Under the pieces are notes generated by a model. That model was given only the letters and a program-made list of their open reading frames with translations. It did no database searches and was not told the origin of the DNA. A stretch of 64,000 nt of DNA, from NCBI GenBank assembly GCA_963920765.1, contig OY987245.1:5286727-5350726 (forward strand), read 5' to 3'. This DNA is from Ulota crispa. Its lineage: Eukaryota > Streptophyta > Bryopsida > Orthotrichales > Orthotrichaceae. This document shows, in pieces, positions 1 to 64,000 of the stretch (its first letter is position 1; each line of letters begins with the position of its first letter). Position numbers and translations under genes: made by a program.

Positions 1-600
1 GCACCACTCACTAAATGTATTGTTTTATTTTGCTTGGGTATAATTATAACTTGCGCTCACTATCATTGCAACCACAAAAAAGAGCATTTTTTCAACAAAC
101 ACAACAACAATTGGACTTGGAAATTGAAAATTTGGATTACCAAATTACAACCCATTGATAGCAATTTAAAAAATCAAAATTGTATTTACCACTGCAAATC
201 ATACTTGATAAAGGAAAATATTTAATACTGGTACATTACTTTTCAAAGTTTGTTGTGCCTTGCTTATAATGTGTCTATCATCATTATTATCATTATAATT
301 ATAATTATTATATTTTTTCTCTTTTAACACAAATGAAAGTAGATTCACTTCAAAAACTAATTACAAAAGCTCCAGCGAAATATAGCTTGGAGAATATAAG
401 TAAAAAAGACATGACCAGACACAATTAGAATAACAAAGTTGAGGGCAACACTCATTAGGCAATCAAAAAGTAAGAGGCTTGTAAGAGCACAATGTTGTTA
501 ATTTGGGGTCAACACAACATAACCTAAAGCACTTGAAACACAAAAGCTTGTCTTGGAACTAAACAAAAATTCATGCACTTATTTATAAGAGGTTTGAAGG
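1..600. other. AT-rich intergenic DNA, no gene seen
   Basis: This stretch has very low GC and short homopolymer runs. No open frame in it has recognisable domain content, and I see no inverted or tandem repeat of note. Confidence 0.5.
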
Positions 601-624
601 ATCATTTGATCCCTGTCCAAGTCT

Positions 625-853
625 TTAGCCCTTGAAAGGCCCTTGGGCTGTAGAGATACAGTACCAAATATGGTCGCAATCAATATTCAGAAGTTTGAAT
701 TAGCTGGAAATGAAGTGTTACAACCATACATATAGAAGGGTTGTACGATGGTGGGTGCATTTTTTTTTGGAAAGCCCTTAGAGCAACTCAAATAGGTTGT
801 ATATACGGCCGTACATATGGCTAGAGATGGCCAATGGGCCATTCATGGGCTAG
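625..853. mobile_element. TTAA-type MITE, GGGCCC family, degraded ends
   Basis: The left end reads TTAG followed by CCCTTGAAAGGCCC, and the right end reads GGGCCATTCATGGGC then TAG. The interior (gctgtagagatacagtaccaaatatg) matches the copies at 1309-1540, 26534-26993 and 46661-46916. The 229-bp length agrees with the intact 232-bp copies. The flanking tetranucleotides have decayed from TTAA. Confidence 0.6.
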
Positions 854-1308
854 TCTAAATGCATCTCAAATGTTGCCTTGATAGGGTCTAACACACTTCA
901 AGCATGGATGATAAGTGCTTTGAATCCCTCAAAATGCTCACATGACACTTCATCCTAGTGTGTCAAGCAACGGTCCTTCATAACACTACTCATCGCAAGT
1001 TTAGTGAACGTTATTCTATATTCTTCTTGATGAATAGTCATAAGACTATTCATAAGACAGTTTTGAATTGCAAGAGTGGAGAGCAAAAAAATTAGGACTT
1101 TTCAAATATAGATGTTATCTCTTGAAGTGTCAATTTTGAAATGCCATGTTGGAGATGCAATAATTTCTTATATAGTTGTTTATTTGTTATGATTGGTCAT
1201 GCATGCGTGCCCAACCTCCTTTATAATTACTTTGCATGTCTTTCTATGGTTATTTAGAGTGTCTCCACGAGGACCTCAAATATAGTTGAAGGGTTAAGCT
1301 ACTTTTGG

Positions 1309-1540
1309 TTAACCCCTCAACGGCCCATTGACCATCTCTGGCCATATGTACGGCCGTATATACAGCCGTATTTGAGTTGCTCTAAAAGCTTTCCAAACAA
1401 AATTATGCACCCACCATCATACAACTCTTCAATATGTATGATTGTAACACTTCATTTCCAGCTAATGCAAACTTCTAAATATAGATTGCGACCATATTTG
1501 GTACCGTATCTCTATACCCCAAGGGCCCTTCAAAGGTTAA
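1309..1540. mobile_element. TTAA-type MITE, GGGCCC family, 232 bp
   Basis: It is flanked by TTAA on both sides (1309-1312 and 1537-1540). The ends are CCCCTCAACGGCCC and GGGCCCTTCAAAGG. It lies in the opposite orientation to the copy at 625-853. Open frames within it are not genes. Confidence 0.75.
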
Positions 1541-1682
1541 GCTACTACTGCAAAATCACTTTGGAATCATTGCACTGAACTTGTGTGTTGAATTTTCAAT
1601 TCATGACAAACATGGAATATTCTACCTCGTGGATTTCGGTACGGGAAACTTTCAGCCGGTCAGCCCCTCTCAATAATATAAA

Positions 1683-2331
1683 GGAATTTTTTTATGAACA
1701 TCCCTGAAGTTTGTCATATTTGTATAGATAGATACCTCTAGTTTTTCAGAAATGGCACAAATACCCTTGCATCATGATTTTGAGGCGTTTGTTTTATGGG
1801 AGAATTTCATCGATATACATCCCTGAAGTTTGCAATATTTTCATAAATAACCATGCTTCTTCAGAAACATCACAAATATCTGTGGATAAAATAATTAGGT
1901 GTTTATTTTGTTGTGTATGTCACTTCCCTTCTTCATTTGTGCGCACTCATAATAAGAAAGTAGTAGTGTGCATATAAAGGGAGAAGGAATTGACATGCAT
2001 AACAAAACAAATGCCTATTTTTTTTGGTCCAAGGGTATTGTGATATTTCTAGAAAAAACAAGGACATCTCTGAAAATATTGCAAATTTCAGGGGTGTCCA
2101 TAAAAAATTTCCTTGTTTTATTATGCATGTCACTTCTTTCTCCCTTGAACACATGTTGCTTTCATTCTATTCTATTGCATTCTTTATTGTAACATTAGTC
2201 ATGAAGGAAATAGCTTGTTTTACAAAAGAACCAATTGAAATTATGGTTCAACCGTATTTGTGCAATTTCTGAAAAACCAGGGGTATCTATACAAATATGG
2301 CAAACTTCAGAGGTATCCATAAAATTTTCCC
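1683..2331. mobile_element. TIR element with a nested related copy
   Basis: The left end (ATGAACATCCCTGAAGTTTG) is repeated inverted at the right (CAAACTTCAGAGGTATCCAT). Inside, 1798-2112 is a second element of the same family with its own inverted ends, so one copy has inserted into another. Relatives lie at 5925-7752 and 8777-9102. No transposase coding is present. Confidence 0.65.
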
Positions 2332-2847
2332 TAATATGAAACCGTATGTTGCCTTTACTGAAATGAGCATTATCCAGAGTTCCAGACCTGGATGACAAGC
2401 TACAGAACCAGAGTAGATCAGTAGAATCAACTGATTCTAGAATGGTTGCTTTCCAGCCTTGTTTTTCTCACCTGGTGACTTTTGCTTTTGGGCAACCAAA
2501 ATAACTTCAGAAGATACCAGAACACTTGTTCCCTAATATTACCAAAGGGACCACTGTAGGAGTGTAGGGTACCATCCCAAATGGATATGATTGACTTGGG
2601 AAGTCTATTCTATTCAAGGTTTCAGTCAAGTCTATCCGTAATTCTCTCCGGGGATCACGATAAACCGCCATCTAGTTTCCACATACGTGTATTTTAAATC
2701 CAGTATAAGTTCCAAAAAGTTTTCAAAAAAGATACTCGAAATAAAGAATTCCAGGGTGTTGCATTTAAGTTTTTATCACAGTGAGTACTGTTTTTAGGCT
2801 TTTGCAGTGACAGCGAAAATTTTATGGACTAAAATTGGCCTAAACCT

Positions 2848-3176
2848 TAAGGTAGGAGACTCATAAACCGACCATCTAAGGGCTGGAACTGAATTTTGGG
2901 GAGGTGAAACTTCTTGAAATAATTTTCAGTAATTTTTTTTAAAAGACAAGAGGAATTGGCATCTAACCCAAGTTGTTTCATGTTTTATGGAGTTTTGAAG
3001 GATTATTAATGAAACTTTAAAATTGAAGTGGCATAGAGCTCTAAAATTGTCCACCTCCTCAAATGTACAATGCGTTTTTATTATTGAAATTTATGAAAAA
3101 TAACATGTACAAGTGGAATACATTTGAGAAGGTGGGCAGTTTTAGAGCCTGGGTGGTTTATGATTCTCCTACCTTA
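2848..3176. mobile_element. TAAGGTAGGAG-ended TIR element, 329 bp
   Basis: The left end TAAGGTAGGAGACTCATAAA pairs with the right end TTTATGATTCTCCTACCTTA. It is non-coding. The same family recurs at 9999-10327 and, longer, at 46915-47512. Confidence 0.7.
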
Positions 3177-4185
3177 CCTCAAAACTCGATTGGCGATCAT
3201 AATACTTGAAAATATGGATGAAGTCGCCAAATCCCTCCCAAATTAGCTAGCTTTTGGATGAAAGATACTAATATTCATAGATTTTTTGGATGCATATGCA
3301 CACATTGTTGATTCTATCTAATTCTATCCAAATTTTCCTTACATGCTAGCATAGGAGGGTGCGTGTTACTCTACGAGCAAAAACACAAAATATTGCACTA
3401 CAGGTGAGAAGGAAGCTTAGTGAATAAAATCTCACCAGTCATGGCTTATTTTTGTAAGGCCGGCTTTTGGAGGTAGCAACTTTTGGTTTCAATGTAAAGT
3501 AAGAAATAGGCCACAAATTTTTAGTTTATTTCTTTCTTTAAGATATTACAAAAGTAAAACTAATTATCTATAAGGATTTTGGCTACATGATTCTTGGAAT
3601 TTTAGTCAAATCTACCGCTTTTGATGGTCCTAATGCAAATTCTGGGTGACTCAAAAATCGTGCACTTTTATTGACACAAAAGGTGAAAGTATTGTTCACC
3701 TTATTTATTTTGTTTTTTGTCTTATGAAAGGAAGTTTCAAATATAAAGTGACATTGCTCGATCTTCTCAATTTCTGTAATTTTCATTGACTGAAATTTTG
3801 TCCTCCATAGCCTTTGTCTTCTAATGTAAAGAGGGCCTAATTTTGAAAATTAAATTTGCTCCAAGTGTGAAAATCACATTTGGGTGAAGTGCGTTGAGTC
3901 AATTGGGCATGGCCCCTTAGTTGTGACTTTGGTGGATGGGAGAACTGTTGTTTGGTGAAATATATCTCCCTCGTGGTAGACTTTTAGGAGTAATTGGGAT
4001 CTTAGTCCTTTCTTTGTCGTTTTCTTTTTTGTATCTCTTCCTCCCATCCATGCCATTTTTGGTTGAGATTTATATGGATTTTTTAAATTTTGCAATGGAT
4101 TTTTCATTCATTTGTGACACTAAAAGAAAGTAATCATATATGTGATCATTGCAGCAATTGAATAAAAAGGAATTGGCAAAAATTG
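3177..4185. repeat. Diverged segment shared with 10.7-11.1 kb
   Basis: Bases 3440-3800 share ordered blocks with 10720-11120, including the ggttac/aggccac stretch, tTTTAGTCAAA and GAAAGT.TTGTTCACC. Both segments follow a TAAGGTAGGAG element, so about 1 kb appears to have been duplicated. I see no gene here. Confidence 0.5.
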
Positions 4186-5343
4186 TTAACCCCTAAAGGA
4201 CCATTGTCCCTTTGGGGGACAAATGGGATTTTGGGCATGTACCTACATCTAAATTATTTTGTGTGATTTTTTGAAACTTTTTTTGAAGGTGAGGAATTCA
4301 AAAACCTATGTGGGAATGTAATTTTTATTTCATTTGGGTGTGAAACAAAGATGTTATACATGTTTTTTTGAAAAATGGTGTTCGAGGGGCAACTTGGGCA
4401 AGTACCTCCCTTTGTAAGTGAGAGTTGATTAGCAGAAGGGGCAACTTCCAAGGGCAGGAAAACTTATCAAGATGGGCAGATAGAAAACATGGGTTGCCTT
4501 GTCTTAGCCTAGCTTGATAGCATGAATTAGCACAAAGAGGGGGCTAAAGCTAGCCACGTGGAGAATAATGGGAAGTAATTGCCACCACACAAGCTATTTG
4601 AGGAATGTGGAGTTACTAGGGTACCAATTTTGAGACTGCAAGCTTGCATGGGGAGGCATGTGGCTGATGCAGGAAGAATGGGGGAGTATTGGTTGGGTTA
4701 TTTAAAGGCAAGGAAACTCGGGGTGGGCCATGAGAAGGAAGGTACGTGGAGTGGGGGGAGGGGGGGGGGAATGGGCCCATTTTGTGGGATCCTAACCCCT
4801 CCATTTCACGTGCCCTTCATAAAAATTTACATTTTAAATTTTTGAGCAAGTTTTTTAAGGTTGTTTTTATTTTTATGTGGTAAAAATTTGAGATTCCTCA
4901 GTTTTCACCGTTTAGATTGGTATGATTTGAATTTCTCAAATGTATATAAATCCTCCAATTTTTCCTAATGTATATGCAAATTTCATGACCTTACGGCATT
5001 GCAAGATTTTAAAAAGTATGTTTCACACCTCCAATTCATTTGAAAATTCTCCCACACTTACCTAACTTGTTCTTCTACATGGGAAAAATAAACCTCAACT
5101 TTGCGTAGAGCAATTTTTTTGATATAGGAGCAGTCAAAGGCTTCTGAAATTTTTGGGCAGTAGTGAAAAAAACAATTTTTTTCACTTTAGATCTTCCCTC
5201 ATGTACCTCCCATAGTCTAGACCAAGATCTTACAGTTGAATTTCCAAAAATAATTTTTTTTCCTACTTTTGTACTCACTCCCCCAAAAATGACAATTTTC
5301 AGTGACTTTCACACCAAACAGGGCTTGGTCCTTTAGGGGTTAA
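4186..5343. mobile_element. TTAA-type TIR element, 1158 bp
   Basis: It is flanked by TTAA at 4186-4189 and 5340-5343. The ends are CCCCTAAAGGACCA and TGGTCCTTTAGGGG. Subterminal sequence (GTCCCTTTGGGGGACAAAT at the left; cactcccccaaaaatgac at the right) is shared with the elements at 18172-19131, 21609-22562, 28612-29526 and 61284-62202. It has no transposase and is presumably mobilised in trans. Short open frames in the G-rich interior around 4.58-4.85 kb are incidental. Confidence 0.85.
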
Positions 5344-5924
5344 ATAACTGATTTAGTTTTTGAAAATGAAGATCTTCGTCTCAACCAAAATCATCATATT
5401 CTGTGACTATGATATTTTTGACACGTATACCAATTTAGACTTTTTGTAACTATATTGCAAATTGAATCTCTTGAAAACAATACTACTATTAAAAAGTTTA
5501 AAAGCACACAAAAGCATCTTTATGGCGCAAGTTTTAGGATATGTGGATTGTGGAGTTATGGACATGCTCGTGACAGTGGTTTGAAGCAATAGGAAAAATT
5601 GCCATGTACTGCAACATTTATGAACCCACAGTAAATATTCGTTTACAATGTATGGTGATTTTGGTGTAGTGAAAAAGATTAGATTATAGCTTATAGCTCT
5701 ATTTTCTTTTTGTATAGTTTTAAGAATAAAATATCGTCACCTTCAACTCAATTTTGGATGATTTGGAAGGATTTTAGGCTTGTTTGTAAGCGACAAACCA
5801 TGTCACATTCAATTATTGCAAAGATGTAGATTTAATTAAGAGCATTTATAGGTTCCAAATCAACAAACAATATGATACAAGAGGATTTTAATTGGCTCAA
5901 ATATAAGTTTGAAGGTAAAAAAAA

Positions 5925-7752
5925 CGGGAAATTATAAAAAATACCCCTGAAGTCTTTGAAAATATCGAAAATACCGCTCAAATTTTTGAAATATCAAAAG
6001 TACCCATGGCTTTGTGTAGTAATATCAAATATACCCCTTTAAGATTTGAAATATCAAAGATACTTCTAGTTTTGTGTAAGTATATCAATTAGGCTATACC
6101 CGTGGTTATCTTTGAGAATATCATAAACACCCCTAATTCATTTGTGTCTCTTTACTACAATTTTTGTAAGTGTTGGAACAACAACAAAAATTACTATATA
6201 ATCAAATGCAATGGCTTTAGCTGCAATAAACTTACATGTAAACACCCTATATAAAGCTGAATCCTTGAGTGCCTAAGCCGTTTTCACCAAAATCAAGATT
6301 TGGGGAGACCTACAACTTTGATGCATTATATCTGAGTAAATATGATGATCCACAAAAAGTGGCCATTGAAAATAGTGGAACACCTACTTAGAAAATGGCT
6401 TGCAAATTTTGGGAACGATTCACCTCGAGAGATGGGAGATTATAACATTTGATCAAACAACATTTGATGACAAAATCTCACTTTTTGGTAGGTAGTTGCT
6501 AATTGATGGTTTCTAAATATTCTATAAGCCCTGGATTCATCTCAAATTTTGTGAGCAGCAAGATAAGATGTGCATGCACACACTTGTAAATTATTGAAGA
6601 TTGCACTTCTTTTTATGTCAAGTTTTAGGGCATCAAATTGCTATTGCATGGAAATCAATGACCGTTATAATTGGTGACAATTGCAATAATAAGGGTCTAG
6701 AACATGCTTGAACCCTTGCCAACAATCTTCCTGCTACCACAAATCTTACACAAGGAAGCTTGCAAGGGATATTGACATGTTGTAGCCCGTAAAATGTTGC
6801 TTGCCACCATGCCTTTCATGCTCGCCACCACTCCCCGTATGGTGTTTCACCCAATCAAATATCTTGCAATACTAGTTCAACATTTGGCTTTCCTCGCCGT
6901 TACTCAATTGGCATGGACAACTTGAATGCCTTCATAATTGTAGTTTATAGCAAGATCAAAAAGTTAGATCTAGTCCCTCAAAACAAGGCTTTGAAATCAA
7001 GGGAGGCAATATATGGGGAGCTGGGGCGCTCAGGGGTTAAAGAGCTTGCCTCCAAGTTTGACTAGCATTCAACTTGCATTTAGTTATTATAGTTCCATTG
7101 TCATCCTAAGGGAGTGTGCCTAATTCCAACCCTCTCAAGTAAAGCGTCCCATAGGTAGTTTAGGGATGGATATCAAGTGGTCCTTGAATGGACCCCTTTA
7201 ATTCATAGAAGAAAAGGTGTTTTCTATTGCTAGAGGAAGTCATATTCCATAATTTCACCTCATCTCTTTACAAGTTGCAGAGGAACGGTTTATAAGAGAC
7301 CTAGAGTCACAAATAGGTGCCTACTACAGAAAACTCTAAAAAATCATCAACAATTCAATAATGTTTCAAAAAATATGAAAAAGAATGTGTTACATCTGGC
7401 ATTTGTTTCTCATCATGTCTTGGAAAGCACATGAAAAAACATAGTAGCCCTTGAAGTGACAATTTTAGAGCATACTACCTTAGTATTTACATATTCTTTC
7501 AATAAGAGGCAAAAGAGAACTAGGGGTATTTTTAATATTTCAAATATTGCATGGGTGTTTTTTATATTTCAAACATTGCAGGGATATTTTTGATACTCCA
7601 AAAAACTAAGGGGCATTTTTTATATTTTTCCAAAAAACTAGGGATACAATTGATGTTCCTATACAAAGCCATGGGAGTTTTTGATATTTCAAATCTTTGA
7701 GGGATATATTTGATATTGTGAAAGAATTGAGGGACATTTTTGATATTTTACC
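5925..7752. mobile_element. TIR element split by a nested TTAA element
   Basis: The left part (5925-6150) carries repeated ATACCCCTGAAGT / ATATCAAA blocks. The right part (7500-7752) carries their inverted counterparts (TTTTTGATATTTCAAA, GAGGGACATTTTTGAT). Between them sits the TTAA-type element 6258-7040. Related to 1683-2331 and to degenerate matches at 14010-14350. Confidence 0.55.
6258..7040. mobile_element. TTAA-type element, GCGCCC family
   Basis: The right end GGGGCGCTCAGGGG is followed by TTAA (7037-7040). The left end is eroded (CCTTGAGTGCC). The interior, starting ttttcaccaaaatca and gggagacctac, matches 37806-38502; a short relative is 19399-19648. It is non-coding and nested inside another element. 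Confidence 0.65.
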
Positions 7753-8478
7753 TAAAAAATGATACAAAATTGAATTAAGAAGAACAAAAAGAAAAAGAAT
7801 TTTTTTAAGATAATGAAACCAGTGACAACTAAGAAAAAACTATAAAATTATTTCAATTAGTAAAAGAGTTTGAATAGTACAAAGCCTCTTCACACTAACT
7901 TAGGTGTATTTTGTCCTAATTAGTGTGAAAGGGTGGCATGCCTTGCACCTTTGTTATCCTCGTAGGGGTTTTAATCACAAACCTTTTGTCTCTTGTTAGA
8001 AAACAACTCGGGGGAGCAACCTCCATAATGCAACATCTTTTAAGCACTCTATTATTGAATGACAAGCTCACATAATATTTGAATGACAAGCTCACATAAC
8101 ATTTTAAAGGTTTTGGTCACTTGAGTCACATTTTTTGAAACAACATTTGAACACTATAATCCACGTAACTTTGAATTGACCTAAATCAATATGAACTACC
8201 TTATTAATGAACATTACAAATTCACTTATTTTTGAATTAGTACTTGTTGAGGTTATTGATGTGGGGCGCATTGATTGATTTTTTTGTGTAAAACATTCTA
8301 ACGACTGGAAGAGGAAAACAATTTTATAACAATACGCATTCAACATCTTCTCTAATTGGGACTTGGCCTTTGAATGTCATATGCTTTATTCTCTTGCCAA
8401 AATAAAAAAGTTGCCCATTCCCCCCCCCCCCCCCCGCCCCCCCAAACGAAACACCAAAAACACAAAAACCGGAGAATA

Positions 8479-8512
<34 letters not shown>

Positions 8513-8776
8513 ACTCGACCAACAAGCTGTCTGAACGGATTCATACTCTTTGCTCAAGTTGCCGTTCAGTTTAGGTTACTCCCTGCTAGGTGTAAAATGA
8601 GCCACTTTTTCAATATGCGGATGATGTGTAGGAGGTTTGCAACTACTTGATATGAAATTAGAGTTTGTGAATTATATCAACTTTGATGATCTTCATCAAA
8701 ATTGTTATTTTTTTTTATGATTGTTTGTTTGTTGAAATTTTTGTATCAAACTTATTAACATTGTAGTAGTAAAAAA
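7753..8776. other. AT-rich spacer with poly-C and poly-A tracts
   Basis: I see no gene. Bases 8421-8443 are nearly pure C and 8480-8510 pure A, and the open frames across them are homopolymer artefacts. A short direct repeat (GAATGACAAGCTCACATAA) occurs twice at 8056-8099. Confidence 0.6.
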
Positions 8777-9102
8777 AAGGGAGAATTATATGGATACCCC
8801 TAAAGTTTGTGATATTTGTACAGATGTCCATGGTTTTTCAGAAATTATACAAATACCCTTGCACCATTGCACCATAATTTTTAGGCCTTTTTTTTTGTTG
8901 TGCATGTCACATTCTTTTCCCTTTGTGTGCACGTTGATTCTTTCTTATTTTGCATAAGCACATAGGGAGAAGGAGTGGCATGTACAACAAAATAAACACC
9001 TAAATTTTATGGTCTAAGGATACTTGTGCAATTTCTGAAAAATCAAAGGCATTTGTACAAATATCACAAACTTCAAGGGCAACCATCTACAATATTTTCC
9101 TT
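8777..9102. mobile_element. TIR element related to 1683-2331
   Basis: The left block ATGGATACCCCTAAAGTTTG is mirrored by CAAACTTCAAGGGCAACCAT at the right. Internal blocks about 5 bases from TTTTTCAGAAATTATACAAA are mirrored near 9025-9060. It is non-coding, about 326 bp. Confidence 0.6.
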
Positions 9103-9179
9103 AAAAAAAAATATTTAGTTTAATATTATTGTTGAGCAAATAACATTGGACAACTTAATGAGCCTATTTGGTGTAGTTA

Positions 9180-9542
9180 AAGCATCTCCACCAAGGGCTT
9201 CCCTATCCGCCTATCCCTATTTGGATGAAGGGAGAGCAAAGATGGGGATAGGGGAAGGCAAGCCCCATTAGTTCTTCCCCATATGGAAATTTCTTCCTCC
9301 ATAGTTACTAAAGTGAGTTGGGAGAGGTGGGCTAAGAGAGGAATTAGGAGTGAAAAGGGGGGAGAGGTGGGCCAAGAGAGGAACAATAGTGCAAAATGAG
9401 GGAAAATGTGGACCAAGAGAAACAATAGGAGTGAAAGGAGGTAACAAATTGCACTTTTTTGGGAAAAGTGAAGATACAATTACCATGCTTGACTTCCCTA
9501 CATGACCCCTTGCATAAGGGATTGGGGCTCACTCTCATTCAA

Positions 9543-9583
<41 letters not shown>

Positions 9584-9673
9584 GAATATAGGCTCTTGAT
9601 GGAAGGGGGTTTATTCCCTATCCAAATGAATTCCATCAGGATACATATTGGGAAGCCCCTAGTGGAGATGCTC
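9180..9673. mobile_element. AGCATCTCCA-ended MITE with a (TA)n tract
   Basis: The left end AGCATCTCCACCAAGGGCTT pairs with the right end AAGCCCCTAGTGGAGATGCT. The inside is G/A-rich and contains a (TA) microsatellite at 9547-9580. The overlapping open frames on the minus strand are low-complexity. A trace of the family's end (GAGCACCTCCAC) occurs at 63243. Confidence 0.65.
9547..9580. repeat. (TA)17 microsatellite
   Basis: Uninterrupted alternating TA lies within the MITE at 9180-9673. Confidence 0.95.
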
Positions 9674-9998
9674 TTAGGGCATAACCTCAAACTCTACAAA
9701 TTTTGAAAGTTTTTTAACCCTTAAACGTCTAGTGAGTGGCTAGCTTGCCCAGTGTTTTGATTGATGGGCACCAATAGTATTGCTTCTAAAAGTTCAAAAG
9801 TTAATAGTGCATGCTGACCTCATGAAAATTGCAATAAGGACAGCTTGGGACCTGACATCGTGATTTTGAATTTTCTCAGAATTTAGGTTACCTAAAAATA
9901 TGAGTATATTTGATAAAAAAATATTTGCCTTCTATGATGAATCATGTGTTTACGATCACTTTGGAAAAAAGCAAATGAAAAACAACTTTATTTTGTTG

Positions 9999-10327
9999 TA
10001 AGGTAGGAGGCTCATGAATGGACCATCTAAGGCTGAAACTGAATTTTGGGGAGGTGAAACTTCTTGAACTATTTTTCAGTAAATTTTCCTTGAAAAACAA
10101 GAAGAATTGACATCTAACCCAAGTTATTTCATATTTTTTGGAGCTTTGTGAAATTAGTTATATAATTTTGAAGTGAAAAGGCCATAGGGCTCTATAACGG
10201 TTCACCTTCTCAAATGTACACTTCTTGTACATTTTGAAACCTATGAAAAACAGCATGTACACTTGAGATGCATTTGAGAAAATGGACCATTTTTGAGCCT
10301 GAGCCGAATATGAGCTTCCTACCTTAC
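9999..10327. mobile_element. TAAGGTAGGAG-ended TIR element, second copy
   Basis: The left end TAAGGTAGGAGGCTCATGAA pairs with ATATGAGCTTCCTACCTTA at the right. The interior (GAATTTTGGGGAGGTGAAAC) is shared with 2848-3176, and the length is the same at 329 bp. Confidence 0.7.
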
Positions 10328-11442
10328 AGTACATAATGCTATTTCATGGCAGAGGACAAGAAAACGTCCTCATGGGCGTTTACGGGTTAATTTTTGTTTT
10401 GTTTTTTGTATTTCACGCCAAAAAAACTTCGAACCTTTATCCCGGTTTTCAGAAGTCAGAACCGACCGTGTGAAGCAAAGCCCAGCACAGAGTCAAAAGG
10501 ACCTGGTCCAATGGGAATGGCTTGTTACTGAATATTTGCCGCTTGACTGGAAACTTTGGAACATTTTTCAACCAACGAGAATTATGGGATCCCCACTTTA
10601 CTACGAAGCTTTTCAAGGATTATGCTTCATGTATATTCCGCTTCCCATTGAGGTCACTCATGCCCCTTTTACACTAGAAGTGAGAAACCGTGAAGTAGAT
10701 CTCTCATGGGCCATGTCTTGATTTTGGAAGGCTGGTTTTTGAAAGTAAAGGCCTTTGGTTGTAATAATAAGTGAAAAGAGGTTACAAAACCGAATTTTAC
10801 CTTATTTTATAAATATTATAAAATATAAAATAAAACAGAATTGAATGGTTGGGAGGATTTTGGCCAAACAATTCTTAAAATTTTAGTCAAACTTGCCTCA
10901 TTTGTTGGATGACGCAAAATTTGAGGGACCTACAAATTGTGCACTTTCATTACCACGGAGGATGAAAGTGTCGTTCACCTCATTTTTTTCAATTTCTTGT
11001 TCTCTGGAAAAAAATCTCCAATATGAAATGACACTACTAAGTCTTCTCAATTTCTGTAGTCTTCATTGGCTGAAATTTTACTTTTCATGCCTTCTTGTCT
11101 TTAGCGTAAAGGCCGGGGGGCCTCAGTATCATGACTGAAGGGATGTCCACTAACGCAACCTTTTTTTTATAAATAAACTGTAAAAACGAATTCTAGATAG
11201 AAAACATAAATTAAAATTATTCATTATTAATTAACTTTGATTCTCCTACATTGAGCTTACAGCAGCAATTATCCTTTGAATTTATTGGATTTTTCAGGTT
11301 TTCCGTATGAAATCGTATCAATATCTGTTACTGACGCTTCGTTTCCTTGGATGATTTTTGTTAAAAAAAATCGGATGTTTTGAAAGTTTCAACTAAATTT
11401 GATTAAGGCACATCCAGGTTCTGTACGTAGATTGAGATGGAA
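10328..11442. other. Intergenic, partly a diverged duplicate of 3.4-3.8 kb
   Basis: Bases 10720-11120 match 3440-3800 in order and orientation. The open frames at 10470 and 10893 have no domain content and no splice partners that I can recognise. Confidence 0.45.
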
Positions 11443-11959
11443 TTAACCCCTAAATCCCCGGGGCATTTATTTTGTCAAAAGACACCCAAAACTGCCATTT
11501 CTATTGCAAAGAGTAAAAAAGGTTGAAAATTGGTCTTTTTGTATATTTAACTATAGGATCTTGTACTAGACTTGTATAAACATGTGTATACAAAAATCCA
11601 TAAACTTGGGCCGCACAGATTGCAAAATATTTGCAATTGAATTGTAAAAAAAAAGCTTTTTTGCATCTTGCATGACTAGATTCTTTAACTTTGAACTATT
11701 TTAACTTAAATTTTTTGCACTGCACACTTTTGAGGTTTATTTTTTATGGTGGAAAATTGAGTTGAGAGTCAAGCCAGGGAGGCTAGGTCATTTAACGGAA
11801 GTGGAAAGGTTCAAATCAAGGCTGGAAGAAAAAGGAAAAATAGGTAGCTTGTAGGACCCCACTGTGGTTGAAACGCGGGGCAAGACTGCGGGTGTTGGAT
11901 ACCCCACCCTAGATAGCGCTGCCTAAACTTCATGGAATTCCATGAACTAAGAAAACAAG

Positions 11960-12020
11960 CAGTCTCAGAAGTGCTGGTCTGTCACGGCAGAAGTCGCGGG
12001 TTCAAATCTTGTTTTTCCTG
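11960..12020 (+). pseudogene. Organellar-type tRNA-Asp(GUC) relic
   Basis: The anticodon arm (CTGGTCTGTCACGGCAG with GTC) and the T arm (GTCGCGGGTTCAAATC) resemble the 3' two-thirds of a plant organellar tRNA-Asp. The acceptor stem and D arm are not intact, so this is a decayed copy. It lies 0.24 kb upstream of the nad5 fragment and may belong to the same organellar insertion. Confidence 0.4.
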
Positions 12021-12256
12021 GTAATTTTTTGATTCAAAAATTAATTATTATAAAATCAGTTTAGAAAGAGAGATATATATCTCTTTTTATGAACTGGTAA
12101 CTGAATTAGTTAAAAGTCAAAACTAATCTCGAGGTGTGAAACTTTAGGGATAATGGAATAATGGTTAAGATTACATACTGAGCTAATGCTAGGGTAAAAA
12201 GATTGGAAAAAAAAGTTATGCTATACGGATGAATAGTATTTTTTCTTGGCCTTATG

Positions 12257-12500
12257 GGAGCGTAAAATATTATTAAAGAGTAGCCCACTCCAATATTTGC
12301 TTTGATTCATGCAGCTATTATGGTAACATCAGGCGATTTTATGATAGCAAGGTGCTCCCCTTTATTCAAATATTCATCCATTGCTTTGATTGTCATTACT
12401 TTTGTAGGGGCTATGACGTCATTCTTCATGGCAACCACTGGAATATTATAGAATGATTTAAAGAGGGTCATAGCCTATTCAATTTGTAGCCAATATCTTT
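12257..12500 (+). pseudogene. nad5: Nuclear copy of a mitochondrial nad5 fragment
   Basis: Translation in one frame gives [14 protein letters not shown], then [26 protein letters not shown], stop, NDLKRVIAYS. This is the central conserved transmembrane region of NADH dehydrogenase subunit 5 from plant mitochondria. It is a short nuclear mitochondrial insertion, not a gene: both ends are missing, there are in-frame stops (TAG before PTPIF; TAG where ATTGIL-Q-NDLKR is expected) and substitutions such as TSGD for TAGV. It lies inside the 5-kb TTAA-bounded unit. The identification rests on recognising the conserved peptide. Confidence 0.8.
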
Positions 12501-12808
12501 AATAAAAAACTAAAACAAAAAATACGTGATTTTCATTCTTTAAAAAATCATTAAGTGCACTGGTAGAAAATTTAGCATAAATTCAACAGAATTTCAACCA
12601 AAAACTGTTGATTTTATCTGTAAATTTGGTCAAGTTGATTTGAGTACTTTTCTGTTGAATTTCTGTTGATTATTTACAGTTTTTTGTTAATTTGTTGTTG
12701 ATTTCTATTACGTAATTTATGTCGTTCAATTCTATTTCTTTTCAATTTTAAATTATTTTTTCATAGAATTTGTTATTATTTTACGAAAATGTGAACTTCT
12801 TAGGAGAC

Positions 12809-12940
12809 GGGCAGCTGCCCTGGCCATCGGGCAGCTGCCCAAACTCCTAGGCAGCTGTCCGAGCCCCAGGGTAACTGCCCGGATGTTGGGACAGCTGCCC
12901 GAACTCTTGGGCAGCTGCCCGGGGGCTCGAGCAGCTGCCG
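12809..12940. repeat. Seven 20-bp units of palindrome GGGCAGCTGCCC
   Basis: The 12-bp palindrome GGGCAGCTGCCC or a close variant occurs at 12809, 12829, 12849, 12869, 12889, 12909 and 12929. The period is exactly 20 bp with 8-bp variable spacers. The patch is GC-rich in AT-rich surroundings. A tRNA T-arm-like GGGGTTTGAACTC follows at 12945. Confidence 0.9.
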
Positions 12941-13540
12941 GTAGTGGGGTTTGAACTCTCCACCTCTATCCTCACACTCCGTAATTTTAGCACATTCTCA
13001 AAGACCACTAGAGAATGTGCAAATACACATGCACACATTAGTATCTTGATTCTATTTGTACATTAAATGTTCATGTCTTTAGTAATCCACTAGACTTTGG
13101 AGGCTATTTCCGCCCATTAATGGAATTTTTTTCAAAAAACTTAGAACTAAGAAAAGTTGGTAAATGTATTTTATTTTCACCTCCAACAATTTTTTTTGGA
13201 TTTCAATCTTTTTATCAAAAGTTATGAGCTAAAATCAAATAAGGTGTTTAGAAGTTTTAAAAAAATTGTTTATTTCCATCCTTTTGATATTGTTTATAAA
13301 TTTTTATTGAATTCACAAATCTCATAAGGATTGTTGCATGCAAAGGTTGAATTCATTAATAATTATTATTTAGTCCTTGTTTTCTTTGTAAAAAGAACCT
13401 TATTTTGTTAAAATAGCCTCCATAATTTGATAGCTTCAAATAACATGAAGTCGTGAAAAGTTACGGAATTAAAACATTGCAATTATAAAATCCAAATTCT
13501 ATAGACTTTTGAATAATTTTGGATATATTTTAAGGGCATT

Positions 13541-13939
13541 AATACGTGAACCACACCCTTTGAACTACTGTACTACATCCTCGGAGTAAATTTTAGATTT
13601 CTACTATCAAAAATTTGAGTTTGAGAAGTTTGAATTCAAATTTGGGCTTAGAGACCATGATATTGTTCAGGACCATAAAAAAAGTTGCAATTCAACAACA
13701 CCCAATGAAAAAGCTTATCTTTTTTTACAAACAAAAGTAAAATTAACAATTTTTTCCCTAACTAAACTTTTTCATTGGGTGTTGTTGAATTGCAACTTTT
13801 TTTATGGTTCTAGACAATACCATGGTCTCTAAGTCCAAATTTGAATTCAAACTTTTCAAATTCAGCTTTTTGATGGTAGAAATCTAAAATTTATCTCGTA
13901 GTGTGATATAGTAATTGGAAGGGTGTGGTACACATATCA
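13541..13939. repeat. Fold-back element, about 400 bp
   Basis: Two arms of about 190 bp form a near-perfect inverted repeat around 13735. The left arm holds AAAAAGTTGCAATTCAAC and the right arm GTTGAATTGCAACTTTTT, and both extend out to the ACCACACCCTT / AAGGGTGTGGT ends. It has no coding. Confidence 0.8.
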
Positions 13940-14829
13940 ATTTCCATCTTTTAAAGCTTATAAAAATAGTTTATAAGATTTTTTTCTTTTATTCGTTTGG
14001 TTAGTAATAGAAGGAAAAATACTAAAAATACCTGTTAAGTCTTTCAAAATATCAAGTTTACGCCGAAAATATGTGAAACATAAAAAATAGTCATTATTTT
14101 TTGTAGGAATATCAATTATACTCCTATTATTTTGGAAGATTAAAAAAATAACTCTTCTATTTTGAAATGTTAAATATATCCTTGTGTTATTTGAAATGTA
14201 AAAATCACCTTTGGTTTCTTGTAAGAATTTGCATTAAACTATACACTTGGTTATCATGTAACACAAAGATATTTTTGATACTTTTAATCCTTAAGGGACA
14301 TATGTGATTTCTTCAAAGAATTGAGGAGCATCTTTTATATTTGTTTGTAAAGAAATTTTGGTATTTAAAACAACAAAATGTTGTACTTTTATATAAAATT
14401 TTGTTGAATTCGTGAAGTTGTGTCCAAAAGTGTCCAAATCAACAGAAAACTAATAATTTTTTTGTTAATATGGTCATGTTTTTACTTGACTTTAAAGATT
14501 GCTAATTTTAAATCTTACCAAATTGTGAAAAGTAAAGAAAATAAAACTAGTCAATGTACACTCAATTTTCTAAAAGATTCTTCTTTTTTTTGAAAACTCC
14601 TTTTATTTTTTAAAACTTCAAAAAAATTTAATGAGGTCCAAATAGATTTTAGAAAGATTTCAAAAACAAACCTAATCTATTGTGATAGTTTTTTGTTAAA
14701 AATATTTCAAAGTATTTTGATGAATTACAAAAAGATTCCTAAAGGACTCTAAGTCAATCTAAGAGATTCTATTTCTATGAGTATTTTGAAGTACTTTAAC
14801 AAATTTCATAAAGATTTTAAAAAGATTCT

Positions 14830-15800
14830 CAAAGATTCTAAAGAGGTTCTTGAAAATTCTCAAAGATTTTCAAAGATTTTTTGAATTTCAAAAAAGATTC
14901 TCAAATGATTCCCAAAGATTCCCAAAGATTCTTAAAGATTCTTAAAGCTTCTCAAAGCTTCCATGCAGATTCCAAGATCATTCATATAGATTTTCAAAAA
15001 TTCTCAAAAAAATTCAAAATTCCTAGAACATTTCCAAAGATTCTCAAATATTCCAAACTATTCTCAAAGATTTTTAAGAATTCTCAAATCTTCCTAAAAG
15101 ATTCTCAAAGATTCCTAAAAGATTCTCAAAGATTCTCAAAGATTCTCAATTGTTCTCAAACATTCTCAAAGATTCCAAAAAACTTGAAAACATTCCCAAA
15201 GATTCCCAAAGATTCCTAAAGATTCTCAAAGATTCTCAATTGTTCTCAAACATTCTCAAAGATTCCAAAAAACTTGAAAACATTCCCAAAGATTCCCAAA
15301 GATTCCCAAAGATTCCCAAAGATTCTCAAAGATTCTCAATTGTTCTCAAACATTCTCAAAGATTCCAAAAAAACTTGAAAACATTCCCAAAGATTTCCAA
15401 AGATTCTTGAAGATTCCAAAAAGATTCTCAAAGATTCTCAAAGATTCTCAAAGATTCTCAATTGTTCTCAAACATTCTCAAAGATTTCAAAAAAACTTGA
15501 AAACATTTCCAAAGATTTCAAAAGATTCTCAAAGATTCCTAAAAGATTCTCAAAGATTCTTGAAGATTCTCAAAGATTCTCAATTGTTCTCAAACATTCT
15601 CAAAGATTCTAAAAAAACTTGAAAAGTTTCCAAAAGATTTCCAAAGATTCATGAAGATTCCTAAAAGATTCTCAAAGATTCTAAAATCTCAAAAAGATTC
15701 TTAAATATTCTTAAAAATCTTGAAAAGATTCTTAATGATTCCCAAAAGATTCTTGAAGATTCTTAAAGATTCACAAAAAATTTCCAAAAGATCCTCAAAA
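14830..15800. repeat. 10-bp A-tract repeat array (AAAGATTCTC)n
   Basis: About 1 kb is built from AAAGATTCTC and variants (AAAGATTCCC, AAAGATTCCT). Embedded blocks with TTGTTCTCAAACATTCTC recur at 15151, 15241, 15341, 15463 and 15585. Spacings of 90, 100, 122 and 122 suggest higher-order duplication in near-multiples of 10 bp. The three overlapping open frames repeating KDSQRFLKIL arise because 30 bp encodes ten residues in any frame; they are not evidence of a protein. Phased A-tracts predict intrinsic curvature. Confidence 0.9.
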
Positions 15801-16493
15801 GATTCCAAAATTTCTGTTGATTTAGATAATGGTGTCCAAATCAACAAAACATATTTAGTTTTTTACAGAATTCTGTTAAATTAGTCAATTAGCGTGGGCA
15901 AGTGCCCAAATCAACAAGAAACTATTGGTTTTCTGTTGTTTTGGAAGGAGTTTTCTACTAGTGGTGGATGAAGGTCTGAGATTGAACAAAAACTTAAATT
16001 GTTAATAACCGTACAATAGAATTGAAACGCAATAATCCCAATGGTGAGATTGTTCTAGAAAGCAAACTTCACCCTCTTCAACAATTTTTTTTGAAAAAAT
16101 GTTAAACTTGCATTCAAAATTGAACTTTATAAGTTATTTTTTCAAAAAGATGCTTAAATTGCCCAAAAAACAAGATTGTCCATAACTTTCTCATAACTAG
16201 TCCAAATGGAATGAATCAAAGCTTCAGATGCAAATAAAACTATAACCTATGAGAAAAATTTTTTAAAAAAATTCAATTTTTTTTGCTGCCCAATTTCCAT
16301 AAATTTTTGTTTATTTAGGCATAACTTTTGCTTTTGGACATGGATTGGAATAAAAATTATATTCCCCAAAAGCTAATGTGTTTTCCTATTATCAAAAAAG
16401 GTTTCAAAAAATCAAAACAAAAATTGAGATCGTAGATACTTGCCCGAAATCTCATTTGTCCCCCAAGGGGACACTCGGGGATTTAGGGGTTAG

Positions 16494-18171
16494 GTGAGGA
16501 ATTGTGGTTTATAACGGATAATTGTGCTGAGCTAAAGAGAGGTGTGCATTATGCTCCACGTCCTCACTCCATGAATCCCAATTCAAAATTTGATTCCAAC
16601 TTTGATTATTTGAAGTGGATAAAAGATGCTTCCTTTTTCGAATGCTTGAATATTTTAAAGATTTGTTTAAAATTAGGATTGGCTCCTAGATTGAGATTTT
16701 CTTTTGGGATTTTGTTTTTGCCAAATCAAACTCCTACAATAAAGTCTCATTTCCTTGCTGCCAAAATTTTCATAAATTTTTTGTTGAACAACTCTAAGTG
16801 AATCAAGATTTGAGACTTAGAACATAGAAAACTACAAGCTCCAGGTTTCAACCCTAGAAAGCAATCAGAATTTGAGAATTGAGTAGGAGGCAATGCTTGG
16901 GATTTGGAAATTTCCCTTACTCCAGCTCTCACCACCAGTTTATCAGGTCACAGAAAACAAGAGTACCACGGTTTCATAATCATGTCAATTAGTTATAAAT
17001 TTTCAATACTAAAATCAATACAAAAACACACCCCAATTGTTTTTTCAATTATAACAACAATACATATGCATTTTTTCAAAAAATTTCAAATTTGTTGCTC
17101 AAAAAAATTGTTTCATTTTGGTAAAATGTGCTTTACCATTAGAGTAATAGTGTCTTCATATGGACACAATTGAGAGATTTCGTATATTAAAACATATATT
17201 ACAATTCTTTAATTTCCCATTAAGAAATCTACATCTTATTTCCATCTTCATTTTTGTCCATAATCGAAAACTCAAAATGCAATTTTTATGATTTCTGTAG
17301 TCATTATTACCATAAACATAGGAGATGACTTGACACTGTTTTTGAAGCTTGTATCCTAACTCCTAAAATTCATTTACTTGTACTAGTTCCCAATCCTTCT
17401 TATGGTTAATTGAAATTGGAAATCCAGAGTTGGAAGTTATGTAAGTTATGTTCAAAATTGTTCAAACTTCAAATTTTTGACTTTGTGAGTGTCACGTTCA
17501 TCAAATTTTGTGCAAATAGAGTAACATTATTCTCAACCACTACGTTTGAAAGATAAACGAAACATAAAAACAAGTGGACATAAAGATGCTCTAGGAAGTA
17601 AATTAAGAAGCCCTTGATATCAAGGATAGTTTCTAAATTATAATTTCACTAAAACACAAGTCTTTATGTAGAGACCTCAAGTAAAATCATTTGAATATAA
17701 TTGTTTGTATCCTTTCATTCATGTTCATTCATGTTCATAAAGCGTCTTAATCCAAAAAATCACTGTGAATGTTGTCAACTCTTGTATGTTGCAAAACATG
17801 AAACTATAAAAGTAATAGAGCCAAGTGGTCAATTGTTTTTGAAAACGCGTACAAGGTACTTCCAACATGATCCTATAAACATGTAATAATCATGTTTACA
17901 AATTTCTCTTGATGTTTTGGAACTATCCTCTAGTATTTTGCAAGAAAATGGTTTTTAATTTATTACTTATGGAATATGGATAGTTCATAAATAATCGAAT
18001 ATGACATAGGTGTTTCAAAACTTATGTTTTGACGTAAAAATTCAATTCTGCAACTATTATACTATAGGATTCTACTTTAAATATTCAACATGCTTGAAAA
18101 AGTCATTGTTGAACTTAATTAGCCATGAGATGTGAACCTTAGTAAAATATTCACTTGGAAAAAGACACCTA
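16494..18171. other. AT-rich intergenic DNA, no gene seen
   Basis: Open frames at 16502-17173 lack recognisable domains. I see no inverted or tandem repeats of note. Confidence 0.45.
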
Positions 18172-19131
18172 TTAACCCCTAAAGACCCAAGCTCTTTTTT
18201 CTTTGAAAATCACTGAAATTTGCCACTTTTGGGGGAATGAGTAGAAAGGTAGGAAAAAAAACTTCTTTGAAAATTCAACCGTATTAAGATCTTGCCCTAA
18301 ACTATGGGAGGTACTTGTGGGAAAATTTTCAGCTCATTCTAGAAGTAGAGGAGTGAGATATTGACATCTAAAGTGAAAAAAAAAAGGTTATTTTCCGTAC
18401 TGCCCACTAAAATTTTAGAAGCCTTTGATAGCTCCTATATCAAAAAAATTGCTCTACGCAAAGTTGAGGTTTATTTTTCCCATGTAGAAGATCAAGTTAG
18501 GTAAATGTGGGAGAATTTCAAATGAATTGGAGGTGTGAATCATACTTTGTAAAATCTTGCAATGCCATAAGGCCATGAAATTTGCATATACATTAGGCAA
18601 GATTGGAGGATTTATGTAAAATTGAGAAATTTGAATTACTTTGATCCAAATGGAAAAATCCAAGGATTCTTAGTTTACTAATACTTGCAAAAAAAAAGTC
18701 AAAAAACAAATACACAATGAGCTCAAAAATGTAAAGCAACAAGTTTTACAAGGGGGAAAAGGAATGGAGGTTTGGGAATTCCATACCTACTAGCAAACTA
18801 AAACTTCTCATAACTTTCATCTCATCTATCAAAATTGAATGATTCAAAACTTTCCAAATACACAATAATTTAAAGAACAAATTTCAAAATTTTATTTCAA
18901 AAAGTTGCAATTTTTTTAATTTGCTACCTGATTCTTCCCTATTTTTCAGAATTTCATGCATAACTTCTTCAATAAATGTTAGAATGAAGAAAAAATTAAA
19001 TTCCCACGTAGGTCTTATAATTCCACATTTTTGATAAAAGTTTCAAAAAATCACGCAAAGTATTTTAACCATAGATACTTGCCCAAAATCCCATTTGTCC
19101 CCCAAGGGAACAATGGGCCTTTAGAGGTTAA
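18172..19131. mobile_element. TTAA-type TIR element, 960 bp
   Basis: It is flanked by TTAA at 18172-18175 and 19128-19131. The ends are CCCCTAAAGACCCAAGC and GGGCCTTTAGAGG. Roughly 650 bp (18190-18840) is almost identical, inverted, to the element at 21609-22562; both contain the same 69-codon non-functional frame. It has no transposase. Confidence 0.85.
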
Positions 19132-19398
19132 TCAGTACTAAACAATAGTGCACTGCTTAAATTATTGTGTATTGTACATTTTTGAAGAATGATAATGCTA
19201 ATTTTCTAGCCAAACAACGCAATGCTGTTGGAATATTCACCAAATAATAAATGAAAGAGAAACTAAGACAAAGCTTAGGTTGGGTCTTCTTTTAATCAAC
19301 TGCGGCTTGCATGTTACAAACTATATGTAGTGATGACCGCTGAATGAGTCATTTGTTTGTATGAAGATGTAAAAAAATCCATTTGATTTTTTGTTTAC

Positions 19399-19648
19399 TT
19401 AAACCCCTGAGCGCCCAGCCCAAATTTGTGCAGTGTTAGACCTCATTGCAAACAATTTGACACCACAAGTTCAAAAATAACATCTCGCAGAGTTAGCGGA
19501 TGATTAATGCAGGAGGCTTAGGTCAACATATGCATGAAAAAATTGGTAAGTTTTTGTTGCATGGATTAAATGATTATAATGGTCAAAAATAACAAATCGT
19601 CAAATATGGAGAGGCCACATTCTGGCATGTGGGGCGCTCAAGGGTTAA
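19399..19648. mobile_element. TTAA-type MITE, GCGCCC family, 250 bp
   Basis: It is flanked by TTAA on both sides. The ends are CCCCTGAGCGCCC and GGGGCGCTCAAGGG. It is a short relative of 6258-7040 and 37806-38502. Confidence 0.75.
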
Positions 19649-20251
19649 ACCTCTTTTCAATTTACTTAAAACTTACTTTTGTCATAATGTTTCCTATCAA
19701 ATCCTGTAAATAAATAAAATGTTTCAATATATACATATACAAAAGTGGGAGGACTTCAACTCTGTGCCCTTTTCCATAACCTCCTAGAACTCTTTGGATG
19801 TAGATTGAAGCAATGAATGATGCCCTAAATACAAAATACAAAGCGCCCTCCAACCATGTCCTTTTCCAAAATCTTCTAGAACTTTTTGGTGGAAGTTGAA
19901 ACAATAAAGAATGCCTAAAATACAAAACACTAAATGCCCTCTTACCTTGTGTTAAAAAACCAACAAAACACCAAGTGCCCCTTAGGAAAGTATTAAATAG
20001 TAGCATTGTGATGAAGGCAATCATTATTTTTGGTTTAAAAGGAGGATGGTGAATCAAGGTTAGATTATGAACTAATTGTGAGACATTGATTTTTGTAAAA
20101 ATACATCAAGATTAGATTCTACAACAATTGTTTTGATTTTGAAAAGTTTGCATTACCCATACATGTCCAACTTGCTCAAAGCAATTGCATTTATATTATA
20201 TAATATAGAAGCAAATTCATAGCATAGAGTATTAGAATACAATTTATATCC

Positions 20252-20485
20252 TTAACCTTTAAACAACGAGAGATCATTGTATATACACTGCCATATAATG
20301 GGCCTTTGCTACCAACAAAAACTTGTAATTTGGGATCTCAAATAGCTCACTATGACCGCATGGATCTATTATCCAACTTCTTTGTTAATCTCAAATGTAA
20401 TAAAGGTGTGAATGCACTCCAAATACAAGTAAAACACATCATACTGTACTAGTTGCAAAGGGCTGCCTTGTCCTTTAGGGGTTAA
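20252..20485. mobile_element. TTAA-type MITE, 234 bp
   Basis: It is flanked by TTAA. The right end is CTTGTCCTTTAGGGG and the left end CCTTTAAACAACG. The interior (TTTGCTACCAACAAAA, TTGGGATCTC, TTTGTT.ATCTCAAATGTAAT) matches 29523-30038 and, in inverted orientation, 46502-46664. Confidence 0.75.
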
Positions 20486-20879
20486 AAGTGCATGGATTGA
20501 GTAGCATTTAGATCTAGAGTTTTGACAACAAAAAAAATGAAAGCTTACAAATATTCTACAAACAGCATCTTCATTTTTGCAAAATGTTTAATTCTCATGA
20601 AATGATTAAAAGCCCTGTGCAAAAAATCATGAAGCGCCCAATGATAAAAGAGGTCACATAGCTGAAAAGTAGACAAATTATACTTTTCAAACATAGTTGA
20701 ATGTGTGTCATTCATTCCACGCAACTCTTACAAAAATAATTTGAGAACATTCGTTGTCCACATTTTGGATGTTGCTACTCTTAAAAGTTAAGAATCAAGT
20801 ATTTCAAAAAAGATTGATATTTATATCATGAAATTTTAACTATTTATCACAACCATACAATCTACTAAGGTATGTACAC

Positions 20880-21042
20880 TCATAAGCGTCAAACTAAGGG
20901 TTTTGAACATGATGAGTATCAATAAGCAGGTAGCAAATTATAAGATCTTATTAGGAACACAAAAATAATAAGTTTGCATTTTCAAATGTATTATTTGGAT
21001 ATTGTGAGAATAAGTTGTGAATTTATAAAGAGCAAATTGCCA
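20880..21042. repeat. Segment homologous to 62520-62690
   Basis: ACTAAGGGTTTTGAACATGA and the AATTTA/GGATATTGTGAGAATAAG blocks are shared, in order, with 62535-62660. The 88-bp tandem array follows directly; at 62.7 kb only one 88-bp unit is present. Confidence 0.6.
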
Positions 21043-21394
21043 TTGCACCCATAACCACTTATAAGATTTCATGTTCACATGTTGTACATCCTTGTCACGA
21101 CATCTATTCACTTCCACATATTTTTCAAGATTGCACCCATAACCACTTATAAGATTTCATGTTCACATGTTGTACATCCTTGTCACGACATCTATTCACT
21201 TTCACATATTTTTCAAGATTGCACCCATAACCACTTATAAGATTTCATGTTCACATGTTGTACATCCTTGTCACGACATCTATTCACTTTCACATATTTT
21301 TCAAGATTGCACCCATAACCACTTATAAGATTTCATGTTCACATGTTGTACATCCTTGTCACGACATCTACTCACTTCCACATATTTTTCAAGA
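21043..21394. repeat. Four tandem copies of an 88-bp unit
   Basis: TTGCACCCATAACCACTTAT restarts at 21043, 21131, 21219 and 21307, exactly 88 bp apart and with very few differences, so the expansion is recent. One diverged unit is at 62680-62770 and a reverse-complement one near 61140-61270. 88 is not a multiple of three, and the frame crossing it has no recognisable content. Confidence 0.95.
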
Positions 21395-21608
21395 TTTCAG
21401 AGGTGACAATTATGGGGACACTGACGCTTATGGAGTGTATATGCCTTACTCCAAGTAGCAAATGGTAAAGAATATTTTAGGCCAGAGAAACCGAAACCTG
21501 GTTCATGCAAATTTCTACACCTCCAAAATTAAGGAACTTACAAATGAGAAGAGGTGCATGACTCCCACCTCAATAACAGTTTCTGTAGTTTTTCAAAGAA
21601 TATGATGC

Positions 21609-22562
21609 TTAACCCCTACTGTCCCCTCAAGGGACAAATGGATTTTGGCATGTAGCTAAAACTAATATATTTTTTGTGATTTTTTGAAACTTTTAGTGTA
21701 GGTGGAAAATTCAAAGATCTACGTGGCCGTCTAATTTTTTCTTCATTCCAACATTTATTGAAGAAGTTATGCATGAAATTCTGAAAAAAGGGGAGGGCGG
21801 GCAGCTCAAAAAAAGAACCAAGATTGCATTTTATTTAAAATAAAGATCTGAAATTGGTTCTTTAGATTTATCCAAATGTGGGAATCTTTGAATCATTAAA
21901 TTTTGATTGATGAGATGAAAGTTATGAGAAGTTTTAGTTTGCTGGTAGGTATGGAATTCCCAAACCACCATTCCTTTTCCCCCTTGTAAAACTTGTTGCT
22001 TTACATTTTTGAGCTCATTGTGTATTTATTTTTTGACTTTTTTTTTGCAAGTATTAGTAAACTAAGAATCCTTGGATTTTTCCATTTGGATCAAAGTAAT
22101 TCAAATTTCTCAATTTTACATAAATCCTCCAATCTTGCCTAATGTATATGCAAATTTCATGGCCTTATGGCATTGCAAGATTTTACAAAGTATGATTCAC
22201 ACCTCCAATTCATTTGAAATTCTCCCACATTTACCTAACTTGATCTTCTACATGGGAAAAATAAACCTCAACTTTGCGTAGAGCAATTTTTTTGATATAG
22301 GAGCTATCAAAGGCTTCTAAAATTTTAGTGGGCAGTACGGAAAATAACCTTTTTTTTTTCACTTTAGATGTCAATATCTCACTCCTCTACTTCTAGAATG
22401 AGCTGAAAATTTTCCCACAAGTACCTCCCATAGTTTAGGGCAAGATCTTAATACGGTTGAATTTTCAAAGAAGTTTTTTTTCCTACCTTTCTACTCATTC
22501 CCCCAAAAGTGGCAAATTTCAGTGATTTTCAAAGAAAAAAGGGCTTGGTCTTTAGGGGTTAA
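21609..22562. mobile_element. TTAA-type TIR element, 954 bp, inverted twin
   Basis: It is flanked by TTAA. The ends are CCCCTACTGTCCCC and GGGCTTGGTCTTTAGGGG. Most of it is the reverse complement of 18172-19131; the left 300 bp (21640-21900) diverges more, so the two copies may have exchanged or converted sequence. Confidence 0.85.
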
Positions 22563-22677
22563 ATATACTATTTACAATTGAAAACAAGCATCTCGATTTC
22601 TGACACAAACATGGCAGTTTGAGTAGACCCCAAATACTTATCTTCATTAAAGTTTTATTGGACCTAAACCAGAGTGT

Positions 22678-23268
22678 TTAACCCATTAGAGAGCCCGGTA
22701 CAAGGAAAAATGTAGATTTGGAGCAGTAAAGTAATTTGTTTTTTGCTGGTAAGGAAGTTACACAAAAAATCTTAAGTACTTCATTTCCTTCAATTACAAA
22801 ATGAATTAATTCACAACCTTGCACAAAAATCATCGTATATCTTCTGTTCAAACAAATGGTATTGGTAATTACTATGGTAGGTAGCTTGAAAAGCGACACT
22901 TTAACCCTAAAATTTTGAGGAGGACAAAAAAACGTCCTCTGACTTTGAAAAAAGATTTTTTGATTTAGAAAAAAGTCGTTTTTCATCTGTTTTTTGTTCA
23001 GAAGTGACCATAAACACATGGTTCATCATGAAAAACAAAAAATTACCTCCTGAGATGAATTCAATTTTTTTTGTAACACAAATTGCGATAAGATTCAGAA
23101 ACATGGTGCTAGTTCCCAAGCTGCCCTTCTTGCAATTTTCATGGGGCACCATGCATTGTTGACTTTTCCAACTTTCTGAAGCAATACTACTGGTGCCCAT
23201 GTGCAAAACACTATAGAATGCTACAAGGAGGGCAAGCCACGGTGATCCATATGTCCTTTAAGGGTTAA
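22678..23268. mobile_element. Probable TTAA-type element, uncertain left end
   Basis: The right end is CATATGTCCTTTAAGGG-TTAA. Two left ends are possible: TTAACCCATTAG at 22678 and TTAACCCTAAAATTTTGAGG at 22901. The minus-strand frames inside have no recognisable domain. Confidence 0.45.
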
Positions 23269-24667
23269 GGGCTAATTTTCCTTTCCATGGGCCTTTTGAG
23301 ACAAGGAGATTTTTGTCTAATTTTCATACAGAGAGAAATGGATGCCAAATGTAACACTATTATTTTATATTTGTTGAAGCATTATTAAATTGTTGGTGAA
23401 TTTTCAAAGTTTTTGTAGTAGGCACATATTTATTATCCTAAGTCTCTTGTAAACAATTCCTTGCAACTTATAAAAAATGAGGTGAAATCAAGGAGTATGA
23501 TTGGCTCTTGCAATAGAATACACTTTTCCTCCTATGAGTAAAGAAAGTTCATTCAAGGTCCACTTCATATCCATTCCTAAGCTACCTATGGGACGCTTTA
23601 CAATAAAGAGGTCGCAATTTGAACTACCTACCTTACACAAAAGCAAGTTTTATATATGAGGAAATTTGGTCAACACCATTACAATGAAGCTCCTAAAGCT
23701 GTTTGTATTTCAGATATTGGATACTGCTGGCAGACTGAAGGGTTAGGTTGCTAATGCCAGGAACTGTAATGCGTTTTGATAATTAAACACAGGCAGGACA
23801 AGTTTGGTAGACCTTTTCCTGCACTGGTATAGAAACAAGGAGTGTACATGGACCATATTAACCTACCACAATCAAGCCAGATTTGATCAGCAATCACAGG
23901 ACTGCTGAACGAAGCAACACCACAGTCCTAGTTCCATTAGAATCACCAAGTGCGTCATAGACTGGGAAAAAACATAAAAACAGAATAACTTAACATCACT
24001 CTGCAGCTATTGACTTGCCCAAACTGACATCAAGGTCAGCTAAGCAAAAACAAGTTCTCTCAGTTTGAATCTAGGCTTGAATTACTGAATGTGAGAGTGA
24101 GGAATTTGCCCACTCCATAAGTTACCTCCAGGTTCCAGCAGAGGCAAAGGTCACAAAACATTTGGGTCTTTCAGGTCAATTTTCCATGTTACATCAGAAT
24201 CGGCATATTCAACTCCTAAAAATTCTCAAACCTGTAACTTTTTGTGTCTTTTTAGCGCATGAACATCATTTCCAATTTCGAATTATGCTGTTTTCTAGCA
24301 CACTTTCATGCATGATTCTATGTCTCGTTTGTTATTTTTGCAATTTTCTTATTTGAACGCCACGTGGAAGTTGGTATTCATTGAGGAATTTACCTACTCC
24401 AAAAGTTATTTTTGAGTTTTCGCAACAATGTAGGATCGTAGGTCACAGTATCTGGGACTCTTAATTGGTGGTAAAGATCAGCATTTTTTGACTTCTGAAA
24501 ACTTCCAAATCCTCGAAAACATTGTACTTTTTGCAAAAAACTTGCTAGAACGCCATTTCCGATTTCCAATTATGTTGTTTTCTAACACACTTCCGTGCAT
24601 AATTTCATAACTCCTACCATTTCTGCAGTTCTCGGGCAAGGAAAGTTGGTTCGTTGTGTTGCACGAC
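23269..24667. other. Intergenic DNA, no gene recognised
   Basis: I find no domain-bearing frame. Bases 24190-24340 and 24500-24640 share ordered blocks (ATCATTTCCAATTTCGAATTATG / CGCCATTTCCGATTTCCAATTATG; TTTTCTA.CACACTT), suggesting an old local duplication of about 330-bp spacing. Confidence 0.4.
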
Positions 24668-25340
24668 TAAGGTGGAAGCACCTATAGCCAACAACTCCCT
24701 ATATCCAACCATTAGGGTGTGCTATCTTCAATATCAGCACAAATAGCACAAATAGGTGTGTTGGAATGTGTTCTTCTGTTTTTTTAAGGTTGGGACCACT
24801 TAAGGCATGCAATGTGTCCCCAAAGTGAAGCAGGAAGTAATGAGCAAAAAGTAGTTTGTCTATTATCAGAATTGCCTAAAACACCATATTAAGTAATATG
24901 GGCAAAATGGTACTTTTTGGGGCTTTTGAAGATTTTAGGTGATCACCTAAAACCGAGCTTCAACATTTTTTTTGGTACATGTGCCATCACCTTAGAGGAG
25001 GAATTTGCGAGGGAAAAAATCTTAGTGGCTCAGACTAAATCTGATGCCTTTGAATCTGGTTTAAGGCAACTTTTTGGGTTTAAGGTGGAGTATAGAATGG
25101 TACCTCCCTTTTGCCCAGATTACTTAATATGGTGCTATGAGTTTAGAGGTTGATAATGAATTCCAAGCACTTTCTGACTCTCAAAATTCACAGTAATTTC
25201 ACTTTTACAAATAAATTATGAAGAATTTGCAATCCCAATATTTCTTATCTTCCTACATGGGAAAAACATTTATTACCTCAAACTCTTTTTAATTTGTTGC
25301 AAAATCGCTTAAGTTATTGGGTATAGGTGCTTCCACCTTA
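24668..25340. mobile_element. TIR element with perfect 19-bp ends, 673 bp
   Basis: TAAGGTGGAAGCACCTATA at 24668 is exactly repeated in inverted orientation at 25322-25340. Inside, 24881-25134 is a degraded copy of the family seen intact at 27819-28069 and 29689-29953 (GGTGATCACC and CCGAGCT blocks), so it was hit by a second element. The 78-codon open frame at 24917 lies in that inserted copy and is not supported as a gene. Confidence 0.7.
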
Positions 25341-26533
25341 CTAGTTACTACCAGTCCTCCGTTATGTTGCTTTCGGTTTGGTTGGCAATGATGGCAGCCT
25401 TTCCGGGGTTTCTTCATGTGTCCTGTCGAGGCTCCTTGTACTTTGCCCCCATCATGCATATGAGGCTCCTGTACTGGAGCTGCACTGATTACGGGATTAT
25501 TGACTGATTTATTTTCAATACCAGCACTGCAAAGCTGATCAATGGTGTGATCAGCTAGCTTTTGTGTGCCTCGTCAATTATGCACAAAATGAAAATGACT
25601 GGTGATGACTGTTGACCTGACAAGACTATTAGTTACAACATGTCTTTCGGAACCTAGTTGTGTATCTCATGACATTCTGTGCTGCACAATGTTTCAAGCT
25701 TCCTTGAACTACAAATAACATGTCATGTTGAAGCATGAAATCTGCTTGACAACGACTGCACATGTCAAGACGTGGAAAAAATGGGAAATCTCTATCAACA
25801 AGATCACATTTCTTGCCGTATTTTGATAAAGATGACCCTGCCTTTTGTTGGCGCATAAGGTTGAAGCATCAAAAGTAACCTGCCCATCATGATTTTCTTG
25901 CAAGGTGACCTGGTGCATTGTCTCATAACGTGCACCAAATCTGAGCTTTATTAACCTTTTAAAGTTCATGCTCATGGATGTACTGTACAAATGGTGGTAT
26001 TTTGATTCTTTTAAAGTGTACAACTTCAAGAGATGTGAAGCAAAATTCTAGGACGATGTTTGTAATTCCAACTGTAGCAATAAGTGCATTGGATTGGTAA
26101 GTTTTTGACATCAAAATTTGAGGATGATTTACCATCCACTTTTAGAAATATTTTTTGGTTTGCCAAGCCAATTTGTGTACAAATGAACATCAGCCCAAAT
26201 GTGTCTTATGAACTGTTAAAGAGTTAAGAAGTTCGATGTGTACTAATTTACAAGCTCCGTAGAAATGAGATTTCAAGCCGTTAGTCTTATGCAGCAGCAC
26301 GCAAGTCTCAAATAGACCTAAACCTTCAAACAAAAGGAAATTTTGTAGGTACGTGTATAAATCTCTCAGCTTGGTAGCTTGAAAAGACTAACAAGACATG
26401 ATTTTCAAATTGGATGTTTAGCTGTATAATGCCAGGACCTCAAAGCAAAAATCACTAACAGAATAGACAGCAGAATAACCTCAGTTATGGGCCAGCCATG
26501 CCCAGTTGATGTTACTGTAAGTTCCCAGTTGCT
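25341..26533. other. Intergenic DNA, no gene recognised
   Basis: The minus-strand frames at 25629-26029 overlap each other in two frames and contain cysteines, but I recognise no domain or splice pattern. Left as unassigned. Confidence 0.4.
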
Positions 26534-26765
26534 TTAACCCCTGAAGGGCCCTTGGACTCTGGAGCTACGATACCAAACACGGTTGCAACTAATATTCAAA
26601 AGTTTGAATTAGTTAGAAATTAAGTGTTACAACCATACATATTGAAGGGTTGTATGATGATGGATGCATAAAAAAAAGTTAAAAACTCTCAGAGCAGCTC
26701 AAATACGTCTATATATACAATCGTACATATGGCCGCAAAGGACGTTTGGGCCCTTCAGGGGTTAA
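26534..26765. mobile_element. TTAA-type MITE, GGGCCC family, first of a tandem pair
   Basis: The ends are CCCCTGAAGGGCCCTTGG and GGGCCCTTCAGGGG, flanked by TTAA. Its right TTAA (26762-26765) is also the left TTAA of the next element. Confidence 0.85.
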
Positions 26766-26993
26766 CCGCTGAAGGGTCTTTGGGCTGTGGAGCTATGGTA
26801 CCAAATACGGTGGCAACCAATACTCAAAAGTTTGAATTAATTAAAAATGAAGTGTTACAACCATACGTATTGAAAAGTTGTATGATGGTGGATGCATAAA
26901 AAAGTTTGAAATGCCCTCAGAGCATCTCAAATACGTCTGTACATGTGATCATACATATGGCCGCAAAGGGCGTTGGGGCCCATCAAGGGTTAA
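26762..26993. mobile_element. TTAA-type MITE, GGGCCC family, second of a tandem pair
   Basis: The ends are CCGCTGAAGGGTC and GGGCCCATCAAGGG, again TTAA-flanked. It is head-to-tail with the preceding copy, sharing one TTAA; the two copies differ at many sites, so this is not a recent tandem duplication. Confidence 0.85.
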
Positions 26994-27384
26994 GTTTAAG
27001 TGCACAATGACAAATTTGCCACACTTGTTACTCAAAGAACAACAGCAATGAACTACAAAACTTAGATTAGACAAAATTGAAGCACTTCACTTCATACTGA
27101 TGATTAAAAAAGTTTGCTGATTAAGCAAGGAAGTTGTACTTCTACTTCCAGATTACATCGCCTTCAAAGTCTTGTATTTGTAGCAACACCAAGTTTTCTG
27201 TTATTTCAACTGTCAACCATTTTAAGGAAACAGAGCTGTGGTTTTTCGTAATCAAGCAAAAAAATTGAGACTTCCAGTGGCTCTCGTATTGACACCTCAC
27301 TGTTCCACTTCATCTTATCAAATGTATGACATCAAGTACAACGAGCGTTGATAAACTCAGGGTTGTGGAAACAAAGCAGCTTAC

Positions 27385-27624
27385 TTAACCCCTTAAGGAT
27401 GCTGCTTATCAAAAGTGTTGGCTATATTTGTACAAGGATCATTTAGTACTTGAAGAAATGGTTTTAATACAGTGCCATAAATTTTTAATTTTTTTAATTG
27501 ATCAGTAGTATGTTTATACCTTGGTTTTAAATTTACAGCTCCAATGAGATTCATGTGCTATTCAAGTGTCGCATTTGCATACAATATAAGAGAGTGTATA
27601 CAAAACAACAACATCCTTTACAGG
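27385..27624. mobile_element. TTAA-type MITE, inverted relative of 30088-30320
   Basis: It starts TTAA-CCCCTTAAGGATG. Its interior (AAGGATCATTTAGTACTTGA, GAAATGGTTTTA) is the reverse complement of 30088-30320. The right end is eroded (CATCCTTTACAGG). Confidence 0.65.
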
Positions 27625-27818
27625 TAGTTGCAAGAAACACTTCACAATTTTGTCTCAAATACTTTTAAAACTGGTAGTACTGTGTAGTACTATGAGCTTT
27701 TGGAATAATAATTTTTAAATAAAATAAAATACCAAAAATTTGTAAAGCACTTAAAATAGCATACTCATGAAAATTCAGACCTAGAAATTTTTTATTGTAA
27801 AAGTTATGCTCAAAAAAC

Positions 27819-28069
27819 GGGATATTCATTAATTTGGGAATAACATGGGTCCCATTTTGTACTCCACCTCAATCCAAAATAGTTTCCTCAAACTATTTTC
27901 AAAAGTATCAAGTTCAGTTTGAGCCACTAAGATTTTTTCCCTCACAAATTCCTTCTCTCAGGTGAGGACAAGTGTACCAAAGGGGCTTGGTTTGGGGTGA
28001 TCACCCCAATCTTCCCAAATTTTCAAAAGTCCCAAAATGAATGATTTGTCCCAAATTAATGAATATCTC
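27819..28069. mobile_element. TIR element, GGGATATTCATTAATTTGGG ends
   Basis: The left end GGGATATTCATTAATTTGGG is inverted at the right as CCAAATTAATGAATATC. The same family is nested at 29689-29953 and, degraded, at 24881-25134. All carry GGGGTGATCACCCC near one end. It is non-coding, about 250 bp. Confidence 0.75.
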
Positions 28070-28611
28070 TTTAAAACAAAATCACCAACAAAAAGCCAAT
28101 TTCTTTCTTGCTTTTTAGAAAATAATAAAATAATTCAAAAAAATAAAGTAAAAACTGGCCATTTGAGAACCCATTAAACACATTCATACGGTACAATTGC
28201 TTTGCTAAGGAATTTCTTTGTATTTTGCCAATGAAGGGAGATAGGATGCCCACTTTGAGACAATGTAGATGCCATGGAATTTATAATTTTGCAAAACCCT
28301 TCTACAAATGCATGTAAGCATGCTCCATAAACAACATTCCTGCTGTATAGCCCTAGAAAAGCTTTTTTGGACCCAAAATAGTACTAAAAAACCCCAAAAT
28401 GGCCAAGGTAGACACCTATTTGGGGGCTGTTCAAAAATATTAAAATAATTTAAAAAAACCAAAAAATTTATGGAAGGTTTATAACTATGACATGTACCTT
28501 CTTATGAAATTTTAGCTCAAAAGAACTTGATGCGCAAAAGTTACAAGCCAAAAAGCACTTGCAAAAGGTAAAGGGGACAATAAATAGTATAAGTGTTTCT
28601 TGCAATCACCC

Positions 28612-29526
28612 TTACCCCTAAAGGTCTAGGCCCATTTTTTGTGGTAAGCATTAAAAACTACCACTTTTGGGGGAATGAGTAGAAAAATAGGATTTTTTTT
28701 TTTCAAAGATCCAACCATAGAATTGCCCTAGACTATGGAGGTAACTATGGGAAAAATTTCAGCTCATTTTAGATGTAGAGGAGTGAAATATTGACATTTG
28801 AAGTTACAAAAAAAGTTTTTTTTCTTGCTACCCAAAACTTTTAGAAACCTTTGACCACTCTTACAGGAAAAAAGTTGCTTTATGCATAGTTGAGGTTAAG
28901 TTTTTCTAGGTAGAAGACCAAGTTAGGTATATGTTGGAGAACTTTCAGATCAATTGGAGGTGTACAATATACTTCAAGAAACCTTTGAATGCCAAAAGGT
29001 CATGAAATTTGGATAAACACTAGGCAAGATTGGAGGCTTTATGTAAAGTTCAAAAATTCAAATCACATTGATCAAAACAATGAAAACCAAGTATTCTTAA
29101 CCTAATAAAACTTTGGTAAATTTTTAATCAAAAAAAAAATACTAAAACTGCTCAAAAAATGAAAGCACCAAGTTTTACAAGGGGCAAAAGGAATGGAGGT
29201 TTGGAAGTCCCCCAAGGCGGGCACCTTCCACTCCACTCCCCTTTGCCTAAGTGTCCGTGCCCACAAGGGTTGACCCTCTTTGGAGTCAACACCTGCTTAC
29301 ACATAAGAGGCCTTGATTGAGCTGCCCCTTCTCGCCTAGTTTCAGAAAATTCTTGATAACTCCTTCATCAAATGTCAGAATGAAGAAAAATTAGATGCCC
29401 ATATAGGTCTTGGAATTCCCCACCTCCAATGAAAGTTTCAAAAAAACACACAAACTAGTTTAGCTATAGATGCATGCTCAAAATCCATTTGTCTCCCAAG
29501 GGGATAGTTGAGCCTTTTGAGGTCAA
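28612..29526. mobile_element. TTAA-type TIR element, 915 bp
   Basis: The ends are TTAC-CCCTAAAGGTC and GAGCCTTTTGAGG-TCAA. The body is parallel to 18172-19131 (CCACTTTTGGGGGAATGAGT; AGCTCATTTTAGATGTAGAG). A GC-rich insert at about 29205-29325 is not in the relatives. The right tetranucleotide is shared with the next element. Confidence 0.75.
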
Positions 29527-30038
29527 GGCCCTTAAAGGACCAAGCTACTATAATACATAACATGTACGGTGCTGTATAACTGGCATTTGCTACCAACAAA
29601 ATGTTTTAATTTGGGATCTTGACTACCTCACTAGAACAGCATTGATCTATATTCTAACTTCTTTGTTGATCTCAAATGTAATAAAGAACGGGATATTTGT
29701 TAAATTGGGACAAAATGGTCATTTTGGGACTTTTTGAAGGTTTGGAGTGATCACCCCAAAGCAGGCCCCCAACCGAGCTCTAGTGTTTTTTGGTACACAT
29801 GTCCTCACCTGAAAGGAGGAATTTGTGAGGGAAAAAATCTTAGTGGCTTAGATTGAATTTGATACTTTTGAATTTGGTTTAGGGTGACTATTTTGGATTG
29901 AGGTGGAGTACAAAATGGTACCTTTGTTTTTCCCAATTTAATGAATATCCCGTTAAAGGTGTGGATGCATTCCAAATACAAGAAAAATATCCCTTATTGT
30001 ACTGGTCGCAAAAGGCTGCTTGATCCTTTGGGGGTTAA
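29523..30038. mobile_element. TTAA-type MITE carrying a nested element
   Basis: The left end is TCAA-GGCCCTTAAAGGACC and the right end TTGATCCTTTGGGGG-TTAA. It is homologous to 20252-20485 but split at 29689-29953 by a 265-bp element whose ends are GGGATATTTGTTAAATTGGG and its inverse. Confidence 0.7.
29689..29953. mobile_element. Nested TIR element, 265 bp
   Basis: GGGATATTTGTTAAATTGGG at the left mirrors CCCAATTTAATGAATATCCC at the right. The interior GGAGTGATCACCCC is shared with 27819-28069. Confidence 0.75.
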
Positions 30039-30087
30039 GCGTCAATTTATGAACAAGCAAACAACACAAGAAAGTAGCAAATATGAA

Positions 30088-30320
30088 TTAACCCCTTAAG
30101 AATGTTGATGTTTTGTATATGCTCTCTTGTATTGTATATTAATGTAGGCACTTAGATAGCACATGAATTTCATTGGAGTTGTAAATTTTAAGCCAAGTCA
30201 CAAACATACTATTATTTAATTAAGATTTTTTTGAGGAATTTTGAAATTTATCATAAAACCATTTCTTCAAGTACTAAATAGTCCTTGTATGAATACAGAC
30301 AACAATTTTGGTAGGGTTAA
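30088..30320. mobile_element. TTAA-type MITE, 233 bp
   Basis: TTAA-CCCCTTAAGAATGTTG at the left and TTTTGGTAGGG-TTAA at the right. It is an inverted relative of 27385-27624. Confidence 0.7.
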
Positions 30321-30949
30321 GCATAAAGATGGCAAATTCATGGTGACTGAAACGTAAAGAAGCTCCACGACAAAGAGCTTTGCCTTTGATAAAAATGGAT
30401 ATAGAAAAAAGAAAAACTTACTAGCACGCACTCAAATACCTGTGTACTCTCTAAATAATGGTTTACTACTCAACAAAAAATGAGGCACGGCACTTATGAA
30501 CAAGCTACTTGAGCTGCAAGAGCCAACCCTAAGCATCCGGGTAATCCAATTGCCAACATGTTTGTTACAAAATTTTGCCTAACAAACTACAAGTACATCC
30601 TCCAATATTTGAAAGGGACCTAGTGAAGCCCAAAGCGTACTAAGTTGAAGTGTTCTCGATTTTATTTTACAAACGTGGGTGTTTGTAACAGGTGAAGAGA
30701 TAACATGCCCAAACTACATGATCCAATTTTTTTATCCAACCACTTCCTAGCCTTTTTCTTCAGTTTTCTTGAAATCGTATTTTGTTGTATATGCCAATTT
30801 CGTCATCCTTTTCAACCTAGTTGTGAAATTTTCAACCTTTGACAACTGAAGAAATAGTCAGCTTCTTGAATTATAGTGCACAAAACTTTGAAGGAACAAT
30901 GTTATGCAAAAAAAAGTAACATCCAAAAGTACATAAAACTTTTGTTGAC

Positions 30950-31493
30950 ATTCTTTTTGCTTTTTCGCACGAGACTTTTTCACTATCTGCCTGGCAATAA
31001 CTCCTTATGCGGAATCTTCGACTCGTTCCTGACACCCGCTCACCGGTTCTCTACCCGCCCATTTTTCAATTCCTCCATGTCTCTGTCATTTTCCATTCAC
31101 CGTCGATCTCGATCGCTGCAGGCCATACTCAACGGTCCAGATTCATCCAGAATTCCTCTGTTCCAACGCCGACTATCTCGATCGATGAGGCCCGATCTCA
31201 ACGGTCCAGATTCATCTAGTATTTCCCTGCTCCAACGCCGTCGATCTCGATCGATGCTGTCCGCACTCAACGGCCCAGATTCATCCACTATTCCCCTGCT
31301 CCAACTCTGTCTGCTCCGTGTTTGTCGACCCCTAAATTACTTCTTGTTTGTCGTTGTACTCCTCACTCTCCCCTGCCTCGATTTCTCCGGCAACTCCGAT
31401 CACTTCTCATATTCTCCGATTGTCTTGGAATTTTTAGTGGAGCAGGTTGCTTGAAATCACTCGTTTCATCGATCGCCGCTTTCTTTTGCGATC
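30950..31493 (+). promoter_or_regulatory. Thiolase promoter-proximal region and 5' leader
   Basis: Base composition changes from AT-rich to pyrimidine-rich and more GC-rich at about 31005, as is typical of a plant transcription start and 5' leader, and this continues to the ATG at 31494. Three tandem 69-bp units (31128, 31197 and 31266) lie inside. I cannot place a transcription start or TATA box with confidence. The 192-codon frame starting at 30876 crosses this repeat and is more likely leader sequence than protein. Confidence 0.5.
31128..31334. repeat. Three 69-bp tandem units in the thiolase leader
   Basis: CTCAACGGTCCAGATTCATC recurs at 31128, 31197 and 31266 (third copy with one change), with CGTCGATCTCGATCGATG-like sequence between. 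69 bp is 23 codons, so an open frame is kept across the units. Confidence 0.85.
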
Positions 31494-37461
<5,968 letters not shown>

Positions 37462-37805
37462 AATAATCTGTTTGATCTATCAACTATAGAGGTGTCACTT
37501 TGAGCAGGGTGAATCACAGAATCACAGGCAATTAACAGATAAGATTTCACTATTGTTGGAAAGTTCTTACAAACTTGGAGATGAAGATGATGAGGCCGTG
37601 TCCTGACTTGGATTTGAATGAGAGATTTGAGTACCAATTTATTGATTTAGGGATATTAAGAGGTAGGACAATTGTTTTTTCGGTACTGAATTTCTAATCC
37701 ATATGAACCTTTTATGCTCTGTTTATTGTTTATCGGGTCTTTGATGTGAGGGAATGTTTTCTTGCAGTAGCTTTCATCTCCTTGACTTCTGCCAGTTTTT
37801 ATGAT

Positions 37806-38502
37806 TTAACCTCTAAGCGCCCGTGCCATTTTCACCAAAATCAGGTTTTGGGAGACCTACGGTGCATGACACTTATAACCAACAACGGCCAATTTAAGTG
37901 GTTACCAATTTAAGTGGTTAGTTTAAGGCTTTGTCAAAAAAAAAGTTATCAGAAAATCGAGTCCACCACGATGAAGCTTAAACCCTAAGCTTCATCTTGG
38001 TGGACTTGATTTTTTGATAACTTTTTTTTGACAAAGTTTTAGGCTAACCACTTAAATTGGTCATTGTTGGTTATAAGTGTCATGCACTATACAACTTTGA
38101 TGCATCGTATAGACCTACAACTTTGATCTATTGTATAGACCTACAACTTTGATGCATCGTATCTCTGTCAATCGGATGATCAACAAAAGTGATCATTGGA
38201 AGTAGTGGAACACCTACTTAGAAAATGGCTTGCAAATTCTAGGAACAATTAACTTTGATCAAACAATATATGATGACAATCTCATTTTTTGGTAGATAGT
38301 TGCTATTGGATGTTCTTTACAAAATTCTGTAAGCCCTTGATTCATCTCACCATTTCACTTGAGAAGGCATGGTTTTTATAAATGATATCATACAACAATT
38401 TTTGGAACTAAGGTAGTATGCTCTAAACCCCTCTCTGCCCCATGAGCTAGAATGTGGCTGCATTTTAGTGTTTTTTTTAATACCCGGGGCGGTGAGGGTT
38501 AA
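37806..38502. mobile_element. TTAA-type element, GCGCCC family, with nested fold-back
   Basis: It is flanked by TTAA. The ends are CCTCTAAGCGCCCG and CCCGGGGCGGTGAGGG. The interior matches 6258-7040 (TTTTCACCAAAATCA, GGGAGACCTAC, AACTTTGATGCATC). At 37860-38089 a fold-back element has inserted. Confidence 0.75.
37860..38089. mobile_element. TA-flanked fold-back MITE, 230 bp
   Basis: CGGTGCATGACACTTATAAC at the left is inverted at the right (GTTATAAGTGTCATGCACTA). It is flanked by TA (37858-37859 and 38090-38091) inside an element whose uninterrupted version is at 6258-7040, which confirms the insertion point. The arms extend to a central CCCTAAGCTTCATC region. Confidence 0.8.
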
Positions 38503-38600
38503 AGTAACCTTGCTTTAAAAGTGACCCCCTCTTGGAATGTGCATTCTAGGTACATAAGGTCAACTAAATGAATGGGATCGCTTTTAAAGTAGGGTTGTTT
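38503..38600. repeat. Short inverted-repeat element, about 100 bp
   Basis: CTTGCTTTAAAAGTGACCCC at the left mirrors GGGATCGCTTTTAAAGTAGG at the right. It begins where the preceding TTAA element ends. Confidence 0.6.
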
Positions 38601-38603
38601 TAA

Positions 38604-41195
38604 CCCATTAATGCTTCTACTTGATTGGGGGGTGGTTAATCCTTTGTATGACCATTTGGGGGAAATTTTAAAACTATTGAATACAAATGTTGACCACAGA
38701 TTTGACACTCATTGTGTGCCAAAGAAAAAATCTTCAGCACCTTCCTTGGAACTGGAAGCTATAGGTCTGCTAGACTTTGCCAACACCACTAGCGCCTGCA
38801 CACAAACTTGTAGTCCTCCACAGTGTTGGTCAATGTCGGTCAACTACCATCTTTGCGGATGCAAGTGCAAGCTAGTTTTCTTGACACGCTAATTGGAGTC
38901 CTTGTGGCCGCTAGGGCATTTTTTTTTGTTTGCCAGATTCCAGATGTCGAGAGGTCATTTGATAATAAATGGAGGGATCGACATGGATTGGTGTGATTCT
39001 GTCAATTTTTTGCCATCTGGCTCTCGTTTGCTAGCAAAAAATGAGTTGGTGGCTGCCATGCCGGTCTCGACATTCCAATTTATTTAGATGTTCTACACTA
39101 ATTACGTTTAGATTGCCCCACACTAATTTCTTGACATTTTGTACTATATACATATTTACTGCTATTATAGTGTTTTCCATTAAAAAATATTGCAATAAAC
39201 CATTTTTAGACAATAATGAAGCTGCAAAAAGACAAACTAGTGACTTCCAAATCATTAACCATGGGAAATCTAAATATTTAGTGTGTTGCATGCGCCCTCC
39301 AAGTGGCCAAGTGATGAGTCATGTGGTAACTTACCAGGGTAAGGCAACCTAATTGTCAAGGCAACCTAAATGCAATATTCAGTGTAGGCCAAAAAAACCT
39401 CATTTTACAATGTAGAGCAATCCGCATCCAAGTATGCAAGCAGATAAGGAAAAATTGGACAGAATTGGATAGAGTCGTTAACATGTGCACATTCATCCCG
39501 ATACATTGTACTAACATTAGTAAACTTCATCCAAAATCTAGCAAATTTGGTGTTGACTTTGGGAGGGATTTATGATTTCATCCATTTTTTCACTATGTTT
39601 TTTTAGTGTTACAATAGCCGGTGAGTGACAATTTGAGGTAAGATTTAGGCAAATTTTTGCTTGAAAAAAAAACCTTACTTCCAAAACTACCCAAGTCATT
39701 ACATGGCCACGGTGTCAGTTTTCTTGCGTTTGACGCCATATCTAAGGTAGGTACACCAATATATGACTGTTTAAGGGTTTGAGGTACCTTGAGGTCTTGG
39801 AAAATTTAGGAAAATAATCCTTGGGGTTAGCCTTTCAACAAGCTATCATGGAATGTAATTTTTGTGAAAACATAATTGTAGATTATTTTACATTAAAGGG
39901 CAAAGTTGTAACTCATAGGGTCCCTATTAGCAACTCTAAACAAACCTTGAAACTACTTGAATGTGTTCCTATACATGTACTTGATTGTCCCAATCCCAAC
40001 CCTCTCAAATTATCTCTTAAATTGACATGTGGCAGGATTTTCTTGTATAAGTGGCATTCACTACTCCACTTTGGGTTCAGGGTTCAACAATAGCGGTACT
40101 TACGGTTGGTTTGAGATTCAGATTTCCATGAAGATTGAGAAAACGTAAAGTGAAATTATGAGCCAATACAATGGGAGCAGCCTGGCGAGATGAAACCAGA
40201 ATTACAGTTCTCTCTCAAAAATCTGATGGAAGCCATTTCTCCATGCTTAGGCGAGGATAAAAAAATTTCTCAATCTCCACGGAAAAAGGCTTGCGCCAAT
40301 TGCGGTCAGAAGACCACGTCGTAAACGTGAAGGTTGCGAACTAGAAAATTCAAACCCTGACTACCACTAGTGCGTAACACCTCAAATGTACAGTGCAGAA
40401 ATGGGACCCGATCAGGAATGGGTTGTCCTACGTTATGCCCACGCGCTTGTCGAGAGAGAACTGTTGGAGGAATGTGAGATCATGTTTTTAACATCGTCGC
40501 GCATCATGCTTGGCTCAAGCTTAGTAACTTACCGACAGCAATTCTTTCCTCGTCTCTGTATGTCGTTTTTTTGCACGAACTGGATTCCAACTCCCAAGTC
40601 CTCACAGCAAATATTCTTCTCCGCCTCGACAACCATCGCCGCCATCTTCCAGCCGCAATTGTGTTCCAGAAGAAGATGTGGCATTTCCTAACCCTGGCTC
40701 GGTGGCCGATTTCCCTTGTCGGTGGTAACAATGAGCTGTGACATTTGAGGCACCTCGCAGGGAGATACCAGGTAAGATCGAATTCTACCCTTGATAATTG
40801 ACGAAACAGTCGCTCGCATCCTGATTTTGAGAGCTAGGGTGCGGTCTCTCTAATACAAAAACGGCTGTTGCTTGTTGTATCTTCCTGTCTCCACCTGTCT
40901 AAAGCAGTTTTGCGCACCGGCTTGCGAGGATGACAAGGGCTCTGAAGTTGGTGAGAAAACCTGCTTGACGAGCAGGTTGTTGTGACAGCGTTTCCAATGG
41001 GCCAGATGACTGAACTATTGTTGGACGCTTTGCATACACGATGTTGTTTCCGGGATTGTTTCTTGACCGTCATGCTGAGGATTTTTTGTTGTCCTCAATT
41101 GTGCTTGATGTTCGTAGGTTTCTGTCGCAAGGATTCGTGCATATTCGTGGAAATAACTGGCCTGCGACACAAGCGATATTATTTCAAAACCAAAG
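38604..41195. other. Intergenic DNA upstream of the TNL gene
   Basis: TTAACCCATTAATGC at 38600 looks like an isolated TTAA-type end; I cannot find its partner. Bases 39380-39670 share blocks in reverse complement with 2.8-3.4 kb. From 40100 to 41195 GC rises, and this probably includes the TNL promoter and leader. The open frame at 40386 (101 codons) could be an upstream exon or a separate small gene, but I recognise nothing in it. Confidence 0.4.
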
Positions 41196-44100
41196 ATGGG
41201 TCGAGACAAAGCGGATCGGTGAGTAATTGCTGTTTGACCCAGCTTGCTCCTTCACCGGTAATTTTGTATCCAAGTTTTCCAACACGATCTCTGTAAGTTT
41301 TGGGGTCTAATCTTGCCCGCGCAGGGACGCACAGCACGAATCTGGCCTGGAACCCAAGCACAAGATATTTTTGAGCCATAGCGGAGCGCAGAAGAGCTTC
41401 GTGGAGGCCTTGTGTGTTCAACTCGAGGACGTTCGTCGTTTCGCGTTCTTTGACAAACGCACCGACTGCTTGCCGTGGGGTGAGAGGTTTCCGCGATTTT
41501 AGACGCTGCGCGGCAGTGCCAGGTGACAGTCGTGGTGCTGTCGGAGGAGTACTTCACGCGCTCCAAGTGGCCCATGATCGAGCTGGTTAATTTTATGCAA
41601 CAACTGGAGTCAAGTATAAAGGTATTCCCGCTTCTTTACAAGATATCCCTCTCGGATCTGCGCGATTCAGAAAGGCAGAGGCGATGGGTCTCGGTGTGGG
41701 AGGAGTGGGCAGCTGCGGATCCAAGGATCAAGCTCCCGGAATGGGAGGCTGCATTGAAGTGGCTTCTAAGCTTCAGAGGAATGGAATACTTCAAGCAAGA
41801 AACGGATAATTCAGACCTTGAAGACCCGGACTCACTGAAGGAGTACCAAGACAAAGTTGTAGAAGCCTTGGTCGAAATTGTGGATCCCGATGTGCTTCAC
41901 GGTGAAAATGCGCGCGACATTCAAGGCAAGGAGAGAATCTGTCAGGTCAGTAAAACCCAAGCAGATCTCACTTTTAGGGGTTCTAATTTTTAGAGGAATG
42001 GAATTCTCATGGGGTGTGACTTTGGTGATTGGTAACTTCTTTGTTCCACAGGAAATTCGCGCCAAGTTTGAGGAACCGGGCGGAGTGGGGCGCGCGTGGT
42101 GGGCTTTTACGGGATGGGCGGAATCGGCAAAACAACCTTCTGCAAGCTGTTATGCGATGTTCTGGAGAAGCAGTTCTTGGGCAAAGTGTGTCACGTGGAA
42201 TTGGGCCACCAGAGGGGCGAATTGGAGTTGTTGATGCTCGCCATTGGATCCCTCACAAATACAGCGAGTCCACGCGGCTTTCATTCATGGACCGAGAGCC
42301 AGGTTTTACTCAACCCTCTTGTCTGGAAGTAGGGTCTTACACATAGTGCCTTGTGCGCTTGTTTCTTAAAATTGTTCTTTCCATCGTTGCTACAAACATG
42401 ATAGTCTGTAAAAACCTTGGTGGGTAGTGCATTTCTGTGAATGTATGGGCAGCTCCGCAGGCTTACATCTTTACTAGGTCCTAGAAGGTCCCATTTCTTT
42501 GAAGCTGTAGGGTTCATCCATTCAGGAGAAACAATATTTCAATGTACAAACCCCGCCCATGATGGCATAAACCTTGTAGATTTCTAATTTTTAGTAAGAC
42601 TTTAGAACCCTCCCACTCTCCCAGTGTCCTCAAACAACCCGGTTTTATTGTTGTCAACCATGCTTTTGCCTTTTCACACTTAATTGGCTAACCCACACGT
42701 GGTGTCAGTTAAAACAAGAAGATATGGACCATCTCAATCGCAACCCAAACATAATGGCATTATGTGTATGGGGACTTCACAAACTTTCAGAGAGTCGTGC
42801 AATCTCCCATGCGGGAATGATACCGTCGCGGGTGGAGTCGCCTTAGCATAAAGATGCTTGTTACTGACAATACCAAGTGACATGAAACTCTACATTCTTT
42901 GTATAAAACATGCTACTCTCGTGCTAATTACTATGTAGCCCTCACGTTCTAACTGGAGATGGGGGGCAATGCAGTGCCTAGATTACTTGAGCAAGGAAAT
43001 GCGGAGGAAGCCAACATTTTTGGCTCTAGACAACGTATCACTGGAATCACTCAAGCTTGCCCTTGAGCTACTACAATTAGGGTTTCATGAGAAGAGCTCG
43101 GTGCTCGTGACAGCGCATACTCATGACATACTTGCGTCCCACCTGAAGATTGACATCTCGGACTGTATAGAAATGCCACATCTTACCAAAGACGAAGCAA
43201 CCAAGTTGTTCCTCAAGCACGCGGCACGTGGTAATCCTTCTCTCAAGGACGAGGACAACTACGACTCCACCATCGAACAGTGTGTTAAAGCCTGTTATTT
43301 TAGCAAGGGAGATAAGCAGGCTGGTCATCACTATCATCCACTAGCACTCCTGGTGTTGGGGGAGCAGCTGCAGGGCAAGGAGTTTTCAAAATGGCTGGAA
43401 ATCTTGAAGGAAGAGCCTGACGTATTCAACCTTTTAGGAAACAGGATTCACCCTGTCTTCAGCGTTCTGTACCGAAGCTACAGCAGCTTGCGTGAAAACG
43501 ATCGGCTCATGTTCTTGGATGTGGCTCTCTTTATTCCTGGGAAATACCGGAGGGTGATGACACCTGGAAATGTTATCAGCTGGCTTAGCTCGGTCCATAA
43601 CATAAATTTTACTCAGGTCCGCAATCAGGTATGACTTCTTTTTCATAACTGGTGTATCTAGTGAGTTTCTGATCGTTGTTGTCACTAAGTGCCATTTCGG
43701 GACTTTAAAGCTTGGTCGCAACCATTTTTTACGGTTGAGTTTTGCACATTTTCATCCAATTTTATTGATGAAAGAGATGGTGTGCTCGCTGTTCACACCG
43801 ACTGGTTGCACGTGCTGTTGAATCCTTTGTACCTGAACTTGAAAAAAGATGTGATTGTACCAAGTGCTTGAGGGGTTTGTTTTTAGCTTCTCCAGTTTGG
43901 AAAGATGGACAGTCCTATCTAAAAGCAAAATGGCCAATTTCTATCCTCTAATGAAGCCTTTGTCCTCTAATAATGAAACGAAGTGATCTTCTAACTTTTG
44001 TGCCCCTTTTTTATGTAATTAGAGATCCGCACCTATCATGCACCATTATCTTGACAAGCAATAGTGTGGATAACTCAACAAGTTCTTGCAAATCTTGATA

Positions 44101-45813
44101 TCTAACAGTAGAAAAACACCTCATCTTTTCATTACATCGTGGTTATGCTATTGTTAAAGGTGTACAGTTCAATCTTTGTAGCAAACCCTCTGTCAATTTA
44201 TAAACAAATTAAAAGACCCCCTTCAAGTATGTTGATCTCCAACATGACGAAAAAAGCTGTTAGTAATAATTTAAGTCTGTTTTTTCCTTGCCATGAAGTA
44301 CGCTGTTCTGTGCTTCTGACTTGTGTTGCTTGTAATCCCCTTTGCTCAGTTGGAGCTTCTTAAGACTCGAGGGCTGTTGGACAACTTCAATGCGCACTCC
44401 TGCAGAATTAGTGTGCACGATTTATTCCGGGAACTTGCACAAATGGAAGCGAAATCAGAGGACCTCGATTCTCGAACATGCGTGTACGAGACTCGCAGTT
44501 TGTCCGAGTTTCAGAAACGAAGACGCGGAGGCTGTTGTCCGGACTTACGCAGGATTGCTTTGACGAACAACAAGGACAACAGTTTAAATCACTTTCCGGG
44601 CATTCGGTGGGACTATTTCTCGAATCTCGTTGTTTTGAAGCTTTTCAAGTGCGACATTCTCCACGACGACTTGAACTTGAAAGAGCTGAAGTTTCTACGG
44701 TCCTTGGAGGTGTGCGCTTGTTGGAGCCTCACTCAACTTCCGGGCCTGCGAGAGCTGAAGTACCTCACCTACTTGAGACTAGTCGGTGCTCCAGTATTCA
44801 CGCAAACGCTTGATCAACTGCCCGTGTCACTCAAGCATCTGCACTTGCAAGATCTCGGGAAGCTTTCTTCCCCGCCGAATCTTGACCATTGTCCCAACCT
44901 ACTCGAGCTCACGGTCGAGGACTGTCCGAAACTGTGCATGTTTCCAGATTTAAGCAAGCTGACGTCGTTACAGAAGGTTCTCTTCGGGTACTGCAACCAA
45001 GCTTCCGTTGTCGAAGGTTTGAATTCGAGTTTGTCGCGGTTGGAATCGCTGACGGTGGTCGGGACCACGAATCAGCTGATAAGTTGCCCTAATCTTGACA
45101 CGGTGACACGCTTGGAAGGTCTTCTACTTGGAGGTGTTGATGCTACAGAACTCGACTTCCAGAACTTTACTTGTTTGAAACGGTTGGGGATCTACAATAG
45201 CAAGCTGACAAGAGTGTCCGGGCTTGAAAATCTTACCAAATTATGCCACATCTTCCTCGCTGGATGCAGGGCCTTGCTAGCCTTGGACAACGTCCGCCGG
45301 CTTCCTGCGTTGGAAATGCTCGACCTTGGAGATTGTGGCAGTTTGAGGTCATTGAAGGTTTATGATTGTGCGAAGTTGAGTAAGATTTTAGGGTTCAGTG
45401 ACCTAACTGCATTGGAGGAGCTGCATCTGTCAAATGTCGGCGTGGAAGATATCCCGGATCAAAGAGAAGGGTCTATAAATTCATACCCGAGAGCTCCGCC
45501 GAACTTTGGTAGGTTAAGAATTCTTTCCCTGCGCGGATGCACAGAGTTGAAGGGTTTGAAGAAAATGGGGTCGTTGCTTGCGTTGCAATCACTTGATCTG
45601 TCCGGGTGCAGCAAGCTAGAAGAATTACCGGATTTGCGGAGCTCCCATACGCTTGAATCGCTTGATATTTCTCAGACTGCGGTGCATCTGCGATTCCGAG
45701 ATGTGAACACATTCGCTACCATGCCCGTGTTGAGTCCAAACCGCTCAATGAGGGAGGCGTTATCGGAGCCGGCGCCAGACAAGAACGAAATGAATGTGAG
45801 ATCGCCAGTCTGA
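41196..45813 (+). pseudogene. TIR-NB-ARC-LRR immune receptor gene with two frameshifts
   Basis: Five exons: 41196-41218, 41325-41945, 42052-42302, 42975-43628, 44350-45813. All introns are GT/AG. The ATG exon (seven codons plus two bases) joins the TIR exon in phase. TIR: KIFLSHSGAQKSFVEALC, FFDKRTDCLPWGE, VTVVVLSEEYF and SKWPMIEL. NB-ARC: P-loop GMGGIGKTT, kinase-2 FLALDNV, RNBS-B-like SSVLVTAHTHDIL, GLPL-like HPLALLVLGE, and VHD in place of MHD. Ten or more plant-type LRRs follow (CPNLLELTVEDCPKL; LSGCSKLEELPDL), ending at TGA 45811-45813. Such proteins are intracellular sensors of pathogen effectors. A missing base near 41501 breaks the TIR frame, and two extra bases in GCGCGC near 42095 break the frame before the P-loop. 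Exon lengths become phase-consistent only when these are allowed for. It is a recent pseudogene, or the window contains sequencing errors. Corrected length is about 1003 residues. Confidence 0.85.
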
Positions 45814-46209
45814 CGGACTAGATTTCGAAACGTACAACAAGATGAAGACGTACTTCATCAAATTAGGCCCGGTTCAGACTAGCGTCCGGCCGAAAATTTC
45901 TCAAACATGATTGGTTGGAATTTGGTTTTTTCTCCGCAGTCGGGTTCAGACAGCTGATTTTTTCGGTACTTTCACATCCAGGACCACCCTATATAGCCAT
46001 GTCAGCAGTCAAGCGGCCAAGATAGTGAAGATTTGGGGCCTGCTCCAAGGGTGGTACCAAACTTGTCGGGTAGACGCACACTTTTGGACGACACGGGATT
46101 ACATAGAAAAGTTTCTATTGGGCAAAACACCGGATGGGGAGTTGATTTTTGTGTCTTGGTCGGAAGCTAGTCTGATCCGGGCCTCTCCACACCCACGGGG
46201 TATCGGCCA
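45814..46209. other. 3' flank of the TNL gene
   Basis: No further coding is supported. The 100-codon frame at 45911 has no recognisable domain. The region probably includes the 3' untranslated region; no clear polyadenylation signal can be assigned. Confidence 0.4.
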
Positions 46210-46664
46210 TTGACCCCTAAAGGACATTGCGTGCCGGTGCGACCAGTTGAATGCAAGGTGTTTTTCTCTTATTTGGACTAAGGTAACCCGCTCTAATCCC
46301 AACCATGTGTCTAATCTTGTGCAAATCTACTCCTGTAGTGGATTTCAGATCTAAAATCTAGGAGAGCCTTAGATAGTTTATCTTCTAGGTCATAGAAGAT
46401 AAGCTATCTAGAGCTCTCCTTGATTTTAGATCTGAAATCTACTACAAGTGTAGATTTGCACAGGATTAGACACATGGTCGGGATTAGAGCGGGTTACCTT
46501 AAATTCACACCTTTACTACAGTTGAGATCAACAAAGAAGTTGGAGAATAGGTCAAAGTTGTTCTAGTGAGCTAGTGGAGATCCTAAATTAAAACTTCTTT
46601 TTGGTAGCAAATGCCATTTATATGGCATTGTATATACAATGCCATATGGTCCTTTAAGGGTTAA
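46210..46664. mobile_element. TTAA-type MITE with nested hairpin
   Basis: TTGA-CCCCTAAAGGAC at the left and GGTCCTTTAAGGG-TTAA at the right. The right half (46502-46664) is an inverted relative of 20252-20485. A 221-bp hairpin is nested at 46280-46500. Its right TTAA is shared with the next element. Confidence 0.7.
46280..46500. mobile_element. Fold-back element with two arms of about 100 bp
   Basis: AGGTAACCCGCTCTAATCCC at the left is inverted at the right (GGGATTAGAGCGGGTTACCT), and pairing continues almost to the centre at AGATAGTTTATCTTC. TA flanks both ends (CTA-AGG and CCT-TAA). Confidence 0.85.
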
Positions 46665-46916
46665 TCCTTGAATGTCACAAAAGCCCTTTGTGGCCAAATG
46701 TGTAGCCGGATGTGCAACCGTATGAATGGCTGTATGTACAGATGTATTTGTGTTGCTCTGAGGGCTTTTCAAACTTTTTTATGCACCCTCCATCATACAA
46801 CCCTTCAATATGTATGGTTGTAACACTTAATTTCCAGCTAATTCAAACTTTTGAATATTGGTTGCGACTGTATTTAGTACCGTAGCTCTATAGCCCAAGG
46901 GCCCTTCACAGGTCAA
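46661..46916. mobile_element. TTAA-type MITE, GGGCCC family, inverted
   Basis: It starts at the shared TTAA and ends GGGCCCTTCACAGG-TCAA. The interior (ATGCACCCTCCATCATACAA, GGTTGTAACACTTAATTTCC) matches 1309-1540. Confidence 0.75.
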
Positions 46917-47512
46917 GGTAGGAGGCTAGTGAATTGACTATCTATAGGAAAGTGCGCTTATGTGGCAAAACTAGGGCACCTTGGCAAAATGGAAATATTT
47001 TGGTAGAAAGTCAAAGAAGAGACAATGTTGTGGCCATTTATTTTGAACTTTTTCAAGTTTGTATGAATTAACTATAGTTTATCAAAGCAAAAGCTGCATA
47101 GGTAGTTATTCTTGATCATAGGTGACAACATTCATGATGCAAAGGCAGCTTGTAAATGGAGCACATGGGTCCAAGAAGCAACCACAACAAAACTGAGAAT
47201 GCTTCAAAAAGGCTGTTAAAGCACCCTTTCCATATTCTAATACTCAAATCTTGATTGAGAACACGTTTTCATTTATTTTAGTGTGACATATATCTATATT
47301 TTAATCAAAGACAAAATTGAACACAATTATGACCAATAAGCACACTCAAGAATGACTCATGTTACTCTCTTAAGTTCCTAAACCTGTGCATACACAAATA
47401 CAATTTTTGAACATAGAAATTGTGACCCATTTAAGAACCTTTGTGCATTGTTTTTGTGACCCCTATTTGGTCCATTTGAAATGCCCGCTCTGAATTTGAG
47501 CCTCCTACATTA
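46915..47512. mobile_element. AAGGTAGGAGGC-ended element, 598 bp
   Basis: AAGGTAGGAGGCTAGTGAAT at the left; TTTGAGCCTCCTACATTA at the right. It abuts the preceding TTAA element. Its right half (AATCTTGATTGAGAACA, TTTTCATTTATTTTAGTGTG) recurs at 62960-63220, and its left end at 61093. Confidence 0.6.
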
Positions 47513-50100
47513 TGGTCAATTCAAATGTGTTCAACTTGTTCTTCATTAAGACAAAGCACACAACATATCTTTGTTCCTTTTCTTCATTATGTATGCTCCA
47601 CTTTTAGGATACATGCAGGCATCAACACAAATTGGTAAAGCAAAATGTCACATCATTCTCTACCTTAATTAGGAAGTACTAATGACGTTTAATGTGATAA
47701 GAAAGCTTAGAAAATAATACTTTAGACCTTGCTTTAGGCTTGCTACAAAGAAATTGAGCAATCTAAAACTAAAGATAATGTGATGCTTTGGTTGGGGCAA
47801 AGTGGGCTGCGAGCATTACATGCTCAAGAAGCTTGTAAGAGCATCACCACAATGATGCAATAAATGTGAGAGATCCATAACTATGTAAGCCAAAAATGAC
47901 AACTTCATAAAATGACAAGATTATGCTATACTTGTGATGACTTGGTGTGTAAACACTAAACAAAGGTTGAGATAATCCCTTATTGAGTTATGGGAGAATG
48001 GGATGCCATACAACATGATTTTTTTTGAAAGATAGGGAAATCAACCTAAACAAGTGTATCTCTTCAATCTTGCTAAATTGAAAACAAACTAGTTGTTTCA
48101 TACTACTAAAAATGGACCTAAAAACATGTTTTGTAATGGCCTTTGGCTTTTATTGAAAATTGTCTCACTAAATTATGAGAATTAATTCTAGGTACATGGA
48201 ATTGCATGTAAAGCACATGCTTGGATGTTTTGTGTCTTTGGATGATAATTGTTTAGCTAGGGCAACATTTTGTATCATGCATTGCATGTGTTGTAATGGT
48301 AATCTTAATCAATGGCACTTTAGAATCCATTTTGATTTCAAAAATTTCATCAAACTTTAACAATGAGTGTAATTATTCAAACATGAATCAATCAAAAAAT
48401 GCAATATCACACACCAATTAATAAATCAAGTGTTGAACAAAGAAGTCAGAAAGGATAGAAGTTCAAGAAGGCATTACAACAAAAGGTTGATAATAGCTAC
48501 TATAGATCTATAATTTCCAATATTGCAAAACAAGAACTTTGTCATTTAGTGAAATTGAGAGCAACTCAAAAATATAAATAAATGATTGGTACTTTCCAAA
48601 AAGTCATTGTTGTACATTTGCAACAAGGGCAACATTTTATTTTTGTTAAAGAAGATGAACAAGCTCTTTTGTTGATGAATAAGTTTTATCATCCGTTATT
48701 TGCATACATAGTGCATAATTTTCAATCTATGTGCAAATTGGAGGATTAGATTTTTAACTTTGTACTTTTTAAGAACGCATACAATGATAATAGTAGAATT
48801 CTTCAATAGGTAATGATGGAGTTGAATTTCACAAGTTGAACTTGGAATTTGAGCTTTTCACTTGATGTCATGCAACGTGGCAATATCTAAATTTGAGAGT
48901 TGCCGGGCATTGTTGATTTGCTTACATTATGAACACAAAATTTAATGAATATTGGCTATTGAATGAAAGTAAAATTGGAAATTGGAGTCATATTTATGAA
49001 AAAGCTACAATTATCAGAAATTGGTATAACACCAATTGTCTCTTATTTAATATACAGTACTATTAATATGAAAAATGCATTGCCATTGACTAAGTTGTTT
49101 AGTCCATTTTGAAATAAGCTCTTCGTATGCCTTGGCAAAAAGACTCTAACTTTGAGACTAGCGCTTGGGGAGATCACTAGCCTATGTTTTAGGAACCACA
49201 TGAGTTAAATGATGGGCTCCATTTAATTCAAAGGGCTAAAAATAATATGTAGGGCTACTATAGAATTCATGAAATACTATATATTTTAGTATATATCAAT
49301 TAGGGTATGTAAAAACATAGGTAGTAGGATTTTTCATTAATAAATTTGCCTTGACAAATAGGGGTTGTAAAAAGATTTGGTGTTGTTTGTTGCTCTCCAT
49401 GTTAAATTGTTTTAAATGCTTGCCATAGAATTGAGAAATACTAAAAACTTGTTAGTAGGAATTTCCACTTAGACAATAGCCCTTTAATTCATATGCTTGT
49501 TGATGGTTTCATGGTGAATACCATGTGTATGTAGTAGAAAGAAAGATAATTTTTGATGAATAATGGAGATAGCCTAAAAATTAAACAAACAAAATTTATA
49601 TATAAAATGACCACATTTGAAAACCAAATGAATGAACTTATAAAAAAGCATAGGCTACCAAAAATATGACTTGTGTAGCTTTTTACATAAAAATACGGTC
49701 ATTTTAAATACCATATTTTAGATAAATATGCCTACATCAAATACCCTCTTAATTCATGTGTATATCATAAATTATAAGGAGTGATCTCCCCAAGGACTTG
49801 CGCCATGTCCTTTGCAAAAGATTTAGTATAAAGATTGATATGTAAATCCAAGTAGATAAGGTATTTTTATGCACACTTTTTTTTTTATCAATACAAATTT
49901 TATGTGGAATTTGAGTTGAATAATAACTCTTAACTCTCATCAACCTTATAAAGATGGTAGATTGTATGTGTACTTTGTACGCAAAGCACATGTATCCACT
50001 AATTGTGATTTCTAAATGTCTGAGATAAATAGATTACAAGGTTAATCTATAATTTGACAAAGAAAACAAGCTCACTACAAGATCTAAGAAAGTAAGCGGG
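47513..50100. other. AT-rich DNA, no gene or clear repeat seen
   Basis: Open frames are short with no recognisable domain. I could not identify long terminal repeats, inverted ends or tandem repeats. Confidence 0.45.
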
Positions 50101-52600
50101 GACAGATTTAGAATTAGCACATGGGAATAGGATATCACATTTTTGTTGCCCCATATATTGTACGCACATGCCACTTTGACTCCCTGTCACTTGCCATTCA
50201 CCTGGTTAGGTGGCAAGGCGTGACTTGTCTTGAGAAATGACATAGACTAGCGATGTATGGCAGTGCAGAAAGAGATGCACATGTAAGTTAACTTACTCTA
50301 GGAACTGCTGTCCTGATGGAAATCTCTTTATCATATAGATACTTGTTATTTATTTATGTTTGTGTTGATTTCTATAAATTAATAGTTGTGGCAAAAATGG
50401 TGATAGTGGTGAAGACCACGGTTTGATGACGGTCATAGATTTCAGTGCACTGCGTCGTCTTGTCACATGCGTAGCTCAGAAGAATAGGTAGCGGGTTGGT
50501 TGGACCAATTTCCTGCCTCATTAACTACCAAGCTATGAGCCGCGATCACCGCTTGACAAGTTCAATGGAATTCAAACCCGGACCGGCGGGCAGCCAGAGA
50601 CGACCGCTTTTTCAGCCAATCAAGTTCACGACTTGGCAACTGAAAATAAGCGTTTGATGCTATTATACGCCCGTAAAGGCACGTGGTTACTTTAAGGTGA
50701 TGTTTATTTTGTAATTTAATCAATTTTATATGTTTATTTAGATGTTTTGGAAGGCTCATATATTTTACCTTTGTTTGAATTAAAAATACTAAGGATGTAG
50801 ATGTGAATGGGAAAGGTGTGAAAAGAAAAGAGGTTTGGTATCTATGGTGAGGTTATGATAGAGAGAGGCATGGGCTGATGTACCCTACTTTTCTATCTTA
50901 GATAGGGTTGAAATTAAAGATGAGAGATTCTTTAATTATTGGAAGTTAATGTATGAGTGTTGGTGAGAAGAGGGAAGAAATCCTAAAACTTTGATATTAG
51001 AGAACTTTTTGTGTATATATGATTTTGAATTGAAATTTGGAGAAGTTGTTTTTTGTATGATTATTTTTTCAAAATGAATTTGCAAATTTGATTTGAAACT
51101 GTGATGCAAAAGTTATGAGTGTTTGAATTTTGGAGTCAAAAAGCCAAACTATGAAGAAAGGTTGAGACTTTAACAAACCATAGCTTATGCTTTGTATATC
51201 ATTTTGCAATAAGATTTGAAGAAAGTGTTCATCTTAGTCTTAGCTCTTTAAAAAGTCTTTAAACTTGAAATTTGAAATTTGGAGTAGAAAGTTATAGAGG
51301 TGTAAAAGATTGGAGGTGGCTGCCACTTTGTTATAAGAAGGCCAAAACTTTGAAAAGCTACAACTTTTAGATAGTATAAAATTTTATTCTCAAAATTTTA
51401 GAAGTGATAGTTTGTTTTCATAACTTTCCAATTTGTCTTCAATCATTCCATTTGGAGATTTATTAAGGAGGTATAGTGTGTAGAAGTTGGGGGTTTGGAT
51501 GCTCTTTAAAAAAATTGAGACCCGCACTTTGATTGACTATAACTTTTGGACAAAGTTTTATTTTGAAGTGAAAATTTTGTGAATTGTAGCTAGTAGTATC
51601 ATCTTTCCAAATTGAAATTACATTTTTATGAACAATATGTAGAACAAAAGTTTTAGAAGTTTATAAAAGTAATGTTTAGATTGCAAGGAGGAAGAAGAGC
51701 CTTCTTTTTGAACCCGTATAACTTTTGGACAGTAGCTTAGATTGAGTTGAAATTTTGAGGGATGTTAAAAAGTTAGAAGAGCTTTTTAAATTGCTATTTT
51801 ACTTAGCATTTGGATCTTTAAGCCATATGTGGCACTAGATAGAAGATTGTAGCTTTTCTAGAATTTGTTATTTGTGATTTTCTCCATTGTTTTTATTAAA
51901 ACATGAAAAATTGAAGACATGAAGACTTGAAGATTTGAAGATATGAAGACTTCAAGAGGACTGTTTTAGATTTATTTTTTATATATGTGTGGAATGTGGC
52001 TTTGTTAATTTTAGCTGATTTTGAAAGCTCGTTTGTTAATTCATTTCCATTCTATTTTGTAAACCTTGTTGCGAGTAGTTTAAGTTAAACCAAATTTAAT
52101 TCCATTTATTATCGTGGTGATGAAATGGGATTGATTACCCACATGGTCGAGACTTGCTCTATTCTCACAATCTGGAGTTTTGGTCAACAAATCGTAAATT
52201 TGAATTTAAAATTCCGTTATACGGACGGCAGCTTGTGTCTGCTATTCCGATCTACCCGTTCCGTATCCAGTGGGCTTTTATCCCTACTTTGACTTTTATA
52301 CCCCTAGAGCTAGCCACAAAATAGGCAAACGGAAGATTGAAGATTGAAAATCTGAAGAATAGAGATCAAGATCAACAACAATTTTAGTTAGCAACGCACG
52401 ATTGTAGCAAGACACCCTGCGTGTTCCCAAGGCGCGCTCCTCTCAACCCAATAACGGCGGATGCAAATCCTCGGGGATATTTGCAAGGATCCGGAATAGT
52501 GAGTACTAAGAAATATAACAATATGATCATATGCACACTGTGTAATCAATTGGGGGATCTTTAGATGCCCGAGATTCAAGTATCGCACAATGAGAGGCAT
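50101..52600. other. Unassigned DNA with a tRNA-like patch
   Basis: Bases 50480-50640 are GC-richer than their surroundings. On the minus strand they contain a tRNA B-box-like GGGTTTGAATTCCAT and an A-box-like TAGCTTGGTAG, which could be a decayed tRNA-derived element; this is weak. Bases 50800-51900 repeat similar phrases (TATAACTTTTGGACA, TTGAAATTTGGAG) without a fixed period. Bases 51905-51960 repeat GAAGACTTGAAGA-like units. No gene is supported. Confidence 0.35.
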
Positions 52601-52625
52601 CCAAGAATCCCTCAATCAAAGGCAT

Positions 52626-55264
52626 CTAGGGATCCCACGATAAGAGAAGTGGCGAACGTACCTCTTCATCATTTAACGATTCTTCCGAATTGTCGAACGA
52701 CCGTGCGGGGTCATGTGTGTGATCATCTTCCACGTTATCAGGAGTCTGATCTTTCTTTGACTCGCTTGCAGGCAGGAGTATGTCAGCCAGCTTGGCGACG
52801 TCCCAAATGTCCTTCGCATAATCCTTTGCCTTCAATTGGGTTTTTTTCAATGGAAGCAATTCTAATACCTTACACTGCGATACCTGTGATATTTTTTAAT
52901 GACAAAACATATTTAATATGAGTACATGGATAGAAATGAAATCGCTTTTATTAGAGCAGAAAATCAAGGTGGTAGTAACATATCAATCCCAGATTTGTAA
53001 TCTTTGGACCACCGTTGATATTTACAATGCACATGTCTTTGTTCATGTACTGGTAGAACATATCCATTGGAGTTTGCATCCAAAGCCAAGGAAGATTATC
53101 TTGCTTCAAAAATCGTTAATTGTCTTCCTATCCGTCCGCATTATAGAATGGTTTCATAACCGCCGGACCCATGAAGTATATGGAGAATCTATTATGCTTT
53201 GCAATTTCTTTGTCATAGCCGTAAACACATAGGATATGACAATTAAATCTGCTACTATTAGCCGGCTTGGAAAAAATGTCAATCAAAAGAGGAAAATATT
53301 TTATCATGTGTGTACACCAAACCTTCTTCTTTGTATCCTTCCACCGTTTCTGAAGGTAACTACAAATTGCCACCATTCCTTTGGCATCTGTGAAAAACAC
53401 CGCAATAGATTGGGCAATTATCTGTGGAGAATTACTCCTGGGTTCAATATACTCAAGTGCGTTGAAGAATTTTCTTCGAATGAGGCTCCTTCAAGTGAAT
53501 TGCACGCGTTTCTTTACTGGCTTTCAGTGATTTCTTGAACATGAACGCAAAGTACATGTAGAACTTTGCCTTTTCACGCCATGCAGCGATGTCGGGGTCT
53601 GCCATGAGTTCACTCATATTCCACGCTTTGAAATCCATTCTAAGGGCCAAGTACATCTTTTCATACTCCTCTTCTCGCAAAGTTGTAGCGCAACTCTCAT
53701 TGGAAATATCAATCGTGGTAAACCACATGTTTTTTACCCATGCTGGGCAGTCTTCCAAATTTGCAGTCTTCACCAGGGCTTTTAACTGACCATCCAGCCA
53801 TTTCTTCCTTGCCACATTATCCAGGGCTCTGGAGGTCCAAAAGAAGACGTCCTTCTCCATAACGTGACGGACACTCATGAATGCGTTCCAATCAGCTGCT
53901 GGGTATTTGACGTATTCAATCTTCTTTGCTGGAAGTAGGCAGTTGCAATAATGATTCATCAACTCATTCTTCATTGCTCTCTTGTACCTAATCCAAGTGG
54001 CAACATCCTTCAGGGAATTGATGACGTTCCCTGCTGCCGGGTTCTTGAGCAAATGCCCTTCATACATATCTTTTGCGCTTCCACCAGAGGCGCCAAATAG
54101 TTAATGTCCTCCGTTTGGAGTCCATATAGTGGTTTGAAATCAAACTTAGTTAGCGATTTCTAGTTTGCGTTTTCGGTGAGCACGACCATCTTGGCACCAT
54201 TGAGGAGGTATTCTGCAACAAATTGTTCTTCAATTGCAATCTAGCGGTTGACATTGGCATCATCTTTAAGGAACATGAGTGGAACAAGTGGATTTGATTT
54301 CTTCTTGTCGTTACTACTCTTGCTTACGAAGATTATGACTAAGGATGGGAGGAATCTCTACAGAGAACAAAACAACAATTAGTTTTTAGGACAATTAGGA
54401 AAAGCGACTCGATTAGAGCCGTATCTAGGAATCCCCGGATGAGGCGACAAAATAGTTACTTAAGAAATTAACAAGGCATGCCTTTGATACTCTTGTATCT
54501 AGGGATCCCGAATTGATGGACAAGCCAGTTAGGATTCAGGACGTTCATAGCATTTGATTGTATAAGATCCTTATTGGGGATCCTTGGATGGAGGAATTAA
54601 CGAGTAGGTTACTTGAACACTACCAAAACACAATATCCAAAGTCCCGTATTGAGGGATCCCCATATGCAATGGACAAGCTGCAATTTCAAAGAGGCTCAA
54701 ATCTAACCTTGTACTCCGCGGAGTGCTTCTACCCCTCTATCAATGGCTGTGGACTTTTGATTGCCTTCCACTTCTTCCTCGCAGTTTGCAGCTGCTGAGT
54801 GAAGCACTGCTCTTTTTGGGCTCCCGCAATGTTCTGGTTGAGGGACTTTGACAGTAGAAAATTGCATGAAGTCCTTCTCGTGAGCCCACAATGGAATAAT
54901 GTTGAAGGTGGACGCCATTGGCATGTCCTCAGGTTGCACTGTTCCATTCTATACGAGGACTCAATGAGCTTTGACTCTGTGTTGCCCGCCAATAATGTAG
55001 TAGAAGGTCTTTTTGGTGATATTGGATTTCTTGGGTGGCTTCTCAAAATTATTGACTGCCTTGCTTGTTCGTGGGGGACCTCGTTTGAGAGGGAGGACAT
55101 AGATGTTTTGATTGTCCAAGTCATAATTCCCATGAATCCGGATATCTAAAATTATCCCATCTAGCCGCTCCTGAATAATTCCTCTATAAACAATATCTCC
55201 TACTAGAGCTCTTTGCGAGCTCTTCAAGCCTTTCTTAGTAGTTGTTGTCCTCAATGACAAAGGT
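52626..55264 (-). pseudogene. DGQHR-like gene, downstream copy, degraded
   Basis: Function unknown. Recognisable minus-strand exons: 55264-54708, 54357 to about 53120 (exact end uncertain), and 52883-52626 with an acidic tail ending SSWDP-like before TAG. The first exon holds TTKKGLKSSQRALVGDIVYR, then FYYIIGGQHRVKA, an SLNQN segment and an ARKKW helix, parallel to the upstream copy (NGQHTVEAL, YYNQTN, LWENYG). The donor after AEYK aligns with the donor after MESYK in the other copy. The second exon is rich in W, K and F (YEGHLLKNPAAG, DVATWIRYKRAMKNE). It is broken by TGA 54961, by TAG at 54949, 54729, 54241, 54160 and 53128, and by about three frameshifts (near 54865, 54070 and 53475). GQHR-type motifs occur in ParB/sulfiredoxin-fold DGQHR proteins such as DndB; that link is by motif only. 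Confidence 0.6.
54358..54707 (-). repeat. Intron with four GGGATCCC repeats about 75 bp apart
   Basis: This 350-bp intron of the downstream DGQHR-like copy carries GGAATCCC at 54428, GGGATCCC at 54502, GGGATCCT at 54577 and GGGATCCC at 54654. Spacings are 74, 75 and 77. TATCTA or TATTGA precedes three of them, and GATGGACAA-like sequence often follows. Between the cores the sequence is not obviously shared. Similar cores lie at the 3' end of the gene (52604 and 52629). Confidence 0.7.
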
Positions 55265-55318
55265 CTGCAATGAAAGCATCTGAGGAGAACACAACAGTCA
55301 TGCAGTAAGCTTATGTAA

Positions 55319-55657
55319 ATTTAACTCAAATTGAGTTAAATAGCTGAACCTGTAGTTCAGCACTAATTTCACTATAATATGTGACCATCGTTTTATTTCA
55401 GAAGAGTTCAAATAGAGATCTAGGATTTAACTCGGCTCAAGTTAAATTGAGCCATATATTCTAGATATATACTTTACTATGAGACAATGATTGTCTAACT
55501 GTACAGATGAACACAATCAAGGATTCAAGATTTAACTCAACTTGAGTTAAATCCAGTCAATTAGAAGGGCAGTCAATTAAAACACTATGGTAAGATCTTC
55601 AAAAGATAGAACATGATACAAAAAACTATCCATGATTTAACTCGAGACGAGTTAAAT
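55319..55657. repeat. Four palindromes TTTAACTC/GAGTTAAA, about 105 bp apart
   Basis: Each copy is about 23 bp, ATTTAACTC, a 5-base centre, then GAGTTAAAT (one has CAAGTTAAAT). Starts are 55319, 55425, 55530 and 55635, spacings 106, 105 and 105. The spacers of about 82 bp look unrelated to one another. The array fills the intron between the last long exon of the upstream DGQHR-like gene (ends 55667) and the acceptor at 55265. Confidence 0.9.
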
Positions 55658-57049
55658 GGTACTTACCCACGCAGCGCACATGATCTTCCCTCCACCAAAT
55701 ATGGAGATGATTGAATCCCTCAATTTGCATAGCAGACCCAGCACCTTCAAGTAGAACTCCATCCTCAAGTCAGTGTTGTAAATCCGGTAGAATGTCTCAT
55801 TGTACTGCCCTAACTTGGTGTACCTATTGATTGATGGAGTGCGGAACTCGTTTGGAATTTGCCTTGGTTTGATCCCGGAGTTCATCTTTATAAAGAAGAT
55901 CAACTGCAAGGGAGCCTTTGACTTTCCGATCCTCTCCAATAGATCCTCCAGTCGCTCGTTGGAGGATGGATGGTAGATGGAAATGTGCAGAGCATATACC
56001 TCTCCTAGTGGCTTTGCCCGAATGTACAATTGCAGCAGCGACTCCATGTCCTGGTCTTTGGCAATCCATAGCCACACCGCTGGATTGGTAAGATGAGGAT
56101 CGTCTTGCTTGCTCAGCTCTTCTAGAAATTTGTTGAAGTATGGAGCCGTATAAACATCCTTGCTAATGACTCTCAGGACATTGCAGAAGTCAATCAATGC
56201 AAGGGTCAGCCTGGAATCCTGCATCTTGTCGCTGGCGTCGATGGACCAATCTCCGAGTTTGCCACTTTCCATGTTGTAGGATTGTAGGAAAGCTATCGCC
56301 TCCAGTTTTTGGAACTTGCCCTTGGTCTTCAAGAAGAGCTTGAAAAACTCTTTAGAGTATGGAGACAAGTCATAGATTGACTTGTTCCTGTTGCAAGTCT
56401 TCTTGATTTCTGCAAAGTACAGCTCCCCTGGTTTTATCACCAGTGTATTCATTATTGCCGGGCTGACATTATAGTTTTTCTTGAATGCCTTCCATGCATC
56501 CACCCTCAACACGTTGTTGGGATTGAACAAACGCAGTGTGTTGTTGAGGTTGTGGAGTTGCCACCGCACGAAATGTTCCTTTTTACACCGTTCAAGCCAA
56601 TCCTTGGCGGTGTACCAATCCGGTAGGACCCCTGATGGTTTCTTCATTACCACCTTTGGATGGGGATACACGCCTTTGGGAGTGCAATTCACCAGGTGTG
56701 TGGCAAGCCTCCTGAGGTTGTCCATTGACACATTTCCCATTCCCTTGAAGAACTTGCAAGCAATGACGTCGTCTTTTGTTGCACTCTAGCCCTTGGTGTC
56801 CTTGAACTTCAGGCATGTGTCGGAATTGATGAGTTCCCCGGATGAGGTGCTGAAGATGAATGCCTTCCACATATCGTAAACCGGCTGAGGCGCGGTTATA
56901 ATCTTAATTTCATTGTGGATGTCGACGTCCTTTTTCTTCTTTAATGCGATCTGGCTCTTCTTGATGTCAATGTTGCCAAAACAAGTGGCGACTACGTTTA
57001 CAAAATTCTGCAGATGTGATAGATTACATTGGTAGTCAGTGAGGGTCAA

Positions 57050-57223
57050 CTTTTAACTCGAGTCAAGTTAAAGTGAGGGAATGGTGAATAGCAATTGAGT
57101 TGAACACAATACATTCACGAGAAGGATTTAACTTAAGTTGAGTTAAATTGGGGAGCTGAAAGCTGTTATAGAGTTGCAAAAAATATATTTGCATCAAAAA
57201 AATTAACTCAAATTGAGTTAAAT
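57050..57223. repeat. Three palindromes TTTAACTC/GAGTTAAA, about 75 bp apart
   Basis: Copies at 57050, 57126 and 57201 have spacings 76 and 75. They fill the 221-bp intron (57008-57228) between the two long exons of the upstream DGQHR-like gene; the last copy ends five bases from the donor. The spacers are unrelated to each other and to those at 55.3 kb. Confidence 0.9.
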
Positions 57224-58089
57224 CTTACCTTGTAACTCTCCATATTGGTGACATCCTGTGGTATGGTCTTTCTGTTGTTGAATGCTGGCCTTTCTATTGC
57301 GTTTGCTTCTTTTGGAGGAGCTAGACTCCCGTAATTTTCCCATAACTAGCGGGATCCAATTATATTTGTTGCCCATGAAGGCAAGAAGTTCTGGAAATGG
57401 TTTGTTTGGTTGTAGTACGCCAAAATTTTCCAGATTATGGATTGATCCTTGTTCCATACTAGAAAGCAATCCCACGTCCTGAAAATCTTCACTCTCTCTT
57501 CCATTTGCTTGATTGTCTGCAATCTCTTCAACGCCTCCACGGTGTGCTGGCCATTAATCATCCAAAACCTTGCATCCTTGACATCTTCAAAGGACTTTGG
57601 TTTCTCTTTCAAATCCTGTGGCATTTTGCACAAAGTCATTCTCTGTGTAGGGTCTAGCATGTAGAGGAGGAAGTTCTGAGCTTTCAAAACTCTGGCTTCC
57701 TTGAGGCCCCGGACATTCAAATATGCCGATGGGGTTTCTAGTTGGTCAATGCTGATGGCGTACTTGTCCTCAACCGAAGGAACATAGGAGTCTGTGCACT
57801 CCTTCCAGAAGTCCTTGTACACCTTGCATGATAGCTCGGGATTGATATCATGACCATTAGGGCCTATGTCTATTGGAACATTGAGTACCTCAAACGTGAT
57901 GCTACTCTCTGCAAGAGGTTGCTTCTCGACGGATTTTGGCATCGCATTCTTCCTTGCCTTTGCTGCCAATGCCGATGCCGATGTTGGGACTGCGGATGGT
58001 GTTCCTCTGCCATCAACTAGGGTGGTTTTCTTCTTGGTTCTACTTTGGCGTGAACCCAAAGTTGCCATATGAGCGAACCATGGCTGCTT

Positions 58090-58729
58090 CTGCCTTGACC
58101 ACTATAATTGCGGGTAAGAGATACAGGTTCCACATTCTTGGCCTTCCGCAGATTACCTTCCCTTATATTCTAAAAATCCCAAACAAGTCCATTACATCTT
58201 GACGCTAGTATTTTGGCGGGTAATTGGGATCCGTCTTTGTTCTGGTAGTACTTGCTCTATATTTGTTGGTCTAGTTTGTCTTGAATACTAGCAAAGATAC
58301 TGTTCGTCAGACTCTTCCAATATGCTGACAGGGAAAACAAAGTTTTCTTGCTGGGAATGGCGTAGGTGAAGTTGTACTGGTTGTCTTTGTTCACACCAAT
58401 CATGGTTGTTTTGCAAGAGATGAGAACGGTATTTCCAAGCTTGTCGCTGAATAGGGTCACTTTTCTTGAAGTGATACTAGGAGCTCTGACTCAGAGTTCT
58501 TGAATTTGGACATGAAGCTCAACTCGCTCGACATGGGTACTAATGTCAGTGTCCAGTACTCAATGTCGTGAGGGGCTTTTGGTTCCCAGCATTCTCCGAC
58601 CACTAGTTCATCACCGTAGCTGCTGACACTATCTTCTGTCACTACGATTTGGTCAAAGAGTACTAGGAGTTTAGTTTGTTGCTCTGCCCTCACTCTTTCA
58701 GCGCTTCCAAAAAGCTGTTGCTCTGCCAT
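58090..58729 (-). pseudogene. Leader module upstream of the DGQHR-like gene
   Basis: From the ATG at 58729 the frame reads MAEQQLFGSAERVRAEQQ and then a segment with ECWEPKAPHDIEYW. A one-base slip in an AAAA run near 58463 moves to the frame with DKLGNTVLISCKTTMIG. Coding-like sequence continues through TAG at 58257 and TAG at 58170 to about 58090. It may be the first exon of the DGQHR-like gene or a small separate gene; its frame does not run into the ATG at 58068. I recognise no domain. A TTTAACTC palindrome lies 28 bp upstream of the ATG. Confidence 0.5.
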
Positions 58730-58756
58730 AGCTACAACACAAACATTCAACATACA

Positions 58757-59494
58757 TTTTAACGCAAGTTGAGTTAAAACTTCCTTGTTCTAGAGTGTTG
58801 TTTGTCCCATGATTTATTCCATTGTATTTATCATATGTGTGGTACTATGTGTATATGTGATTTTCAGGTTCTTTGGGAATTTATCATGTACAATTCAAGA
58901 GGTTTATGTCTACGTTATGAGCTAGTTGTTCGTCTACTAATTTTGTGATGTCTTCGACATATGATACTTAGATCTTGTTGTCATATATTTAACTCAACTC
59001 AAGTTAAATTTATTGTCTATTTTGTACAAGGACGTTCATTTTCAACCGTGCAGCCTATTAGTCTTATACTTAGAGAAAGTCTTTTGTTGACATTTATATG
59101 GAGTGTCTATGTTTGTTCAGATCAACCGTTGTATGGCTGAATTGTCATTGTAACTTCAGCCATTTAACTCAAGTCGAGTTAAACCTTGTCATTCTTAGAT
59201 GTTTTCTAAGTGTGATTACTGGCCAACAGTTGTATAATTGTTGTTTTGAGCCCAGTCGAAGTTATATTGTTTGGAGGCATGTTCAGTGTCATATGATTTC
59301 ATAGATAAAATTTTGTATGTTGTTTCCTTTTAACTCAAGTCGAGTTAAAATTCTCCATTCTTTCCAATTTTCCAAGTCCAGTGCTTGCACAATGACACAG
59401 AAACTAACATTTTTTAGCTCAATTTGAGTTTAAAATATTGTATGCACGGCTCTCAAAGGACCACAAGTCAAGTTAAATTGACATCGACTTAAAT
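58757..59494. repeat. Five or six palindromes upstream of the DGQHR-like gene
   Basis: Copies lie at 58757, 58987, 59162, 59328 and 59413 (degraded), with half-sites at 59464-59494. Spacing is irregular (230, 175, 166, 85). The consensus is TTTAACTC, five to seven bases, GAGTTAAA. This is the 5' flank or a leader intron of the minus-strand gene. Confidence 0.8.
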
Positions 59495-60650
59495 GTCCAT
59501 ACTTTTTCATGTCTGCCAGACATACGTAAGCTGAAATTCCAGTGGTTCAAAATGTCAACTGTGGTCTACTACACATAAATTTTTACCTTGGATTTTTGAA
59601 TCTACAAGAAGTGAGGCCTAACAAGAATTCAACCATTCTTTGAAAGCAATGCACAACTGTTTTTAATTGAAGTTTAGGGTATAGCAATAAGTAACCAGGG
59701 TTTGAAAGAAATAGCTATACATTTTCATATGGAATTCAAATGTTGGGAGTTCAAAACATTTAGTATAATCAGTGTCTGCACTCTTGCTAGAAAGACAACA
59801 TTCACTAGATTGCTAAATCAGAAATTCATTCAAACCTAAAACCACAATTCTTAGGAGTAACTTGTGGACATGAAAAACAATAGAAACTCATTCACAATAA
59901 ACATGTGCTGCGCTCATTTGAACCTCCAGATGCATGGTGCACCACATTCTATTCAGTTTTACAGTAGATTACGGTGCCACAGCCATTATGCGTTTAATCT
60001 ACAGGAACTGCCTCAAGAATCTACTGCGTTTTTGCGTATTCTACTGCAGAAAATGACCTGATTGACATGGACAATGCAGTTTAATTCACACTAAAGCTCT
60101 TAGATTTCCAACCACAAAAGAAAGACAAGAGTAGACAGATACTGAACATGCAAAGAAAAATGACGGTGCTTTTAGGATTTGGAATCTAATTTCTTGCACA
60201 ATATGATTTTGGAGAACAAACTTGGGGTGCAAATTTTCTGCAAATGCAAACACTCAAACAGCACTTACTAAAATCACGTCGACCACAACCTTGCAAGTTT
60301 GAAGACATTGATTTTAGGGTTTAAACTTTGAAAATCCTATGATTTCATAAAGATTATCAGCCTAATACCTTCCTATGCATAATGCTATCTATTCCACACA
60401 CCTCCTTCATGTACAAATTCTAATCTACTTCTACTCTAATAAATAAGCTCACAATGAAATCCTAAATGTGGACGCTAAGCATGCACTTAGAAAATAGAAT
60501 GAAATGCAAAACATGTTGAACCTGCTTTGAAACAGAAGGTTAACGCACTCCGTGTGAATGCCAAAGAGCAATGCATCGCAAAAGAAAAGGAGGACTTTCT
60601 AAAACAAAAACTTTGGAAGAGCAGTTTAGGATTTTTGTTCAACAATGAGG
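59495..60650. other. Intergenic DNA, no gene seen
   Basis: No domain-bearing frame and no palindrome copies beyond 59494. Open frames are short. Confidence 0.4.
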
Positions 60651-60689
60651 AAAAAAAAAAAGCGGTTGCAAGATTATAGAATCCCTCAA

Positions 60690-61030
60690 CTCTAAAACCC
60701 TAGCTCACAGCAGTAAAACAGCAACAAAAGGCAACGGTGAGGATTTAGACTATAAACAAGAGCGGAGGTTCCAGCGGTTTCGGGAATTTCAAGGGAAAGA
60801 TTGGGTAGGGCACAATTCAAACACCAAGTTAGAAAGGGTGGGAACTAGAGTGCAAGGGAGGAGGAGCGAGATTGCAAGTGCAAGAAACAAGGGGCAGGAA
60901 ACAAATGGAGGGAGAATGAGCTCAAAATGCAGTGCGTGAAAGACGCGGCCGGAAGTGCAAACTGAGGGAGAAGGAGCATCAGAGAAAGCACAAGGGAGAA
61001 GGTGCCAAACTCAACAGCAACTGCAGGGTC
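60690..61030 (-). promoter_or_regulatory. Possible promoter and leader of the DGQHR-like locus
   Basis: On the minus strand this stretch is pyrimidine-rich and GC-richer than its surroundings (CTCCCTCAG, CTCCTCCC), like a plant 5' leader, and it holds AAACCCTA (a telo-box) at 60697. If it is the promoter, the palindromes at 58.76-59.49 kb would lie in a leader intron. No transcript evidence is available. Confidence 0.3.
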
Positions 61031-61092
61031 GGGTCAGTGGCCGCATAGACATTAGGGTAACAAAACAAAGGCATTATGAATTTTGGGGTTTT

Positions 61093-61283
61093 AGAGAGGA
61101 GGCTCGTAAATGGCGCTGACGGAAAGTGCACTTAAGGTAGCCACACCCGTAACCATCATTGTACCCCCAGCACCTCTAAAATCTTTGAAAATTTGTAGAA
61201 ATGAATACATGTAATTACAAGGTTGTACAATATCTGAACATGAAACACTAGTGTTGGTGGAGGGTGCAATGGCAGTTTTCTCT
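61093..61283. repeat. Truncated copy of the 46915 element and 88-bp unit
   Basis: GAGGAGGCTCGTAAATGGCG resembles the 46915 left end. The rest is the reverse complement of one 88-bp unit and its flank (ACACTAGTGTTGG also at 62700). Confidence 0.5.
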
Positions 61284-62202
61284 TTAACCCCTAAAGGACC
61301 AAGCAAAGTTTTCACCAAATACTCTTCAAAATTGCCATTTTTAGAGCATCAACCAAATTTGAAAAAATATATATTTTTATGCATATGTGACTGTAGGATC
61401 TTGTAGAAGAATGGTTATATAAGATGTGAAAAAAAATTCAGAGTTTTCCACCACGTGGATTGGAAGTTAGAATGATTTGAATATTCAAAAACGTCTTGTC
61501 AAAAACCGGGCAGCTACCCTTCAAACGGTGAAATTCCTAAGGAAAAAAAGGCCATGTGGGTGATGCTTCTCTAAATTCCTTATTCCACCTAAGTAAAGTA
61601 CATGTCAAAAAAGTTTCAAATTATTTGGAATTGTATAACATATGGGAAAAAATTAGTAAGTAAAAAGAAGTAGAGAATGATTCAAAACACTAAATTGTTA
61701 AGAATTTCATTATGGAAATGAAAAATGCCGATCCCAATGGTCATAATGTTTTTATAAACAATATTCATCCTTTGGTGTTTTTTTTCTAAAATGTTGAAAA
61801 ATGAGTAAAATAAAGGACTTCAAAGATTATTTTGGAGTAGAGAATCCATAACTGCCCACAAACATAAAACCCTCATAACTTTCATCTCATTGATCCAAAC
61901 GGAATAATTCAAAGCTTTGTACATTCACATAAATGTCTTAAATCCATTAGAAATTTTTGTTTTTGAAAAAAGTGATTTAAAAAATCTGCTCAGGCTGCCC
62001 GCCGAAGGTAAAAAACAACATATTAGGCCATAATTTTTTACTCATAATTTCAAATGTCATGAAATTTAGTGCATATGAAAGACAAACCTTGTCCCCACAT
62101 TCCATTAAAATTTCAAAATAAAATATGAAAAGCTCCAATCACAGGTACCTGCCCAAAATTGCAATATTTCTAAAAAAGGGGGTCTGGTCCTTTAGGGGTT
62201 AA
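61284..62202. mobile_element. TTAA-type TIR element, 919 bp
   Basis: It is flanked by TTAA at 61284-61287 and 62199-62202. The ends CCCCTAAAGGACCA and TGGTCCTTTAGGGG are exact inverted repeats, the best-preserved termini of the family in the window. It has no transposase. Confidence 0.9.
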
Positions 62203-62519
62203 AATTTGAGAACTTATTCTCACAATATCCAAACCAAACATTTGAAAGTGCAAATTCATTTTTTTTTTGTTGCTAAAAGGATCCTAGACTTTGCTAGATG
62301 TTTGTTAATAATCATCATGTTCAAAACCCTTAGTTTCACAATTATGGGTGTGGCTTCTTTATGTCTAAAAATGAATGCAACTTGGTATTTTTGGAAATAC
62401 ATTGGTTAGAAGTATGAATATACTAACCTAATTGGCCATTTCACTTCAAATTCAATGAGTTAGTATGAATCAACTAAAATTCATCAAATCATATGGTGCA
62501 ATGGTACTAATGTGAGAGC

Positions 62520-63230
62520 ACCCATAAACAGGAAACTAAGGGTTTTGAACATGATGACTATTAATAAATAAATAGTAAATTCTAGGATCCTATTAGCAAC
62601 ATAAAAATAATGAATTTACACTTTCAAATATATGATTTGGATATTGTGAGAATAAGTTCTCAATTTTTTAAAAGCAAACTGCCATAGCACCCATAACCAA
62701 CACTAGTGTTTCATGTTCAGATGTTGTACAACCTTGTAGTTACATGTATTCATTTCCACAGATTTTCAAAGATTTTAGAGATGACGGTTATGGAAACATT
62801 GATGCTGATGGGTATTCCTACTCTAGCTATTTTTGATGATAGGTGGTACCACTGACAGTGCAAAAGTGGCTTCTAAATAAAGGACATTAGTCCTAAAAGC
62901 TACCACTACTGAGCAAAGTATGCTCCTACAAGGCTCTTCAAGTGGGGCAAGGACCCATTGCATGTTCTAAAATTCAAATCATGATTGAGAACATGTTTTC
63001 ATTTATATTAATATGACATATACGTATATGTTATTGAAAGACAAAATTCAACACAAGTATGAGCAATGTGCACATAGAACATGAGCTCATGTCAACATAT
63101 GAATTTCATATATTAACAATGCATGCAGAAGTTCAAATGTATATATAGCAAATGTTTTCAATTTAAGAACCCTCGTGCAATGATTTTGTGATCCCTACAC
63201 TGTCCATTCAAAATGAGAGCCCCATATTAT
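62520..63230. repeat. Mosaic of repeats shared with 20.9 kb and 47 kb
   Basis: Bases 62520-62840 match 20880-21440, with one 88-bp unit instead of four. Bases 62940-63226 match the right half of 46915-47512. It is probably one composite repeat seen in different states. Confidence 0.55.
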
Positions 63231-63521
63231 AGCCTTTTATGTGAGAGCACCTCCACAAAAGCGATTTCTCTATTTGTACTAGAATGAGTTTCATATAAAT
63301 ATGAAATAAACCCACCCACAAGGTGCTTGTAACTAGAAACTCATGATGATGCAATTTTAGTTGAAGCCAAGTTTTGTGTTGAGAGGGATTTATTGGGTAC
63401 TCAATAATGATAAACCGTATTTTGTTATTCACTAAAGTAGTGCTTGTTTTTTATTTTTTTAATATCCTACGTCACTTGCAATAACCCTTGTACAACCGTT
63501 TTCCTATAGTTTGGGCAACAT

Positions 63522-63653
63522 CACTTGTAGAAAATTGTGTTGAAGTCAACATAAATTACATGATGTTTTCATGCTTCTAACGCAAAAATTTGAGTTAGAA
63601 ACATGAAAACATCATGTAGTTTATGTTGACTTCAACACAATTTTCTACTAGTG
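63522..63653. repeat. Hairpin, arms about 55 bp
   Basis: CACTTGTAGAAAATTGTGTT at the left is matched, inverted, by AACACAATTTTCTACTAGTG at the right. The arms continue through GAAGTCAACATAAA to ATCATGTTTTCATG around a short loop at about 63590. Confidence 0.85.
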
Positions 63654-64000
63654 CATGAACCCCTAAATGCAAAAGGCTTTTATGACATAACTTGAGTTCT
63701 AGTATTCTATATGAACCAAACAAAGAAATAATTCTTTTACATATTTCTTCAAGTTTATTTTAGTTGTAACAGTACAAAAACGTAGCAAAACTTGTTAGAG
63801 TTTACAAGAAAATATAAAAGTCTATAGCATTTGATACACTTTTTAAGATTCTTACGTTATAACATGATGGTCGTGAAATTACAAAAAAGACAAGAAATAT
63901 TTCAATCTTTGTTTCACATGTCATACCTGAAGAGTTGTATACCAAATTATAGAATATTGAGGTTTACGGTCATTACATTTGTAGTAACTATAATCAATTC
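63654..64000. other. AT-rich window end, no gene seen
   Basis: ACCCCTAAATGCAAAAGG at 63659 may be the start of another TTAA-type element (flank GAAC) running off the window. Nothing else is recognised. Confidence 0.4.

Follow-up and report, generated by a model that had tools for sequence, protein, structure and literature searches.

Palindrome arrays in the introns of a moss gene: candidate self-recognition sites of a large two-gene DNA transposon

Why should the introns of a single gene in the moss Ulota crispa be laid out as palindromes at near-constant spacing, and what might such arrays be for? Our analysis of the window, the 64,000-nucleotide stretch of DNA studied here, and of the related loci in the genome points to a large DNA transposon that probably carries binding sites for its own protein.

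Palindromes and tandem units in one gene family

The regular palindromes that an earlier note had described in two introns are real and number seven, four in intron 2 and three in intron 1. The window has five exact matches to TTTAACTC-N3..9-GAGTTAAA, whereas 100 shuffles gave 0.01 on average. The gene lies on the minus strand, with GTAAG donors at 57228 and 55666 and AG acceptors at 57008 and at 55265 or 55280; the palindromes themselves have no strand. Intron 2 (55265..55666) holds its four palindromes on a 105-bp tandem unit, at 55319..55341 (ATTTAACTC AAATT GAGTTAAAT), 55425..55447, 55530..55552 and 55635..55657, the last starting 9-10 bases past the donor as judged from the splice borders; the second was found by site search and the other three by both pattern and site search, and their starts agree with the spacing of 106, 105 and 105 given earlier. 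Intron 1 (57008..57228), defined by its splice borders and a spacer comparison, holds three palindromes on a 75-bp tandem unit, at 57051..57073, 57126..57148 and 57201..57223, all found by site search, the last starting 5-6 bases past the donor. Here the regular array stands, but the measured starts (57051, 57126 and 57201) give a spacing of 75 and 75 rather than 76 and 75. The arrays are also less confined than was thought, since upstream of this gene, at 58757-59434, stand five palindromes said to be absent from the rest of the window. The nearest (58757..58779, site search) precedes the first coding exon and is probably in a 5' intron, an AG standing immediately before the ATG at 58729; the others occupy the 5' region at 58987..59009 (site search), 59162..59184 and 59328..59350 (both pattern and site search) and 59412..59434, a weaker palindrome matching 14/18 arm positions with a site at the corresponding place in several relatives. 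The 5' region and introns of this one gene, ParB-like by the models described below, thus hold 12 palindromes.

Homologous arrays recur across the family. In 21 loci, comprising the window copy and L005-L024, palindromes occupy homologous places in the 5' region, in both introns and often beyond them on the downstream side, with one palindrome group missing in a few. Sites for this anatomy, and for the spacer, mirror-position, conservation and exon counts below, were called in these 21 close copies by agreement with the AAC consensus at 13 or more of the 16 arm letters. In intron 1, which carries one to five palindromes where it is contiguous, most spacings are 75-82 bp (the exceptions, 121-124, occur once each in L019 and L010); in intron 2 most are 98-127 bp, with L010, L016 and L019 showing exceptions. 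No common helical phase was evident by eye among spacings of 75-82, 98-127 and 133 bp.

The spacers, which had first appeared unrelated, turn out within each intron to be diverged copies, in tandem, of a unit of 75 or 105 bp, and the palindrome is the best-kept part of that unit. Across the 21 loci, spacers of the same intron are on average 0.657 identical in intron 1 (17 pairs) and 0.579 identical from intron 2 onward (31 pairs). Shuffled spacer pairs give 0.487 (sd 0.041), and spacers compared across different regions reach 0.479, which is chance. The array growth that had been ascribed to an unknown mechanism is therefore supported, the mechanism being tandem duplication of palindrome plus spacer. 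Of the two outcomes that the earlier note had said would count against it, the spacers are indeed diverged copies of a longer unit, but a lack of any link to this gene family was not found. A CRISPR array was rejected as a candidate, the spacers being tandem copies and the gene spliced.

Several other features of the window are recorded here as separate observations. The minus strand at 53400-55275 encodes a second GGQHR-type motif (YIIGGQHRVKA) with many stops, and similarity to other family copies ends just short of this stretch. An element-like stretch at 61171-62783 has inverted arms of 117 nt, 90% complementary and 1379 nt apart, with an inner pair of 150 nt at 87%, and matches to its end lie near several family loci too. 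An NB-ARC-like open frame suggestive of a land plant (22.5 bits, cut-off 23.5; TIR-like and LRR-like neighbours called by eye) and a thiolase N-terminal piece lie at 41523-45813 and 32658-33038, and a long degenerate tandem array of a AAAGATTCTC-like unit lies at 14821-15812.

The element, its two genes and its ends

The first coding exon (57229..58729, minus strand) and the second (55667..57007, minus strand) belong to a degraded copy, with stops and frame changes in the former and one in-frame stop in the latter, and past intron 2 the window copy diverges from its relatives. The fold models are of homologues. The exon-1 homologue P0001 is predicted to adopt a ParB-type N-domain fold of the ParB/sulfiredoxin superfamily (17 sequences, mean pLDDT 56.7, Foldseek best E 0.0095), so that the initial hunch of a DGQHR-like gene had the right superfamily, with the predicted fold being ParB/sulfiredoxin-like. 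The exon-2 homologue P0018 is predicted to have a beta-class N6/N4 DNA-methyltransferase fold (12 sequences, mean pLDDT 48.5). The DPPY-type catalytic motif is not kept: the aligned stretch, placed by eye, reads EPPVW, EPPIW, ELPVW, NPAVW and similar, and DPP appears in one of 11 aligned rows (P0025). This modelled domain probably serves DNA recognition and not catalysis. Sequence searches of Pfam, PHROGs, NCBIfam and PDB gave no convincing or above-cut-off family for the ParB-like and methyltransferase-like parts, Pfam gave no ParB or helix-turn-helix match above cut-off in the ParB-like protein, and, on a possible viral origin, one scan of viral_contigs with two short patterns found no relative of it. 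In other copies, downstream of the gene and within the element, lies a stretch resembling NIF (FCP1-like) phosphatases (E 4.7e-8 in L006, 1.3e-6 in L016).

Exact palindromes far from the ParB-like gene led to a second gene, encoding DUF7869 (E 4e-19 and 3.4e-17 for two pieces). A DUF7869 match lies within 45 kb in 39 of the 57 ParB-like loci, arranged head-to-head in 38 and tail-to-tail in one, and the other 18 loci had no such match within that distance; the pairing used 104 of 119 rows, the remaining 15 being further fragments of genes already entered, and the match list is a lower bound, with 111 of 284 candidates scored. Palindromes stand beside or upstream of DUF7869 in three of the five second-site stretches read (L031, L038 and L040), and L039 and L041 have palindromes and no DUF7869 gene. 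The seven palindromes of L041 are spaced nearly mirror-symmetrically at 122, 77, 150, 77, 122 and 135. The window's own partner lies beyond the window at C4:5364148-5365248, with four AAC sites 0.7-1.7 kb upstream. For DUF7869 we found no PDB relative and no mention in the literature searched, and the NCBIfam match of one piece to IcaB is sub-cut-off (20.7 bits, cut-off 248).

The ends of the element tie these genes to miniature copies. In the C1 element, the left end beyond DUF7869 aligns with one end of the MITEs L044, L045 and L001, and the right ends of L023, L009, L008 and L018, some 6.2-6.4 kb past the reference ATG, align with the other, the ends matched being the 5' and 3' ends of these MITEs. 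The C1 element is the one copy with both ends placed and spans about 23.4 kb; the evidence for its right end is a match that lies where L006 stops or starts, at its edge. Terminal inverted repeats are thus common to full-length and miniature copies, as in a class II DNA transposon with MITEs; no clear target-site duplication was seen at the few ends read. The MITEs are about 300 bp long and carry palindromes of the AGC (L044 and L045) or AAC (L001) kind, a further pair (L046 and L047) carries AGG palindromes, and a 171-bp MITE piece has at least 91 matching stretches, with 40 of 787 candidate places scored.

Arms, cores and the probable binder

Each half-site consists of an arm (TTTAAC, TTTAGG or TTYAGC) and a common core half, TYRA, and the core of the site is TCGANTCGA, centred on GANTC. 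In 228 sites (456 half-sites), positions 8-9 read CA in 216, TG in 147, CG in 58 and TA in 9. Such a CA/TG/CG pattern is the trace left by methylated-CpG decay. GANTC as a protected core was considered and rejected, because its G is kept in 205 of the 456 half-sites (CG 58 plus TG 147) and CA stands instead in 216. We infer that the older form of the site may have been TTTAACTCGANTCGAGTTAAA, and this agrees with the sites of L042 and L043, in which a homologous gene carries palindromes in a 5' intron (four, L042 only), intron 1 (one and two) and intron 2 (one and three), with arms mostly TTCAGC and an intact TCGANTCGA in 5/6 and 3/5 sites. Both are filed under the cyanobacterial MAG AVDCRST_MAG81, yet they bear introns with GT-AG borders, and for that reason we take them as likely eukaryotic contamination from another organism. 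By eye, an intron-2 palindrome of L042 (~4381-4420) is about 35 bp long, and the contig ends where another seems to start. Among predicted proteins from other sources, the C-terminal residues of P0002, P0009, P0010, P0012, P0018, P0021 and P0024 fit read-through into such a palindrome, as judged by eye from reverse translation of the protein only.

Genome-wide, the search that the earlier note had called for supports an association with the gene family. The genome (275 Mb, 157 contigs) holds about 57 copies of the ParB-like gene, merged by hand from 75 matches in a list that is a lower bound, and 65 exact TTTAACTC-N3..9-GAGTTAAA sites against five for the reversed pattern. Among those listed (61 of the 65 sites and 69 of the 75 gene matches), 32 of 61 sites lie within 6 kb of a gene match, and gene matches with 6-kb margins make up 0.25% of the genome. 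When both genes are considered (57 gene loci and 65 DUF7869 rows), the sites near neither amount to 15 of 50 AAC, 43 of 56 AGG and 43 of 50 AGC among those listed, out of 130 AAC, 148 forward AGG and 405 AGC sites, and the few distant ones read lie in MITEs. Contig C11 (6.3 Mb) holds 26 of the 61 listed exact palindromes and 21 of the 69 gene rows, far above its share, and is perhaps a non-recombining or accessory chromosome; two copies there, C11:4774607-4777303 (+) and C11:4819595-4822291 (-), score identically and lie on opposite strands, the layout of an inverted duplication.

Across these copies the arms follow the phylogeny of the ParB-like gene as traced from its exon-1 sequence. All 21 close relatives have TTTAAC arms, and distant clades mostly have TTTAGG or TTYAGC arms at the same non-coding places with the same core. 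Eleven distant copies were read, whose identity to the exon-1 protein of the window is 29-39%. In ten of them the corresponding places hold same-core palindromes whose arms differ from AAC: mainly AGG in L026, L027 and L035, AGC in L025, L028, L030, L033, L034 and L036, and AGA in L037. The eleventh, L029, has no palindromes of same-core form, and several copies have mixed arms (for example AGC5/AGG4 in L025 and AGA5/AGG3/AGC2 in L037). These calls came from a detector without AAC arms, with tallied half-sites limited to A at position 4, and nine of 27 loci were read in one distant-copy listing. On the exon-1 tree, in which L029 and L024 are flagged for long branches, the commonest arm needs three changes; 300 label shuffles gave a minimum of seven and a mean of 9.4, with none at three or fewer. 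Arms also agree at both genes in all seven elements where they were seen at both, being AAC in the window's element, L006, L015 and L014, AGG in L035 and L026 and AGC in L025, with one AGC site as an exception inside the L035 element.

With moderate confidence, we therefore regard the palindromes as probable operators by which a large DNA transposon with two genes recognises its own DNA. The binder proposed, from its predicted folds and the co-variation of arms and gene, is the element's own ParB/methylase-like protein. The protein would bind each palindrome as a dimer, one subunit per half-site. Given many sites in clusters, it could load along the ~23-kb element, regulate or de-silence both genes and mark full-length and miniature copies as substrate. 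The sites lie in non-coding parts of the ParB-like gene (5' region, introns 1 and 2, downstream) and upstream of the partner gene, and introns and flanks are where many sites could fit without changing the protein. A point against this binder is that a ParB-like domain alone need not contact DNA. Also counting against the reading are the small alignments and low pLDDT of the two fold models, the mixed arms of some distant copies, the AGC site inside the L035 element, the two pairs in which arms are not best kept, the listed sites near neither gene and the 18 loci lacking a DUF7869 match within 45 kb.

The DUF7869 protein, a putative transposase, could instead bind the palindromes, which would have spread via element and MITEs while the ParB-like protein has another role. 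Its gene's head-to-head position and upstream palindromes suit this, as does their presence in MITEs, since such miniature copies usually retain just the parts required for transposition, and because arms agree at both genes the arm test cannot separate the two proteins as binder. We consider it unlikely, though a live rival, since the densest arrays seen lie in the ParB-like gene, as with the 12 in the window, and DNA binding by DUF7869, which has no PDB relative, is putative.

Tandem growth would also be expected if the palindromes had no function and were diverged repeats copied along with the transposon, but the palindrome is common to intron 1, intron 2 and the 5' region, whose spacers bear no relation to one another. 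The arms of one copy's different regions, moreover, mostly change together. Pooled over 11 pairs, identity is 0.858 for arms, 0.813 for exon 1, 0.742 for intron-1 spacers, 0.704 for the core and 0.687 for 5' spacers; arms are the best-kept class in 9/11 pairs, the two others being L010/L021 and L011/L023. In a count of the exon-1 region and its two flanks in the 21 loci, there are no sites in 29,925 bp of the former and 149 in 30,975 bp of the latter. With arms kept above spacers and none in the exon-1 region, the selection on the palindrome that had been suggested from the window gains support, and we find absence of function quite improbable.

We hold it very improbable that a host DNA-binding protein exploited by the transposon recognises the palindromes: palindromic sites suit many host factors and the core is common to all clades with sites, but arms differ among clades in one genome and track the element's gene, which a single factor would not explain. 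The dimeric protein first proposed fits, but the hairpin offered alongside it does not: hairpins in pre-mRNA, as splicing, small-RNA or stability signals, would suit perfect inverted repeats that are mostly intronic, lie on the transcribed strand and in one case start 5-6 bases past a donor, but are extremely improbable because mirror half-site positions vary independently (at 9/13, G-T 50 and A-C 45 versus A-T 61 and G-C 56 of 228 sites; at 8/14, 26 double changes versus 31.6 expected) and MITEs far from the gene carry such sites too. Self-recognition by the ParB-like protein would explain why the introns of one gene look like palindrome arrays.

Relation to known systems

Transposon proteins that bind repeats of their own element have precedent. 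In En/Spm, TnpA binds short motifs repeated within the element that encodes it, in a system linked to methylation, and these motifs are subterminal and in the promoter, unlike the palindrome arrays here, which lie in introns and 5' regions.

ParB proteins bind palindromic parS. Fusions of the ParB-CTPase fold with N6_N4-methyltransferases are reported to occur more often in phages and to be over-represented in prophages (PMC12704722). The moss protein resembles them in the predicted order of its parts, the ParB-like fold first and the beta-class methyltransferase-like fold second, but differs in being eukaryotic, intron-bearing and housed in a DNA transposon, in having no sequence-level match to the bacterial families in the searches above and in not keeping the DPPY-type motif. 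A bolder and still doubtful proposal, drawn from these models, is that a ParB-methyltransferase fusion of prokaryote or phage type was captured by a eukaryotic DNA transposon, which may use it on parS-like palindromes dispersed over its introns, flanks and MITEs, as a nucleotide-driven clamp that loads, spreads over 23 kb, keeps the element unsilenced and marks self, with arms and protein re-coding each other as lineages arise. Searches of titles and abstract openings on ParB with transposons, plant genomes and CTPase, and on moss intron palindromes, found no such element. The main reading, if true, would extend ParB-fold biology, described mainly from prokaryotes and phages, to a eukaryotic transposon.

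The closest parallel is the VANC system of Arabidopsis VANDAL transposons, for which element-encoded proteins with short target motifs have been shown to bind and to counter silencing. The motifs are intronic, intergenic and terminal, absent or weak in coding regions, and lie in tandem repeats that grow and shrink; the motif varies from one related family to another, and VANDAL also encodes a transposase (PMC5735166, PMC10398659). The moss element is alike in placing its motif in non-coding and not coding parts, in carrying it in tandem repeats of varying copy number and in a motif that differs among related families in step with the encoded protein. It is unlike VANC in that the VANC motifs are short and non-palindromic (YAGTATTAY, AGTTGTMC), whereas the moss site is fully palindromic over about 21 bp, and in its predicted ParB-like and methyltransferase-like protein with DUF7869 as the second gene. 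If our reading is true, this would be a second case, besides VANDALs, of a transposon protein and arrayed motifs changing together, one in which the protein fold is predicted to be ParB-like and the sites are full palindromes with arms legible in the sequence itself, and three arm codes (AAC, AGG and AGC) around a common core in one genome make the recognition code testable. By analogy, the best reading of the palindrome system is that it may work as VANC targets do.
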